From contig NZ_CP014546.1 in the NCBI RefSeq assembly GCF_001579805.1, positions 3,720,001-3,784,000 on the forward strand: DNA of 64,000 nt. The letters are read 5' to 3'. This DNA comes from Pseudomonas azotoformans. GTDB taxonomy: Bacteria; Pseudomonadota; Gammaproteobacteria; Pseudomonadales; Pseudomonadaceae. The translations under genes were made by a program, and so were the position numbers. Positions 1 through 64,000 of this stretch are shown one piece after another (the first letter of the stretch is position 1; every line of letters starts with the position of its first letter). The notes beneath the pieces were generated by a model. It was not told the origin of the DNA, searched no databases, and saw only the letters and a program-made list of their open reading frames with translations.

Positions 1-440
1 ACCTGCAACTGCTGCAGCTGCGCGGCCATACCGGTGACGACCTGGCGATCTTCGACCAGAAGACTGGCGTGCTGTTTGCCGGTGACCTGGTGTTCTACCA
101 GCGTGCGCTCACCACGCCTCATTCACCGGGGCTGTCGATCTGGTTGGCGGATCTTGCCACCCTGCAAGGCTTGCCCTGGACCCTGATTGTGCCCGGCCAC
201 GGCCCTGTCGCGAGCGACGCCAAACCCTTGGAGCAGATGCGCGACTACCTCGCCTGGCTCGACCAGTTGCTGCGTGACGGTGCGGCCCAGGGCAGCGACA
301 TGCCCGAGCTGATCCGCAGCCCGATCCCCGAGCGATTCGCCGCGATCAGCCTCAGCCGCTATGAACTGATCCGCAGCGTGACCCACCTGTACCCCCACTA
401 CGAACGCACCCAGATGCAGCCCATCCACACCCAACAATAA
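1..440 (+). CDS. MBL-fold zinc hydrolase of a quinoprotein relay system (C-terminal part)
   Basis: The gene enters from the left edge; the readable frame begins at base 3, so only about the last 145 residues are present. A GHTGDD motif followed by AGDLVFY and VPGHGP is the metal-binding core of the metallo-beta-lactamase fold, and the tail matches my memory of the SoxH-related hydrolases that sit beside PQQ-dependent alcohol dehydrogenases. It ends 14 bases before exaC, so it is probably co-transcribed. A role in supporting the periplasmic quinoprotein chain is inferred from the family and context; the substrate is unknown. Confidence 0.75.
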
Positions 441-454
441 GCAGAGGCCTCACC

Positions 455-1975
455 ATGATCTACGCCCAACCTGGCACCCCCGGCGCCATCGTCAGCTTCA
501 AGCCGCGCTACGGCAATTACATCGGCGGTGAGTTTGTCGCGCCGATCAAGGGTGAGTACTTCACCAATACTTCGCCGGTGACGGGTGAAGTGATTGCCGA
601 GTTCCCGCGCTCCAGCGCCGCCGATGTCGACAAGGCCCTCGACGCCGCCCACGCCGCCGCCGATGCCTGGGGCAAGACCTCGGCCCAGGACCGTGCCCTG
701 GTGCTGCTGAAAATCGCCGACCGCATCGAGCAACACCTCGAAGTGCTGGCCGTGGCCGAGACCTGGGACAATGGCAAGGCCGTGCGCGAAACCCTCAACG
801 CCGACGTGCCCCTGGCCGCCGACCATTTCCGCTACTTCGCCGGGTGCATCCGCGCCCAGGAAGGCGGCGCCGCTGAGATCAATGAACACACCGCGGCTTA
901 TCACTTCCATGAACCCTTGGGCGTGGTCGGGCAGATCATCCCGTGGAATTTTCCGTTGCTGATGGCCGCCTGGAAACTCGCCCCCGCCTTGGCGGCCGGT
1001 AATTGCATCGTGCTTAAACCGGCCGAGCAGACGCCGTTGTCGATCATGGTCTTCGCCGAGCTGATCGGCGACCTGCTGCCGCCTGGCGTGCTCAACATCG
1101 TGCAGGGCTTTGGCCGCGAAGCCGGGGAGGCGCTGGCCACCAGCAAGCGCATCGCCAAGATCGCCTTCACCGGCTCCACCCCGGTGGGTGCGCACATCAT
1201 GCATGCGGCCGCCGAGAACATCATTCCGTCCACCGTGGAGTTGGGCGGCAAGTCGCCGAATATCTTCTTCGAAGACATCATGCAGGCCGAGCCGCAATTC
1301 ATCGAAAAAGCCGCCGAAGGCCTGGTGCTGGCGTTCTTCAACCAGGGCGAAGTGTGCACCTGCCCGTCGCGGGCGCTGGTGCAGGAGTCGATCTACGAGG
1401 CGTTCATGGCGGAGGTGATGAAGAAGATCGTCAAGATCAAGCGCGGCAACCCGCTCGACACCGAGACCATGGTCGGTGCCCAGGCGTCCGAGCAGCAATA
1501 CGACAAGATCCTCTCCTACCTGAAGATCGCCCAGGAGGAGGGCGCGGTGCTGTTGACCGGCGGCGCGGCCGAGCGCTTGGAGGGCGACCTGTCCAGCGGT
1601 TATTACATCCAGCCGACCCTGCTCAAAGGCCACAACAAGATGCGCGTGTTCCAGGAGGAAATCTTCGGGCCGGTGGTGGGCGTGACCACCTTCAAGGACG
1701 AAGCTGAAGCCTTGGCGATTGCCAACGACAGCGAGTTCGGCCTCGGCGCCGGCCTGTGGACCCGTGACATCAACCGTGCGTACCGCATGGGCCGGGCCAT
1801 CAAGGCCGGGCGTGTGTGGACCAACTGTTATCACCTGTACCCGGCGCATGCGGCATTTGGTGGGTACAAGAAATCCGGGGTAGGGCGTGAGAACCACAAG
1901 ATGATGCTCGACCATTACCAACAGACCAAGAACCTGCTGGTGAGCTACGACATCAATCCCTTGGGCTTCTTCTAA
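455..1975 (+). CDS. exaC: NAD+-dependent aldehyde dehydrogenase ExaC
   Basis: This 506-residue cytoplasmic enzyme oxidises acetaldehyde, the product of ethanol oxidation, to acetate with NAD+. It is full length for the ALDH superfamily. Visible motifs are PWNFPLLM near residue 163, the general-base region VELGGKSPN (Glu262) and the catalytic loop GEVCTC with Cys301 aligning to the nucleophile. The ATG has GAGG about ten bases upstream. It lies between a quinoprotein-associated hydrolase and pqqA/ercA, as expected for the exa alcohol-oxidation region of pseudomonads. A general medium-chain aldehyde dehydrogenase is the alternative reading, but the neighbourhood favours ExaC. Confidence 0.9.
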
Positions 1976-2094
1976 GCCATGGGGGGGCGACGAATGCACC
2001 AATGGGTTCGTTCGAAAGTAGCATTCGCCCCCTCAACTCCCCATGCATTAATGACCCCACCGGAACCCTCCGGCACACCAAGAGGACTGCCCCC

Positions 2095-2166
2095 ATGTGG
2101 ACCAAACCTGCGTTTACCGACCTGCGTATCGGCTTTGAAGTCACGATGTACTTCGCTAGCCGCTGA
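2095..2166 (+). CDS. pqqA: PQQ precursor peptide PqqA (stand-alone copy)
   Basis: This 24-codon frame encodes a 23-residue peptide beginning [10 protein letters not shown] and containing the core FEVTMYF. The Glu and Tyr separated by three residues are the side chains joined by the radical SAM enzyme PqqE to build pyrroloquinoline quinone. AGAGGA lies about eight bases before the ATG. The peptide is too short for most gene finders. No pqqB, C, D or E follows: the next gene is ercA, 104 bases on. It is therefore an extra or detached precursor gene; a full pqq operon presumably lies elsewhere. The 119 bases before it should contain its promoter, but I could not define one. Confidence 0.93.
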
Positions 2167-2270
2167 TCGCGGGAGCGGCTGGAAGGATGCCTCTTTGGTC
2201 TGATTGCATTCGCAGCCGGATCGGTTAGTGTGGAGCGCATTCTTCCAAAATAATAAAAACAGGCTTTCCA

Positions 2271-3434
2271 ATGAGCCAGACCCTGAGCCAACTGCGTAAA
2301 TTCGTCTCGCCTGAAATCATCTTTGGTGCCGGCTGCCGGCACAACGTCGGCAACTACGCCAAGACCTTCGGTGCGCGCAAGGTGCTGGTGGTCAGCGACC
2401 CCGGCGTGATCGCCGCCGGTTGGGTGGCCGATGTGGAAGCCAGCCTGCAAGCCCTCGGCATCGACTACTGCCTGTACAGCGCCGTTTCACCCAACCCCCG
2501 CGTCGAAGAAGTGATGACCGGCGCCGAGGTGTACCGCGAAAACCATTGCGACGTGATCGTCGCCATCGGCGGCGGCAGCCCCATGGACTGCGGCAAGGCC
2601 ATCGGCATTGTGGTGGCCCACGGGCGCAGCATTCTTGAGTTCGAGGGCGTCGACACCCTTCGCGTGCCCAGCCCGCCGCTGATCCTGATTCCCACCACTG
2701 CCGGCACCTCGGCGGATGTCTCGCAGTTCGTGATCATTTCCAACCAGCAGGAACGCATGAAGTTCTCCATCGTCAGCAAGGCGGTGGTGCCGGACGTGTC
2801 GCTGATCGACCCGGAAACCACCGCCAGCATGGACCCGTTCCTGTCTGCCTGCACTGGCATCGACGCGCTGGTGCATGCCATCGAGGCGTTCGTCTCCACC
2901 GGCCATGGACCACTCACCGACCCCCATGCGCTGGAAGCGATGCGCCTGATCAATGGCAACCTGGTGCAGATGATCGCCAACCCCACGGACATTGCCCTGC
3001 GCGAAAAAATCATGCTCGGCAGCATGCAGGCGGGGCTGGCATTTTCCAATGCGATCCTCGGCGCGGTGCACGCCATGTCCCACAGCCTCGGTGGTTTTCT
3101 CGATCTGCCCCACGGCCTGTGCAACGCGGTGCTGGTCGAGCATGTGGTGGCGTTCAACTACAGCTCGGCGCCGGAGCGCTTCAAGGTGATTGCCGAAACC
3201 TTTGGCATCGACTGTCGCGGCCTCAATCACCGGCAGATCTGCGGACGGCTGGTGGAGCACCTGATCGCGCTGAAGCACGCCATCGGCTTCCACGAAACCC
3301 TCGGTCTGCATGGGGTGCGCGTGGCGGATATTCCGTTCCTGTCCCAGCATGCGATGGGCGACCCGTGCATCCTCACCAACCCGAGGGAGTCGAGCCAGCG
3401 TGATGTCGAGGTCGTCTATGGCGAAGCTCTCTGA
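2271..3434 (+). CDS. ercA: Iron-containing alcohol dehydrogenase ErcA
   Basis: A 387-residue group III iron-type alcohol dehydrogenase. The nucleotide-binding GGGSPMDCGKAIG lies near residue 100, and the metal ligands fall in GIDALVHAIEAF and in AVHAMSHSLGG followed by DLPHGLCNA. In P. aeruginosa, ErcA belongs to the regulatory cascade that controls ethanol oxidation, and its catalytic role is unclear; that is family knowledge. The stop overlaps the start of the downstream kinase gene, so the two are probably translationally coupled. Position after exaC and pqqA supports the name over a generic Fe-ADH. Confidence 0.85.
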   Translation: MSQTLSQLRKFVSPEIIFGAGCRHNVGNYAKTFGARKVLVVSDPGVIAAGWVADVEASLQALGIDYCLYSAVSPNPRVEEVMTGAEVYRENHCDVIVAIGGGSPMDCGKAIGIVVAHGRSILEFEGVDTLRVPSPPLILIPTTAGTSADVSQFVIISNQQERMKFSIVSKAVVPDVSLIDPETTASMDPFLSACTGIDALVHAIEAFVSTGHGPLTDPHALEAMRLINGNLVQMIANPTDIALREKIMLGSMQAGLAFSNAILGAVHAMSHSLGGFLDLPHGLCNAVLVEHVVAFNYSSAPERFKVIAETFGIDCRGLNHRQICGRLVEHLIALKHAIGFHETLGLHGVRVADIPFLSQHAMGDPCILTNPRESSQRDVEVVYGEAL

Positions 3435-4788
3435 CGACCAGCAGCGCGCGCTCGCGGGGCTGCTGGGGCTCAGCGACCAGTCGGCCCGCAAGAGCCATTA
3501 CCCGGAGCTCACCGCGCGGTTGGATGAACTGGAGGCCGAGCGCAAGCGTTACATCCGCCTCAACGATGAACTGGAACAACGCGTGGCTGCGCGCACCGAT
3601 GAGCTGCTGGAGGCCAACCACAACCTGCAACAGCAGATCGCCCAGCGCGAACAGATCGAACAGGACCTGCGCGATGCCCGCGACGCCGCCCAGGCCGCCA
3701 ACCGCAGCAAGGACAAATACCTCGCCGCCGCCAGCCATGACCTGCTGCAACCACTGAATGCCGCACGGCTGTTGATCGCCACGTTGCGTGAACGGCAGTT
3801 GCCCAGTGTCGAACAGGTGCTTGTGGAGCGCACGCACCAGGCGCTGGAAGGCGCCGAGGATTTGCTCACCGACTTGCTGGATATCTCGCGGCTCGACCAG
3901 GCGGCGGTCAAACCGGATGTGGCGCTGTATCGCCTCGACGAACTGTTCGCGCCGCTCGTCTCGGAATTCCAATCAGTGGCCCAGGCGACCGGGCTGAACC
4001 TGCGGGTGCACACCGGGCGTTATGCGATCAGCACCGACCTGCGGCTGCTGACGCGGATCCTGCGCAATTTCCTCAGCAATGCCTGCCGTTATACCGACGA
4101 TGGCTGCATCCTGTTGGGCGCACGCCGGCGTGGCCATTGCTTGCGCCTGGAGGTGTGGGACACCGGGCGCGGGATTGCGGCGGACCGGCTGCAGGCGATC
4201 TTCCTGGAGTTCAACCAACTCGATGTCGGCCGCGCCTCCGACCGCAAAGGCGTGGGGCTAGGGTTGGCGATTGTCGAGCGGATCGCCGACATCCTGGGGT
4301 ATCCCATCGCCGTGCGTTCCTGGCCGGGGCGGGGCTCGATGTTCAGCATCGAAGTGCCGTTGAGTGATGAGATGCCGTTGCCGATCAGCCAATTGCCGGT
4401 GCAACCGACCACCGGCAATCCGCTGCCGGGGCGGCGTTTGCTGGTGATCGACAACGAAGTGAGCATCCTCGAAAGCATGCGCGCGCTGCTCGGGCAATGG
4501 GGCTGTGAAGTGGTCACCGCCACCGATCAGGCCGGCGCGCTGTTGGCCTTGCAGGGCAGGGCGCCGGAGCTGATTTTGGCGGATTACCACCTGGACCATG
4601 GCGTGGTGGGTTGTGCGGTGGTCAAGCAGCTGCGCGAGCATTTTGCCTGCAAGATCCCGGCGGTCATTATCACGGCCGATCGCACTGACCAATGCCGCCG
4701 TGCGTTGCGCCGCCTGGACGCACCGTTGCTGAACAAACCTGTCAAACCCGGCAAGTTGCGGGCGGTGTTGAGTCAGTTATTGGCCTAG
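3418..4788 (+). CDS. nahK: Hybrid sensor histidine kinase, NahK/ErcS' type
   Basis: 456 residues with no membrane segment and no recognisable input domain. Residues 20-90 look like a coiled coil rich in Leu, Glu and Arg. A histidine box SHDLLQPLNAARL follows near residue 105, then an ATPase domain with NFLSNACRY, DTGRGI and GVGLGLAI. The C-terminal 120 residues form a receiver domain with LLVIDNE and the phospho-acceptor in ILADYHLD. I chose the ATG with GAGG just upstream; an ATG 15 bases earlier is possible. It overlaps ercA by 17 bases. Family knowledge: such kinases feed the HptB/biofilm network or the Erc ethanol cascade. The partner here is inferred. Confidence 0.8.
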   Translation: MAKLSDDQQRALAGLLGLSDQSARKSHYPELTARLDELEAERKRYIRLNDELEQRVAARTDELLEANHNLQQQIAQREQIEQDLRDARDAAQAANRSKDKYLAAASHDLLQPLNAARLLIATLRERQLPSVEQVLVERTHQALEGAEDLLTDLLDISRLDQAAVKPDVALYRLDELFAPLVSEFQSVAQATGLNLRVHTGRYAISTDLRLLTRILRNFLSNACRYTDDGCILLGARRRGHCLRLEVWDTGRGIAADRLQAIFLEFNQLDVGRASDRKGVGLGLAIVERIADILGYPIAVRSWPGRGSMFSIEVPLSDEMPLPISQLPVQPTTGNPLPGRRLLVIDNEVSILESMRALLGQWGCEVVTATDQAGALLALQGRAPELILADYHLDHGVVGCAVVKQLREHFACKIPAVIITADRTDQCRRALRRLDAPLLNKPVKPGKLRAVLSQLLA

Positions 4789-4852
4789 GTCAACAGGTCC
4801 CAGATGGTTTTGCCCCATGCTCAAGGCATGATCTAGAGCCTTGGAGCACACG

Positions 4853-6316
4853 ATGAGCGCGGCATCCTATAAATTACCCCTGGGCCTGGTGGTCGCCGTG
4901 CTGGTGATGGCCGGCGTGCTGCTGTTGCCGCTGCCCGCCGACTTGCCGGTGGCCGGGCATCGCATGCTGGCGATCCTCGCGTTTGCCGTGGTGGTGTGGA
5001 TCACCGAAGCGGTGTCCTATGAAGCCAGCGTGATCATGATCACCTCGCTCATGGCCTTTCTGCTCGGCACGGCGCCGTCGCTGCAAGACTCCACTCATTT
5101 GATTGGCACCAGCCCGGCCATCAGCATGGCGCTGACCGGCTTCTCCAACCCGGCGCTGGCGCTGGTGGCGGGCGCATTGTTTATCGCCGCCGCCATGACC
5201 CACACCGGCCTGGACCGGCGTATCGCCTTGGTCACCCTGAGTCGCGTCGGCACCAGCACCCGACGCATCCTGCTGGGGGCGATTGCGGTGACCATTCTGC
5301 TCAGCCTGGTGGTGCCCAGCGCCACGGCGCGCAGTGCTTGCGTGGTGCCGATCATGATGGGCGTGATCGCTGCGTTCGGCGTGGACAAGCGCTCGAACAT
5401 TGCCGCCGGCATCATGATCGTGGTGGCCCAGGGCACCAGCATCTGGAACGTTGGCATCCAGACCGCCGCCGCGCAGAACCTGCTGACCGTTGGCTTTATG
5501 GACAAGATGCTTGGTCAGCGCGTGTCGTGGATCGACTGGCTGATCGCGGGGGCGCCGTGGGCGTTGATCATGTCGGCGGTGTTGCTGTTCCTGGTGCTTA
5601 AATTGCTGCCGCCGGAGACCGACAGCATTCCCGGTGGCAAGGAGGCGGTGGCGCAATCGCTGGTAGATATCGGGCCGATGACCGGGCCGCAGAAGCGCCT
5701 GTTGACGGTGTCGGTGATGTTGCTGCTGGCCTGGGCCACGGAAGGGCGTTTGCACAGTTTTGACACCACCTCGACCACGTACGCGGGGTTGGTGTTGCTG
5801 TTGCTGCCGGGTATCGGCGTGATGACCTGGAAAGATGTGCAGTCGCGGATCCCGTGGGGCACGGTGATTGTGTTCGGGGTGGGCATCAGCCTGGGCACGG
5901 CGCTGTTGACCACCCAGGCGGGGCAGTGGTTGGGGGCTGCGGTGGTGGCGCACACGGGGTTGGATCAGGTGGGGCCGCTGGGGGTGTTTGCGATTCTGGG
6001 GGCGTTTTTGATTGTGATTCATTTGGGGTTTGCCAGTGCCACGGCGTTGACCTCGGCGCTGCTGCCGATTTTGATTGCGGTGTTGCAGACGTTGCCGGGG
6101 GAGTTCAGTCGGCTGGGGATGACGATGCTATTGGGGTTTGTGATGAGTTATGGGTTTATTCTGCCGATCAATGCGCCGCAGAATATGGTGTGTCTGGGGA
6201 CGGGGACGTTTACGGCGCGGCAGTTTGCCAAGGTTGGGGTTTTGGTGACGCTGGTTGGTTATTTGTTGATGTTGGTGTTTGCGGTGACTTACTGGAGTTG
6301 GTTGGGGTGGGTTTGA
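4853..6316 (+). CDS. DASS/SLC13 family divalent-anion transporter
   Basis: A 487-residue inner-membrane protein with about 11-12 hydrophobic segments. Two repeated SAT-type helix-hairpin motifs, in VVPSATARSACVVP and in HLGFASATALTSALLP, resemble the substrate/sodium sites of the SLC13 (DASS) family, which imports di- and tricarboxylates or sulfate. GGAG six bases before the ATG fixes the start; an in-frame TTG twelve bases earlier is less likely. The last 150 codons use GGG, TTT and GTG much more than the first 330, a visible shift in codon choice. Substrate cannot be told from sequence. It is separated from nahK by 64 bases. Confidence 0.8.
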   Translation: MSAASYKLPLGLVVAVLVMAGVLLLPLPADLPVAGHRMLAILAFAVVVWITEAVSYEASVIMITSLMAFLLGTAPSLQDSTHLIGTSPAISMALTGFSNPALALVAGALFIAAAMTHTGLDRRIALVTLSRVGTSTRRILLGAIAVTILLSLVVPSATARSACVVPIMMGVIAAFGVDKRSNIAAGIMIVVAQGTSIWNVGIQTAAAQNLLTVGFMDKMLGQRVSWIDWLIAGAPWALIMSAVLLFLVLKLLPPETDSIPGGKEAVAQSLVDIGPMTGPQKRLLTVSVMLLLAWATEGRLHSFDTTSTTYAGLVLLLLPGIGVMTWKDVQSRIPWGTVIVFGVGISLGTALLTTQAGQWLGAAVVAHTGLDQVGPLGVFAILGAFLIVIHLGFASATALTSALLPILIAVLQTLPGEFSRLGMTMLLGFVMSYGFILPINAPQNMVCLGTGTFTARQFAKVGVLVTLVGYLLMLVFAVTYWSWLGWV

Positions 6317-6333
6317 TGGGGTTGGGTTGAGTT

Positions 6334-6612
6334 GGGTGTATATCCGTTATTTGGGTGACGGCTACTTATGGTTCCGCTCTTACAGCGGCTCACTTTGGAA
6401 AAGCCCCAAAGTAAGCAAAGGGCTCTTGCCCCAACACTCGGCACCTCGCCTCGGCTCGGTGTGCCCTCACTCCGGCTTGAATCCGTGGGCCGCCGCGATG
6501 GGCCATCCTTGGCCCAGCGCGGCTAACCCGGCGTCCTGCCGGGTTACCCACGGATTCAAGCCTGCGTTCGGCCAGCGTGTTTGACGGGGCGCCTCAGATC
6601 AAAAGCAAAAGC
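6334..6612 (+). repeat. Left arm of composite inverted repeat, folded element
   Basis: This arm reads in the opposite sense to 6795-7079 with long blocks of identity, for example GGTTCCGCTCTTACAGCGG, CTCTTGCCCCAACACTCGG and GTGTTTGACGGGGCGCC. Inside is a clover-like fold. A perfect 14-bp closing stem joins CTTGAATCCGTGGG (6476-6489) to 6547-6560. Two hairpins lie within it: GGGCCA-TCCT-TGGCCC (6500-6515) and AACCCGGC-GTCCT-GCCGGGTT (6525-6545). It is probably a dispersed repeat family of pseudomonads; the family name is not asserted. Confidence 0.85.
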
Positions 6613-6661
6613 GCGGCGGCCTAGTAGCCGACCGGTCTCTGGAAGCCGGTCTCGGTCCAAA

Positions 6662-6751
6662 TGTGGGAGCGGGCTTGCTCGCGAAGGCGGGGTGTCAGCT
6701 ATTACATCTTTGACTGATCCACCGCTTTCGCGAGCAAGCCCGCTCCCACAA
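6662..6751. repeat. REPIN (two inverted REP sequences)
   Basis: TGTGGGAGCGGGCTTGCTCG and its near-perfect reverse complement at the other end flank about 30 bases of unrelated sequence. This is the typical arrangement of a REP doublet forming hairpin (REPIN) in P. fluorescens-group genomes, non-autonomous elements moved by RAYT transposases. It sits exactly in the middle of the larger inverted repeat. Confidence 0.9.
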
Positions 6752-6794
6752 TTTAGATCTCAGGTAGACATCAATCTGCTCTGGCTCTGGCTCT

Positions 6795-7079
6795 GTTTTT
6801 GATTTTGATCTTAGGCGCCCCGTCAAACACGCTGGCCGGAATTCGGCAGGGATTTGGGGGGTAAACCGGCAGGGATGCCGGTTTAGCCGCCCCGCGCCAT
6901 GGATGGCGCGTGGCGGCGGCCCCCCAAATCACTGTCGGATTACGGGCATACCGAGCCTAGGCGAGGTACCGAGTGTTGGGGCAAGAGCGTTTTGCTTACT
7001 TTTGCGCTCTTCAAAAGTGAGCCGCTGTAAGAGCGGAACCAATTTCAGCCGTTACCGCAGCAACGGATATGTACACCAC
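6795..7079 (-). repeat. Right arm of composite inverted repeat, folded element
   Basis: Inverted partner of 6334-6612. The same fold is kept with different bases. The closing stem is GATTTGGGGGG (6851-6861) with CCCCCCAAATC (6920-6930). The inner hairpins are AAACCGGC/GCCGGTTT (6863-6884) and CGCGCCAT/ATGGCGCG (6893-6910). Paired changes that keep pairing argue that the folded form matters. Confidence 0.83.
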
Positions 7080-7180
7080 AAACCCAACCCCCCACATGAC
7101 AAGATGAACTCCCCTCAGGTTTACTACTCTCTGAGTATGCTTTCACCGGCTCCCCCGGGTCGGCTCATCTAGGTCACGGA

Positions 7181-8827
7181 ATGAACAAATACACCCCCCA
7201 CACCTGGGAACCCCACGAGCGCCCAAGCCTCCCAGGTTCACCGTCTACCCCGCTGCACCCCACGCACAAGCGTTGGCTGTTCGCAATGGTCGGCGTGCTG
7301 GTGGCAATCACCGGGGGCCTGGGTAATGCGTTGGTCATCGCCAACCTGCAATACCTGCAAGGCGCCCTCGGCGCGACCACCGCCGAAATGGCCTGGCTGC
7401 CCGCCGCCTATGTCATGACCAACGTCTGCATGAACCTGCTGCTGGTGAAGTTCCGCCAACAGTTCGGCCTGCGCGCCTTCACCGAAGTGTTCCTGGTGCT
7501 GTACGCGCTGGTCACCTTCGGCCACTTGTTCGTCAACGACCTCAGCTCAGCCATCGCCGTGCGCGCAGCCCATGGCATGGTCGGCGCGGCGCTGAGTTCG
7601 CTGGGCTTGTACTACATGATCCAGGCGTTCCCGGCCAAGTGGCGCTTGAAGGCGCTGGTACTGGGCTTGGGCACCGCGCAACTGGCTTTACCCTTGGCAC
7701 GCCTGTTTTCCGAAGACTTGCTGCAAATCGCCGAGTGGCGCGGCCTGTACCTGTTCGAGCTGGGCATGGCGTTGATCTGCCTGGGTTGCGTGTTCCTGCT
7801 CAAACTTCCGCCTGGCGACCGCTTCAAAACCTTTGAAAAACTCGACTTCCTCACCTTCGCCATCCTCGCCACCGGCGTGGCCTTGCTCTGCGCGGTGTTG
7901 TCCCTGGGCCGCATCGACTGGTGGCTGGAAGCGCCCTGGATCGGCATCGCCTCGGCCTGTTCCCTGGTGCTGATCATGGCCGGCCTGGCCATCGAGCATA
8001 ACCGTGCGAACCCGATGTTGATGACCCGATGGCTGGGCAGTGGCGTGATGATCCGCCTGGCGTTGGCGGTGATCCTGATTCGCATGGTGCTGTCGGAGCA
8101 GTCCACCGGCGCGGTGGGGTTCATGCAGATGTTGAACATGAGCTACCAGCAGATGCACACCCTGTACGTGGTGATGCTCGCCGGGGCGATTGCCGGGCTG
8201 GTGGTCAGTGCGTTGACCATCAACCCGGCGCACCTGTTGATGCCGTTGGTGATTTCCCTGGCGCTGATGGCCACCGGCTCGGTGATGGACAGTTTTTCCA
8301 GCAACCTCACCCGCCCACAGAACCTGTACATCAGCCAGTTCCTGCTAGGCTTCGGCGGCACGTTCTTCCTCGGCCCAACCATGGTGTTGGGCACCAAGAA
8401 CGTGCTGGCCAACCCTCGTAACCTGGTGAGTTTTTCGGTGATGTTCGGGATTTGCCAGAACCTCGGCGGCCTGATTGGCGCGGCGTTGCTGGGCACGTTC
8501 CAGATCGTGCGCGAGAAATACCACTCCAGCATGATCGTCGAACACCTGACCCTGCTCGACCCGCGTGTGGCCGCGCGGGTGCAGAGCGGCGGCTCGGCCT
8601 ACGGCGGCATTGTCGCCGACCCCGAGCTGCGCAACCTGATGGGCATTCGCAGCCTGGCCACGGCGGCGACCCGTGAGGCGAACGTGATGGCCTACAACGA
8701 TGTCTTCATGTTGATCGCGATCATCGCGATACTCACCATGATCTGGATCTTTATCCGCAGTCTGTGGCTGATGAGCACCACCCGAGCAGCAGCCACTCCC
8801 GTTCAACCCAGCGGCGCACCTTCATGA
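7181..8827 (+). CDS. MFS multidrug efflux pump, DHA2/EmrB-like
   Basis: A 548-residue integral membrane protein with about 14 hydrophobic segments, the size and topology of the DHA2 drug:proton antiporters (EmrB/FarB type) that pair with a periplasmic adaptor. MAWLPAAYVMTNVCMNLLLVKFRQQFGLR near residues 68-96 looks like the TM2 and loop 2-3 region. The stop codon overlaps the ATG of the HlyD-like adaptor gene (ATGA), so the two form a two-gene operon. The exported compound is unknown. The ribosome site is weak (GGTCACGGA directly before ATG). Confidence 0.85.
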   Translation: MNKYTPHTWEPHERPSLPGSPSTPLHPTHKRWLFAMVGVLVAITGGLGNALVIANLQYLQGALGATTAEMAWLPAAYVMTNVCMNLLLVKFRQQFGLRAFTEVFLVLYALVTFGHLFVNDLSSAIAVRAAHGMVGAALSSLGLYYMIQAFPAKWRLKALVLGLGTAQLALPLARLFSEDLLQIAEWRGLYLFELGMALICLGCVFLLKLPPGDRFKTFEKLDFLTFAILATGVALLCAVLSLGRIDWWLEAPWIGIASACSLVLIMAGLAIEHNRANPMLMTRWLGSGVMIRLALAVILIRMVLSEQSTGAVGFMQMLNMSYQQMHTLYVVMLAGAIAGLVVSALTINPAHLLMPLVISLALMATGSVMDSFSSNLTRPQNLYISQFLLGFGGTFFLGPTMVLGTKNVLANPRNLVSFSVMFGICQNLGGLIGAALLGTFQIVREKYHSSMIVEHLTLLDPRVAARVQSGGSAYGGIVADPELRNLMGIRSLATAATREANVMAYNDVFMLIAIIAILTMIWIFIRSLWLMSTTRAAATPVQPSGAPS

Positions 8828-9970
8828 CCGAACCTTCAACCACCACCACTACCGCCATCGCGTCCACCCCGGAAGGCAGCACGCCACCCGGCGCGGTGCC
8901 CACCGAGCTGCGCCCGTTGCGGGTGCGGATCATCTCGTCCCTGGGCTTTGCCGCGATTGCTATCGTCGGCGTGCTGATTGTGCTGTACGCCTGGCAATTG
9001 CCGCCGTTCAGCAGCGCGGTGGAAACCACCGAAAATGCGCTGGTGCGCGGGCAGGTCACGATCATCGGGCCGCAGCTCAGCGGCTATGTGTTCGAAGTGC
9101 CGGTGCAGGACTTCCAGCACGTGAAGGCCGGCGACCTGCTGGTGCGCCTCGACGACCGCATCTACAAGCAGCGCCTGGACCAGGCATTGGCGCAACTGGC
9201 GGTGCAGAAGGCGTCGTTGGCGAATGTGGTGCAACAGCGCAACAGCGCCGAAGCCACCATCAAGCTGCGCCAGGGCCGCCTTGGTGGACAGCCAGGCGCA
9301 GGCACGCAAGAGCACCGCCGATTTGCGCCGCAATGAAGAGTTGATCAGCGACGGCTCGGTGTCCAAGCGCGAGCTGGACGTGACCCGCGCGGCCAACGCG
9401 CAGACTGTTGCCGCGGTGGCGCAAGCCCAGGCCAGCCTGGAAATCGCCCGCCAAGACCAGCAGACGGTGATCGTCAACCGTGGCTCCCTGGAAGCGGCCG
9501 TGGCCAGTGCCGAGGCGGCGGTGGAGTTGGCGCGTATCGACCTGTCCAACACCCGCATCACGGCGCCACGCGATGGTCAGCTCGGGCAGATCGGCGTGCG
9601 GCTCGGGGCCTACGTCAACTCCGGCGCGCAGTTGATGGCGCTGGTGCCGCCGCAGTTGTGGGTGATCGCCAACATGAAGGAAACCCAGATGGACAACGTG
9701 CAGGTCGGCCAGCCGGTGACCTTCACGGTGGATGCACTGAACCACCGCAAATTCCATGGCACGGTGCAGCATATTTCCCCGGCCACCGGCTCGGAGTTCA
9801 GCCTGTTGCAGGCGGACAATGCCACCGGCAACTTCGTCAAGATCGCCCAGCGCGTGCCGGTGCGGATCATGGTGGACCCGGACCAGGCTGAGAGCGAGCG
9901 GTTGCGGCCTGGGTTGTCGGTGGTGGTCAGTATTGATACGGCGGGGCGATTAAAGAACAGCCCGCCCTGA
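8824..9970 (+). pseudogene. EmrA/HlyD-like membrane fusion protein, frameshifted
   Basis: Starts MTEPSTTTTTAIAS, with one membrane anchor around residues 38-62 (IISSLGFAAIAIVGVLIVLY), then the lipoyl-like GQVTIIGPQLSGYV and a coiled coil. The frame breaks after IKLRQ. The rest of the adaptor (ALVDSQAQARKSTADLRRNE to the C-terminal beta-barrel with RLGAYVNSGAQLMAL) continues in the next frame. Removing one G from the GGG at 9273-9275 restores a single 381-residue reading frame of normal length. It is either a real +1 frameshift that would disable the pump or an assembly error. The 3' end overlaps the convergent epimerase gene by 21 bases. Confidence 0.85.
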
Positions 9971-10828
9971 GAGGGGCTGATAGTTGAGGGTAAAGGCCAG
10001 CTCTACTGACTGGCCTTGGTCCAACAGCTTCAGCCCAGGCCGCCCTGGCAGATGATGAGCATTCACCGGATGACTCACCGGCTCGATGCAAAAGAACCCC
10101 AGCCCCGACGGGCAGTACAGCAGGAAGTAATCACTCCCCGTGGCCTGGCATTCCAGCGTGTAGCCCAGCTCTGGCTGCTCGATCAGGCAATGGCCGTCCC
10201 AGTCGCAAAAACCGTTGTCGACCAGGCCTTCAGGCAGGCTTTTCAACGGCTGGAAATCCCAAGCGGTGGGCACCGGCGCCAGCTCCGTTGGCAGCTTGGA
10301 GGCGTCGCTCATCCATACCTGCGACGCCTTGGCCTGCAACCGTGTACCCGCTGTGCGCGGCAGATAGGGATGCAATCCCAGCCCGTGCCACGCGGGTCTG
10401 GCCGCCAGGTGGGTCACCCGCAACGTGATGCTCAGCTCACCGTTTTCCAGGCGAAACCGCTGCTCGGCGCGATAGGCGAAGGGTGTGTCGCACGCCATTT
10501 CAAGGACCACTTCATCCGTCGCTTGGCTGACCACCTGCCACGCCTGTTGCCAGGCCGAGCCGTGAATCGGCAGCGGGTCGGTCAAGCTATTGGGCGCCAG
10601 CGCCAGCCAACCGTCGGGGTTGTCGAAACCCCCTTCGGCAATCCGGTTGGACCAGGGCGCCAAGGGATAGCAGCCCAGCTTGCCTGGCAACCCGGTGCTG
10701 ATCGCGTGGGCATCGCTGGGCCGCAACAACGGCTGGCCGGTTGCGCGCACCGTCCAGTTGACAATGCTGCCTCCCGTGGCTGGCGCGAGGGTGAGTTGGG
10801 TCAGGTTGTCTTGCAGTTCAATCAGCAT
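9950..10828 (-). CDS. Aldose 1-epimerase (mutarotase) family protein
   Basis: 292 residues of the galactose mutarotase-like beta-sandwich family. Visible features are the N-terminal GGSIVNW, PLAPWSNRIA near residue 65, IHGSAWQQAW with a likely catalytic His, and LGLHPYLP with the second His. Its ATG overlaps the stop of the TRAP large permease (TGATG-type junction), so it is the last gene of the uronate operon. Interconversion of anomers of the imported hexuronate, to supply the form used by Udh, is the likely job (inference). The open frame extends upstream, but the start at MLIELQDN fits the family and junction. Confidence 0.82.
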   Translation of the reverse strand: MLIELQDNLTQLTLAPATGGSIVNWTVRATGQPLLRPSDAHAISTGLPGKLGCYPLAPWSNRIAEGGFDNPDGWLALAPNSLTDPLPIHGSAWQQAWQVVSQATDEVVLEMACDTPFAYRAEQRFRLENGELSITLRVTHLAARPAWHGLGLHPYLPRTAGTRLQAKASQVWMSDASKLPTELAPVPTAWDFQPLKSLPEGLVDNGFCDWDGHCLIEQPELGYTLECQATGSDYFLLYCPSGLGFFCIEPVSHPVNAHHLPGRPGLKLLDQGQSVELAFTLNYQPLSGRAVL

Positions 10829-12108
10829 CAGAGCACCACGCTTGGCAGCCACAACGACAGCGCCGGAATGTAGGTCACGGCCATCAGTACCAGGAACAGC
10901 ACGCCATAGAACGGCAGCAGCGCCTTTACGGTTTTCTCGATGCTGACCTTGCCCACCGCCGCCCCCACGAACAGCACCGCACCCACGGGCGGCGTGATCA
11001 GGCCGATCCCGAGGTTGACCAGCATGATCATGCCGAAGTGCACCGGGTCGACGCCGATACCCAGTACCACCGGCAGCAGGATCGGCGTGAGGATCAAGAT
11101 CAGCGGCGCCATGTCCATCACCGTGCCGAGCAACAGCAGCATGGCGTTGATGCACATCAGGATCACATAGCGGTTGTCCGACAGGGTCAGGAACATCGTG
11201 GTGATCTTCGCCGGGATCTGCATCAGGGTCATGATGTAGCCGAAGCTGGCGGCGAAGGCGATCAGGATCATCACGATGGAAATGGTGCGCACCGTGCGAT
11301 GCATCAGCTTGGGCAGCTCGCTCCATTTGTAGTCGCGGTAGATGAACATGGTCACGAAGAACGCCCACAACACGGCAATCGCGGCGGATTCGGTGGCGGT
11401 AAAAATCCCCGAGAGGATGCCGCCCAGGATGATCACCATGGCCATCAGGCCCCAGAGCGCATCGGCGCAGATTTTCAGCGCCTGCTTGAGTGGGATGACT
11501 TCACCCTTGGGGTAATTGCGCTTTTTCGCGAAGATCAGGCACAACACCATCAGGCACGCGCTCATCAACAAGCCCGGTACCACGCCGGCCATGAACAGCG
11601 AGGCAATCGACACCGTACCACCGGCCGCCAGGGAGTAGAGCACCGAGTTATGGCTGGGCGGGGTCAGCAGTGCCTGCACCGAACCACTGACGGTCACCGC
11701 CGTGGCGAACTCACGCGGGTAGCCACGGCGTTCCATTTCCGGGATGAGCACCGAGCCGACCGAGGCCGTGTCCGCCACCGACGAACCGGAGATTGCGCCG
11801 AAAAACGTCGAGGCCATGATATTCACCAACGACAGGCCGCCGCGCACGAAACCCACCAGCACCCCGGCAAACGCCACCAGCCGCCGTGACATGCCGCCTT
11901 CGGCCATGATCGCTCCGGCCAGCACAAAGAACGGAATAGCCATCAGCGAAAACTTGTTCACCCCACCGGCCACCTGGATCATCAGGGCCTGGAACGGGAT
12001 GTCGATCCACCACGCGCCGATCAGTGCCGACAACCCCAGGGCGTACGCCACAGGCATGCCGATCAGGATCAAGGCGATAAAGCTGCCCAACAGAATCAAT
12101 GCGTCCAT
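10828..12108 (-). CDS. TRAP transporter large permease (DctM family)
   Basis: 426 residues with about 12 hydrophobic helices, starting MDALILLGSFIALILIGMPV, the usual DctM N-terminus. SGSSVADTASVGSVLIPEM and NLGIGLITPPVGAVLFVGAA are the conserved substrate/sodium motifs of DctM proteins. It carries solute and sodium across the inner membrane together with DctQ and the binding protein. The start lies two bases after the DctQ stop and its own stop overlaps the epimerase start, so it is tightly coupled. Hexuronate as the substrate is inferred from Udh next door. Confidence 0.92.
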   Translation of the reverse strand: MDALILLGSFIALILIGMPVAYALGLSALIGAWWIDIPFQALMIQVAGGVNKFSLMAIPFFVLAGAIMAEGGMSRRLVAFAGVLVGFVRGGLSLVNIMASTFFGAISGSSVADTASVGSVLIPEMERRGYPREFATAVTVSGSVQALLTPPSHNSVLYSLAAGGTVSIASLFMAGVVPGLLMSACLMVLCLIFAKKRNYPKGEVIPLKQALKICADALWGLMAMVIILGGILSGIFTATESAAIAVLWAFFVTMFIYRDYKWSELPKLMHRTVRTISIVMILIAFAASFGYIMTLMQIPAKITTMFLTLSDNRYVILMCINAMLLLLGTVMDMAPLILILTPILLPVVLGIGVDPVHFGMIMLVNLGIGLITPPVGAVLFVGAAVGKVSIEKTVKALLPFYGVLFLVLMAVTYIPALSLWLPSVVL

Positions 12109-12109
12109 A

Positions 12110-12637
12110 TCAGGCAGCCCCTTCGCTTTCTTCAACCAGGTCGAAGCGCACGACCCGACGGTTGCTCTGGTCACCGAGCAAGAGTTTTTCCAGCACAAAA
12201 ATCAGGGTCAGCAGCCCGCCAATCGGGATCGGCATATAAGTGATACCGACGCGCAGGGTGGGGATGGCACTCATGAACTGGTTCCAGGTGGACAGGCACA
12301 GCTTGGTGCCCCAGATCGTCATGAACAGGCAGATGGTGCCCATCAGCAACTGCGAGACGACACCGATGATCTGGCGTTGGCGGGGCGGCAGGCGGTCGGT
12401 GACCATGGCCACCGACATATGCGCGCCAGCGCGGTAACTGGCGGCCGCGCCGATAAAGGTGAACACCAGCATCAGCAGAATGGCGGTGGGCTCCGGCCAA
12501 CTCGAACCGGTGCCGAGGACATAGCGGGCGAAGATGCCCCAGGGGATGATCAGCGCGACCCCCAGTACCGAGAGGCCGGCGACCCAGATGCAGGTCATGT
12601 AGATACGGTCGTTGATGCGCAGCATTAAATTCTTCAT
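12110..12637 (-). CDS. TRAP transporter small permease (DctQ family)
   Basis: About 175 residues with four hydrophobic segments; WPEPTAILLMLVFTFIGAA and the following YRAGAHMSVAM are the DctQ signature region. It forms the membrane complex with DctM. I chose the ATG preceded by GGTGA; an in-frame GTG nine bases upstream would add three residues. The charged C-terminal tail (EESEGAA) is cytoplasmic. It sits 64 bases downstream of the binding-protein gene. Confidence 0.88.
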   Translation of the reverse strand: MKNLMLRINDRIYMTCIWVAGLSVLGVALIIPWGIFARYVLGTGSSWPEPTAILLMLVFTFIGAAASYRAGAHMSVAMVTDRLPPRQRQIIGVVSQLLMGTICLFMTIWGTKLCLSTWNQFMSAIPTLRVGITYMPIPIGGLLTLIFVLEKLLLGDQSNRRVVRFDLVEESEGAA

Positions 12638-12701
12638 GGCGTTCACCGTAACCGGGCGCGTCGATGCCGACCGCGCCGGGCCTTGCTAGGGAAGGAGGGC
12701 G

Positions 12702-13664
12702 TTACTGAACGGCGTCGATACGCTGGATGATGTCGGCGTAGGCCGCACCGTACTTGGCGCGAACCGGCGCGGTGGCGTCATAGAAGGGTTTTTTGTCGAC
12801 AGTGATGAACTCGACACCGGCGGCCTTGAGCTTGGTTTCACTGCTGGCGGACTTGGCGTCCCACAACACGCGCTCGTCAGCCTGGGCGGCCTTGGCGGCT
12901 TTTTTCACCATGTCTTGTTGCGCGGGGGTGAGTTTGTTCCAGGTGATTTTCGACATCACGATGGGCTCGGGCAAAATCAGGTGTTCGGTGAGGGTGTAGT
13001 ACTTGGCGTTCTGGAAATGGTTGTGTTCCAACAGGGTCGGCGGGTTGTTTTCCGCGCCGTCGATGACGCCGGTCTGCAGGGCACTGAAGATCTCGCCGGT
13101 GTCCATGGCGATGCCGTTGGCCCCCATTTCATTGAAGGCTTCGATGAACAAGGGGTTGCCTTGTACGCGGATTTTCATGCCCTTGAGGTCTTCGATCTTG
13201 CGCACCGGCTTCTTGGTGTAGAGGTTGCGCGTGCCGCCATCCATCCAGGCCAGGGCGACCAGGCCGAATTCGGAATTGGTGATCTTGGCGAGGATCTCGT
13301 CGCCGATCTCGCCGTCAATGACTTTGCGCATATGCGCCTGGTCGCGGAACACGAACGGCAGGTTGAACACGTTCACGTCCGGCACCACCGGGCCGACGAT
13401 CCCCAGGCTGACACGGGTCATCTGGATGGCACCGACTTGCGCCTGTTCGACCACTTCTTTCTCTGAGCCGAGGACACCGCCGGGGAAGTACTTGAAGGTC
13501 AGCTCGCCGTTGCTTTCTTTGGTCAGGGCCTTGCCCATGTTCTCTTCGGCCACAACGGTGGGGTAGCCGGCGGGGTGGATGTCGGCGAATTTGATTTCCA
13601 GCGCGTGGGCGGCGCTGCTGAGGGTGACGAATGCAGCGGCGAGCAAGGTGCGTTTGAAGTCCAT
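12702..13664 (-). CDS. TRAP transporter solute-binding protein (DctP family)
   Basis: A 320-residue periplasmic receptor with a clear signal peptide (MDFKRTLLAAAFVTLSSAAHA, cleavage after AHA). DctP-family marks include FFPGG-like KYFPGGVLGSEKE, and MKIRVQGNPLF with the conserved Arg that binds the substrate carboxylate. AGGA precedes the ATG. The protein captures a sugar acid and hands it to DctQM. Hexuronate (galacturonate or glucuronate) is the best guess because of the adjacent uronate dehydrogenase and lactonase; the sequence alone does not show which. Confidence 0.92.
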   Translation of the reverse strand: MDFKRTLLAAAFVTLSSAAHALEIKFADIHPAGYPTVVAEENMGKALTKESNGELTFKYFPGGVLGSEKEVVEQAQVGAIQMTRVSLGIVGPVVPDVNVFNLPFVFRDQAHMRKVIDGEIGDEILAKITNSEFGLVALAWMDGGTRNLYTKKPVRKIEDLKGMKIRVQGNPLFIEAFNEMGANGIAMDTGEIFSALQTGVIDGAENNPPTLLEHNHFQNAKYYTLTEHLILPEPIVMSKITWNKLTPAQQDMVKKAAKAAQADERVLWDAKSASSETKLKAAGVEFITVDKKPFYDATAPVRAKYGAAYADIIQRIDAVQ

Positions 13665-13715
13665 GGGGTTTCATTCCTGTCTTGTTATTGTTGTATTCAA
13701 GGCACAGCGATGCAG

Positions 13716-14591
13716 CTAGAGGGTAAAGGTGGGCTCCGGCAATCCGACAACGCCGGGGTTGAGGGCGAACACGCCGCCGGACAGTGACTGTTGACTCTGG
13801 TCATCGCGGATTGAGGTGACGAACAGGGTGTCCAGGCGACTGCCGCCAAAGGCGCACATGGTGGGTTTTTTCACCGGTACCGTGAGGGAACGGTCGAGGC
13901 GACCGTCCGGGGTGAAGCGATGGATCAACCCGGCGTCGTTGGCACAGATCCAGTAGCAGCCATCGGCATCCACGGCGGCGCCGTCGGGGCGGCCGAGGTG
14001 CTTGTGCATGTCCACGAACACGCGGCGGTTGGACGGCGTGCCGGTGTCGATGTCGTAGTCGAAGGCCCAGATTTGCTGCACCAGCGGATGGGAATCGGAG
14101 GCATACATCGTGCGGCCATCGGGGCTGAACGCCAGGCCGTTCAAGGTGATGAAACCGTCCAGCTGAGCATGGGGCGGCGCACCGGATGCGTAGCGATACA
14201 GGGTGCCTTCTGCCGCGTTCAAGCCCATGTCCAGCACCATGCTGCCGGCCCAGAAACGGCCCTGGCGATCACAGCGGCCGTCGTTCAAGCGCATGTCCTG
14301 GCGGGGGTGCTCAACAGCCGCCAGCGGCGTGGTGTCCAGGCTGCCGTCGTTGTGCGGGGTAAGCTGGAAGAACCCGGTTTCCATGCCGGCGACCCAGTTG
14401 CCCGCCTCGGTGCGGGCGATGCAGGCAAGCATCTGCGGAGCGGTCCACGCAGCCACGTGGCCGCTGGCGGCGCTCCAGCGTTGCAGGCCGCCCTTGGGGA
14501 TATCCACCCAGTACAAGGCGTTTTCCTCGGGCACCCACACCGGGCATTCGCCTACGGCATTGCGGGCATCGACGATCAATTCAGCGGTCAT
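13716..14591 (-). CDS. SMP-30/gluconolactonase family sugar-acid lactonase
   Basis: A 291-residue six-bladed beta-propeller enzyme. GECPVW with the metal-binding Glu, LNDGRCDRQGRFWAGSM with the Asn/Asp ligands, and YASDSHPLVQQIWAFDYD are classic SMP-30 motifs. It starts two bases after the udh stop. Udh releases an aldaro-lactone from a hexuronate, so hydrolysis of glucaro- or galactaro-lactone to the aldarate is the natural role (pathway knowledge plus context). It has no signal peptide and acts in the cytoplasm. Confidence 0.88.
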   Translation of the reverse strand: MTAELIVDARNAVGECPVWVPEENALYWVDIPKGGLQRWSAASGHVAAWTAPQMLACIARTEAGNWVAGMETGFFQLTPHNDGSLDTTPLAAVEHPRQDMRLNDGRCDRQGRFWAGSMVLDMGLNAAEGTLYRYASGAPPHAQLDGFITLNGLAFSPDGRTMYASDSHPLVQQIWAFDYDIDTGTPSNRRVFVDMHKHLGRPDGAAVDADGCYWICANDAGLIHRFTPDGRLDRSLTVPVKKPTMCAFGGSRLDTLFVTSIRDDQSQQSLSGGVFALNPGVVGLPEPTFTL

Positions 14592-14593
14592 GG

Positions 14594-15418
14594 TCAGTCC
14601 CCGAAAGGGCCGGCAGCGCAGAATGCCCCGCCCTGATAGACCTTGGCCGGGTCATCGGCGGCCACGGGTGGCTGGGTTTCGACCTGGGCGCGGAACACTT
14701 CGGAGTTGTCCTTGGGCGCAAAGCCCAGGTGGGCGGCGTAGCGGTTGTCCCACCAGGTGTCGAGGTTATCCGACATGCCATAGACCACGGTGTGGCCGAC
14801 GTTGGGGGTGTACAGCGCGCGCTCGAGCAACTGAGTCAGGTCGTCGAAGCTCAGCCAGGTGTGCATCATGCGGCGGTTCTGCGGTTCCGGGAACGACGAG
14901 CCGATACGGATGCTGACGGTCTCGATGCCGTAGCGATCAAAGTAGAAACTGGCCATGTCTTCGCCGTAGGATTTGGACAGTCCGTAGTAGCTGTCCGGGC
15001 GGCGAGGGGAGTGGGCGTCGAGGGTTTCACCTTGCTTGTAGAAGCCGATCACGTGGTTGGAACTGGCGAAAATCACGCGCTTCACACCGTGGCGGCGCGC
15101 GGCTTCATAGATATGGAAAATGCCGCTGATGTTTGCGCCGAGCACTTCTTCGAACGAGCGCTCCACCGAGACGCCGCCGAAGTGCAGAATGGCGTCGACG
15201 CCTTCTACCAAGTGGTGCACGGCCTGTTTGTCGGCGAGGTCGCAGGGTTGCACTTCTTCGCACGGGTCGGCGGCCGGGGCCATATTGGCGATGTCCGACA
15301 GCCGCAGTACCTGGGCATAAGGGCGCAGGCGTTCGCGCAAGACTTTACCCAGGCCGCCAGCCGCGCCAGTGAGCAGCAGGCGATTGAATGGAACGGGCGT
15401 GGTTGTGGTGGTGGTCAT
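14594..15418 (-). CDS. udh: NAD+-dependent uronate dehydrogenase
   Basis: A 274-residue short-chain dehydrogenase-type enzyme. The Rossmann motif is GAAGGLG near residue 17, and the catalytic YYGLSKS Tyr/Lys pair lies near residues 142-147; FASSNHVIGFY and the C-terminal DTWWDNRYAAHLGF match the Udh proteins of pseudomonads as I know them. It oxidises glucuronate or galacturonate to the aldaro-lactone, the first step of the oxidative uronate pathway. It begins the run udh-lactonase-dctPQM-galM. An operator-like half palindrome lies 23 bases upstream. Confidence 0.9.
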   Translation of the reverse strand: MTTTTTTPVPFNRLLLTGAAGGLGKVLRERLRPYAQVLRLSDIANMAPAADPCEEVQPCDLADKQAVHHLVEGVDAILHFGGVSVERSFEEVLGANISGIFHIYEAARRHGVKRVIFASSNHVIGFYKQGETLDAHSPRRPDSYYGLSKSYGEDMASFYFDRYGIETVSIRIGSSFPEPQNRRMMHTWLSFDDLTQLLERALYTPNVGHTVVYGMSDNLDTWWDNRYAAHLGFAPKDNSEVFRAQVETQPPVAADDPAKVYQGGAFCAAGPFGD

Positions 15419-15440
15419 GAGGGTTCCATTGTTGTTGTAG

Positions 15441-15453
15441 GTTGTCGTATGAC
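15441..15453 (-). promoter_or_regulatory. Candidate operator upstream of udh
   Basis: GTTGTCGTATGAC. Its first eight bases are identical to the perfect palindrome upstream of the porin gene (16836-16848); the right arm is degraded. The size and GTTGT...ACAAC form resemble GntR/FadR-type sites. The regulator is not in this window. Confidence 0.5.
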
Positions 15454-15529
15454 TTTGCCGAAGTATCGTTAGGGATTCCCTAGGTTGTCAACGTTCTTGC
15501 TGACGCCAAAATACAATTGTGGGAGCTGG

Positions 15530-16792
15530 TTACAACAGTGAGATTGGGTAACTGATGAATAAGCGATTTTCATCAAACTCGTTGTTGCTGAAATCCCGAC
15601 GCATGGTCGAATTGCGCCAGCGCACATTCAGATCCTTCAGCGCACCGCTCTGCACCGTGTAAGCCAGCTCCGACTCGCGGCCCCATTCCTTGCCATCGGT
15701 GATCGCCCCGGTGTGCACGTTACTGCCGCTGATATAGCGGTTCATCATGGTCAGCCCTGGAATGCCGAGCACCACAAAGTTGAAGTCATGGCGCACCTGC
15801 CAGGACTTTTCCTTGGCGTTATCGTAGCTGGCGTTGTAGCTGTCGTTGGCCAGGGTGCCGCCGCTGGTGCCGTTGACGCGCATCCACACGCTGTCGCCGG
15901 TGAGTTTCTGCAAACCCACATAGAAGGTGTTGCCGTTGTATTTGGCCGAGAGCAGGGCGAAGGCGGTCTTGTTGTCGAGGTCGCCGGCCAGGGCGCTGCC
16001 GTCTTCCTTACCGGTGAAGAAGCCGAGGTTGGCGCCCAGGGTCCAGTCGCCCACGGGCTGGCTGTGGGTCAGGTTGAAATATTGTTGCTGGTAGATGTCG
16101 GTGAGTTCGGCGTACCACACGCCGACTTGGGTACGTTTGTCGTTGAAGCTGTATTCGCCGCCGCCGAAGTTGAAGCGGTCGGAGGTGAAGGCGGCTTTGC
16201 CGTTCATGAACATGTCTTCCATGCTCGCGTCATTACGCGGGCTGTTACCGCGAAACTGCCCGCCGTAGAGCGTCAGGCCGGCGATTTCATTGGACGTGAC
16301 CTGGCCGCCACGGAACGTCTGGGGCAGCGAGCGGCCGTCGTCGGAGCGCAGGATCGGCAGCACCGGCATCCATTCACCGACCTTCAATTCAGTCTTGGAT
16401 AATTTGGTTTTCAGTGCCACGCCCAGGCGTCCGAAGTTGTCGGCGGGGCGGCCGTCGCTGTGGATCGGCAGCAACTGAGTACCGCCGGTGCCTTTGCCGC
16501 CATCCAACTTTTGCGAATACAGGCCCAGCACATCAATGCCGAAACCCACCGTGCCGGTGGTGTAGCCGGACTTGGCGTCGAGAATGAAGTTCTGCGTCCA
16601 CTCTTCGGCCTTGCCCTGGGGGTTGGTCGGGTTGGTGAAGTTGCGGTTGAAATAGGCGTTGCGCAGGTTGAGCGTGGCCTTGGCATCGTCGATGAAGCCT
16701 TCGGCCGAAGCGGCGAGTGGCAGGGTGAAGGCCAGGCTGCCGAGACCGATAAAACCCAGACGAACGGAGGAATTGCGGGCGAGTGAACTCAC
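15530..16792 (-). CDS. OprD-family outer-membrane porin
   Basis: 420 residues with a signal peptide ending LPLAASA and the start of a beta-barrel, EGFIDDAKATLNLRNAYFNR, which is the conserved N-terminus of OprD/Opd porins. The C-terminus ENRLFISYPISLL ends in the hydrophobic pattern recognised for barrel insertion. It lies upstream of udh on the same strand, with 111 bases and an operator-like site between. The sub-family takes up carboxylated sugars or aromatic acids, so entry of hexuronate or aldarate through the outer membrane is inferred from position. Confidence 0.88.
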   Translation of the reverse strand: MSSLARNSSVRLGFIGLGSLAFTLPLAASAEGFIDDAKATLNLRNAYFNRNFTNPTNPQGKAEEWTQNFILDAKSGYTTGTVGFGIDVLGLYSQKLDGGKGTGGTQLLPIHSDGRPADNFGRLGVALKTKLSKTELKVGEWMPVLPILRSDDGRSLPQTFRGGQVTSNEIAGLTLYGGQFRGNSPRNDASMEDMFMNGKAAFTSDRFNFGGGEYSFNDKRTQVGVWYAELTDIYQQQYFNLTHSQPVGDWTLGANLGFFTGKEDGSALAGDLDNKTAFALLSAKYNGNTFYVGLQKLTGDSVWMRVNGTSGGTLANDSYNASYDNAKEKSWQVRHDFNFVVLGIPGLTMMNRYISGSNVHTGAITDGKEWGRESELAYTVQSGALKDLNVRWRNSTMRRDFSNNEFDENRLFISYPISLL

Positions 16793-16835
16793 AGTGAAGC
16801 TCCCTTTCTTTTGTTGTTTTTATTATTTGTTATAC

Positions 16836-16848
16836 GTTGTCGTACAAC
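16836..16848 (-). promoter_or_regulatory. Candidate operator of the uronate regulon
   Basis: GTTGTCGTACAAC is a perfect inverted repeat (GTTGT, three-base centre, ACAAC) lying 43 bases before the porin start codon, in AT-rich DNA. A related copy lies before udh. It is probably bound by a GntR-type repressor encoded elsewhere. Confidence 0.6.
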
Positions 16849-16932
16849 ATTGAGTGGGATATTTGCGAGGTTTTCAAGAGCTGTCAAGCAGAAGTTATAC
16901 GATGACTTGCTCGGGCGGAGGCGGGAAGTTAC

Positions 16933-17790
16933 TCAGGCCGCCATCACCATGGGAGGCAAGGTGCCAAGAAGGGAAACGGCGGCCACCGCTGCAACACCCA
17001 GCAGCCACTCCAGCATCACACTGGATTTCAAACTGCCCAGGCGTTGTTCGCAGTGCTCGATGCGCAGGCGGTTCAGCAGCGCCAACGCCAGCATGCCCAG
17101 CACCAGAAATACTTTAACCAACAGAATCAGCGCGAACCCGTTGAACAGCGGCGTGGGCCATAGTTGCCCGGTCAGTACACGCACATTGATCAAACCAGTC
17201 ACCAGCAAACCGGCGACCAGGCCATACCCCACACCGCTGAACCGCCGCAGGATCGGCTCCAGCGCCAGGGCTGGCGATTGCCTGAGGATCAACACCAGCA
17301 ACAGCAAGCCGCCGAGCCAGGCACCGACGCACACCAGGTGCACCACTTGATTGAGGATCAGCAATTGGCCGCTGAGCCCATTGAGCATGGCGCCATGCCC
17401 GACCGGCGCCAAGGTTGCCAGCAGCAGCGCGATGACCGGCAAGCGTAATGCCCGCCAGGGTTTGGCCAGCACGATTACCAGCAAGAGGTTCAGCAACAGG
17501 TGCCACACCCACACCTGGCCAAAGAAGGTCTTGCCCAACACCAACTGCACGGTGGCCGGTTGCAGCGCCGCGTCCCAACTGCCCGCCATGCTGGCGGTAA
17601 TCAGCAGCAGCCAGGCCACGCCAGAGAACAAGCCCAGCCAGGCCAGCCCACGGGTGATGCGCTCAAGTTGCCGGTCCAGCGCCGGTTGCGCTTGCGCGCC
17701 CAACAGCCAGGGCCTGAATGCACAGGCCCCGAACATCAGCAGCACGACGATGAAATGCAGGAAGCGGCACAGCACCAGCAGCGTTGCCAT
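16933..17790 (-). CDS. copD: CopD family copper resistance membrane protein
   Basis: A 285-residue protein with about eight hydrophobic helices. The N-terminal MATLLVLCRFLHFIVVLLMFGA and later ILNQVVHLVCVGAWLGGLLLLV carry the His residues typical of CopD/PcoD. It follows copC by three bases, the usual periplasmic-carrier plus membrane-protein pair for copper import or tolerance. The gene lies alone with copC, without copA or copB, so a copper-acquisition role is as likely as resistance. Confidence 0.88.
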   Translation of the reverse strand: MATLLVLCRFLHFIVVLLMFGACAFRPWLLGAQAQPALDRQLERITRGLAWLGLFSGVAWLLLITASMAGSWDAALQPATVQLVLGKTFFGQVWVWHLLLNLLLVIVLAKPWRALRLPVIALLLATLAPVGHGAMLNGLSGQLLILNQVVHLVCVGAWLGGLLLLVLILRQSPALALEPILRRFSGVGYGLVAGLLVTGLINVRVLTGQLWPTPLFNGFALILLVKVFLVLGMLALALLNRLRIEHCEQRLGSLKSSVMLEWLLGVAAVAAVSLLGTLPPMVMAA

Positions 17791-17793
17791 GGG

Positions 17794-18159
17794 TTATTGG
17801 CCGACCTTGAAGCTGTATTCACCGTTGCTCTTATGAGTGTCGACCGAGACCGCGTTCCACACCACTTTGTAGTTGCCGGCGGCCAAGGGGGCGGCCGGGG
17901 TGACGACCAGGACTTTCTTGTCGGCATCCGGTGTTTCCAGGCCCTTGATCGCCACTTCGGTGCCGTCCTTGCTCAAGGACACCTTGGTGAAGGTGGCCTC
18001 GACGCCTTCGCTGAAGGTCAGGCGCAGGTCCTTGGGCGCGGCGACGCTGCTGTCGGCTGCCGGTTCAGCGCTCTTGAGGTGCGCGTGGGCAAATGCAGCG
18101 GAGGCGCCCAGCAGGGAGGCGAGCAGGGCGATGGTGGTGAGGCTTTTCTTGATCAACAT
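17794..18159 (-). CDS. copC: Periplasmic copper-binding protein CopC
   Basis: 121 residues: a 24-residue signal peptide, then mature HAHLKSAEPAAD. The N-terminal His, with Asp and His in VDTHKSNGEYSF near the C-terminus, forms the Cu(II) site of CopC; no Met-rich Cu(I) site is seen. The beta-sandwich marks LRLTFSEGVEATFTKV are clear. It is the first gene of the copC-copD pair and delivers or buffers copper in the periplasm. Confidence 0.92.
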   Translation of the reverse strand: MLIKKSLTTIALLASLLGASAAFAHAHLKSAEPAADSSVAAPKDLRLTFSEGVEATFTKVSLSKDGTEVAIKGLETPDADKKVLVVTPAAPLAAGNYKVVWNAVSVDTHKSNGEYSFKVGQ

Positions 18160-18177
18160 TGTTCAATACCTTCGAGG

Positions 18178-18621
18178 TCAGGGAGTCGGTAGAGCCATGT
18201 GCAGCAAGGGAAAGGGCTTGCCTTCGCCATCCAGCGGCGAGCGCGCGACCTGGATAAAACCATAATGCAGGTAGAAACCCACGGCCTGGGGGTTTTGTTC
18301 GTTCACGTCCACCGTGAGGGTGTCGTGACGGGCGCGGGCGTGGTCCAGCAACTGGCGGCCAATGCTTTGGCCGCGGCGGTCGGGCTCGATGAACAGCATT
18401 TCCACGTTGTGCCCGCCGGTGCCGATAAAACCGGCGATGCCGTTCTGGTCTTCATACACCCACACCTCCAGCGCGGGCATGGGCAGGTAGGCATCGCGCA
18501 CCAGGGGCAGCAGGCGTTGAATGTCATCCTCGGGGAGGAAATCATGGGTGGCCCGCACCGAACGCTCCCAGAGTGCGCCCAGCACGGGGTCGTCGGTGGC
18601 CACGCGAGGTCGAATAGTCAT
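18178..18621 (-). CDS. GNAT family N-acetyltransferase (YjaB-like)
   Basis: 147 residues. The acetyl-CoA loop is IEPDRRGQSIGRQLLDHA near residue 78, followed by VDVNEQNPQAVGFYLHYGF, which is the C-terminal GNAT signature. The opening MTIRPRVATDDPVLGALWERSVRATH resembles the YjaB group. The substrate is unknown. It is on the same strand as copC but begins 18 bases upstream of its start, so it could be the first gene of a gnat-copC-copD transcript; functional linkage is not evident. Confidence 0.82.
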   Translation of the reverse strand: MTIRPRVATDDPVLGALWERSVRATHDFLPEDDIQRLLPLVRDAYLPMPALEVWVYEDQNGIAGFIGTGGHNVEMLFIEPDRRGQSIGRQLLDHARARHDTLTVDVNEQNPQAVGFYLHYGFIQVARSPLDGEGKPFPLLHMALPTP

Positions 18622-18764
18622 TGCAATGATCCTTCATGGGGACCGCGATCCTAACCAATCCCATTTCCAGGGGAAAGGTTCGCGTCAGAAGTTTCATTAT
18701 GGCCTGTCGCCGCGATCTAGAGCCGATGGTAGTCTTTAAGCCAAGTTGTTGTCAGGGAGCCCTT

Positions 18765-19385
18765 ATGGGCAATCACAAGATCGGAATTCGTCGGGTCAAC
18801 GTCGAAAAAATCCTGCTGGCGGCGGAGAAAATCTTCGCCGAGAAAGGCTATGGCAGTACCGCCATGGCGGATATCGCCGAAGAAGTGCAACTGCCGCGCT
18901 CCAACCTGCATTACTACTTCACCACCAAGAGCGAGCTGTACAGCGCCGTGCTGTTCGACCTGCTGGAAGTGTGGAAGCAGGACGCCTTGAGTTTCGAGAC
19001 CTTCGATGACCCACGGGTGGTGCTCAGCAGTTACATCCGCGCCAAGATGCAACGCTCGCGTACCCGGCCCTATGGTTCGAAAGTCTGGGCCAATGAAATC
19101 ATCCATGGCGCGCCGACCCTCGGTGAAGCATTGGATGAAAGCCTGTACGACTGGGCCAAGATGAAGGAAGCGAAAATTCGCCAGTGGGTGGAAGACAAGC
19201 GCATCCTGCCGGTGGAGCCGTCGAGCCTGCTGTACATGATCTGGGCCTCGACCCAGCACTATGCCGACTTTGATCATCAGGTGAAGATCCTGAATGAGCA
19301 CCAGCCGTTGTCGGATATGCAGTTCGAGAAGGCGATTCAGACGGTGACAAGCGTGATTTTGCGGGGGATTGGGTTGGAGCCTTGA
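18765..19385 (+). CDS. TetR/AcrR family regulator of pyrimidine catabolism (RutR-like)
   Basis: 206 residues. The helix-turn-helix spans roughly residues 28-60 (MADIAEEVQLPRSNLHYYF), and the C-terminal domain with IWASTQHYADFDHQV resembles the RutR/YcdC ligand domain that senses uracil. AGGGAG precedes the ATG I chose; longer in-frame starts upstream have no ribosome site. It converges on preA and so is probably the local regulator of the pyd/pre genes (inference from position and family). Confidence 0.8.
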   Translation: MGNHKIGIRRVNVEKILLAAEKIFAEKGYGSTAMADIAEEVQLPRSNLHYYFTTKSELYSAVLFDLLEVWKQDALSFETFDDPRVVLSSYIRAKMQRSRTRPYGSKVWANEIIHGAPTLGEALDESLYDWAKMKEAKIRQWVEDKRILPVEPSSLLYMIWASTQHYADFDHQVKILNEHQPLSDMQFEKAIQTVTSVILRGIGLEP

Positions 19386-19410
19386 GCCTTATGGTGACGC
19401 TGGTTGTTGT

Positions 19411-19445
19411 TGTGGTGAGCGGGGCAAGCAAGCCCGCTCACCACA
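19411..19445. repeat. REP-like hairpin between convergent genes
   Basis: TGTGGTGAGCGGG and CCCGCTCACCACA form a perfect 13-bp stem around nine bases. It lies between the tetR and preA stops and could limit read-through on both strands. Confidence 0.75.
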
Positions 19446-19452
19446 GGTTTGA

Positions 19453-20727
19453 CTACACCGCCTCCCGGTAGGGATTCCTCGGATCCTGCGTCCAATTCAA
19501 GAACGGCTTGCCGGTATCCATCGGCACCATTTCGATACAGTCCGCCACCGGGCAGGTGATCTGGCACAGGTTGCAGCCGACGCACTCGTCATCGATCACC
19601 TCGTATTTATGCGTGCCATCCGGCTGTTTCAAACTGGCGATGGCCTGGTGCGAAGTGTCCTCACAGGCAATATGGCAACGCCCGCAGCCAATGCAGGCCT
19701 CCTGATCGATCTTCGCAATCACCTGATAGTTGATGTCCAGGTACTTCCAGTCCGTGGTGTTGCCCACTGCATGCCCGGAAAAGTCCTGCAGGCTGTTGTA
19801 GCCCTGACTGTCCATCCACCGCGACAGCCCGTCCTTCATCTCTTCCACAATCCGAAACCCATGCAGCATCGCCGCCGTGCACACCTGCACTGCGCCGCAG
19901 CCCAGGGCGACAAACTCCGCCGCGTCACGCCAGTTGCCGATGCCGCCAATGCCGCAGATCGGCAAGCCTTGGGTCTGCGGGTCGCGGGCGATTTCGGCGA
20001 CCATGTTCAGCGCAATCGGCTTGACCGCCGAGCCGCAATAACCGCCATGAGTGCTTTGCGTGCCCACCACCGGCAACGCGACCATGCGTTCCAGGTCCAC
20101 GCTGGTGATGGAGTTGATAGTGTTGATCAACGACACCGCGTCCGCCCCCCCACGATACGCCGCCCGCGCCGCCACGCGGATGTCGGTGATATTCGGCGTG
20201 AGCTTGACGATCACCGGCAGTGAGCAATACGTCTTGCACCAGCGAGTCACCTGTTCCACATATTCCGGCACCTGGCCCACCGCCGCGCCCATGCCGCGTT
20301 CGGGCATGCCGTGGGGGCAACCGAAGTTCAGTTCGATACCGTCGCAGCCGGTGGCTTCCACCAGCGGCAGGATATTTTTCCAGGACTCCTCGACGCACGG
20401 CACCATCAGCGACACGATCAGCGCGCGGTCGGGCCAGTCCTTTTTCACCTGGGTGATTTCCCGCAGGTTGATCTCCAGCGAGCGGTCGGTGATCAGCTCG
20501 ATATTGTTGATGCCCAGCACTTCACGGTTGGCGCCGTAATGCGCCGAGTAGCGTGACGACACGTTGACCGCTGCCGGATCCTCGCCCAGGGTTTTCCACA
20601 CCACGCCGCCCCAGCCGGCTTCGAAGGCGCGCACCACGTTGTAGGCCTTGTCGGTGGGCGGCGCGGAGGCCAGCCAGAACGGGTTGGGGGCTTTGATGCC
20701 GGCAAATACAATCGAGAGATCGGCCAT
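19453..20727 (-). CDS. preA: NAD+-dependent dihydropyrimidine dehydrogenase subunit PreA
   Basis: 424 residues: an FMN-binding dihydroorotate-dehydrogenase-like barrel with the active Cys in NFGCPHGMPERGMG near residue 130, then a C-terminal ferredoxin domain with two 4Fe-4S motifs, CIGCGRCHIAC and CVGCNLCQITC. With PreT it reduces uracil and thymine to the 5,6-dihydro form, the first step of reductive pyrimidine breakdown. The start overlaps the PreT stop by one base (TAATG), so translation is coupled. Confidence 0.95.
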   Translation of the reverse strand: MADLSIVFAGIKAPNPFWLASAPPTDKAYNVVRAFEAGWGGVVWKTLGEDPAAVNVSSRYSAHYGANREVLGINNIELITDRSLEINLREITQVKKDWPDRALIVSLMVPCVEESWKNILPLVEATGCDGIELNFGCPHGMPERGMGAAVGQVPEYVEQVTRWCKTYCSLPVIVKLTPNITDIRVAARAAYRGGADAVSLINTINSITSVDLERMVALPVVGTQSTHGGYCGSAVKPIALNMVAEIARDPQTQGLPICGIGGIGNWRDAAEFVALGCGAVQVCTAAMLHGFRIVEEMKDGLSRWMDSQGYNSLQDFSGHAVGNTTDWKYLDINYQVIAKIDQEACIGCGRCHIACEDTSHQAIASLKQPDGTHKYEVIDDECVGCNLCQITCPVADCIEMVPMDTGKPFLNWTQDPRNPYREAV

Positions 20728-22094
20728 TACGCAGCCTCCACATTCAGCATGAGTTGGGCGTGCATGGCCTCGGCGGCCAGCTTGCCGTGTTGCACCGCCT
20801 GCACGGTGAGGTCTTGGCCGAGGCTGACGCAATCGCCACCCGCGTACACACCGGGAATGCTGGTGCGCAGCTGTTCATCGACGAATATCCGCTCACCGAC
20901 ACGCTGCAGTTGCTGGGCCAGCGGATCGTGCAGTGCCGTGTTATCGAAGCCCTGGCCGATGGCCTTGAAGATCGCATCGGCCGCCAGTTCGAAGGTTTCG
21001 CCGGTCGGGTGCAAACGGCCGTTTTCCATGCGTGTGCGCAAGAAGCGCATGCCACGCACATGGCCCTGATCGTCCAGCAGCACTGCTTCCGGCTGGGCCC
21101 AGGTCAGCAGGCGCACCTGGTTGGCCTTGGCGATATCCTGTTCGTGATGAGTGGCGCCCATGTCTGCCAAGCCACGGCGGTACACGAGGTTGACATCGCG
21201 GGCACCGAGACGGGCCATCTGCACGGCCATGTCGATGGCGGTGTTGCCGGCGCCGAGCACGATGCAGCGATCGGCCAGGGGCAGTTGGGTCAGGTCGTCG
21301 GCCTGGCGCAGTTCGCGGATGTAATCGGTGGCGGCAAGCAGGCCGGGGGCGTCCTCAAAGGGCAGGCCGAGCTGTTTGCTGGCGGCCAGGCCGAGGCCGA
21401 GGAACACTGAGTCGAATTGCTGGTGCAGTTCACTCAGCGTGAGGTTGTCTCCCAGACGCTGTCCGTGGCGAATCTCGATGCCACCAATCTGCAGGAGGAA
21501 ATCCAACTCCTTCTGCGCGAAGTCATCCACCAGCTTGTACTTGGCGATCCCGTATTCATTCAGGCCACCGGCTTTTTCACGGGCTTCGAAGATCACCACG
21601 TCATGGCCGTGCAAGGCGCTGCGGTGGGCACAGGCCAGCCCCGCAGGCCCGGCGCCGACCACGGCGATGCGCTTGCCGGTAGCGGCGGCGCGGTGGAAGG
21701 GGTGTTCGCTGAAGTGCGCATTGTCGACGGCATAACGTTGCAACAGGCCGATCAGCACTGGGGCGCATTCTTCAGCGTTGTTACGCACGCACGCTTGCTG
21801 GCACAGAATTTCGGTGGGGCAGACCCGGGCGCAACTGCCGCCAAGGATGTTGGCCGAGAGGATTTTTTGCGCGGCGCCTTGCACGTTTTCGGTGTGGATG
21901 TTGCGGATGAACGACGGGATGTCGATCTCGCTGGGGCATGCATTCACGCACGGCGCGTCGTAGCAATACAGGCAGCGCGAGGCTTCCAGTTGGGCCTGCC
22001 GGGCGTTGAGCGGTGGCGCCAGGTCGGTGAAATGGCTGGCGAGCGTCGGTCCATCCTCAGCGGGATGGGGGAGGTGGGTCAGGGTCTGGATCAC
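20727..22094 (-). CDS. preT: NAD+-dependent dihydropyrimidine dehydrogenase subunit PreT
   Basis: 455 residues of the glutamate-synthase small-subunit type. N-terminal Fe-S cysteines are in CLYCYDAPCVNACP and SCARVCPTEILCQQAC; the FAD motif is VVGAGPAGLACAH and a second NAD motif is VLGAGNTAIDMA. It passes electrons from NADH to PreA. I took the GTG start (VIQTLTHLPH) with GAGG upstream; the frame stays open for 40 more codons, but these cross a REP element and look non-coding. Confidence 0.92.
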   Translation of the reverse strand: MIQTLTHLPHPAEDGPTLASHFTDLAPPLNARQAQLEASRCLYCYDAPCVNACPSEIDIPSFIRNIHTENVQGAAQKILSANILGGSCARVCPTEILCQQACVRNNAEECAPVLIGLLQRYAVDNAHFSEHPFHRAAATGKRIAVVGAGPAGLACAHRSALHGHDVVIFEAREKAGGLNEYGIAKYKLVDDFAQKELDFLLQIGGIEIRHGQRLGDNLTLSELHQQFDSVFLGLGLAASKQLGLPFEDAPGLLAATDYIRELRQADDLTQLPLADRCIVLGAGNTAIDMAVQMARLGARDVNLVYRRGLADMGATHHEQDIAKANQVRLLTWAQPEAVLLDDQGHVRGMRFLRTRMENGRLHPTGETFELAADAIFKAIGQGFDNTALHDPLAQQLQRVGERIFVDEQLRTSIPGVYAGGDCVSLGQDLTVQAVQHGKLAAEAMHAQLMLNVEAA

Positions 22095-22164
22095 GGTGTT
22101 GGCCTCACGGTTATTGAGGTGCTGCCTCTGATGGGCATTGGTTTTTGTGTTGCCTGTACTGGCC

Positions 22165-22258
22165 TCATTGCAGGCAAGCCAGCTCCCACATGGGATCGGG
22201 TTCACATCGTTCAAATGTGGGAGCCGGCGGTGCGACGATTCGACTTGCCCGCGATAGG
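22165..22258. repeat. REP doublet between hydA and preT
   Basis: Two inverted copies of a GGCAAGCCAGCTCCCACA-type sequence: one at 22173-22190, the other reading TGTGGGAGCCGG from 22216. This is a different REP sub-type from the one at 6662. It occupies most of the 177-base gap inside the operon. Confidence 0.75.
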
Positions 22259-22271
22259 CCGAAGGCCGCTT

Positions 22272-23768
<1,497 letters not shown>

Positions 23769-23786
23769 TTACCGAGGGTCAGTTAG

Positions 23787-23808
23787 TTCCTGTCATCGGT
23801 GACAGGAA
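23787..23808. promoter_or_regulatory. Inverted repeat, likely operator upstream of hydA
   Basis: TTCCTGTCA, four bases, then TGACAGGAA: perfect 9-bp arms, 76 bases before the hydA start. Related TGACAG cores recur at 23943 and 24048. A TetR-type operator fits the size. The lack of a T-run makes a terminator unlikely. Confidence 0.6.
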
Positions 23809-24070
23809 TAGAAACTAGCCCGAGTTTTTAGATTGGGCAAGAAGATTTTTCATAAGCTTATATCTTGATTAACTATATGATTTATAAGTATAAAAATAGA
23901 AAATCACCAAAATGTAGCGTGCTCTCACCATTTTGACGCACTTGACAGGTTCTTAAATTGAGCAACATTTCTTATTGCAAATCAGATGCTTGAGACTTGC
24001 CTCTTGACGGGGCAGGGAAATAAAAATAATTGTGTTGCACCAGATTGAGTCCTGACAGTTCGGGCAACTT

Positions 24071-24097
24071 CCACGTTATCTAGCCTGAGTAACGTGG
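24071..24097. promoter_or_regulatory. Inverted repeat in the divergent region
   Basis: CCACGTTA and TAACGTGG are perfect 8-bp arms around 11 bases. It lies about 150 bases upstream of the candidate sigma-54 promoter, a typical distance for an activator site, but the sequence does not match the NtrC consensus as I know it. Confidence 0.45.
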
Positions 24098-24248
24098 CAA
24101 GTACCGAAGGCTCACTCGGAAAGCTGATAAACATCAGCGAGTTATATAAGCGGTGCGGGTGCGGTAACGGTTGTCGGCACGGATATTGAGTGCAGTGGCG
24201 GCTGGCCGGGCCCGTGATGTCATGTTGTTTACGAGGTACTCCGGCCAC

Positions 24249-24264
24249 CGGCACACACCGTGCA
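24249..24264 (+). promoter_or_regulatory. Candidate sigma-54 promoter of the NCS1 importer
   Basis: CGGCACACACCGTGCA keeps GG and GC twelve bases apart and most of the -24/-12 consensus TGGCACG-N4-TTGC. Transcription would start near 24275, 28 bases before the ATG. It has three consensus mismatches, so this is a candidate only. Confidence 0.5.
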
Positions 24265-24302
24265 GGTGAGCAAAAATAATTCGAAAAAACCGTGGAGCGG
24301 CC

Positions 24303-25784
24303 ATGCAACAGAACAGATCGCAAGTCATTGAGCGCAACGGCCTGTACGAACTCGACGCCGGCCCCGACGTCCTCGACAGTCCGCGCTACAACCACGACAT
24401 GGCACCGACCAAGGTGCACGAACGCACCTGGAACAAGTGGCACATCACCGCGCTGTGGGTCGGCATGTCCATCTGCGTGCCCACCTACACCTTGGGCGGG
24501 GTGCTCACCGCGTATTTCGGCTTGTCGGTGGGCGAGGCGCTGATGGCGATCTTGCTGGCCAACATCGTGGTGTTGATCCCGCTGACCCTCAACGCCTTCC
24601 CTGGCACCAAGTACGGCATACCGTTTCCGGTGCTGCTGCGCTCGTCGTTCGGCATCCTGGGTTCCAACGTGCCATGCCTGATCCGCGCGCTGGTGGCCTG
24701 TGGTTGGTTTGGTATCCAGACAATGTTCGGCGGGCTGGCGATCCACCTGTTCCTCGGCTCGATTTTCGAGGGTTGGAAGTCCCTTGGCGGCACCGGTGAA
24801 GTGATCGGCTTCATGATTTTCTGGTGCCTGAACCTGTGGGTGGTGCTGCGTGGCGCCGAGTCGATCAAGCGGCTGGAGACCCTGTCGGCGCCGTTGCTGG
24901 TGGCGGTGGGCATTGGCCTGCTGGTGTGGGCGATGCCCAATGTATCCATCAGTGAGTTGATGGCGATTCCGCCGAAACGCCCGGAAGGCGCGAGCCTCAC
25001 CGGTTACTTCATGGCCGGCCTCACCGCGATGGTGGGTTTCTGGGCGACCCTATCGCTGAATATCCCGGACTTCAGCCGTTACGCCAACAGCCAGAAGGAC
25101 CAGATCCTTGGGCAGATCTTCGGCCTGCCGCTGACCATGTTCCTGTTCGCCGCCCTCGGCGTGATCATGACCGCCGCCTCGGTGAAACTGGTGGGCGTCA
25201 GCGTTTCCGACCCGGTGACCCTGATCGGGCATATCCAGAGCCCGGTGTGGGTGGCCATTGCGATGGCGCTGATCATCATCGCCACCTTGTCCACCAACAC
25301 GGCGGCGAACATTGTGTCGCCCACCAATGACTTCCAGAACATCGCGCCCAAGCTGATCAACCGCACCACGGCCGTGATCCTGACCGGCCTGGTGGGGCTG
25401 GCGCTGATGGGTCATGAGTTGCTGAAAAAGCTCGGCCTGATCGTATCCGACGTGAGCCTGGAAACCGTGTATTCCAACTGGTTGCTGGGCTATTCAAGCC
25501 TGCTGGGGCCCATTGCCGGGATCATGGTGGTGGACTACTTCATCACCCGCAAACAACAACTCGACCTGGCCGGCCTGTACCGCGACGACGTGTACCCGGC
25601 ATGGAACTGGAGCGGTTTCATCGCGTTCGGTGTGCCGGTGGTGCTGACCCTGCTGTCCCTGGGCAGCGATGCGTTCAGCTGGTTCTACAGCTACGGCTGG
25701 TTTACCGGCTCGGCGTTGGGCGGCCTGTTGTACTACGGCCTGAATGCCAAGCGCGGGGCCAGCCCGGTTGCCGTCAATCCATAA
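24303..25784 (+). CDS. NCS1 family nucleobase:cation symporter
   Basis: A 493-residue inner-membrane protein with about 12 helices. ERTWNKWHITALWVGMSICVPTYTLGG and FPVLLRSSFGILGSN are characteristic of NCS1 uracil/allantoin/hydantoin permeases. It is divergent from hydA and 27 bases upstream of the carbamoyl hydrolase gene. In this setting it most likely imports uracil, thymine or dihydropyrimidines, a role like that of PydX (inference). Confidence 0.9.
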   Translation: MQQNRSQVIERNGLYELDAGPDVLDSPRYNHDMAPTKVHERTWNKWHITALWVGMSICVPTYTLGGVLTAYFGLSVGEALMAILLANIVVLIPLTLNAFPGTKYGIPFPVLLRSSFGILGSNVPCLIRALVACGWFGIQTMFGGLAIHLFLGSIFEGWKSLGGTGEVIGFMIFWCLNLWVVLRGAESIKRLETLSAPLLVAVGIGLLVWAMPNVSISELMAIPPKRPEGASLTGYFMAGLTAMVGFWATLSLNIPDFSRYANSQKDQILGQIFGLPLTMFLFAALGVIMTAASVKLVGVSVSDPVTLIGHIQSPVWVAIAMALIIIATLSTNTAANIVSPTNDFQNIAPKLINRTTAVILTGLVGLALMGHELLKKLGLIVSDVSLETVYSNWLLGYSSLLGPIAGIMVVDYFITRKQQLDLAGLYRDDVYPAWNWSGFIAFGVPVVLTLLSLGSDAFSWFYSYGWFTGSALGGLLYYGLNAKRGASPVAVNP

Positions 25785-25811
25785 GAAAAAACCAGCCTGA
25801 GGAGATCACTC

Positions 25812-27080
25812 ATGAACGCTGCCCTCGACGTCCTGCAAATCAACCGCGACCGCCTGTGGCAGTCGCTGATGGACCTGGCCAAGCTCGGCGCCACGCCCAA
25901 GGGCGGTGTGTGTCGCCTGGCCCTCACCGACCTGGATCGCAAGGCCCGCGACCTGTTCGTGCAGTGGTGCGAAGAGGCCGGCTGCACGGTGACCGTGGAT
26001 GGCATCGGCAACATCTTCGCCCGTCGTCCGGGGCGTAATCCGAACCTGCCACCGGTGATGACCGGCAGCCACATCGACACCCAGCCCACCGGCGGCAAGT
26101 TCGACGGTTGCTTCGGCGTGCTGGCGGGTGTGGAAGTACTGCGCACCCTCAACGACCTGAATGTAGAAACCGAGGCGCCGTTGGAAGTGGTGGTGTGGAC
26201 CAACGAAGAGGGCTCGCGTTTTCCGCCGTGCATGATGGGCTCGGGCGTGTTCGCCGAGAAGTTCACCCTGGCCGATACGTTGGCCAAGGTCGATGCGGAC
26301 GGCGTCAGCGTGGGCGATGCGCTGAACGCGATTGGCTACGCGGGTGCGCGGCCGGTCAGCGGGCATAAGGTGGGTGCTTATTTCGAGGCGCACATCGAAC
26401 AGGGGCCGATTCTTGAAGACGAGAAAAAAACCATCGGCGTGGTGCTGGGCGCCCTCGGACAGAAGTGGTTCGACCTGAAACTGCGCGGCGTCGAGGCCCA
26501 TGCAGGGCCGACGCCGATGCACCTGCGCAAGGATGCCCTGGTGGGCGCCGCGGCGGTGGTGGCGGCGGTGAATGCGGCGGCGCTTGGGCATCAACCCCAT
26601 GCCTGCGGCACCGTCGGTTGCCTGCAGGCTTACCCCGGCTCGCGCAACGTGATTCCGGGTGAAGTGCGCATGACCCTGGACTTCCGTCATCTGGAGCCGG
26701 CGCGCCTGGACTCGATGATTGCCCAGGTGCGCAAGGTGATTGAAGACACCTGTGCCAAGCATGGCTTGAGCTTCGAGATGGAACCCACGGCCGATTTTCC
26801 GCCGCTGTATTTCGACAAGGGCTGTGTGGACGCAGTGCGGGAGGCCGCCAATAGCCTGGGCTTGTCGAACATGGACATCGTCAGTGGGGCAGGGCATGAC
26901 GCGATCTTCGTGGCCGAACTGGGCCCGGCGGGCATGATTTTTGTGCCCTGCGAGGGCGGCATCAGCCACAACGAAATCGAAAACGCCGCCCCGGATGACC
27001 TGGCGGCGGGGTGTGCGGTGTTGCTAAAGGCGATGGTCGCCGCTTCGGCAGCCATCGCCAGCGGCAAGCTGGCGGCCTGA
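25812..27080 (+). CDS. Zn-dependent N-carbamoyl-beta-alanine amidohydrolase (beta-ureidopropionase)
   Basis: A 422-residue member of the M20-like hydantoinase/carbamoylase family. Metal ligands lie in GSHIDTQPTGGKFDGCFG and TNEEGSRFPPCMMGS; SGAGHDAIFVA and GGISHNEIE complete the site. It releases ammonia and CO2 from N-carbamoyl-beta-alanine, the last step of reductive pyrimidine breakdown, giving beta-alanine. AGGAGA precedes the ATG. The family also contains allantoate and L-carbamoylase enzymes, but the neighbours favour this role. Confidence 0.88.
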   Translation: MNAALDVLQINRDRLWQSLMDLAKLGATPKGGVCRLALTDLDRKARDLFVQWCEEAGCTVTVDGIGNIFARRPGRNPNLPPVMTGSHIDTQPTGGKFDGCFGVLAGVEVLRTLNDLNVETEAPLEVVVWTNEEGSRFPPCMMGSGVFAEKFTLADTLAKVDADGVSVGDALNAIGYAGARPVSGHKVGAYFEAHIEQGPILEDEKKTIGVVLGALGQKWFDLKLRGVEAHAGPTPMHLRKDALVGAAAVVAAVNAAALGHQPHACGTVGCLQAYPGSRNVIPGEVRMTLDFRHLEPARLDSMIAQVRKVIEDTCAKHGLSFEMEPTADFPPLYFDKGCVDAVREAANSLGLSNMDIVSGAGHDAIFVAELGPAGMIFVPCEGGISHNEIENAAPDDLAAGCAVLLKAMVAASAAIASGKLAA

Positions 27081-27090
27081 GTGGCGCTTG

Positions 27091-27588
27091 CTAGGCCAGT
27101 TCGGTGGCGGTGTTTTTCACCACCGCCAACTCCGGATGCGCCACCAACTTATCGATGTGCAACTCATCATTGTTCAACCAGGTCTCCGTCAGCACCCGGT
27201 AATGCTCCATGTCCCGGCAGCGCATGCGCAAGCTGTAGTCAAACGGGCCGCTGATCAACTGGCATTCGAACACCTGCGGGCAAGCCTTGACGCAGGCTTC
27301 GAAGGCTTTTTGCGCCGAGCGCCCGCTCTGGTTGGACAAGGCCACCAGCACCAGCAACGACAGGCCTGGCGAGACCATCTGCACATCAATGATCGCCCCA
27401 TACCCACGGATCACCCCGCGCCGCTCCAGCTTGCGCACCCGTTCCAGGCAGGGCCTGGGCGTGAGGTGCACCAGCGACGAGAGCTTTTCGTAGGTGATAC
27501 GCCCTTGATGGCGCAGCACTTCGATGATGGCTTCATCGATGCGGTCCAGCGCGGGGGAGGAATGGGGTCCGTTGGCCTTGGTATCCAT
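27091..27588 (-). CDS. Lrp/AsnC family transcriptional regulator
   Basis: About 165 residues. The N-terminal winged helix-turn-helix is LDRIDEAIIEVLRHQGRITYEKLSSLVHLTPRPCLERVRKLE; the C-terminal half is the ligand-binding RAM domain. The start I chose lies five bases after the ABC ATPase stop; a GTG nine bases earlier would overlap it. It is the last gene of the amino-acid importer operon and probably regulates it and ctlX-ocd in response to an imported amino acid (inference). It converges on the carbamoyl hydrolase gene. Confidence 0.88.
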   Translation of the reverse strand: MDTKANGPHSSPALDRIDEAIIEVLRHQGRITYEKLSSLVHLTPRPCLERVRKLERRGVIRGYGAIIDVQMVSPGLSLLVLVALSNQSGRSAQKAFEACVKACPQVFECQLISGPFDYSLRMRCRDMEHYRVLTETWLNNDELHIDKLVAHPELAVVKNTATELA

Positions 27589-27593
27589 GGGTT

Positions 27594-28424
27594 TCACTTC
27601 AAACGGTTGGAAAGAAATTGCTGCAAGCGTTCGCTGTTGGGGTGGTCGAGGATCCTGGCGTCGCCGTGTTCCTCAACCCGGCCCTGGTGCAAGAACAGCA
27701 CTTGGCTGGACACCTGGCGGGCAAAGCCCATTTCGTGGGTGACCATCAGCATGGTACGACCTTCCTCGGCCAACGTCTGTATGACTTTGAGGACTTCTCC
27801 TACAAGTTCTGGGTCGAGTGCGGAAGTCGGCTCATCGAACAGGATAATCTCCGGCTCCATCGCCAAGGCCCGCGCAATCGCCACGCGCTGTTGTTGGCCG
27901 CCGGAGAGAAACGCCGGGTACTGATCCGCCACGCGGCCCGGCAGGCCGACCTTGTCCAAGTACAGGCGCGCGCGTTTCTCCGCCTCGGCGGCGCTCACGC
28001 CCAGCACCCGGCGCGGAGCCATGGTGATGTTTTCCAGCACGGTCATGTGGCTCCACAGGTTGAAGTGCTGGAACACCATGGCCAGGCGTGTGCGCAGGTT
28101 CTGCAATTGAGCTTGATGCGGCGCACGGGTGCCGGCACGGCCCTGGCGCATTTCGATACTGATGCCGTCCAGGGTGATCACCCCGGCATCCGGCTGTTCG
28201 AGGAAATTGATGCAGCGCAGCATCGTGCTTTTGCCCGAGCCGCTGGCGCCGATCAGGCTGATCACATCACCCTGGCGCGCATTCAGGGAAACCCCCTTGA
28301 GCACTTCGTGTTCGCCGTAGCGTTTGTGGATGCCTTCGACTTGCAGCTTGATGGCTGCAGTGGCGGGTTTGGCAACGGGTTCGTCAATGGGATAAGCGGC
28401 CAGGGCCTGCGCGGACTGATTCAT
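27594..28424 (-). CDS. Amino-acid ABC transporter ATP-binding protein
   Basis: 276 residues. Walker A is GASGSGKST near residue 56, Q-loop VFQHFNLW, signature LSGGQQQR, Walker B ILFDEPTSALD and the switch His in VTHEMGFA. It belongs to the polar amino-acid uptake (HisP/AotP) group. An extra 25-residue N-terminal stretch rich in Ala and Pro precedes the first strand. It energises the two permeases directly upstream. Confidence 0.95.
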   Translation of the reverse strand: MNQSAQALAAYPIDEPVAKPATAAIKLQVEGIHKRYGEHEVLKGVSLNARQGDVISLIGASGSGKSTMLRCINFLEQPDAGVITLDGISIEMRQGRAGTRAPHQAQLQNLRTRLAMVFQHFNLWSHMTVLENITMAPRRVLGVSAAEAEKRARLYLDKVGLPGRVADQYPAFLSGGQQQRVAIARALAMEPEIILFDEPTSALDPELVGEVLKVIQTLAEEGRTMLMVTHEMGFARQVSSQVLFLHQGRVEEHGDARILDHPNSERLQQFLSNRLK

Positions 28425-28427
28425 GGG

Positions 28428-29141
28428 TTAGCCTCGGGTAGGAACAAGAAAACGCATCCAGCGACGTTCGGCCAGTCGGAACAGGCCCACCAGTGCAAAG
28501 GACAGCAGCATGTAGAGCAGGGCCGCGATGCCGAAGGCCTGGAACGTCAGGAAGGTTTCGGCATTGGCGTCGCGGGCTACCTTGAGGATGTCGGCCACGG
28601 TGGCGGTAAACGCCAGGGAGGTGGCGTGCAGCATCAGGATCATTTCGTTGCTGTAGGCCGGCAATGCGCGGCGCAGCGCGGCGGGCACCACCACGAACAG
28701 GTTCAAGCGCCAGCCATGCAGGCCATAGGCGCGGGCCGCTTCGAGTTCGCCATGGGGAATATTGCGAATCGCCCCGGCGAAGATTTCCACGGTGTAGGCG
28801 CAGGTGTTGAGCACAAACGCCAGCAGCGTGCAGTTCAGCGCATTGCGGAAAAACTGGTTGAGCAGGGCGTTGTCCTGCACCACTTCCAGGCTGTACAGCC
28901 CGGTGTAGCAAATCAGCAGCTGGATATACAGCGGTGTGCCGCGAAACAGGTAGGTGTAGAACTCCACCGGCCAGCGCAGCCAGACGTGCTCGGAAACCCG
29001 CGCAAGCGCCAACGGGATCGACAGGATGAAGCCGAACACCACCGAGACGATGAACAGCCACAGGGTCATGGCCACGCCGGACAACCCCGCGCCATCGCTG
29101 AACAGATAGGCCAGGCCGTATTGCTGGAACAGTTCGATCAT
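28428..29141 (-). CDS. Amino-acid ABC transporter permease (HisM/AotM type)
   Basis: 237 residues with about five helices. The EAA loop is ELEAARAYGLHGWRLNLFVVVPAALRRALP near residues 130-160. It overlaps the companion permease gene by four bases and precedes the ATPase by three. Together they form the heterodimeric channel. Confidence 0.93.
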   Translation of the reverse strand: MIELFQQYGLAYLFSDGAGLSGVAMTLWLFIVSVVFGFILSIPLALARVSEHVWLRWPVEFYTYLFRGTPLYIQLLICYTGLYSLEVVQDNALLNQFFRNALNCTLLAFVLNTCAYTVEIFAGAIRNIPHGELEAARAYGLHGWRLNLFVVVPAALRRALPAYSNEMILMLHATSLAFTATVADILKVARDANAETFLTFQAFGIAALLYMLLSFALVGLFRLAERRWMRFLVPTRG

Positions 29142-29839
29142 TGCGCCATCCCCTTGATGCCGAGGTTGTAGCGCCGTTCGAGGCGTTTGAAGATGCGGTT
29201 GGAGAGGGTGGTGATCACCAAGTACACCAGGCCGGCGAGGATCAGGAAGTACAACGGCTCGTTGGTGGTTTTGCCGGCATTTTGTGCGGCCTTGACCAGG
29301 TCCGACAGGCCGATGATCGACACCAGCGCCGTGGACTTGAGCAGCACCAGCCAGTTATTGCCCAGGCCCGGCAGCGCGAAGCGCATCAGTTGTGGGAACA
29401 GCACCAGGTGAAAGCGCTGCCAGCGGCTCAGGCCGTAGGCGGTCGCCGCTTCCAGTTGGCCGGCCGGCACGCTGAGGATCGCGCCCCGGAAGTTCTCGGT
29501 GAAATACGCTCCGTAGATAAACCCAAGGGTGACCACCCCGGCGGTGAACGGGTCGATTTCAAAGTAGTCCCAGCCGAACATTTCGCTCAGGTCGTTGAGC
29601 CACAGTTGCAGGCTGTAGAAGATCAGCAGGATCAGCACCAGGTCCGGCACGCTGCGGATCAAGGTGGTGTAGAGCGTGGCCGGTACGCGCAGCCATTTGG
29701 CGCGGGAGAGCTTGGCGCCGGCGGCGATCAGGCCCAGGGCGAGGCTCAGGGCCAGGGCGAGGAATGACAGTTTGAGAGTCATCCAGGCGCCTTGGGCCAG
29801 CATGGGGCCGTAGCCTTGCAGGTTGAGGAGTTCGTTCAT
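29138..29839 (-). CDS. Amino-acid ABC transporter permease (HisQ/AotQ type)
   Basis: 233 residues with about five helices. The EAA loop is QLEAATAYGLSRWQRFHLVLFPQLMRFALPG. The start MNELLNLQGYG fits the family; the frame continues upstream through a REPIN and is not coding there. It is paired with the following permease by a four-base overlap. Confidence 0.93.
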   Translation of the reverse strand: MNELLNLQGYGPMLAQGAWMTLKLSFLALALSLALGLIAAGAKLSRAKWLRVPATLYTTLIRSVPDLVLILLIFYSLQLWLNDLSEMFGWDYFEIDPFTAGVVTLGFIYGAYFTENFRGAILSVPAGQLEAATAYGLSRWQRFHLVLFPQLMRFALPGLGNNWLVLLKSTALVSIIGLSDLVKAAQNAGKTTNEPLYFLILAGLVYLVITTLSNRIFKRLERRYNLGIKGMAQ

Positions 29840-29870
29840 GGGGTAGATCTCGAAGGAGCGCACAGGTTGA

Positions 29871-29962
29871 TTGTGGGAGCTGGCTTGCCTGCGATAGGGA
29901 ACATCAGTCACAGCTGTGCAAGCTGACCCACCGCGATCGCAGGCAAGCCAACTCCCACACAA
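29871..29962. repeat. REPIN inside the ABC transporter operon
   Basis: TTGTGGGAGCTGGCTTGCCT and a near-perfect inverted copy AGGCAAGCCAACTCCCACAC bracket about 50 bases. It separates the binding-protein gene from the permeases, a place where REP hairpins commonly protect the upstream mRNA and raise its level relative to the membrane genes. Confidence 0.9.
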
Positions 29963-29973
29963 GGACGAGGCTG

Positions 29974-30753
29974 CTATTCGTGGTAGATGTCCTGATCGCC
30001 GAAGTATTTCTTCTGGATCTCGGCATAAGTCCCATCCGCCTGCACAGCAGCGATGCCCTTGTTGATCAGCTCGCGCAATGCCTGATCGTTCTTGCGCAAG
30101 CCCATGGCGATGTCCAGGGGCAAGGTCGGGTCCTTGAAGGCCGGGCCGGTCTTGAAGTCGGCGCCTTCGGGTTTGGACAGGAAGTTGAGCTGGGCTTCGA
30201 GTTTGTCGGTCAGGGTCGCGTCGAGGCGGCCGTTCTGCAGGTCGGCGTAGTTCTGGTCCTGGGACTGGTACGCCTTGATCTGCGCGCCGAGCTTGGCCAG
30301 GTGCGCACGGGCATAGGCCTCTTGCAGCGAGCCCTGCAATACGCCGACTTGCTTGCCCTTCAGCGATTCCGGGGTGTCGCCGAAGTCGGCGCTTTTGCGC
30401 GTAATCACCGAGGTCGGGCTGAGGAACAGGCGGTCACTGAAGTCGATGATCTTTTCGCGGGCCGGGGTCACGGCCATGGAGGACATGATCGCGTCGAACT
30501 TGCGTGCGCGCAGGGCCGGGATCATGCCGTCGAATTCGTTGTGCACCCAGGTGCATTTCACTTCCAGCTTGGCGCAGATCGCGTTGCCCAGTTCGATATC
30601 GAAGCCTTGCAGGCTGCCGTCGGCGGCGACGGATTCGAAGGGGGGATATTCGGGGAATACGCCGAAGCGGATTTCTTTCCAGTCCTGGGCGTGGGCGGCG
30701 GTGGCGCAGAGTGGCAACAGCAATGCGGCGAAGAGTGATCGCAGTGGAGTCAT
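29974..30753 (-). CDS. Periplasmic binding protein for basic amino acids
   Basis: 259 residues with a signal peptide ending ATAAHA. Family 3 solute-binding marks are EIRFGVFPEYPPFESVAADGSLQGFDIELGNAI, and EFDGMIPALRARKFDAIMSSMAVTPAR with the Asp and Arg that contact the amino-acid backbone. The profile is closest to Lys/Arg/Ornithine or octopine receptors. With ocd and ctlX next door, ornithine, arginine or citrulline is likely. A 21-bp phased repeat lies upstream. Confidence 0.88.
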   Translation of the reverse strand: MTPLRSLFAALLLPLCATAAHAQDWKEIRFGVFPEYPPFESVAADGSLQGFDIELGNAICAKLEVKCTWVHNEFDGMIPALRARKFDAIMSSMAVTPAREKIIDFSDRLFLSPTSVITRKSADFGDTPESLKGKQVGVLQGSLQEAYARAHLAKLGAQIKAYQSQDQNYADLQNGRLDATLTDKLEAQLNFLSKPEGADFKTGPAFKDPTLPLDIAMGLRKNDQALRELINKGIAAVQADGTYAEIQKKYFGDQDIYHE

Positions 30754-30909
30754 GTGGAGTCCCTATATTTTGTAATTGATGTCAGGGCAGTAATCGAGTT
30801 GAAACAAATCGTTCTTATTGGTGGGAGAGAATGCTCCAAGGTGGTGCGTTTTTTGTGTCGTTTACCCCTCACATAAAGCGCGAATTGCGCTGTTAAAACC
30901 GACAATGCA

Positions 30910-30972
30910 GCGGAATCGGCTGAGTCACCCGCTGAATCGGCTTTTCACTGCGGTGAATCTGGCCCGCCCTCA
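30910..30972. promoter_or_regulatory. Three 21-bp phased repeats, candidate Lrp-type operator
   Basis: Three consecutive 21-base units (from 30910, 30931 and 30952) share GAATCGGCT, GAATCGGCT and GAATCTGGC at the same offset. The spacing is two helical turns, so the motif faces one side of the DNA. It lies 157-219 bases before the binding-protein gene. The motif also occurs as a palindrome upstream of ctlX. Confidence 0.6.
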
Positions 30973-30998
30973 GCTCAAAGCGGCAGGCCAGAGCGTTC

Positions 30999-32045
30999 TC
31001 AGGCGCGCTTTTTCTGCTGTAGCCGAGGCTGCTGGGCCAGGCGAGCGAACAGGTCTTTCGGGTCGGCCAGGTCCGGCACCAACTCAAGATCGCTGCCTAC
31101 ATCCAGGGCCTTGGCCACGTCCAGCACATAACGCAGGGCCGAGTAGTCTTCGATGGCAAAACCCACCGAGTCGAACAGAGTGACCTGGCGCGCATTTTCG
31201 CGGCCGGGCTGTTGGCCGTTGATCACTTGCCACAGTTCGGTGACGGGCGAGTCTTCCGGCATGTGCTGGATTTCACCTTCGATGCGGCTTTGCGGCTCGT
31301 ACTCGACGATCACCCGCGCGCGCTCGACGATACGTCGGTCCAGCTCGGTCTTGCCGGGGCAGTCGCCGCCGACGGCGTTGAGGTGCATGCCGGGCTCGAT
31401 CATCTCGTCCGTCAGGATGGTGGCGTAGGCCTTATCGGCGGTGACGGTGGTGACGATGTCCGCGCCTTTCACCGCTTCGGCGACGCTGCCGGCCAGGATC
31501 ACCTTGATCGCCGGGAACGCCTTGAGGTTGGCCGCCAGCTTGGCGGTGGCCTTGGCGTCGATATCGAACAGGCGGATCTCATTGATGCCGAGCATGGCGT
31601 GGAAGGCCAGGGCCTGGAACTCGCTCTGGGAGCCGTTGCCGATCAGCGCCATGCTGCGACTGTTGTCGCGGGCCAGGTAGCGGGCGACCAACGCCGAGGT
31701 GGCGGCGGTGCGAATCGCGGTGGTCAGGGTCATTTCCGCCAACAGCACCGGCAGACCGGTGTCCACATCGCCCAGAGCGCCGAAGGCCATCACGGTGAGC
31801 ATGCCGGCCAGGGTGTTTTTCGGGTGGCCGTTGACGTATTTGAACGCGTACAGCGACGCGTCGGACACCGGCATCAGCTCGATCACGCCGTCCGGCGAGT
31901 GGTTGGCCAGGCGCGCGCATTTTTCGAAATCCTGCCAGCGCAGGTAGTCGGCACGGATGTACTCGGCCATCTCAGTGATGCAGGTTTGCAGGCCTTTTTG
32001 CGAGACCAAGTAGCAGAGGTCGTTGACGTCGATATAGCGGGTCAT
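30999..32045 (-). CDS. Ornithine cyclodeaminase
   Basis: A 348-residue member of the OCD/mu-crystallin family. Visible marks are LYAFKYVNGHPKNTLAGMLTVMA, the Rossmann motif LIGNGSQSEFQALAF and LNAVGGDCPGKTELD. It converts L-ornithine to L-proline and ammonia using NAD+. It is 16 bases after ctlX on the same strand. The C-terminal lysine-rich tail (QQKKRA) is unusual but short. The family also includes alanine and lysine cyclodeaminases; the context supports ornithine. Confidence 0.9.
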   Translation of the reverse strand: MTRYIDVNDLCYLVSQKGLQTCITEMAEYIRADYLRWQDFEKCARLANHSPDGVIELMPVSDASLYAFKYVNGHPKNTLAGMLTVMAFGALGDVDTGLPVLLAEMTLTTAIRTAATSALVARYLARDNSRSMALIGNGSQSEFQALAFHAMLGINEIRLFDIDAKATAKLAANLKAFPAIKVILAGSVAEAVKGADIVTTVTADKAYATILTDEMIEPGMHLNAVGGDCPGKTELDRRIVERARVIVEYEPQSRIEGEIQHMPEDSPVTELWQVINGQQPGRENARQVTLFDSVGFAIEDYSALRYVLDVAKALDVGSDLELVPDLADPKDLFARLAQQPRLQQKKRA

Positions 32046-32061
32046 GGCAAGACTCCTTGAG

Positions 32062-32988
32062 TTATTGGACGGTGGCGCGGGCGGGCAGGTGCACTTCCGC
32101 CAGCATGCAGCGGGCACTGCCGCCGCCGATGCGTTCGATGTTGTCGATGTTCACCACCACCGGGCGCGTATGGCGTTCCACATGCACGCGCTGCGCGGGT
32201 TGCAGGGCGCCCCAGGCGCTGGCCGACATCACCAGCAGTGGTTGGCCGTCGCGGTCATGCACTTCGAGCATGTTGCCGGCGAAGGCCTCCAACTGGTCGA
32301 AGTCGAGGGCGAGGATGTCTTTGCCGGTGTCGCGCAGGGAGCGTTCCAGGGCCTGGCGTTCGCTGGCGTCCGGCAGGGCTTGCAGGCACACCACCGAGAG
32401 GTCGCGGCCAACGCTCATCATCACGTTGCTGTGGTAGATCGGCGCGTGATGGCGGTCGACGGCGTGGAACACGCAGAGTTGGTAGTCGAGTCGCTCGGCG
32501 AACTGGCGCAGGGCGTCGTGGTGGGTGCGCCCGGAATGGCAGGCGTAGCTGATGCGATGCTGGCGGTCGAGCACCATGCTGCCGGTGCCTTCGAGGAAGA
32601 TGTTCTGTTGTTCGAGGTGGCTGAGGTCGATGGTGTCCTTGACTGTAAATCGTTGTTCCAACACGTGCAGCACGCCTTTGTTGCGCTCCAGTCGTCGGTT
32701 CTGGCCTTCCATCGGGTAAAGCACCAGGCTGCCGTCGGCGTGGCTGCTCCACCAGTTATTGGGGAAGATCGAATCGGGCGTGTGGGGCGCCGGCGTGTCT
32801 TGCACCACCAGTACTTCGACGCCGTGTTGGCGCAGGGTGTCGACATAGCCGTCGAATTCTTCCAGCGCTTTCTGCTGTGCGCTGAGCGGGTCGAGGGGCT
32901 GGCGTTGGAAGCGGTTGTTGATTGCGGTATCCGGGTTGAAGGCAAAGCGCGCCGGGCGAATCATCAAGACGGTATTGGTGGTTTGCAT
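32062..32988 (-). CDS. ctlX: CtlX-type guanidino/ureido hydrolase (arginine deiminase superfamily)
   Basis: 308 residues of the pentein fold. Active-site residues are visible: PDSIFPNNWW near 71-80, Glu133 in FLEGTGSMVLD, His186 in IYHSNVMM and Cys294 in SARCMLAEV. The family is linked to citrulline or arginine-derivative hydrolysis and is often next to ornithine cyclodeaminase, as here. A product of ornithine, passed on to proline, would make the pair a short arginine/citrulline catabolic route (inference). Confidence 0.82.
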   Translation of the reverse strand: MQTTNTVLMIRPARFAFNPDTAINNRFQRQPLDPLSAQQKALEEFDGYVDTLRQHGVEVLVVQDTPAPHTPDSIFPNNWWSSHADGSLVLYPMEGQNRRLERNKGVLHVLEQRFTVKDTIDLSHLEQQNIFLEGTGSMVLDRQHRISYACHSGRTHHDALRQFAERLDYQLCVFHAVDRHHAPIYHSNVMMSVGRDLSVVCLQALPDASERQALERSLRDTGKDILALDFDQLEAFAGNMLEVHDRDGQPLLVMSASAWGALQPAQRVHVERHTRPVVVNIDNIERIGGGSARCMLAEVHLPARATVQ

Positions 32989-33103
32989 GGGTGCACGAAT
33001 CCATGGGGTTGAGCTGTGGGGCTATTTTGTGCGGTATGGCGGATGAATCCCGGCTGAAACCTAAGGGCGGCTCAGCCGGGAAAGCTGAAGAGTGGGGTAG
33101 GGC

Positions 33104-33116
33104 AGCCGAATCGGCT
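33104..33116. promoter_or_regulatory. Palindrome upstream of ctlX sharing the phased-repeat motif
   Basis: AGCCGAATCGGCT is an inverted repeat around one central base and contains the GAATCGGCT core of the repeats at 30910-30972. It lies 116 bases before the ctlX start. GGCTCAGCC at 33069 is a second, related palindrome. Confidence 0.5.
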
Positions 33117-33184
33117 GTTCGGGCGGGCGCAGGTCAAAATTGGTATCGTGCGGGTTGTTAAAACGCCGTCAGCCAGGAGGAATC

Positions 33185-34075
33185 ATGTCTACCGCCGTTC
33201 GTCTCGCCCAGGCAGCCGATGCTGAAGGGATCAGCCAGGTCATCCTGGCGGCCTTGCACAGCAGCAATGCGCGGGATTACCCGGCGGATGTAATTGCGCG
33301 GGTGGCGAGTAACTTCACGCCGGATGCCGTGTTGGCCTTGCTCAAGCGCCGCCTGGTGCTGGTGGCCATTCAAGATCAAGTGATCGTCGCCACCGCCGCC
33401 CTCGACGCCAACGTGGTGCGCTCGGTGTTCGTCAACCCGGCGCTGCAAGGGCAAGGCATTGGCCGGCTGCTAATGATCGAGATCGAGTTGCGCGCCCGTG
33501 AGGCTGGGGTGACGGTATTGAGCGTGCCGTCCTCACTGACGGCCGAGCCGTTCTACACCAAGCTGGGGTTTAACACCGTGCGTGATGTTTACCACGGCAA
33601 TGAACGTACGTTGGTGATGGAAAAGGCGCTGCTGTCCCGGCACCCCATCGGGCCTTACCGCGACCGTCAGCATCGGACGCAAGTGGTTGGGTTATGGCAG
33701 CAGGCCTTTGGTTATGACACTGCCCATAACGTACCCACCCTGGCGATCGATAAGAAACTGGCCGTCAACGATGGGTTGTTCTTCGTGGCCACGGATAAAA
33801 AGACGGTGATCGGAACGATTCTGGCCGGCTACGACGGCCACCGTGGCTGGCTGTATTCGGTGGCGGTGCACGCCGACTATCGGCGCCATGGCTTGGGGTC
33901 TTCACTGGTGCGTCATGCGGAACAGGCATTGACCGCCTTGGGTTGTATGAAGATCAACCTGCAGATCACTGGCGGCAATGATGCGGTGGTAGGGTTCTAC
34001 GAGGCGTTGGGGTATGGGGTGGAGCCGAGGATCAGCATGGGCAAGAAGATCACGGTGAATATCCCGGAACAATAA
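33185..34075 (+). CDS. Tandem GNAT acetyltransferase (two domains)
   Basis: 296 residues containing two complete GNAT domains. Domain 1 (about 1-150) has VFVNPALQGQGIGRLLM and FYTKLGFNTV. Domain 2 (about 160-296) has VAVHADYRRHGLGSSLV and VVGFYEALGY and resembles YpeA. Each has its own acetyl-CoA loop. A strong AGGAGG lies six bases before the ATG. No neighbour suggests a substrate; it is divergent from ctlX and ends in a shared terminator. Confidence 0.85.
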   Translation: MSTAVRLAQAADAEGISQVILAALHSSNARDYPADVIARVASNFTPDAVLALLKRRLVLVAIQDQVIVATAALDANVVRSVFVNPALQGQGIGRLLMIEIELRAREAGVTVLSVPSSLTAEPFYTKLGFNTVRDVYHGNERTLVMEKALLSRHPIGPYRDRQHRTQVVGLWQQAFGYDTAHNVPTLAIDKKLAVNDGLFFVATDKKTVIGTILAGYDGHRGWLYSVAVHADYRRHGLGSSLVRHAEQALTALGCMKINLQITGGNDAVVGFYEALGYGVEPRISMGKKITVNIPEQ

Positions 34076-34100
34076 AAAACCCGCCATCTGGCGGGTTTTT
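34075..34100. terminator. Bidirectional rho-independent terminator
   Basis: AAAAACCCGCCA, TC, TGGCGGGTTTTT: a perfect 12-bp stem with A and T runs on both sides, between the convergent acetyltransferase and ilvE. Confidence 0.93.
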
Positions 34101-34109
34101 CCGGGTTGC

Positions 34110-35129
34110 TTAGACCTTGACGATCCAGCCTTGCGGCGCTTCAACGTCACCGGTCTGCACACCGGTCAGCTCTTTGTAGAGCTTCTGGGTGATCGGGCCG
34201 ACTTCGGTCTCGCTGTGGAATACGTGCAGCTTGCCGTTGTACTGGATGCCGCCGATCGGCGAGATCACCGCAGCCGTACCGCAGGCGCCGGCTTCCTTGA
34301 ACTGGTCCAGTTTGTCGATGAACACTTCGCCCTCGACCACGTCCAGGCCCAGGCGGGTCTTGGCCAGTTCGATCAGCGACAGGCGGGTGATGCCTGGCAG
34401 CACCGAAGGCGACTTCGGCGTGATGAACTGGTTGTCGTGGGTGATCCCGAAGAAGTTCGCCGAGCCGACTTCTTCGATTTTCGAATGGGTCATCGGGTCC
34501 AGGTAGATCGCGTCGGCAAAACCGGCTTTCTTCGCTTCGGAACCGGGCATCAGGCTGGCGGCGTAGTTGCCACCGACCTTGGCGGCACCGGTGCCTTGTG
34601 GCGCGGCGCGGTCGAAGGTGGAGATCTGGAAGTTGTGCGGCACCAGGCCGCCTTTGAAGTAGGCGCCGACCGGGATGCAGAACACGGAGAAGATGAACTC
34701 CGGCGCGGTACGCACGCCGATGTTGTCACCGGTGCCGATCACGAACGGGCGCAGGTACAGCGCGCCGCCGCTGCCGTACGGCGGGATGAAATGTTCGTTG
34801 GCCTTGACCACTTGTTTGCAGGCATCGATGAACACGTCGGTCGGCACATGCGGCATCAGCAGGCGCGCGCAGCTGCGTTGCATGCGGGCGGCGTTCTGGC
34901 CCGGGCGGAACAGGTTGATCGAACCGTCCTTGCAGCGGTAGGCCTTGAGGCCTTCAAAGCATTGCTGGCCGTAGTGCAGGGCGGTGGAGCCCTCGCTGAT
35001 GTGCAGCACGTTGTCGTCGGTCAGGGTGCCTTCTTGCCATTCGCCGTTTTTCCAGACCTGGAGAAACCGCTTGTCGGTCTTGATGTAGTCAAAACCCAGC
35101 TTGTCCCAATTGATGCTTTCGTTACCCAT
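34110..35129 (-). CDS. ilvE: Branched-chain amino-acid aminotransferase
   Basis: A 339-residue fold-type IV PLP enzyme of the long (eukaryote-like) BCAT group. The PLP lysine is in GAAKVGGNYAASL near residue 190, with EVGSANFFGI and GTAAVISPIGGI as cofactor-binding loops. It exchanges the amino group of Leu, Ile and Val with 2-oxoglutarate. It lies 82 bases downstream of lpdV on the same strand, so its keto acids feed the adjacent Bkd complex. It ends at the terminator shared with the GNAT gene. Confidence 0.93.
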   Translation of the reverse strand: MGNESINWDKLGFDYIKTDKRFLQVWKNGEWQEGTLTDDNVLHISEGSTALHYGQQCFEGLKAYRCKDGSINLFRPGQNAARMQRSCARLLMPHVPTDVFIDACKQVVKANEHFIPPYGSGGALYLRPFVIGTGDNIGVRTAPEFIFSVFCIPVGAYFKGGLVPHNFQISTFDRAAPQGTGAAKVGGNYAASLMPGSEAKKAGFADAIYLDPMTHSKIEEVGSANFFGITHDNQFITPKSPSVLPGITRLSLIELAKTRLGLDVVEGEVFIDKLDQFKEAGACGTAAVISPIGGIQYNGKLHVFHSETEVGPITQKLYKELTGVQTGDVEAPQGWIVKV

Positions 35130-35211
35130 GACACCCTCTATCGTTGGTCAAGTCGGTTTTTTTCTGGATGGGCGCAACAATACTTCATTAGCCGGTGCCT
35201 TAGCACCCCCT

Positions 35212-36591
35212 TCAAAGGTGCAACGCATGCCCCAGCGCCCGCAGCGCGGCTTCCTGCACCGCTTCACCAAGGGTCGGATGAGCGTGGATGGTGCCCGCCA
35301 CGTCTTCCAGGCGCGACCCCATTTCCAGGCTCAGGCCAAAGGCGGTGGACAGTTCCGAGACACCCACCCCCACGGCCTGCCAGCCGACGATCAGGTGGTT
35401 GTCACGTCGCGCCACCACCCGTACGAAGCCGGTTTTCGACTCCAGGGTCATTGCCCGGCCATTGGCCGCGAACGGGAAGCTTGAGACGATGCAGTCCAAT
35501 CCGGCGGCCTTGGCTTCGTCCGGGGTCTTGCCGACCACCACCAGTTCCGGGTCGGTGAAGCACACCGCCGGGATCGCGGCAGGGTTGAATTCGCGGGACT
35601 TGCCGCTGATCAGCTCGGCGACCATTTCGCCCTGGGCCATGGCGCGGTGCGCGAGCATTGGCTCGCCACTCAGGTCGCCGATGGCATACACGTTGCGCAT
35701 GCTGGTCTGGCAGCGGCTGTCGATTTTGATCGCCGAGCCGTTCATCTCCAGGTTCAGCGCTTCAAGGTTCCAACCCTGGGTGTTGGGTTTGCGACCGACG
35801 GCGACCAGCACCTGGTCGGTTGCCAACGACAGGGTGTCGCCATTCGGGTCGCGTACTTGCAGGCTGTCATCGGCAAAACCGGTGACGCTGTGCTTGAGGT
35901 ACAGCTTCACGCCCAGTTGCTTGAGGGATTCGTTCACCGGCTGCGTCAGCTCCGCGTCATAGGCCGGCAGGATCCGATCCTGCGCCTCGACCACACTGAC
36001 CTCGGCGCCGAGCTTACGGTAGGCGATGCCCAGTTCCAGGCCGATATAACCGCCGCCTACCACGATCAGGCGCTTGGGCACGCTTTTCGGTGCAAGGGCT
36101 TCGGTGGAGGAGATGATCGGCCCGCCAATCGGCAGCATCGGCAGGTTGACGCTTTTCGAACCGGTGGCCAGCAGCAAGTGCTCGCACCGGATGCGCTGGT
36201 CGCCGACGTCAACGGTTTTGCCGTCCACCACCTTGGCCCAACCGTGGATCACTTGCACCTTGTGCTTCTTCAGCAAGGCGGCGACGCCCGTGGTCAGGCG
36301 ATCCACGATGCCATCTTTCCATTCCACGCTTTTGCGGATATCCAGGGTCGGCACATCCACTTCAATGCCCAGTTGCGAACCCTGGCTGTGGTGGATGGTT
36401 TGCTGGAACTGCTCGGCCACATGGATCAACGCCTTGGACGGGATGCAGCCGATATTCAGGCAGGTGCCGCCGAGCGCCTGGCCTTCCACCAGAATGGTCG
36501 GGATGCCCAACTGGCCGGCACGGATCGCCGCCACATAACCGCCAGGGCCGCCGCCGATAATCAGCAGCGTGGTATTCAATGTCTGCGTCAT
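35212..36591 (-). CDS. lpdV: Dihydrolipoamide dehydrogenase of the Bkd complex (Lpd-Val)
   Basis: 459 residues. The redox disulfide is in [15 protein letters not shown], the FAD motif is [13 protein letters not shown], the NAD motif is [12 protein letters not shown] and the His-Glu base is in [13 protein letters not shown]. This E3 re-oxidises the lipoyl arm of BkdB. It is the last gene of the bkd operon, three bases after bkdB. Confidence 0.96.
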
Positions 36592-36594
36592 GCC

Positions 36595-37854
36595 TTACTC
36601 CAGGAACAGGCTGGCGGGTTGTTCGAGCAGGCCGCGAATGGCCTGGATGAATTGCGCCGCGTCCATGCCATCGACCACGCGGTGATCGAAGGAGCTGGAG
36701 AGGTTCATCATCTTGCGCACCACGATCTGGCCCTTGATCACCATCGGCCGTTCAACGATACGGTTGACGCCAACGATGGCCACTTCCGGCAGGTTCAGCA
36801 CCGGCGTGCTGACGATGCCACCCAAGGCACCCAGGCTGGTCAGGGTGATCGTCGAGCCCGACAGCTCGTCGCGGCTGGCCTTGCCATTGCGTGCAGCCGT
36901 GGCCAAGCGCGCGATTTCTTCAGCGTTGCCCCACAGGCTGCGGGCTTCGGCGTGACGCACCACCGGCACCATCAGGCCAACATCGCTCTGGGTGGCGACG
37001 CCCACATGCACCGCGCCGAGGCGGGTGATGACCTGGGCTTCGTCGTCGTAGCGCGCGTTGATCTGCGGGAAGTCACGCAGTGCCACCACCATGGCGCGCA
37101 CGATGAACGGCAGCAGGGTCAGCTTGCCGCGCGTAGCGCCGTGTTTCTCGTTGAGGTGCACGCGCAGCTCGTCGAGGGCGGTGACGTCGATCTCTTCCAC
37201 ATAGCTGAAATGCGCGGCGCGCCGGGTGGCGTCCTGCATGCGCTGGGCGATCTTGCGGCGCATGCCGATCACCGGGATCTGTTCTTCGGTGTGGCGTTCG
37301 GCGTAGGGGTTGGCGGCTGTAGAGTTTTTCGCCGGACCCTGGAGCAAGTAAGCCTCCAGATCTTCGTGCAGAATCCGGCCCGCCGGGCCAGAGCCCTGCA
37401 CCAGACGCAGTTGGATCCCGGCGTCCAATGCATGCTTGCGCACAGCAGGGGAGGCCAATGGGCGTTCGTCGGCTTCACGTGCCACAGGCGCCTGGGCTGC
37501 GATAACCGGTGCCGGTTTGCTTTCAAACGCCGCCGGCGCAGGCTTGGCCTCAACCACAGGCGCGGCCTTCGGCGCTTCCTTCACGGCGGGCGCTTCCTTG
37601 GCGTTGCCGGCGCCTTCCACTTCAATGCTGATCAGAATACTGCCCACGGCCATGACTTCGCCCGGCTCACCGCCGAGGGAAATCACCTTGCCGTGCACCG
37701 GCGAAGGAATATCCACCATCGCCTTGTCGGTCATCACATCCGCCAGCACCTGGTCTTCCACGACCATGTCGCCGACCTTCACATGCCACACCGACAGTTC
37801 AACTTCCGCGATGCCTTCGCCAATGTCCGGCATCTTGATTACGTGCGTGCCCAT
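36595..37854 (-). CDS. bkdB: Lipoamide acyltransferase (E2) of branched-chain keto-acid dehydrogenase
   Basis: 419 residues in three parts. The lipoyl domain (1-85) has the lipoylated Lys in VMTDKAMVDIPSP. A Pro/Ala-rich linker leads to the peripheral-subunit-binding domain (ASPAVRKHALDAGIQL, near 138-170), followed by the catalytic domain ending FDHRVVDGMDAAQF with the active His. It transfers the branched acyl group to CoA. The start is adjacent to the bkdA2 stop with no gap. Confidence 0.95.
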   Translation of the reverse strand: MGTHVIKMPDIGEGIAEVELSVWHVKVGDMVVEDQVLADVMTDKAMVDIPSPVHGKVISLGGEPGEVMAVGSILISIEVEGAGNAKEAPAVKEAPKAAPVVEAKPAPAAFESKPAPVIAAQAPVAREADERPLASPAVRKHALDAGIQLRLVQGSGPAGRILHEDLEAYLLQGPAKNSTAANPYAERHTEEQIPVIGMRRKIAQRMQDATRRAAHFSYVEEIDVTALDELRVHLNEKHGATRGKLTLLPFIVRAMVVALRDFPQINARYDDEAQVITRLGAVHVGVATQSDVGLMVPVVRHAEARSLWGNAEEIARLATAARNGKASRDELSGSTITLTSLGALGGIVSTPVLNLPEVAIVGVNRIVERPMVIKGQIVVRKMMNLSSSFDHRVVDGMDAAQFIQAIRGLLEQPASLFLE

Positions 37855-38914
37855 TCAGACCTCCATGACCCGTTTCAACGCCGCGCCCACTCGGGACGGC
37901 CCTGGGAAATACGCCCACTCTTGCGCGTGCGGGTAGGGGGTGTCCCAACCGGTGACGCGTTCGATCGGCGCTTCCAGGTGGTGGAAGCAATGTTCTTGCA
38001 CCAGCGACACCAACTCGGCACCAAAACCGCAGGTGCGGGTGGCTTCATGCACCACCACGCAACGGCCAGTCTTCTTCACGGATTTGACGATGGTTTCCAG
38101 GTCCAGCGGCCACAGGCTGCGCAGGTCGATGACCTCGGCGTCGATGCCGGTTTCTTCGGCGGCGACTTGCGACACATACACGGTGGTGCCGTAGGTCAGC
38201 ACGGTGACCGCCGAACCCGGACGCACGATGGCGGCCACGTCCAGCGGCACGGTGTAATAACCGTCCGGTACTTGGGCTTGCGGGTGTTTCGACCACGGGG
38301 TCACCGGGCGGTCGTGATGGCCATCGAATGGGCCGTTGTACAGGCGTTTGGGTTCGAGGAAGATCACCGGGTCATCGTTTTCGATGGAGGCGATCAGCAG
38401 CCCTTTCGCGTCATAGGGGTTCGACGGCATGACCGTACGCAGGCCGCAGACCTGGGTGAACACCGCTTCGATACTCTGGCTGTGGGTCTGCCCGCCGTAG
38501 ATGCCGCCGCCGCACGGCATGCGCATGGTCAGTGGCGCGGTGAACTGGCCGGCCCGAGCGGTAACGCAGGCGCGCCGCTTCGGAAATGATCTGGTCGGTG
38601 GCGGGGTAGACGTAGTCGGCGAACTGGATCTCGGCCACCGGACGCAGGCCGTAGGCGCCCATGCCCACGGCCACGCCGATAATGCCGCTCTCGGAGATCG
38701 GCGCGTCGAACACGCGCGAGCTGCCGTACTTGGTCTGCAAGCCTTCGGTGCAACGGAACACGCCGCCGAAATAACCGACGTCCTGGCCAAACACCACCAC
38801 GTTGTCGTCACGTTCGAGCATCACATCCATGGCCGAGCGCAGGGCCTGGATCATGGTCATGGTGGTGGTGGTCATGGCGGTTTCCACTTCAATGCTGTTG
38901 TTGTGATCGTTCAT
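37855..38914 (-). pseudogene. bkdA2: Keto-acid dehydrogenase E1 beta, BkdA2, with one-base frameshift
   Basis: The N-terminal part ([10 protein letters not shown] to EAARLRYRS) and C-terminal part ([11 protein letters not shown] to the end) are both intact but lie in different frames. The change is at a GGG on the coding strand (CCC at 38553-38555): removing one G gives a single 352-residue protein, the usual BkdA2 length. The first 120 residues carry the TPP-binding and E1-alpha contact region ([19 protein letters not shown]). If real, the lesion would abolish the E1 component and growth on branched amino acids. Neighbouring genes are intact, so a sequencing error is quite possible. Confidence 0.9.
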
Positions 38915-38915
38915 G

Positions 38916-40157
<1,242 letters not shown>

Positions 40158-40195
40158 CTACGCTCTATCTTGTGAATTTCTTGTAGTGGGCGCGC

Positions 40196-40208
40196 TAGCT
40201 GACAGTCA
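40196..40208. promoter_or_regulatory. Palindrome in the bkdR-bkdA1 control region
   Basis: GCTGAC, A, GTCAGC is a perfect inverted repeat close to the bkdA1 start. BkdR is known to bind several sites in this interval in P. putida; whether this palindrome is one of them is not known to me. Confidence 0.4.
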
Positions 40209-40346
40209 GCCTCCGGATAGGAGAAATCTTGTCCTACAACAATCATAGGCGGGGCGTAGAAGAATATTTATCTGTGTTTCATTGCGCTCAGGATCATTTG
40301 CGGATAAAAAAACTGCATAAACATAATAAACAGGTGATTTTGTCTC

Positions 40347-40832
40347 ATGCGCAAACTGGACCGTACCGATATCGGCATTCTCAACGCCCTGCAGGAGAAC
40401 GCCCGCATCACCAACGCCGACCTGGCCCGCTCGGTGAACCTATCGCCCACGCCGTGTTTCAACCGGGTGAAAGCGATGGAAGAGCTGGGCTTGATCCGTG
40501 ACCAGGTCACGCTGCTCGACGCTGATTTGCTGGGGCTGCACGTCAACGTGTTCATCCACGTGAGCCTGGAAAAGCAGAATGAACTGGCATTGCAGCAGTT
40601 CGAAGGCGCGATCTCCGACCGGCCTGAGGTGATGGAGTGTTACCTGATGGCCGGCGACCCGGACTACCTGATCCGGGTGCTGGTGCCGACGATCCAGTCG
40701 CTGGAGCGTTTCATGATGGACTTTTTGACCAAGGTGCCGGGGGTGGCGAACATCCGGTCGAGCTTCGCCCTCAAGCAAGTGCGCTATAAAACCGCATTGC
40801 CGCTACCGGCCAACGGCATCAACCTGGGTTAG
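40347..40832 (+). CDS. bkdR: Bkd operon activator BkdR (Lrp family)
   Basis: 161 residues with an N-terminal helix-turn-helix ([30 protein letters not shown]) and a C-terminal RAM domain. It is divergent from bkdA1 across 195 AT-rich bases, the arrangement seen in P. putida, where BkdR activates the operon with branched amino acids as ligand (family knowledge). Its stop overlaps the convergent dioxygenase gene by four bases. Confidence 0.93.
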
Positions 40833-41692
40833 AGGCGGTTGACCGGAATCTTCAGGTACACCACCCCGTTGTCCTCCGCCGGCGGCATATTCCCCGCCCG
40901 CACATTCACCTGGATCGCTGGCAGCAACAGCGTCGGCATCCCCAGCCCTGCGTCGCGCGTGGTGCGCATCTCGACAAACGTGGCTTCATCCACGCCGTCA
41001 TGCACATGGATATTTCCGGCGCGCTGCTCGGCCACCGTGGTCCGGCATTTTGCCTCACGGCCTTCGGGCGGGTAGTCGTGGCAGACGTACAGTTCGGTTT
41101 CCAACGCAAAGGCCAGCAACTTGCGCATCGACGCATACAACTGCCGCGCATCGCCGCCGGGGAAATCACAGCGCGCCGTGCCGACATCCGGCATGAACAG
41201 CGTGTCGCCCACCAGGATCAACCGGTCGTCGATCAGGTAGGCCATGTCCGCCGGGGTATGCCCAGGCACATGCAGGGCCTGGGCCTTGATCGTGCCGATG
41301 TGAAACACCTCATCCGGCGCAAACAGATGATCGAACTGCGAGCCATCCACGCGAAATTCCGGCTCCAGGTTGAACAGGTTCTTGAACACGCCCTGTACTT
41401 TGCTGATGGACTGCCCGATGGCGATCTTGCCGCCCAAGGTGCGGCGCAGGTAAGGCGCGGCGGACAAGTGATCAGCGTGGGCGTGGGTTTCCAGCAACCA
41501 TTGCACCTGCAAGCTGTGCTCGCGCACGAAGGCGATGACCTTGTCGGCCTGCCGCGTGTCGGTGCGCCCCGAGGCCGGGTCGTAGTTGAGCACTGAATCG
41601 ACGATGGCGCAGGGGCCGCCATCGGCTTCATAAACGACGTAGGTGTAGGTCGACGATGCCTCGTCCAGAAAGGCTTGGATCAGCGCTGGCAT
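40829..41692 (-). CDS. Persulfide dioxygenase-like MBL-fold protein (Blh/ETHE1 type)
   Basis: 287 residues with the metal motif [11 protein letters not shown] near residue 70, then [32 protein letters not shown] and [11 protein letters not shown], all marks of the ETHE1-like persulfide dioxygenases. It is divergent from a BigR-like regulator and near an SQR, so oxidation of glutathione persulfide to sulfite is the expected reaction. Absence of a rhodanese domain makes it the single-domain type. Confidence 0.87.
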
Positions 41693-41786
41693 GGCGGTTG
41701 TCCCGGATGAAGAAAAAAGTAGTTACAATCAGTTTACGTTTTCACATAATGTTTTGAGCTTAAGTGACAAAAAGGACCCGAGGCAA

Positions 41787-42122
41787 ATGGAATCTACTCT
41801 GAGTGAGGGCGAAGTCGCCCAGTTGCGCGCATCGGCGTCCAAGGCTTGTTCCTTGCTCAAGGCCCTGGCCAATGAGGACCGTTTGTTGATCCTGTGCCAG
41901 TTGACCCAGGGCGAGCGCAATGTCGGCGAGCTGGAAGCCCTGACCGGCGTGCGCCAGCCCACGCTGTCACAACAGTTGGGCATTTTGCGCGACGAAGGGT
42001 TGGTCGCCACCCGTCGGGAAGGTAAATACATCTTCTACGGGCTGGCCAGCCACGAAGTGATTCAAGTAATGAAGACCCTGTCCGGGCTGTACTGCGGCGC
42101 GGTCATAAAAAGCTGGGCGTGA
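41787..42122 (+). CDS. bigR: ArsR-family persulfide-sensing repressor (BigR/SqrR-like)
   Basis: 111 residues. Winged helix: NVGELEALTGVRQPTLSQQLGILRDEGL. Cys37 (ILCQLTQ) and Cys103 (GLYCGAV) are 66 residues apart, the same spacing as the two reactive cysteines described for BigR, which form a tetrasulfide bridge with reactive sulfur. A further Cys21 is present. I chose the ATG at MESTLSEG; upstream in-frame codons extend through the AT-rich promoter. It probably controls both the divergent dioxygenase gene and the downstream sqr-tauE. Confidence 0.85.
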   Translation: MESTLSEGEVAQLRASASKACSLLKALANEDRLLILCQLTQGERNVGELEALTGVRQPTLSQQLGILRDEGLVATRREGKYIFYGLASHEVIQVMKTLSGLYCGAVIKSWA

Positions 42123-42172
42123 CGCCATCCGGCAGCGACCCTTGTGTGCATGTATGACAAAGGCGATAGACC

Positions 42173-43417
42173 ATGACCGACCAACACTGGGGCCCAACCA
42201 TCAGTGGCGACATCGTAGTCATCGGCGGCGGCTCGGCGGGCATTGGCCTGCTGGCCAGCCTGCTCAAGCGCGACCCGCACCTGAACATCATCCTGATCGA
42301 ACCGAGCGACCACCACTGCTACCAGCCCGCCTGGACCTTGGTGGGCGGCGGCGCCTATGACCTGAAAAAGACCCGCCGCCCGCTGGCGGATGTATTGCCC
42401 AATGGCGTCACCTGGGTGCAGGCCGCCGTCACCGAAGTACTGCCCGACGAGCAGACCCTGATCCTCGACAGCGGCCAGCGTGTCAGTTGGCAAAACCTGA
42501 TTGTCTGCCCCGGCCTGCGCCTGGCGTGGGAGAAGGTCGAAGGCCTGCAAGACACCCTCGGCAAGCATGGCGTCACGTCCAACTACAGCTACCAGCACGC
42601 CGCCTACACCTGGCAGTTGGTGCAGCAACTCAAGGGCGGCAAGGCGATCTTTACCCAGCCGGCCATGCCGATCAAATGCGCGGGCGCGCCGCAAAAGGCC
42701 CTGTATTTGTCCTGCGATCACTGGCTCAAGCAAGGCGTGCTGAAAAACATCGACGTCGAATTCAACCTGGCCGGTGCCGCGCTGTTCGGCGTGGCGACCT
42801 TCGTGCCGCCGTTGATGAAATACGTGGAGAAGTACAACGCTCGCCTGGCGTTCAACGCCAATCTGGTGAAAGTCGATGGTCCGGCACGCAAGGCCTGGTT
42901 CGAAGTGAAGGACGCCGAAGGCACTGCGCGTGTTGAAGAAAAATCCTTCGACCTGTTGCACGTTGTCCCACCGCAAGTCTCCCCGGATTTCATCCGCCAA
43001 AGCCCGCTGGCCGACGCCGCCGGCTGGTGCGAAGTGAACCCCCACAGCCTGCAACACCTGCGTTACCCGCACATCTTCGGCCTGGGCGATGTATGCGGCA
43101 CCACCAACGCCAAGACTGCCGCGGCGGTGCGCAAGCAGATCGTGGTGGTCGCCGAAAACCTGCTGGCCCTGCGCAAACAGGCGCCGCTGCCGCTCAAGTA
43201 CGATGGCTACGGTTCCTGCCCGCTGACGGTGGAGAAGGGCAAGGTGGTGCTGGCCGAGTTCGGCTACGGCGGCAAGTTGCTGCCGACCTTTCCCCTGGAC
43301 CCGACCCAGGCGCGGCGTTCTATGTGGTTCCTCAAGGCCACCTTGCTGCCGTGGTTCTACTGGAACGGCATGCTCAAGGGCCGCGAGTGGCTGACCCGCC
43401 TGAGCAAGGTGGACTGA
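42173..43417 (+). CDS. Sulfide:quinone oxidoreductase (type II)
   Basis: A 414-residue FAD protein with [18 protein letters not shown] at the N-terminus. Cys169 (IKCAGAPQK) and Cys349 ([10 protein letters not shown]) are 180 residues apart, matching the redox pair of mitochondrial-type SQR; the C-terminal amphipathic part [18 protein letters not shown] is the membrane contact. It oxidises sulfide to persulfide and reduces ubiquinone. It lies 50 bases after bigR and abuts the TauE gene. Confidence 0.9.
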
Positions 43418-44224
43418 ATGCTGCTGGCCAGTGTGTTGGGATTATTGATGGGCCTGGTCATGGGCCTGACCGGCGCGGGCGGCGGCATCCTCGGGGTGCC
43501 GGCGCTGGTGTTGGGGTTGGGCCTGAGCATGACCCAGGCCGCGCCGGTGTCGCTGCTCGCCGTCGGCGCGGCAGCAGCCGTGGGAGCGATCGACGGTTTG
43601 CGTCATGGCCTGGTGCGTTACCGCGCTGCGCTGCTGATCGCTTTGCTCGGCGCGCTTTTTTCGCCAGTGGGGGTGTTTCTCGCCCACCAACTGCCGGAAG
43701 CGTTGCTGATGGGACTGTTCAGTGGCTTGATGGTGTTGGTGGCCTGGCGCATGTTGCAGCGTGAAAAGCGCGAGGCCGGGCCGAGTGACCATGGCACGGC
43801 GTCCTGGGGCCAGAAGAACTGCATGCTCAATCAGCAGACCGGGCGCTTCGCCTGGACCGCCAAATGCAGCGCGACCCTAGCCGCCCTCGGTGCGGTGACC
43901 GGTGCAGTGTCCGGCCTGCTGGGCGTTGGCGGTGGCTTTCTGATCGTGCCGGCGTTCAAGCAACTCACCGATGTGCAGATGCGCGGCATCGTCGCCACGT
44001 CCTTGATGGTAATCAGCCTGCTCTCGCTGGTCGGCGTGGCCGGTGCATTCCATGCCGGTGTGCGCATCGAGTCGGTGGGCTGGGTGTTTATCGGCGCAAG
44101 CATCGTCGGCATGCTCGCCGGCCGACGCCTGTGCTCGGTGATTCCCGCCCGTATCTTGCAAGTGGGGTTTGCCAGCCTGTGTGTACTGGTGGCCATTGGA
44201 ATGCTAGTTAACGCCTTGCGCTGA
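43418..44224 (+). CDS. TauE/SafE family sulfite exporter
   Basis: A 268-residue protein with about eight helices. The two half repeats each begin with a glycine-rich helix, MGLTGAGGGILGVPALVLG and TGAVSGLLGVGGGFLIVPA, typical of TauE. Its ATG directly follows the SQR stop. In the pathway it would export the sulfite made by the dioxygenase. The substrate is inferred from context. Confidence 0.88.
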   Translation: MLLASVLGLLMGLVMGLTGAGGGILGVPALVLGLGLSMTQAAPVSLLAVGAAAAVGAIDGLRHGLVRYRAALLIALLGALFSPVGVFLAHQLPEALLMGLFSGLMVLVAWRMLQREKREAGPSDHGTASWGQKNCMLNQQTGRFAWTAKCSATLAALGAVTGAVSGLLGVGGGFLIVPAFKQLTDVQMRGIVATSLMVISLLSLVGVAGAFHAGVRIESVGWVFIGASIVGMLAGRRLCSVIPARILQVGFASLCVLVAIGMLVNALR

Positions 44225-44256
44225 AACGGTGGCGAGGGCGCTTGCTGCGCAGCACC

Positions 44257-44904
44257 TCAGCCCTGTTCCAACTGGGCCAGGCGCTCTTCGAGCGCTGCAA
44301 TGCGCGCTTCCAGTTCTTCGATCCGGTCCGTCGAAACGCCCGCCCCGCGTTCCACTGGGCTACCCCGTGCCGCGAGGATCGTCTCGATGTCCGCCGGATC
44401 GCCCAGCGCATGGGTGTAGCGGTCTTCGCGCTGCCCGGCCTGGCGCGGCACCAGCAACGCCAGCCCGCGGGCAATCAAGCGCTCCAGTTGATGCACCACC
44501 TGCTCGGCGTCTTCGAAGTCATGCATGCGTCCGCTGCGGGTCAACAGTTCATTGACCGTCTGCGGCCCACGCAGGAACAACAGCCCGGTGAGGATCACCT
44601 GGGCCGGCACCAGCTCCAGCGCCTTGTCTACGCGATGTTCCCAGCGATCGGCACGGCTGCCCATCACCAGGCGGGTAAAGCCCTGGCCTTCCAGCGCACG
44701 CAGGCTCTGACCGACCTGGCCCTGGCTGAGGTTCATCACCGGCTCGCGGCTGGTCTTCTGGTTGCAGGCCAGGACCAGGGCATTGAGGGTCAGGGGATAG
44801 GTTTCGGGGTTGGTCGCCTGTTTCTCGATCAGGCAGCCCAGGATGCGGATTTCCGTGCTGTTCAGGCGCGGCTCAGGGGTCTCGGTGTCGTGCTCGGCGG
44901 TCAT
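44257..44904 (-). CDS. yceH: YceH (DUF480) family protein
   Basis: 215 residues. It begins with a winged-helix pair ([30 protein letters not shown]), a second similar unit around [18 protein letters not shown], and ends in a coiled coil [21 protein letters not shown]. The family is widely conserved in gammaproteobacteria and linked to flagellar or virulence phenotypes in some; biochemical role unknown. It converges on tauE and is a single gene. Confidence 0.9.
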
Positions 44905-45019
44905 CGCGCTTTCCCTATGCAGTGAAGTGCCTAGCGTAAGCCGGAAAAAATAAAAGACAAGCGGCGGGCATGGCTATAATCGCCGCTGGTTCAAACCGTG
45001 ACATTACCTAGAGACTGCC

Positions 45020-45529
45020 ATGACTATTTCCCTGTACGCCGCCTCCATCCCCGTCTTCAAGCAAATGCTCACCGCCCTGAGCGGTGTGCTGGCCAAGGCC
45101 GAAGCCCACGCTACCGCCAAGAACATCGAGCCGAACGCCTTGCTGCAAGCACGCCTGTTCCCGGACATGTTCCAACTGGTGCGCCAGGTGCAGATCGCTG
45201 TCGACTTCGCCAAGGGCGTTTCCGCACGCCTGGCCGAGATCGAAGTGCCGAAATATGAAGATACCGAAGTCACCTTTGCCGACCTGCAAGCGCTGATCGC
45301 CAAGGTGTTGGCCTTTGTTGACACCATCAAGCCCGAGCAGGTCGACGGCAAGGAAGGCATCGAGATCGTCACTCGCCCAGGCACGCCGAAAGAGAAGCGC
45401 TTCAGCGGCCAGTCCTACCTGCTGACCTACGGCCTGCCGCAGTTCTTCTTCCACGTCACCACCGCTTACGCGCTGCTGCGCCACAACGGCGTGGAAGTGG
45501 GCAAGCGTGATTACATGGGCGCTTTCTAA
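45020..45529 (+). CDS. DUF1993 family protein
   Basis: 169 residues, soluble, largely helical, with no signal peptide. The opening MTISLYAASIPVFKQMLTALSGVL and HVTTAYALLRHNGVEVGKRDYM near the end are typical of DUF1993, which has a DinB-like four-helix fold. Function unknown. The His residues that bind metal in DinB-fold proteins are not clearly present, apart from HVTTAY. It ends before a strong terminator. Confidence 0.85.
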   Translation: MTISLYAASIPVFKQMLTALSGVLAKAEAHATAKNIEPNALLQARLFPDMFQLVRQVQIAVDFAKGVSARLAEIEVPKYEDTEVTFADLQALIAKVLAFVDTIKPEQVDGKEGIEIVTRPGTPKEKRFSGQSYLLTYGLPQFFFHVTTAYALLRHNGVEVGKRDYMGAF

Positions 45530-45541
45530 GCCTCCAGTCAT

Positions 45542-45587
45542 AAAAAAGCCCGGGGTCGTTCTTCAGTGAACGACTCCGGGCTTTTTT
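45542..45587. terminator. Bidirectional rho-independent terminator
   Basis: AAAAAAGCCCGG...CCGGGCTTTTTT with an additional GGTCGTTC/GAACGACT inner stem. It lies between the convergent DUF1993 gene and sstT. Confidence 0.93.
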
Positions 45588-45598
45588 GTGGCGGGCGG

Positions 45599-46819
45599 TT
45601 AAGCCGGCTGCTCTTCCTTGCCCAGGCAAGCGGCAGCGGTGAACAGCACATCGGTGGACGAATTCAGCGCGGTTTCCGCCGAATCCTGCAGCACGCCAAT
45701 GATGAAACCCACGGCGACGACTTGCATGGCGATCTCGCTGGGAATGCCAAACAGGCTGCACGCCAATGGGATCAATAGCAGCGAACCGCCCGCCACGCCG
45801 GAAGCACCGCAGGCGCAGACGGCCGCGACCACGCTGAGCAGCACGGCGGTGGGCAGGTCGACGGCGATACCCAAGGTGTGTACGGCGGCCAGGGTCAACA
45901 CGGTAATGGTGATCGCGGCGCCGGCCATATTGATGGTGGCACCGAGCGGGATCGACACCGAGTAGGTGTCCTCATGCAGGCCCAGGCGTTTGCTCAAGGC
46001 CAGGTTGACCGGGATGTTCGCCGCCGAACTGCGGGTGAAGAACGCGGTGATCCCACTTTCGCGCAGGCACATCAGCACCAACGGGTAAGGATTGCGGCGC
46101 AGTTTCCAGAACACGATGGCCGGGTTGACTACCAGCGCCACGAACAGCATGCAGCCGATTAGCACCACCAGCAGGTGGGCGTAGCCGAGCAGGGCGCCGA
46201 AGCCGGAAGTGGCCAGGGTCGAAGCCACCAGGCCGAAAATGCCCAGCGGCGCAAAGCGAATCACCACACGCACGATCAGGGTGACGCCGTTGGACAGGTC
46301 GTCGAGCACGGTGCGCGTGGTCTCGCCGGCATGGCGAATGGCTACGCCCATGCCGATGGCCCAGGCCAGGATGCCGATGAAGTTGGCATTCATCAGTGCG
46401 CTGACCGGGTTATCCACCACACTCAACAGCAGGCTTTGCAGCACTTCACCAATGCCGCCGGGCGCGGTCACCGTTGCGTCATGGGTTGCCAGCACCAGTG
46501 AGGAGGGGAACCACATGCTCGCAATCACCGCGACCACGGCGGCGGCAAAGGTGCCCAGCAGGTAGAGGAACAGGATCGGCTTGATATGGGTTTCCTGGCC
46601 GTGCTTATGGTTGGCGATCGACGCCATCACCAGCACAAACACCAAAATCGGCGCCACGGCCTTGAGCGCGGCGACGAACACCTTGCCGATAAACCCGGTG
46701 GCCTTGGCCGCCTCGGGCAACAGCAAGGCGAGCAGGATGCCGGCGATCAGGCCGATGACGATTTGCGTGACCAGGCTGACGCGGGCCAGTCGTTGCAGGA
46801 GGGAAGGGGCAGCAGTCAT
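45599..46819 (-). CDS. sstT: Sodium:serine/threonine symporter SstT
   Basis: A 406-residue protein of the DAACS (glutamate transporter-like) family. [21 protein letters not shown] is the serine-rich hairpin, [13 protein letters not shown] the NMDGT-type sodium site and [28 protein letters not shown] a central helix. It imports serine and threonine with sodium. I chose the ATG at MTAAPSLL; a GTG six bases before is possible. Single-gene unit. Confidence 0.92.
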
Positions 46820-47047
46820 AAACACTTGTCTCTGGTTTTTGGAGGCACGGCGGCACAGGCAGAAAGGGCTGTAGGACGCGGATCGCGAAGTCTAGCACGC
46901 TGTAGGAGATGTCCTCGGCGGTGCGGCATTGCGTCACCCGCCCGCCCAAGTCTTTGCAAAATCCTGTTAACATTCCGTCCTCTCATCTTTCCTATCCTTC
47001 AGCGCGCCCTTTGGGTTGTCGTTGATGTCGTCGTTCGTGGAGTTTTC

Positions 47048-48205
47048 ATGTTGTTTCCCATCCTGCTGCTGTCGGCCGCCGGCTTTACCGTGCTGACCAC
47101 GGAATTCGTCATCGTCGGCCTGCTGCCCTCCATCGCCCGGGACCTGAATGTGAGTGTGTCCCAGGCCGGGCTGCTGGTGACCTTGTTTGCGTTTACCGTG
47201 GCGGCCTTTGGGCCGTTTCTGACGGCCTACTGCGCGCGCTTCCCACGCAAGCGGCTGTTTATCAGCATCCTGATCATGTTCGGCGTGGCCAATACCGTGG
47301 CGGCGCTGGCGCCGAATATCTGGGTGATGGCAGTGGCGCGGTTGATCCCGGCCCTGGGCCTGCCGGTGTTCTGGGCCTTGGCCAGCGAAACGGCGGTGGA
47401 AATTGTCGGCCCCGAATTCGCCGGGCGTGCCATCGAGAAGATCGGCTTCGGGATCGTCTGCGCCACGGTCTTCGGCATTCCGGTGGGCACGCTGATTTCC
47501 GATATGTTCGGCTGGCGCAGCGCGTTTGCCATCCTCGCGGTGGTGGCCTTGGCCAAGGCCTTGCTGCTGTTTATCTACCTGCCGGTGACCCAACCGAAGA
47601 ACGCTGAAGTGACGCTGCGCTCGCAGTTCAAGATCCTGCGCAACCCATTGATGCAGGGCCATATCCTGCTGTCGATCCTGGTGTTCAGCGGCATGTTCAC
47701 GGCGTACACCTATCTGGCGGATATTCTCGAGCGCCTGGCCGGTTTCGACGGTACGTTGGTGGGCTGGTGCCTGATGGGCTTCGGGGCGGTCGGGCTGATT
47801 GGCAATTCGTTGGGCGGGCGTGCGGTGGATCGCCACCCGTTGATCGCGTCGATGGTGTTTTGCGGCTTCATGATTGCGGGCATGGTGGCACTGGTGCCGG
47901 CGATCCATTCCACCCTTGGCCTGGCGGCGGCGATGGCCGTGTGGGGCGTGACCCAGGCGGCGATGTTTCTGGTCAGCCATGTGCGCTTGATGAAGGCTGC
48001 GCCCCACGCGCCGGCATTTGCCGCGTCGCTGAACATCGCCGGGGCCAACCTGGGGATTGGCCTGGGCGCCCTGGTGGGCGGCCATGTGATCGACACCCTT
48101 GGCCTGGGCAGCCTGGGTTTTGCCGCTTCCGGGTTTATCCTGGTGTCGATCCTGCTGGCCTTGTGGCTGATGACCGCCAAGCAACCGGTCGCCTCCCAGG
48201 CCTGA
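47048..48205 (+). CDS. MFS efflux transporter, DHA1 sugar/drug type
   Basis: 385 residues with 12 helices. TEFVIVGLLPSIARDLNVSVSQAGLLVTLFA is the N-terminal signature of the AraJ/YdhP-like DHA1 group, with RFPRKRLFI as loop 2-3. GGAG lies six bases before the ATG; an open frame extends far upstream but runs antisense over sstT. It is convergent with the LysR gene. Substrate unknown. Confidence 0.87.
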   Translation: MLFPILLLSAAGFTVLTTEFVIVGLLPSIARDLNVSVSQAGLLVTLFAFTVAAFGPFLTAYCARFPRKRLFISILIMFGVANTVAALAPNIWVMAVARLIPALGLPVFWALASETAVEIVGPEFAGRAIEKIGFGIVCATVFGIPVGTLISDMFGWRSAFAILAVVALAKALLLFIYLPVTQPKNAEVTLRSQFKILRNPLMQGHILLSILVFSGMFTAYTYLADILERLAGFDGTLVGWCLMGFGAVGLIGNSLGGRAVDRHPLIASMVFCGFMIAGMVALVPAIHSTLGLAAAMAVWGVTQAAMFLVSHVRLMKAAPHAPAFAASLNIAGANLGIGLGALVGGHVIDTLGLGSLGFAASGFILVSILLALWLMTAKQPVASQA

Positions 48206-48209
48206 GCCG

Positions 48210-49112
48210 TCAGGGCAGGGTGGTGAACAACTCGCGCCTGGCACCTTCGGTAATCGCCACGATGCCGGGGTGCTTGACCTTGCGCTCCACCGAGATCGCG
48301 TAGAACGACTCGGTCACCGCCACGGTCTGGCCAATCAGCGCCACGCCGTACTGGCGCACCACCTCATCGGCAATCACGCTGGGGGCGATAAAAATCCCGC
48401 TGCCAGATTGGCCGAAGGCCTGCATCAAGGCGCTGTCGTCGAACTCACCGATGATCTTCGGCTGGATCTGCTGTTCGGCAAACCAGCGCTGCAAACGGCT
48501 GCGCACCACGGTTTCCGCGCCTGGAATCAACAGCGGCGCGCCGTGCAGGCACTGTGGGAAATCTCCGCCGTAGGCGTCAGCCAACGCCTGGGTGGCGAAA
48601 AAACTGATGCCACATTCCCCCAACTTCTGGCTGTAGCCCTTAATGTCCAGGTGCGTAGGCATGGGGCTGTCGGAAATCACCAGGTCCAGGCGCTGGATGG
48701 CCAAGTCGGCCAGCAGGCGTTCGAGTTTGTCTTCGCGGCAGGTGATGCGGATCGGCTCGCTCAACTCCATGGTCGGCGCGATCAGCCGGTAAACGATGGA
48801 CTTGGGCACCACATCCGCCACGCCGACGCGGAACAGAATCTGCTGTTCATCGGGCTGCGCGCGCAGCATGGCCTCCAATTCATTGCCGGTCTGGAACATC
48901 TGCTCGGCATAGGGCAGGGCCTGGCGCCCGGCTTCAGTCAACTCCAATTGGCGGCCGACGCGCTGAAACAGCGCGATACCAAAGGTTTGCTCCAACAGGC
49001 TGATCTGCCCGCTGATGGTCTGGGGCGTGAGGTTAAGCTGCTCACACGCACGCACGATGCTGCCGGTCTTGGCCACCACCCAGAAGTAGTGCAGTTGTCG
49101 ATAATTGAGCAT
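48210..49112 (-). CDS. nhaR: LysR-family regulator, NhaR-like
   Basis: About 300 residues. The opening LNYRQLHYFWVVAKTGSIVRACEQLNLTPQTISGQI is almost word for word that of NhaR, the sodium-responsive activator of nhaA in E. coli, with the ligand domain after residue 90. No antiporter gene is adjacent, so its target here is open. In-frame ATG and GTG codons lie 9 and 12 bases upstream; I kept the start conserved in the family. It is divergent from a lipoprotein gene across 134 bases holding a 13-bp palindrome. Confidence 0.82.
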   Translation of the reverse strand: MLNYRQLHYFWVVAKTGSIVRACEQLNLTPQTISGQISLLEQTFGIALFQRVGRQLELTEAGRQALPYAEQMFQTGNELEAMLRAQPDEQQILFRVGVADVVPKSIVYRLIAPTMELSEPIRITCREDKLERLLADLAIQRLDLVISDSPMPTHLDIKGYSQKLGECGISFFATQALADAYGGDFPQCLHGAPLLIPGAETVVRSRLQRWFAEQQIQPKIIGEFDDSALMQAFGQSGSGIFIAPSVIADEVVRQYGVALIGQTVAVTESFYAISVERKVKHPGIVAITEGARRELFTTLP

Positions 49113-49166
49113 GACGACCATCACTTCGTGAAAACCGAAGTATACGCGAGAAAAATACGAATTTTC

Positions 49167-49179
49167 CTGAACTGTTCAG
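49167..49179. promoter_or_regulatory. Palindrome between nhaR-like and lipoprotein genes
   Basis: CTGAAC, T, GTTCAG is a perfect inverted repeat in the divergent promoter region, a plausible site for the LysR protein. Evidence is the symmetry and position only. Confidence 0.35.
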
Positions 49180-49246
49180 CTGCATAGAATGCCTCGCTAT
49201 CGCGGGGCCACTATTTGGACCCAATGGTTCTAACGAGGAAGACATC

Positions 49247-49498
49247 ATGAAACTCAATTCCCTGGGCGCGGCATCGTTGCTTGCGCTTTCATTGGTAGTG
49301 ATCAGCGGCTGCGATCAGGTCGAGAAAAGCGCGCAGCAGGTGCTGGGCAAAGCCACTGAATCGGCCAAGCAAGCCATCGATGACACCCACAAGGCCGCCG
49401 AGCAGGCATTGAGTGAAGCGACCAACGGCCTGATCAACCCGCAGAAAAAGGATGATCAGGAAGACAAAGAAAGCGAATCTTCTAGCAAAGAAGCCTAA
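49247..49498 (+). CDS. Small predicted lipoprotein, helical
   Basis: 83 residues. The signal sequence ends in the lipobox VISGC with Cys at residue 22, followed by Asp at +2. The mature part is a long amphipathic helix with alternating Ala, Lys, Glu and Gln (SAQQVLGKATESAKQAI), then an acidic tail of Asp, Glu, Ser and Lys. GAGG precedes the ATG. It lies 43 bases upstream of terC and may be co-transcribed. I do not recognise the family. Confidence 0.8.
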   Translation: MKLNSLGAASLLALSLVVISGCDQVEKSAQQVLGKATESAKQAIDDTHKAAEQALSEATNGLINPQKKDDQEDKESESSSKEA

Positions 49499-49541
49499 TT
49501 TCCCCGCACTTTTTATTCACGAAGAACGTCAGGACTGACCT

Positions 49542-50294
49542 ATGGATTACCTTTTACAACTGGCCGCCAGCCCCACCGCCTGGGTTGCCCTGGCGACCTT
49601 GATCGTCATGGAGATCGTGCTCGGTATCGATAACCTGATCTTCATCTCGATCCTCACCAACAAGCTGCCGGAGCAGCATCGGGCCAAGGCTCGACGCATC
49701 GGTATCAGCATGGCGTTGGTGTTGCGTCTGGGTCTGTTGAGCACCATCGCGTTCATCGTGCAGTTGACCGCGCCGGTATTCGAAGTGTTTGGCCAGGCGT
49801 TCTCGTGGAAGGACATGATCCTGATCGCCGGTGGCCTGTTCCTGGTGTGGAAGGCAACCACCGAGATCCATCACAGCATGGACCCGGAGCCGGAAGAGAA
49901 GGAAACCAGCGCTGGCAACGTCGTGGCCATCGGTTTTGCCGCGGCCATTGGCCAGATCCTGTTGCTCGACCTGGTGTTCTCCATCGACAGCATCATCACC
50001 GCCGTGGGCATGACCGAGCACTTGCCGATCATGATCATCGCCGTCGTGACCTCGGTGATCGTGATGCTGGTGGCGGCCGAGCCGTTGGCCAAGTTCATCA
50101 ACGACAACCCGACTGTGGTGATGTTGGCCCTGGGCTTCCTGATCATGATCGGTATGACGTTGATCGCCGAAGGCTTCGGCGCCCATGTGCCTAAAGGTTA
50201 CGTGTATGCGGCCATGGCGTTCTCGGCGGCGATCGAATGTTTGAACATTGCCCGCCGTAACCGCCACAAGCGTTTGCTTGCTGCCCGGCAATAA
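49542..50294 (+). CDS. TerC family integral membrane protein
   Basis: 250 residues with about seven helices. The two acidic motifs [14 protein letters not shown] near residue 25 and [14 protein letters not shown] near residue 148 are the signature of TerC/YoaE proteins, which handle metal ions (manganese or calcium) in several bacteria. A charged loop ([12 protein letters not shown]) lies between the halves. There is no space for a manganese riboswitch directly upstream. It ends at a strong terminator. Confidence 0.9.
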
Positions 50295-50305
50295 CGGCTG
50301 AAACC

Positions 50306-50345
50306 AAAAGGCCGGCTGTACTCACAAGAGTCCAGCCGGCCTTTT
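50306..50345 (+). terminator. Rho-independent terminator after terC
   Basis: AAAAGGCCGGCTG and CAGCCGGCCTTTT form a stem with a 14-base loop, immediately downstream of terC and 44 bases before selD. Confidence 0.9.
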
Positions 50346-50388
50346 GCTGTCTGTTAGAATTCGCGCACTTGATAGCGTGAGGTCCTAC

Positions 50389-51423
50389 ATGAACGAGCCG
50401 ATTCGTCTTACCCAGTACAGTCACGGCGCGGGGTGTGGCTGCAAGATATCGCCCCAGGTATTGGAGGTGATCCTTGCCGGCAGCGGCGCACAGCACCTCG
50501 ACCCCAAGCTGTGGGTGGGCAACGCTTCACGCGACGATGCGGCGGTGTACGCCATTGACGATGAGCGCGGCGTGGTGTCCACCACCGACTTTTTCATGCC
50601 GATTGTCGATGACCCCTTCGATTTCGGCCGGATTGCCGCCACCAACGCCATCAGCGACATCTACGCCATGGGTGGCGATCCGTTGATGGCCATCGCCATT
50701 CTGGGGTGGCCGGTGAATGTGCTGGCGCCGGAGATTGCCCGCGAGGTGATCCGTGGCGGCCGTTCCGTGTGCGACGAAGCCGGTATTCCCCTGGCGGGCG
50801 GCCACTCGATCGACGCCCCGGAGCCGATCTTCGGGCTGGCAGTGACCGGCCTCGTGCAAAAGCGCCATATGAAGCGCAACGACACCGCCACCGCCGGCTG
50901 CCGGCTATACCTGACCAAGCCGCTGGGCATCGGCATCCTCACCACCGCCGAGAAGAAGGGCAAATTGCGCGAAGCGGATATCGGCCTGGCCCGGGACTGG
51001 ATGTGCACCCTGAACAAGCCCGGCAGCCGTTTTGGCAAGTTGACGGGGGTGAAGGCGATGACCGATGTCACCGGTTTCGGGCTGTTGGGCCACTTGGTGG
51101 AAATGGCCGATGGCAGCGGCCTGACGGCGCGCATCGAATACAGCAATGTCCCACGCTTGGCCGGGATCGAAGACTACCTGGATCAGGGCTGCATGCCCGG
51201 TGGCACCTTGCGCAACTTCGACAGCTATTCAAGCAAGCTCGGACGTCTTCAGGAATTGCACAAGCGTGTGCTGTGCGACCCGCAGACCAGCGGCGGCCTG
51301 TTGATCGCCGTCACGCCAGACGGCGACGCTGAATTCCACAGGGTGGCGGCTGAGCTGGGCCTGGTCCTGAAACCTATCGGCGAACTGGTCGAGCGACAGA
51401 CCCACGCGGTTGAGGTGATTTGA
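50389..51423 (+). CDS. selD: Selenide, water dikinase SelD
   Basis: 344 residues. It makes selenophosphate from selenide and ATP. The catalytic segment [11 protein letters not shown] has Cys16, Cys18 and Lys19, so this is the cysteine form, not a selenocysteine form. Phosphate-binding DDAAVY and metal-binding Asp residues in [10 protein letters not shown] follow. GAGG precedes the ATG. The stop overlaps the selU start (TGATG). Confidence 0.96.
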
Positions 51424-52526
51424 TGGCGACTGATATCACCGACTACCGCGACATCTTTCTCAACGACCGGCCGATGATGGATACCCGTGCGCCGGTCGAG
51501 TTCGTCAAGGGCGCCTTTCCAGGCGTGGTCAATCTGCCGCTGATGACCGATGACGAACGCCAGCGCGTTGGCACTTGCTACAAACAGCAAGGCCAGCAGG
51601 CGGCCATTGTGCTCGGGCATGAACTGGTGTCCGGCGCAATCAAGGCCGAGCGCATCGAACACTGGGCACGTTTCGCCCAGGCCAACCCCGATGGCTACCT
51701 CTACTGTTTCCGTGGCGGGCTGCGTTCGCAGATCGTGCAGCAATGGCTGAAGACCGAGGCGGGTGTTGAGTACCCGCGTGTGGGCGGCGGCTACAAGGCC
51801 ATGCGCACCTTTTTGCTGGAGACCGTTGAGCAGGCTGCGGCCCAGTGTGATTTTGTGTTGCTCGGCGGCATGACCGGCACCGGCAAGACCGAGGTGCTCG
51901 GTCAATTGCGCAATGCCCTGGACCTGGAAGGCCACGCCAACCATCGTGGTTCCAGCTTCGGCAAGCGCGCCACGGCGCAACCGTCCACTATCGATTTTGA
52001 AAACCGCCTGGCGGTGGATGTGCTGAAGAAACGCGCGGCCGGCATCGGGCAGTTCGTGGTCGAGGATGAAAGCCGCATGATCGGCAGTTGCGCGTTGCCA
52101 CTGCCGTTGCACAAGGGTATGCAGACGTTCCCGATGGTGTGGTTGGAAGACCGCGTGGAAGGCCGGGTCGAGCGGATCCTGCGCGATTACGTCGTGGACT
52201 TGTGTGCGGAATTCGTCGAGGTGTTTGGCGAGCGCGGCCAGACGTTGTTCGCCGAGCGCCTGACTCAGAGCCTGGCCAATATCCACAAGCGCCTGGGCGG
52301 TGAGCGTTACCAGCGGTTGCAGGCGATTCTGCAGGACGCCCTGGCGGAACAGGCCCGCAGCGGTGCCGTAGACCTGCACCGGGCCTGGATCGAAGGGCTT
52401 TTGCGGGAGTATTACGACCCGATGTACGCCTTCCAACGTGAAAGCAAAGGCGCACGTATCGAATTTGCGGGCGAGCAGGGCGCCGTGGTGGCGTACCTGC
52501 GCGAGCGCGCCCAGGCTAAAGGATAG
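51423..52526 (+). CDS. selU: tRNA 2-selenouridine synthase SelU (MnmH)
   Basis: 367 residues: a rhodanese domain with the active Cys95 in YCFRGGLRS, then a P-loop [10 protein letters not shown] (149-158). It replaces sulfur by selenium at the wobble uridine of certain tRNAs using selenophosphate from SelD, whose gene it overlaps by one base. Its 3' end overlaps the convergent permease gene by 11 bases. Confidence 0.95.
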
Positions 52527-53571
52527 CGGCGCCGATCAAGCCGCAGGCGACCCCGACCAGCATCGTCAGCCCGGCCACCGTCACCAGTACCCGCGTATCG
52601 AAATCCTTGCGCAGCATCAGCAGCGACGGCAGGCTCACGCTGGGCAGGGTCATCAGCAAGGCCACGGCCGGGCCGGTGCCCATGCCCAGGGCCATCATGG
52701 TTTGTACGATAGGGATCTCTGCGGCGGTGGGAATCACGAACAACGTGCCGACAATCGCCAGCGGCACCAGCCACACCAGGCTGTTGGTCATGGCGCCATC
52801 CACATGGGGAAACAGCCAGACCCGCGCCGCGCCCAGTATCAATACTGCCAGGATGTAGATCGGAATCGTGCTCCAGAACAGCTGCCACAAGGTGCGCAGC
52901 CAGCGACTCAAGAACGGTTGCGACTCCACGACGCTGGCTTCGGCCACCGCATCCAGCGCTGCTTCCGGCACCTGCTCCGGACCGGCAATACGTTGCGCCA
53001 CCAGCGACACTCCGACGACCAGCACAATGCCCGCCACCAGCCGGAGCGCGGTGAAGCCCCAGCCCAGCACAAAGCCCATGAACACCAGGGTCGCCGGGTT
53101 GAGCACCGGGTTGGCGATCCAGAACGCCAACGCCGCGCCCACCGATACCCGCTGGCGGCGCATGCCCGCCGCGACAGGTGCCGCGCAGCAGCTGCACATC
53201 ATGCCCGGCAGGGCGAATAGCCCGCCGCGTAACGTCGAGCCGAGCCCGGCACGTCCGAACAAACGCAGCAGCCAATCCCGTGGAACCAGCACTTGCAGGA
53301 GCGAGCCGAGGATCACCGCCAGCACGGCGGCTTTCCAGATCGCCAGGAAATACACCTGGGCGTAGGCCAGAGCGGCGGCCAGGGGCGCGCTTTGCTGGTC
53401 GTTGAGGATCGACCCGCCGATGCTGTGGCTATCCGCGGCGACAAAAGCCTTGAGGTAGTAGGGCGACCACTTTACGTAGTAGAGCCCGACGCAGGCGACC
53501 AGCAGGAACAGCGCAGGCTTCCACCAGAACGCCCAGCCACGGCCGGGCTGGGAAGGGGTGAGGTTGGGCAT
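52516..53571 (-). CDS. ArsP/DUF318-type permease
   Basis: 351 residues with about eight to nine helices in two halves. [20 protein letters not shown] near residue 125 and [22 protein letters not shown] are the paired motifs of the YraQ/ArsP permease family; a matching [10 protein letters not shown] lies in the second half. Some members export organoarsenicals, others have no known role. The Cys-Ser-Cys-Cys cluster is suited to metal or thiophilic ligand handling. Single gene. Confidence 0.82.
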
Positions 53572-53615
53572 GGTGATGATCCGCAGATGAGTCGAGAGCG
53601 GCGCATCATACGCTG

Positions 53616-54317
53616 TCAGCTATCGGCACTCACCTGTGTCGGTTCGGGGCAGCTTTGGTCGCCGTCGTTCAAGCCTTGCTTGTAGTTGCGGCTCAGCAGC
53701 GAAGCCTTGCCGTTGTGCCAGGTCAGCGTCAGCACATACAACGTGTCGTAGTCGCTGCCGGACCAGTCGTCGGTGATGGTGTGCTTTTCGCCCGACGCTT
53801 CGCTTGCCACCTTGTTGATCAGCTCCGGCAAGTAACCGTGGGACCAGGCGGTGTAGATGGTTGCGTTGTGGTACTTGTCTTCCACCAACTCGTCAGCCAG
53901 GTCGCTCGTGTCATTGGCGGAAAACTTGATGTTCACCGGCAGGCCCAGCTTGATCGCGCTGGGGCTGATGGTCATCAGTGGGCGAATGTAGCTATAGGAA
54001 TTGTCCAGCTCGCCTTCTTCCACATTTCGTGTCGGGTTGGCGGCGAAGACGAAGTCGGCCTTGCCGAATTTTTCCGGCAGCAGGGTGGCCAGGTTCATTG
54101 CACGGTTGAGGCCCTGGCAATTGAGCTGGCCCAGGCCGCCGGCGGGTTTTTCGCCGTGGCGCAGGAAGATCAGGGTTTGCACGCCATCTACCGGCTCGGC
54201 GCTGCTGATGCGCGACTCGAGGGTCAGGCCGATAGCACCGCCTACCAACAACAGCGGCAACATGATGTATGAATATCGTTTCAGGCGCAGCGCAAGGCAC
54301 AGAGGCTTGATGGTCAT
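53616..54317 (-). CDS. Histidine phosphatase-family protein with N-terminal anchor
   Basis: 233 residues. A hydrophobic segment near residues 18-35 (YIMLPLLLVGGAIGLTL) anchors or exports it. The LRHGEKP motif near residue 55 is the RHG phospho-His site, and the second His lies in YTAWSHGYLPEL. The acid-phosphatase-like remainder is complete. Substrate unknown; probably periplasmic. I placed the start at MTIKPLC because upstream codons lack a ribosome site. Confidence 0.78.
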   Translation of the reverse strand: MTIKPLCLALRLKRYSYIMLPLLLVGGAIGLTLESRISSAEPVDGVQTLIFLRHGEKPAGGLGQLNCQGLNRAMNLATLLPEKFGKADFVFAANPTRNVEEGELDNSYSYIRPLMTISPSAIKLGLPVNIKFSANDTSDLADELVEDKYHNATIYTAWSHGYLPELINKVASEASGEKHTITDDWSGSDYDTLYVLTLTWHNGKASLLSRNYKQGLNDGDQSCPEPTQVSADS

Positions 54318-54567
54318 TAGTGTCGAGTCTTCAGTGCAGCGGATTAAGGCGGACAAGCCCGGCCCCAGTGACGCATCCGGCGTCCTGCGGTGTTCCCTGT
54401 CGATATAGCGCGTTGCCTCCATTCACCGTTTGAGCGCACTTAAGAGTGCCCGCGGGCCTATTGGTTCGCCCATGCGGGATAATAGCCAGCGGTTGTTGCG
54501 TATTGATGACCCATGCAGGACGCTTGGCAGATGACTATCATGGTTGCTTTCTGCCCAGGTACTTGCG

Positions 54568-55266
54568 ATGAACCCACTCGCCGCGTTTCCGATCAACAGC
54601 AAATGGCCCGCCCAGCATCCCGAGCGCCTGCAACTCTACTCGCTGCCGACGCCCAACGGGGTAAAAGTCTCAATCATGCTCGAAGAGCTGGGCCTGCCCT
54701 ATGAAGCCCACAAAGTCAGCTTTGAGACCCAGGACCAGCTATCGCCTGAGTTCCTGTCCCTGAACCCCAACAACAAGATCCCCGCGATCATCGACCCCAA
54801 TGGCCCCAGCGGCCAACCGTTGGCCCTGTTCGAGTCCGGCGCGATCCTGATCTACCTGGCGGAAAAAACCAGCCAGTTGCTCTCCGAAGACCCGGCCACC
54901 CGCTATGAAACCATCCAGTGGCTGATGTTCCAGATGGGCGGTATCGGCCCGATGTTTGGCCAGTTGGGGTTCTTCAACAAATTTGCCGGCAAGGCCTACG
55001 AAGACAAACGTCCCCGTGACCGTTACGCCGCCGAATCCCGGCGCTTGCTCGACGTGCTGGAGAAACGCCTGCTGGGTCGCACCTGGATCATGGGCGACGA
55101 GTACAGCATTGCCGACATCGCGACCTTTCCGTGGATCCGCAACCTGATCGGTTTCTACGAATCCGGCGACTTGGTGGGCATAGCCGACTTCCCCAATGTG
55201 CTGCGCGCGCTGGACGGTTTCGTCGCTCGGCCGGCAGTGATCCGTGGCCTCAGTATTCCGAGTTGA
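54568..55266 (+). CDS. Glutathione S-transferase (nu class, YghU/YfcG-like)
   Basis: 232 residues: a thioredoxin-like N-terminal domain (LYSLPTPNGVKVSIMLEELGL, NPNNKIPAIID, FESGAILIYLAEK) and a helical C-terminal domain with FGQLGFFNKFA. The NPNNKIP motif is typical of the nu-class, which shows disulfide-reductase activity. It is three bases upstream of the PhzF-family gene, so the two are probably transcribed together. Confidence 0.9.
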   Translation: MNPLAAFPINSKWPAQHPERLQLYSLPTPNGVKVSIMLEELGLPYEAHKVSFETQDQLSPEFLSLNPNNKIPAIIDPNGPSGQPLALFESGAILIYLAEKTSQLLSEDPATRYETIQWLMFQMGGIGPMFGQLGFFNKFAGKAYEDKRPRDRYAAESRRLLDVLEKRLLGRTWIMGDEYSIADIATFPWIRNLIGFYESGDLVGIADFPNVLRALDGFVARPAVIRGLSIPS

Positions 55267-55269
55267 AGC

Positions 55270-56112
55270 ATGCCGACTTTTGATTTCAAACAGCTGGACG
55301 TTTTCAGCCGCGTGGCGCTCAAGGGCAACCCGCTGGCGGTGGTGTTCGGTGCCGACAGCCTGACGGACCAGCAGATGGCGGACTTCGCCAACTGGACCAA
55401 CCTCAGCGAAACCACGTTCTTGCTGACGCCGCGTGATCCGAAAGCGGACTACCGCGTGCGAATCTTCACCACCTTGAAGGAGCTGCCGTTCGCCGGACAC
55501 CCGACGCTGGGCAGTTGCCACGCGTGGCTGCAGGCCGGCGGGATCCCGAAAGGCGAAGAGATCATCCAGGAGTGCGAAATCGGCCTGGTACGGATCCGTC
55601 GCCAGGGCGATGAGCTGGCATTTATCGCGCCGCCGTTATTGCGTTCAGGGCCGGTGGAGGCCTCGTTGATCGAGCGCGTGCGCCTGGCGCTGGGCTTGGC
55701 GCCGGAAGCCATTGTGCGCAGCCAGTGGGTCGACAACGGCGCGGGCTGGCTGGCGGTGATGCTGTCGGACCGAGATCAAGTGCTGGAGCTTCAACCGGCC
55801 TATTCGCAACTGCTGGGTTTGGCGGTGGGTGTCATCGCTCCCTGCGATCCCACGCGGGACGATGTGGACGCACAGTTTGAAGTCCGTGCCTTCATCGCGG
55901 GTGACGGCGCCCAAGAAGACCCGGCCACCGGCAGCCTGAACGCGGGTGTCGCCCAATGGCTGCTGGCCGAAGGCCTGGCGCCTGAGCGCTATGTGGTCAG
56001 CCAGGGCACGGCCATCGGACGAGCGGGGCGGATACGCGTCGAGCGCCAGGGCGATGAAATCTGGGTGGGCGGCGCTGTGGCGGTGTGCATCGAAGGGCGA
56101 TTGCAGCTCTAG
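55270..56112 (+). CDS. PhzF family isomerase/epimerase
   Basis: 280 residues with the diaminopimelate-epimerase-like double fold. KGNPLAVVF, FAGHPTLGSCHAWL and EDPATGSLNAGVAQWL are the family motifs, with the catalytic Glu in the segment LSETTFLL near residue 50. No phenazine genes are near, so a phenazine role is not implied; the substrate is unknown. Confidence 0.88.
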   Translation: MPTFDFKQLDVFSRVALKGNPLAVVFGADSLTDQQMADFANWTNLSETTFLLTPRDPKADYRVRIFTTLKELPFAGHPTLGSCHAWLQAGGIPKGEEIIQECEIGLVRIRRQGDELAFIAPPLLRSGPVEASLIERVRLALGLAPEAIVRSQWVDNGAGWLAVMLSDRDQVLELQPAYSQLLGLAVGVIAPCDPTRDDVDAQFEVRAFIAGDGAQEDPATGSLNAGVAQWLLAEGLAPERYVVSQGTAIGRAGRIRVERQGDEIWVGGAVAVCIEGRLQL

Positions 56113-56228
56113 ATCAATGAATTGTTACGGGCGGCGCAATACACTGTTGGCCCCTCGGCGTTTGTGCTGCCGGGGCCAAGGGGCATAAGCTTTCGCCCCA
56201 AAGATTTTTGCCTTCTGATAGGAAAGCC

Positions 56229-57203
56229 ATGACCAGCCAGTTCCCCCAAGCCCGCCCACGCCGCCTGCGCCGCTCCCCGGAGCTGCGTGGTTTGTTCCAG
56301 GAACGCGAATTCACCCTGAACGACCTGGTGCTGCCGATCTTCGTCGAAGAAGAAATCGACGACTTCGTGCCCATCAGCAGCATGCCTGGCGTGCTGCGCA
56401 TCCCTGAGAAGAAACTGGCCGGCGAGATCGAGCGCTATGCCCGCGCCGGCATCAAGTCGGTGATGACCTTTGGCGTGTCCCATCACCTGGACGCCAGCGG
56501 CAGCGACACCTGGAAGGAACGTGGCCTGGTCTCGCGCATGTCCTCGATCATCAAGGACGCCGTGCCGGAGATGATCGTGATGTCTGACACCTGCTTCTGC
56601 GAGTACACCGATCATGGTCATTGCGGCGTGATGCACGGTGCCCATGTCGACAACGACGCGACCCTGGTCAACCTCGGCAAGCAAGCCGTGGCCGCCGCCC
56701 GTGCCGGTGCTGACGTGATTGCGCCTTCGGCGGCGATGGACGGCCAGGTCCAGGCGATCCGCCGCGCCCTGGATGATGCCGGCTTCACCCATATCCCGAT
56801 CATGGCGTACTCCACCAAATTCGCCTCGGCCCTCTACGGCCCATTCCGCGAAGCGGGCGGCAGCGCGCTCAAGGGCGACCGCAAAAGCTACCAGATGAAC
56901 CCGATGAACCGCCGCGAAGCCGTGCGCGAATCGTTGCTGGACGAGCAGGAAGGCGCGGACGCGCTGATGGTCAAGCCCGCCGGTGCCTACCTCGACATCA
57001 TCCGCGATATCCGCGAAGCCTCACGCCTGCCGGTGGCGGCGTATCAGGTGAGCGGCGAGTACGCGATGATCAAGTTCGGCGCCCAGGCGGGTGCGATTGA
57101 TGAGGATCGGGTAGTGCGCGAGACGTTGGGATCGATCAAGCGCGCGGGTGCGGACTTGATCTTCACCTACTTTGCGATGGACCTGGCGTTGGCTGGCATT
57201 TAG
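56229..57203 (+). CDS. hemB: Delta-aminolevulinic acid dehydratase, zinc type
   Basis: 324 residues. It joins two aminolevulinate molecules to porphobilinogen in haem synthesis. Lys197 (AYSTKFAS) and Lys249 (LMVKPAGA) are the Schiff-base pair. The metal loop [14 protein letters not shown] has Cys122, Cys124 and Cys132, the zinc triad. The well-studied P. aeruginosa enzyme has Asp/Ala in this loop and uses magnesium, so this may be a second, zinc-dependent HemB. AGGA precedes the ATG. Single gene. Confidence 0.93.
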
Positions 57204-57257
57204 AGCCCAGTCTTGAAATATGAGTCTTGCATAAGCCATTTCAGGTGGTCGTCATTC

Positions 57258-57392
57258 TGTGGCGAGCGGGCTTGTCCCGCGTTGGGCTGCGCAGCAGCCC
57301 CAAAACCAGGCGCAGAGGAGTGCCTGAGGCACCGCATCCGACTTCATTAGGGGTGCTTTGCACCCCGACGCGGGACGAGCCCGCTCGCCACT
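57258..57392. repeat. REPIN, third sub-type
   Basis: TGTGGCGAGCGGGCTTGTCC and the inverted copy ending GCCCGCTCGCCAC enclose inner hairpins GGGCTGCGCAGCAGCCC and GGGGTGCTTTGCACCCC. It fills the gap between the convergent hemB and lysE-type genes and may act as a terminator. Confidence 0.85.
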
Positions 57393-57464
57393 GAGGCCCA
57401 GTTTTCTGCGCGACAGCGCTACATCAGAGGTAGTGGGGGACTTCCACATTTTTTGCAGTGTTTA

Positions 57465-58079
57465 TCAGCGTTGCGCAAACGCCAGGTTCAACCCCAACCC
57501 CGCAAAAGCCGCCGCAAAACTGCGGCGCAGCCAGTTCTGCACCCGTGGCGACTCAATCACCGCGCGGCGGAACATATTGGCCAGCAGGCCATAAGCCACG
57601 AACACCGCAAACGTTATTGCCATGAATACAGCGCTCATCACCAGCATTTGCAGGGCTGGCGCCGTGCTGCCAGGCGTGACGAATTGAGGCAGGAAGGCCA
57701 GGAAGAAGATGGTCAGCTTCGGGTTGAGAATGTTCATCAGCAGGCCGCGCAACATCAGGGTCCGCGCACTTGTGTGGACCGGTGTGTCGCTGACCGCAAA
57801 GACCGATTGATCGCGCCAAGTGGCATACGCTACGTACAGCAGGTAGGCGACGCCTGCGTACTTGAGCATGTCGAATGCCAGCGCACTGGCGTGTAGCAAG
57901 GCGGACAGGCCGAGAACGGACGCCAGCAAATGGGGGACGATCCCGGCGGTACAGCCCAACGCCGCGAATACACTGGCACGCTTGCCCGCGGTGAGGCCGG
58001 TGGATACGGTAAAGATCACGCCGGTGCCGGGAATCAGCACGACGATCAGGCAGGTGACGAGGAAGTTGAGACTGAGCAT
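57465..58079 (-). CDS. LysE/RhtB family amino-acid exporter
   Basis: 204 residues with about six helices. The opening LNFLVTCLIVVLIPGTGVIFTVSTGLTAGKRASVFAALGCTAG is the conserved first half of LysE/RhtB proteins, including PGTG. It exports an amino acid or derivative (homoserine, threonine or lysine types exist). I took the ATG with GGAG upstream over an in-frame TTG nine bases earlier. Divergent from the DUF1615 lipoprotein gene. Confidence 0.88.
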   Translation of the reverse strand: MLSLNFLVTCLIVVLIPGTGVIFTVSTGLTAGKRASVFAALGCTAGIVPHLLASVLGLSALLHASALAFDMLKYAGVAYLLYVAYATWRDQSVFAVSDTPVHTSARTLMLRGLLMNILNPKLTIFFLAFLPQFVTPGSTAPALQMLVMSAVFMAITFAVFVAYGLLANMFRRAVIESPRVQNWLRRSFAAAFAGLGLNLAFAQR

Positions 58080-58225
58080 GGCATTCAAACTCCGTGTACG
58101 AATGGTCGATGACAGATCCTGTCACGTTTGCGGGTGAGTGGCGAGCGCACCTGCTGGGCGAACCCTGCTTACACTTACCGGTCGATATCAGCACTATCCG
58201 GCCCGCCGTCATCCAAGGAAGCCCC

Positions 58226-59311
58226 ATGTATTCAAGCCGCCTGATCCTCTGCCTTGCCACTTTGCTGGTGCTGGCCGGTTGCTCCACCACACGCAACCCG
58301 CAACAGCCGGAGCGCAGCGAAGCCGAGGTGAAAGCGCAGATCGTGCGGCTGCTCCCCGCCCAAGTGCCCGACCGCAAGGGGTGGGCCCAGGACATCTACA
58401 CCGCCTTCGACACCCAGAAAATCTACCCCAGCACCGAAAACATCTGCGCCGTGTTGGCGGTGACCGAGCAGGAGTCCACTTACCAGGTCGACCCACCCGT
58501 GCCGAACATGGGCAAGATCGCCCAGGATGAAATCCTGCGGCGCGCCGGGAAAGTCCACGTACCGGCGTTTGTGGTCCGCAGCGCATTGCAACTGCGTTCG
58601 CCTACCGGCAAGACTTACGCCGATCGCCTGAGCGCTGCACGAACGGAGAAAGACCTGAGCGGCATCTTCGATGACTTCATCAGCATGGTGCCCCTGGGCA
58701 ACACGCTGTTTGGTGGTTTCAACCCGGTACATACCGCAGGGCCGATGCAGGTCAGTATCGACTTTGCGCAGAAGCAGGCGCGCGGTTATCCCTACACAGT
58801 GGACGGCACCATTCGTCGCGAAGTCTTCACCCGCCGGGGCGGCATGTATTTCGGCATCGCGCATTTGCTCGGTTACCCGGTGAATTATGACCAGCCGTTG
58901 TACCGCTTTGCCGACTTCAATGCCGGCTGGTACGCCAGCCGCAATGCCGCGTTCCAGGCTGCCGTCAGCCGTGCCTCGGGCACCGAACTGGCGCTGGATG
59001 GGGATTTGATTCGTTACGGTTCACTGCTGCCGGGCACTACCGAGCTGGCGGTGCGTTCATTGGGCGCGAAGCTGGACATGCGCAACCCCAGCATCCGCAG
59101 CCAACTGGAGCAGGGCGAGCAACTGGATTTCGAGGACACCACGCTCTACAAACGCGTGTTTGCCCTGGCCGACAAGGCGGCGGGCAAGCCGATGCCACGG
59201 GCGATCCTGCCGGGCATCGTGCTCAAGAGCCCTAAGATCACCCGCAACCTTACCACCGCCTGGTTCGCCAAGCGGGTGGATGAACGTTATCAGCGGTGCA
59301 TGAAGCGCTGA
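58226..59311 (+). CDS. DUF1615 family lipoprotein
   Basis: 361 residues. Lipobox VLAGC near residue 18. The mature domain has AVTEQESTYQVDP and HTAGPMQVSIDFAQ, which look like the Glu and GPMQ-type motifs of lysozyme-like folds (a lytic transglycosylase-like arrangement), followed by FADFNAGWYASRNAAFQ. A role in the cell wall is suggested by this resemblance only. It ends next to the convergent DUF4349 gene with no gap. Confidence 0.78.
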   Translation: MYSSRLILCLATLLVLAGCSTTRNPQQPERSEAEVKAQIVRLLPAQVPDRKGWAQDIYTAFDTQKIYPSTENICAVLAVTEQESTYQVDPPVPNMGKIAQDEILRRAGKVHVPAFVVRSALQLRSPTGKTYADRLSAARTEKDLSGIFDDFISMVPLGNTLFGGFNPVHTAGPMQVSIDFAQKQARGYPYTVDGTIRREVFTRRGGMYFGIAHLLGYPVNYDQPLYRFADFNAGWYASRNAAFQAAVSRASGTELALDGDLIRYGSLLPGTTELAVRSLGAKLDMRNPSIRSQLEQGEQLDFEDTTLYKRVFALADKAAGKPMPRAILPGIVLKSPKITRNLTTAWFAKRVDERYQRCMKR

Positions 59312-60106
59312 TCAAGTGCGGCGCTTGACGAAGCGGCGCCACAACCACACCCACAACCACACCACCGGAAACGCCAGGATCACGAACGGCAGCACATAGG
59401 CCGAGCGCTCCAGGGCGTCGGCAGTGCCGTCTACCAGGTTATCGCTCAAGTTGCTGAACATGCGGCTGAACCTCGACTGTTGGTTCGCACCATCAGAGGA
59501 GCGGAAATTCAGGGTCACACGGTTGGTGTCGAGGCGGCGTTGCTGGCCGGCGGCAACCTGTGCCAGTTCCTGCAGCTCGTTTTCAATGCCCGCCTGTTCC
59601 TTGCTCAGGGCAATCAGATCGCTGACGGTGATGTCCTTGCGCTTGGCCAGCTCGTCGAGGCGTTGTTGCTGGGCTTGCAGGCGGTCCTGGCGACGGCGCA
59701 CATCGGCAACGGCATCGGCCAGGTCTTCTGCGGTGGTGATGCGCTGGCCGAGTTTGCCACCTTCGGCGGCCATCGCCACCATCGGCTCTACGCCGGTCGG
59801 CGCGATGCGCAGGATGATCTGGCCGCCGCTGTCGTTTTCGGTGATGCCGAGGATATTGCAGGCGCCAAAGCGCGCGGTTTCGCAGGCTTCGCGAGTGGCC
59901 TGTATGCGCGGCGCAAGCAGGGCGCCGGGCAGGGCCAGGCTCAGTTCATGCTCATAAGCCAGTTGTGCGCCGGCGCGGCTTTGTTCACCGTTGATCACCC
60001 GCGCACGGGAGTGGTCACTGGGCGAGCAGCCGACCAACGCCAGGCCGGCCAGCAGCATCAAAAAGGGGGCACGAAGTGGCTGGGATTTGCCGTCCAGGTG
60101 GCGCAT
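59312..60106 (-). CDS. DUF4349 family lipoprotein with C-terminal membrane anchor
   Basis: 264 residues. Lipobox LVGC near residue 27; then a globular part with GITENDSGGQIILRI, a long coiled coil (RRRQDRLQAQQQRLDELAKR, about 137-200) and a C-terminal helix VLPFVILAFPVVWLWVWLW with a basic tail. It thus would be lipidated at the N-terminus and span the membrane at the C-terminus. No function is known to me for DUF4349. Confidence 0.8.
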   Translation of the reverse strand: MRHLDGKSQPLRAPFLMLLAGLALVGCSPSDHSRARVINGEQSRAGAQLAYEHELSLALPGALLAPRIQATREACETARFGACNILGITENDSGGQIILRIAPTGVEPMVAMAAEGGKLGQRITTAEDLADAVADVRRRQDRLQAQQQRLDELAKRKDITVSDLIALSKEQAGIENELQELAQVAAGQQRRLDTNRVTLNFRSSDGANQQSRFSRMFSNLSDNLVDGTADALERSAYVLPFVILAFPVVWLWVWLWRRFVKRRT

Positions 60107-60255
60107 TGCAGTTCCTTGAAGGGGTCAATGCGGCGATTAAAGCGGGTCTGGTGGATTAACGCAAAGCATCGCGGGGGATTTGCGCGGTGGATGGTCATGG
60201 CTGCCGCTTGCGGCGAGGCGTACATCTCAATCTTCACTCCAGGGAAGAATCCGCC

Positions 60256-60672
60256 ATGATCGCTCACGCCGTGCCTGAAGGTTTTGTTTCGCTGCCCCGC
60301 AGCAGCCCGTTGCTGGACCTGCTCGGCCCGGCGTATTGCCGAGGGGAGGGCCTGCAACTGGAGATCGGCCTGCGCGCCGACAATCGCCACGCCAATGGAC
60401 GCGGCACCGTGCATGGCGGGGTGTTGGCGACCCTGGCGGATATCGGCATGGGGTACGCGATGGCGTTTTCCAGTGAGCCGCCGCTGCCGTTGATTACGGC
60501 GAGCATGACCTTGGATTATCTGGGGGCGGTGCAGGTGGGGGAGTGGATTGTGGTGCGCTTGGAGCATCACAAGCGGGGGCGGCAGATGGCGTTTGCCACG
60601 GTGAGCTTGCAGGTGGGAGAGAAGGTGGTGGCACGGGCGAATGCGGTGTTTGCGGTGCCGCAACCTCAGTGA
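60256..60672 (+). CDS. PaaI-type hotdog-fold thioesterase
   Basis: 138 residues. NRHANGRGTVHGGVLATLADIGMGYA is the HGG active-site helix of PaaI/YbgC-like acyl-CoA thioesterases, with the general base likely the Asp in LADIG. The rest forms the beta-sheet (SMTLDYLGAVQVGEWIVV). AGGGAAG lies seven bases before the ATG. Single gene, ending in a terminator. Late codons shift to GGG/GTG as in the DASS gene. Confidence 0.87.
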   Translation: MIAHAVPEGFVSLPRSSPLLDLLGPAYCRGEGLQLEIGLRADNRHANGRGTVHGGVLATLADIGMGYAMAFSSEPPLPLITASMTLDYLGAVQVGEWIVVRLEHHKRGRQMAFATVSLQVGEKVVARANAVFAVPQPQ

Positions 60673-60682
60673 AAACCATAAA

Positions 60683-60717
60683 GAAAAGGCCTGGTTTTCG
60701 TGGAACCAGGCCTTTTC
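60683..60717. terminator. Bidirectional rho-independent terminator
   Basis: GAAAAGGCCTGGTT, seven bases, then AACCAGGCCTTTTC. It lies downstream of the thioesterase gene and faces the end of atoB. A single degraded REP sequence (60753-60779) follows. Confidence 0.92.
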
Positions 60718-60780
60718 GGTGTTGCTCTTTAATTTAGGGCTACTGTGCAGTCCGGCGCGGGACAAGTCCGCTCACTACAA

Positions 60781-61962
60781 TCAGCTGCGTTCGAGTGCCA
60801 GCGCGACGCCCTGGCCGCCACCGATGCACAGCGTTGCCAGGCCTTTCTTGGCATCACGCTTGATCATTTCATGCAGCAGGGTCACCAGCACGCGGCAGCC
60901 TGAGGCGCCGATCGGGTGGCCGATGGCGATGGCGCCACCGTTGACGTTGACCTTCTCTGCATCCCACTCCAGTTCTTTGCCCACCGCCAGAGATTGCGCG
61001 GCGAAGGCTTCGTTGGCTTCGATCAGGTCCAGGTCGCCCAGGCTCCAGCCGGCTTTGTCCAGGCAGCGACGGGTTGCGGAGACCGGGCCAATGCCCATGA
61101 TGGCTGGGTCGACGCCCGCGTTGGCGTAACTGGCGATACGCGCCAGCACCGGCAGGCCGAGGGCCTTGGCTTTGTCGGCGCTCATCAGCAGTACCGCAGC
61201 GGCGCCGTCGTTGAGGCTGGAGGCGTTGCCGGCGGTGACACTGCCGTCTTTCTTGAACGCCGGTTTCAGTTTGGCCAGGGACTCGGCAGTGGTGCCGGCG
61301 CGAGGCTGTTCATCCACGGCGAAGGCCACCGGGTCGCCTTTGCGTTGGGGAATCAGGATCGGGGTGATCTCGTCGACAAAGCGGCCTGCTTCGATAGCGG
61401 CGGCAGCTTTTTGCTGGGACGCCGCAGCGAACGCGTCCTGGGCTTCACGGCTAATGCCGTACTTGTCCACCAGGTTCTCGGCGGTGATGCCCATGTGGTA
61501 GTCGTTGAATGCATCCCACAGGCCGTCGGTGATCATGCTGTCGATCATCTTGGCGTGGCCCATGCGCAAACCGGTGCGCGCAGCGGGCAGTACGTACGGA
61601 GCCAGGCTCATGTTCTCCATGCCGCCGGCGATGATCACGTCGGCGTCGCCGCAACGGATGGCCTGGGCGCCGAGGTGCAGCGCCTTGAGGCCGGAGCCGC
61701 AGACTTTGTTGAGGGTCAGGCTCGGCACGGCGTGGGGCAGGCCGGCGAGGATCGAAGCCTGACGCGCCGGGTTCTGGCCTGAGCCGGCGGTGAGCACCTG
61801 GCCGAGGATCACTTCATCCACTTGGGCCGGGTCGAGGCCGGTCTGTTCCAACAGGCGGCGGATCACGGCAGCGCCCAGTTCCGGAGCCGGAATGTTCGCC
61901 AGCGAACCCTGGAAGCTGCCCACGGCGGTGCGGGTGGCAGCAACAATCACGACGTCTTGCAT
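60781..61962 (-). CDS. atoB: Acetyl-CoA acetyltransferase (thiolase)
   Basis: 393 residues. Active sites: Cys in [12 protein letters not shown] near residue 89, His in [14 protein letters not shown] near residue 349, Cys in [10 protein letters not shown] near residue 379. It splits acetoacetyl-CoA into two acetyl-CoA. GAGGA precedes the ATG I chose; a frame start 15 bases earlier overlaps the CoA-transferase stop. It completes the LysR-CoA transferase-thiolase set. Confidence 0.93.
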
Positions 61963-61973
61963 GAGATCTGTCC

Positions 61974-62633
61974 TCACTGGAAGTGCATTTCTGGAACGTG
62001 GTCCGGGACGATCAGTTTACCGGCGGTCTTGCTCACAATCTCTTCAACGCTGACGCCAGGTGCGCGTTCCTTGAGGACAAAAGCGCCATTTTCGATTTCC
62101 AGGTAGGCCAGGTCGGTCAATACACGCTTGATGCAGTTGGCACCGGTCAGCGGCAGGCTGCACTGGCTGAGCAACTTGGATTCACCATCCTTGGAAGCGT
62201 GGGTCATGATCACGATGATGTTTTCCGCACCGGCCACCAGGTCCATGGCGCCGCCCATGCCTTTGACTAGCTTGCCGGGGATCATCCACGAAGCGATGTT
62301 GCCATTTACGTCCACTTCGAACGCACCGAGTACAGTGAGGTCGACGTGGCCGCCTCGGATCATCGCGAAGGATTCGGCCGAGGAAAAGATCGAGGCGCCG
62401 ATACGTGCGGTAACGGTCTGTTTGCCGGCGTTGATCATGTCGGCATCAATGGTGTCTTCGGTCGGAAACGGTCCCATGCCCAGCAGGCCGTTTTCCGATT
62501 GCAGCATCACTTCCATGCCTTCGGGGATGTAGTTGGCCACCAGGGTCGGAATGCCGATGCCGAGGTTGACGTAGAAGCCGTCCTGCATTTCGCGGGCGAC
62601 GCGTTGAGCCATTTGTTCGCGGGTAAGAGCCAT
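61974..62633 (-). CDS. 3-oxoacid CoA-transferase subunit B (ScoB/DhcB type)
   Basis: 219 residues of CoA-transferase family I. The catalytic Glu lies in [12 protein letters not shown] near residue 52; [24 protein letters not shown] is the second conserved block. It pairs with the A subunit 35 bases upstream. The same gene order in P. aeruginosa is dhcR-dhcA-dhcB-atoB, where DhcAB acts on 3-dehydrocarnitine; acetoacetate or another 3-oxoacid is the alternative. Confidence 0.9.
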
Positions 62634-62668
62634 TTTTATGTGTCCTTATTGTTCGGGCTGGAGGCGGA

Positions 62669-63367
62669 TTATTTGCGTACGGTGCGCTGTTCGATGCGCT
62701 TCTCGAACGTGCCGCAGATGATCCGGTCGACGTAGATGCCAGGGGTGTGGATCTGCGCCGGGTCCAGCTCGCCCGGTTCGACGATTTCTTCGACTTCGAC
62801 CACGGTGATCTTGCCGGCGGTGGCGGCCAACGGGTTGAAGTTCTGGGCGGTGTGGCGATAAATGACGTTGCCGAAGTGGTCGGCTTTCCAGCCTTTGACG
62901 ATGGCGAAGTCGCCGGTGATGGATTCTTCCATCAGGTACGGACGACCGTTGAACTCGCGGGTTTCCTTGCCTTCGGCCACCGGGGTGCCGACGCCGGTCG
63001 CGGTGAAGAAGGCCGGGATGCCGGCGCCGCCAGCGCGCATTTTCTCGGCCAGGGTGCCTTGGGGCGTCAGCACCACCTCGATTTCGCCGCTGAGCAATTG
63101 CTTCTCGAACAGGGCGTTTTCACCGACGTAGGAAGCGATCACCTTGCTGATCTGTTTTTCTTCCAGCAACACGCCCAGGCCGAAACCGTCGACGCCACAG
63201 TTGTTGGAAACCACAGTCAGGTCGCGGGTGCCTTTGCGCTTGATCTCGGCGATGAGGTTTTCCGGAATGCCGCACAGGCCAAAACCGCCGGAGAGTACGG
63301 TCATACCGTCTTCCAGGCCTGCCAGTGCTTCCTCGTAGGACGCCACGCGTTTATCGAAACCTGCCAT
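62669..63367 (-). CDS. 3-oxoacid CoA-transferase subunit A (ScoA/DhcA type)
   Basis: 232 residues. [14 protein letters not shown] near residue 26 is the CoA-binding signature; [15 protein letters not shown] and [25 protein letters not shown] follow. GAGGT lies six bases before the ATG. First gene of the operon, divergent from the LysR gene across 133 bases that contain a direct repeat. Confidence 0.92.
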
Positions 63368-63421
63368 ATGCACCTCTTTTATTGTTTGTGGGCCAGCCAA
63401 TGAACCGAGTGTTGCTCCGGC

Positions 63422-63461
63422 TGATTGATTTGTTAAGTTGTTTTTTAGGGTTGATTGATTT
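63422..63461. promoter_or_regulatory. Direct repeat in the LysR-CoA transferase control region
   Basis: TGATTGATTT occurs at 63422-63431 and again at 63452-63461, exactly 30 bases apart (about three helical turns). A candidate binding array for the divergent LysR protein. Confidence 0.45.
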
Positions 63462-63500
63462 AAAAAACAGCATAGTCGCCCGACCGTTTGGAGTAGCGTC

Positions 63501-64000
63501 ATGACCGTTAAACAGATGCGCGCGTTTCTCGCCGTGGCCCAGAGCCTGAGTTTTGCCGCCGCCTGCGAGCGCCTGCACCTCTCTCAATCGGCGCTGAGCC
63601 TGACCATCAAGGGGCTGGAAGAAGGCCTGGGCGGGCGCCTGTTCAGCCGTAATACCCGCAACGTTGCCCTGACGCCCGAAGGCGAGTCCTTGCTGCCCCT
63701 GGCGCGCCGGCTGATTGCCGACTGGGACAATGCCGAAGACGAACTGCGCCAGCGTTTCACCTTGCAGCGCGGGCGAGTCACTGTGGCGGCGATGCCGTCT
63801 TTTGCGGGCAACCTACTGCCACCGATCCTGAAGATATTCCGCGCGCGTTACCCGCAGGTGAATGTGACAGTGCATGACTTGATCAATGAGCAGGTGCTGG
63901 AGATGGTGCGCGACCGGCAGGTGGAGTTGGGCGTAGCGTTTGAGCCTGCCGAGGGTTCATCACTGGCGTTTACGCCGTTATACCTCGACCGCTTCATCGC
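63501..64000 (+). CDS. LysR-family regulator (N-terminal part, DhcR-like position)
   Basis: The frame is open from the ATG to the right edge: 166 residues are visible. The helix-turn-helix is [41 protein letters not shown], followed by the linker and the first lobe of the effector domain ([19 protein letters not shown]). GGAG lies seven bases before the ATG. It is divergent from the CoA-transferase operon and so is its probable regulator, matching the position of dhcR. Confidence 0.9.

Follow-up and report, generated by a model that had tools for sequence, protein, structure and literature searches.

RsmX, RsmY, RsmZ, CsrB and CsrC are single-locus sRNA genes, and REPINs are REP doublets moved by RAYTs, a definition that to our knowledge does not include arms of ~290 nt with an RNA fold on each side. 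The element analyzed here has a REPIN at its centre and resembles the mentioned sRNAs in its several hairpins with ANGGA loops, by which sponge sRNAs capture CsrA-family proteins (available part of PMC7366521); unlike these, it is a dispersed repeat located after stop codons. It matches the TwoAYGGAY RNA (RF01731, clan CL00106), sharing with it the covariance model and the arrangement in which an outer stem carries two GGA hairpins. In the available part of Weinberg 2010, this RNA is listed from human gut, gamma-Proteobacteria and Clostridiales, and marked as probably not cis-regulatory. It was proposed as a CsrA ligand from a motif match, and tandem G-A mispairs were noted in one of its stems (PMC4333381, sections available). 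A copy number in the dozens per genome, an arrangement in inverted pairs whose stems differ, and a REPIN core, all features of the element studied here, were not found described for TwoAYGGAY RNA in the accessible portions of these sources. Among intergenic repeats of P. fluorescens, the available part of Silby 2009 describes R178 (101 bp, with inverted repeats of 11 bp inside it), R200 (320 bp), R30 and R26; their sizes and copy numbers suggest, as a guess from size, that some of them overlap with the core or the arm of the present element. Compared by description, neither an RNA nor a REPIN composite is reported for these families in that part of the paper. The RNA family is already known, and the inverted pair that follows stop codons, with a REPIN at its centre and diversified stems, appears to be new, as judged by literature searches that covered the Silby families by description. 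In the literature searched, no paper linking CsrA with dispersed repeats of this kind was found.

The window analyzed was a stretch of 64,000 nt from the genome of Pseudomonas azotoformans. The element and the neighbouring genes were located in it as follows:

4856-6316, + strand: upstream gene, Na_sulph_symp (PF00939) transporter; start codon provisional (the ORF opens at 4841), stop ~22 nt before the unit
6338-7078, no strand: whole inverted unit (arm L - REPIN - arm R), with ends GTATATCC... and ...GGATATGTACAC set by comparison with other places in the genome
6338-6475, sense on - strand: arm L outer segment, from DNA alignments across the same genome
6467-6569, - strand: arm L TwoAYGGAY RNA, Rfam RF01731, 49.9 bits
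6476-6489 with 6547-6560, - strand: arm L outer stem P1, from fold and sequence check
6500-6515, - strand: arm L hairpin 2 (strands 6500-6505/6510-6515), sense loop AAGGAT at 6505-6510
6525-6545, - strand: arm L hairpin 1 (strands 6525-6532/6538-6545), sense loop AGGAC at 6533-6537
6569-6610, - strand: arm L inner conserved segment, 95% complementary to 6797-6838
6663-6749, no strand: REPIN, two inverted REPs of one class (6663-6685 and 6727-6749); the 23-mer is class PF9 as printed in the available part of PMC3686654
6797-6838, + strand: arm R inner conserved segment, complementary to 6569-6610
6828-6954, + strand: arm R TwoAYGGAY RNA, Rfam RF01731, 59.5 bits
6851-6861 with 6920-6930, + strand: arm R outer stem P1, from fold and sequence check
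6863-6884, + strand: arm R hairpin 1 (strands 6863-6870/6877-6884), loop AGGGAT at 6871-6876
6894-6909, + strand: arm R hairpin 2 (strands 6894-6900/6903-6909), loop ATGGAT at 6899-6904
6936-7078, + strand: arm R outer segment, from comparison with arm L and other copies
7181-8827, + strand: downstream gene, MFS_1 (PF07690) transporter, from domain match

The unit is thus ordered as outer segment, folded core, inner segment and REPIN, followed by the mirror-image series, and the inverted similarity of this copy extends further, to 6318 and 7092. ORFs of 85, 73 and 89 aa lie across it. Both cores consisted of two GGA-loop hairpins on one outer stem, with their sense strands pointing outwards, and both exceeded the gathering cut-off of RF01731 (43 bits). 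Folding was markedly more stable than that of shuffled sequences (z = -6.05 for arm R, and -6.28 and -7.77 for arm L, one value per strand; 0/200 shuffles each). The initial annotation had described two inverted arms sharing long blocks, and such blocks were recovered (157 nt at 80%, 68 nt at 75% and 42 nt at 95% complementary); all the strands it had named, said to differ in sequence between arms yet stay paired, were located in both arms. Two of its helices, GGGCCA/TGGCCC and GCGCCAT/ATGGCGC, are present, but their innermost A-T sits inside a six-base sense loop (AAGGAT and ATGGAT, respectively) closed by C-G. The fold and the inverted pair had been recognized, while the match to Rfam, the CsrA-type character of the loops, the REPIN at the centre and the number of copies had all been missed.

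That covariation between the two copies implies selection for the fold had also been claimed. Two copies by themselves are insufficient, but the genus-wide set proves such selection, and the interpretation is supported. A version of the multi-copy covariation check that had been proposed was run, and passed, with RNAalifold on 26 aligned cores, hand-picked from covariance-model matches, and double compensatory changes were found in 28 of the 43 pairs. When each genome contributed a single core (81 of 89 loci), pairs 2-5 were Watson-Crick in 98.1% of cases for hairpin 1 and 97.5% for hairpin 2, as counted in loop-anchored, ungapped hairpins, with maxima of 75.3% and 84.0% in 2000 permutations; sliding the hairpin strands by one base reduced the values to 37-61%. 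Genus cores were found with a covariance model and counted only if the loop motif was present and the hairpins had 4 or more pairs (155 of 161 passed), so that this set is biased towards paired stems, and the constancy of the closing C-G and of GGA in the 81-locus set follows by construction, because both belong to the search motif. Among the 26 aligned cores, GGA was kept in 50 of 52 loops (exceptions: L090 hairpin 2 and L119 hairpin 1).

A model-free check was based on arms found by the outer flank alone. This set comprised 39 distinct arms, two of them the window's own (L157); a 40th alignment (L172 at 1611) repeats an arm already counted. Two canonical loops were present in 27/39 arms, one hairpin was altered or lost in five (L159, L167, L170 twice and L185), a wholly different branched core was found in five (L177, L178, L179, L181 and L186), and a recognizable core was absent in two (L166 and L169). 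Within the P. azotoformans genome, all 39 arms taken by flanking anchors carried two canonical loops, at places located mostly by the covariance model. The alternative multi-branched core lies upstream of the flank in sense orientation, and four of its five loci hold GAGAGGAGGTG; no Rfam match was obtained over it in the four loci scanned (L178, L179, L181 and L186), and L181 has C4 antisense RNA matches away from it. A chimeric core was observed in the L051 arm at ~3153-3234, in which hairpin 2 is of type R while hairpin 1 and the outer stem are of type L; we take it as a sign of cassette exchange between arms.

The initial annotation had left undecided whether the fold acts in RNA or as cruciform DNA. 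G-T and A-C mispairs are expected to be equally frequent in a stem without RNA selection. Counts for the outer stem were 77 G-T vs. 3 A-C with one arm per genome (78 of 89 loci), and 133 vs. 4 in the whole set (155 of 161 distinct cores), or 52 vs. 4 as distinct contexts. The ratio was 14:0 in the flank-selected set, which was found without the covariance model, and 13:0 in the P. azotoformans genome, at places taken from that model. The same test was uninformative for the two short hairpins, whose stems are nearly perfect (3:3 for hairpin 1 and 6:4 for hairpin 2, distinct hairpins). The excess in the outer stem favours a conserved fold that would act as RNA of the outward strand over cruciform DNA. 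Further mispairs were common in the outer stem (142 G-A and 48 G-G, 78 loci), with recurrent G-A/A-G positions there and, in some lineages, also below hairpin 1, as scored in the family-wide set. The recurrent G-A mispairs recall the tandem-GA stem noted for TwoAYGGAY RNA in the available part of PMC4333381.

The P. azotoformans genome contained 42 RF01731 matches, 41 of them over the cut-off. Collection by hand from alignments gave 27 places, 19 with two arms or their remains and 8 with one. A DNA search with the outer arm gave at least 41 alignments of at least 70 nt (40 of 52 candidates scored); 40 of the 41 fall in the 27 places and one elsewhere (4471210). Across the genus, at least 135 of 199 Pseudomonas genomes had a match, over the cut-off in at least 120, under stricter filters and with ~13 candidates scored per genome. 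At this depth 64 genomes had none, indicating that members of the genus can live without the element. Up to 57 matches per genome (G113, 64 candidates scored) were found in two sets of 30 genomes, chosen because matches were present. Of 185 gammaproteobacterial genomes, 13 matched, that of P. azotoformans included.

The REPIN centre and the patchy occurrence of the unit bear on its mobility. In the 17 of 19 own units examined for it, the central REP belonged to PF9 (5), PF12 (5) or PF3 (4), or was unmatched (3), allowing two mismatches; class names are those of the available part of PMC3686654, where the label PF3 was deduced from its place before PF4. At the orthologous site in G004, 87-88% identical on both sides, the unit is absent and part of a REP is present. 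Arm sequence followed the orthologous gene in 9 of 30 relatives (the first 30 of 80 loci listed); of these nine, four reach the contig end inside the arm and L227 holds a fragment. Only the outer ends of the arm are found in L228 (P. costantinii), where at 4369-4657 both of them, as seen by eye, wrap a short REP-like stretch without the TwoAYGGAY core. Fifteen of the 21 armless relatives were inspected and showed other REPINs, short gaps or possible relics, L204, L208 and L216 resembling decayed relics by eye. A recent insertion at a clean empty site was considered, and is weakened by these other REPINs and relic-like sequences. As far as the aligned loci can tell, the orthologous site shows turnover rather than simple gain. 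Apart from this, an IS of ~1.25 kb with rve integrase and HTH_21, which we take to be IS3-like, was found at one arm spot, next to GTAAGCA/GTAACCA, in four own units, at the following positions:

L038:1851-3102, IS copy in arm
L040:1948-3224, IS copy in arm
L049:3666-4911, IS copy in arm
L052:1861-3112, IS copy in arm

From its placement, this IS seems to be a guest that inserts site-specifically into the repeat.

Recognition of the hairpins as single-stranded or cruciform DNA by a transposase of the REP/RAYT or IS200/IS605 style, with the loop as the DNA site for movement, would account for the occupation of the site in some relatives and not in others, for the central REP falling into one of three published classes in 14 of the 17 own units, and for the order of adjacent pairs. 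Minus-then-plus pairs are the rule (15/15 in the own genome, 28/35 in the genus and 11/13 in the flank set); six minus-then-plus neighbours and one plus-then-minus were seen in G369 and G297, and one plus-plus in G301. We nevertheless regard this explanation as unlikely. The large outer-stem excess of G-T over A-C is unexpected for DNA, in which both strands would count; the loop matches the RsmE site; no arm was present in the 3.3-kb loci of either of the two Y1-transposase matches in the own genome; and no target-site duplication was seen by eye at the unit ends. One Y1-transposase match, G000:C1:1694788-1695072, has two internal TAG stops.

With respect to genes, none of the 27 own places lay between divergent genes, 20 being co-directional and 7 convergent according to gene calls made with a crude purpose-made ORF caller. 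A stop codon was found within 36 nt of a unit end in 18 of 19 own units (exception: L031). Of 15 co-directional units, 14 lay closer to the upstream stop than to the downstream start; one of the 14 is L037:2988, whose downstream distance is unreliable as the called ORF starts inside the unit. So short a gap leaves little space for a terminator, from which we infer that transcripts run into the unit. This position just after stop codons, together with the very stable whole-unit fold of the window unit (-552 kcal/mol) and the tail-to-tail bias of such repeats given in the available part of Silby 2009, would also suit a stabilizer of mRNA 3' ends or a terminator working from either side, with incidental GGA loops. 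That possibility seems improbable to us, since loops are kept while stems vary, and a plain terminator or stabilizer needs no fixed loop; moreover, no U-run was noticed after the window arms when read by eye.

A further feature of the units is that their two arms carry different stems. The loop motif identified 54 inverted pairs, and in 48 of them the cores were different, by more than 3 differences or unequal length (14/15 in the own genome, 26/28 in the genus, 7/10 in the flank set, where L157 is the window's unit again, and 1/1 in the class). Whole-unit folds were calculated for both strands of 12 of the 19 own units. Both GGA hairpins formed at probability 1.0 on all 22 strands of the 11 heterotypic units, and on neither strand (0/2) of the homotypic unit L037:2988. 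In the other sets (39 pairs), the 68 heterotypic strands kept both hairpins in 17 cases and one or more in 30 (15 and 28 of 66, respectively, without L157), and GGA hairpins were kept on 0 of 10 homotypic strands. These are equilibrium predictions, and folding during transcription could differ. A general rule by which different stems keep the GGA loops open is consequently upheld only partly beyond the own genome. Two other associations were rejected. Arm-arm co-evolution within units found no support, as outer segments were 88.4% alike within units vs. 90.0% between units, a within-unit value reached by 4983 of 5000 permutations (14 of 19 units used). Neither were outer arms linked to core type, likeness being 87.5% for both same and different types (873 of 2000 permutations, 40 arms). 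Such independence of the far outer segments from core type in the own genome suggests that outer arms were reassorted while one core of each kind was kept. A selfish repeat whose RNA fold serves its own spread alone, as a range of 0 to >50 matches per genome and the possible relics seen by eye at the orthologous site might indicate, is very unlikely in our view, given that examination of both Y1-transposase loci of the own genome revealed no linked transposase and that outer segments reassort freely between core types whose cores are near-invariant there.

The loops may point to a protein partner. In three of the four window hairpins an ANGGAN hexaloop is closed by C-G, the fourth (arm L hairpin 1) having the five-base AGGAC. 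The RsmE site determined by NMR is an ANGGAN hexanucleotide loop, SELEX loops are mostly of six nt, with AC pairing to GU, and most SELEX hairpins have four or fewer contiguous pairs (available part of PMC7652899). Genes of the CsrA family were present in all 15 element-bearing genomes checked, with three in the own genome. The arm loops match the RsmE/CsrA landing site, and the repeats may be candidate scattered binding sites. Hairpin stems in the arms are often of 5-9 bp and G+C-rich, longer than in most SELEX ligands, and the affinity for Rsm proteins may accordingly be low.

Taken as a whole, the unit is, on balance, probably a dispersed RNA module of 3' UTRs that binds Rsm proteins; its transcription, Rsm binding and regulatory effect are what we infer. 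Each arm would encode a TwoAYGGAY RNA made of a long outer stem and two short hairpins with ANGGAN (or AGGAC) loops. Transcripts passing the stop codon would enter the inverted unit, where the far arm would be read in sense from either side, giving one GGA-bearing RNA whichever way transcription comes. The two loops of an arm could each occupy one face of an RsmA/RsmE (CsrA-family) dimer, and this binding may act on the 3' end of the host mRNA, while dozens of copies together might draw on the Rsm protein pool of the cell. According to the equilibrium predictions for this genome, the different stems of the arms would prevent the antisense arm of a unit from unfolding its sense arm. A broader version, which we put forward tentatively and consider rather doubtful, is that of a dispersed Rsm-binding network, in which inverted stem-diversified TwoAYGGAY pairs at gene 3' ends would feed a shared decoy pool from either direction, their stems held apart so that antisense does not cancel the RNA.

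Should RsmA/RsmE bind these loops, one class of intergenic repeats in bacteria would join a global regulatory circuit, and differences in copy number among species could shift the set point of the Gac/Rsm system. The dispersed Rsm-binding module, if true, would moreover assign a function to an Rfam family that lacks one, and account for the evolution of different stems under one fold in two inverted copies.
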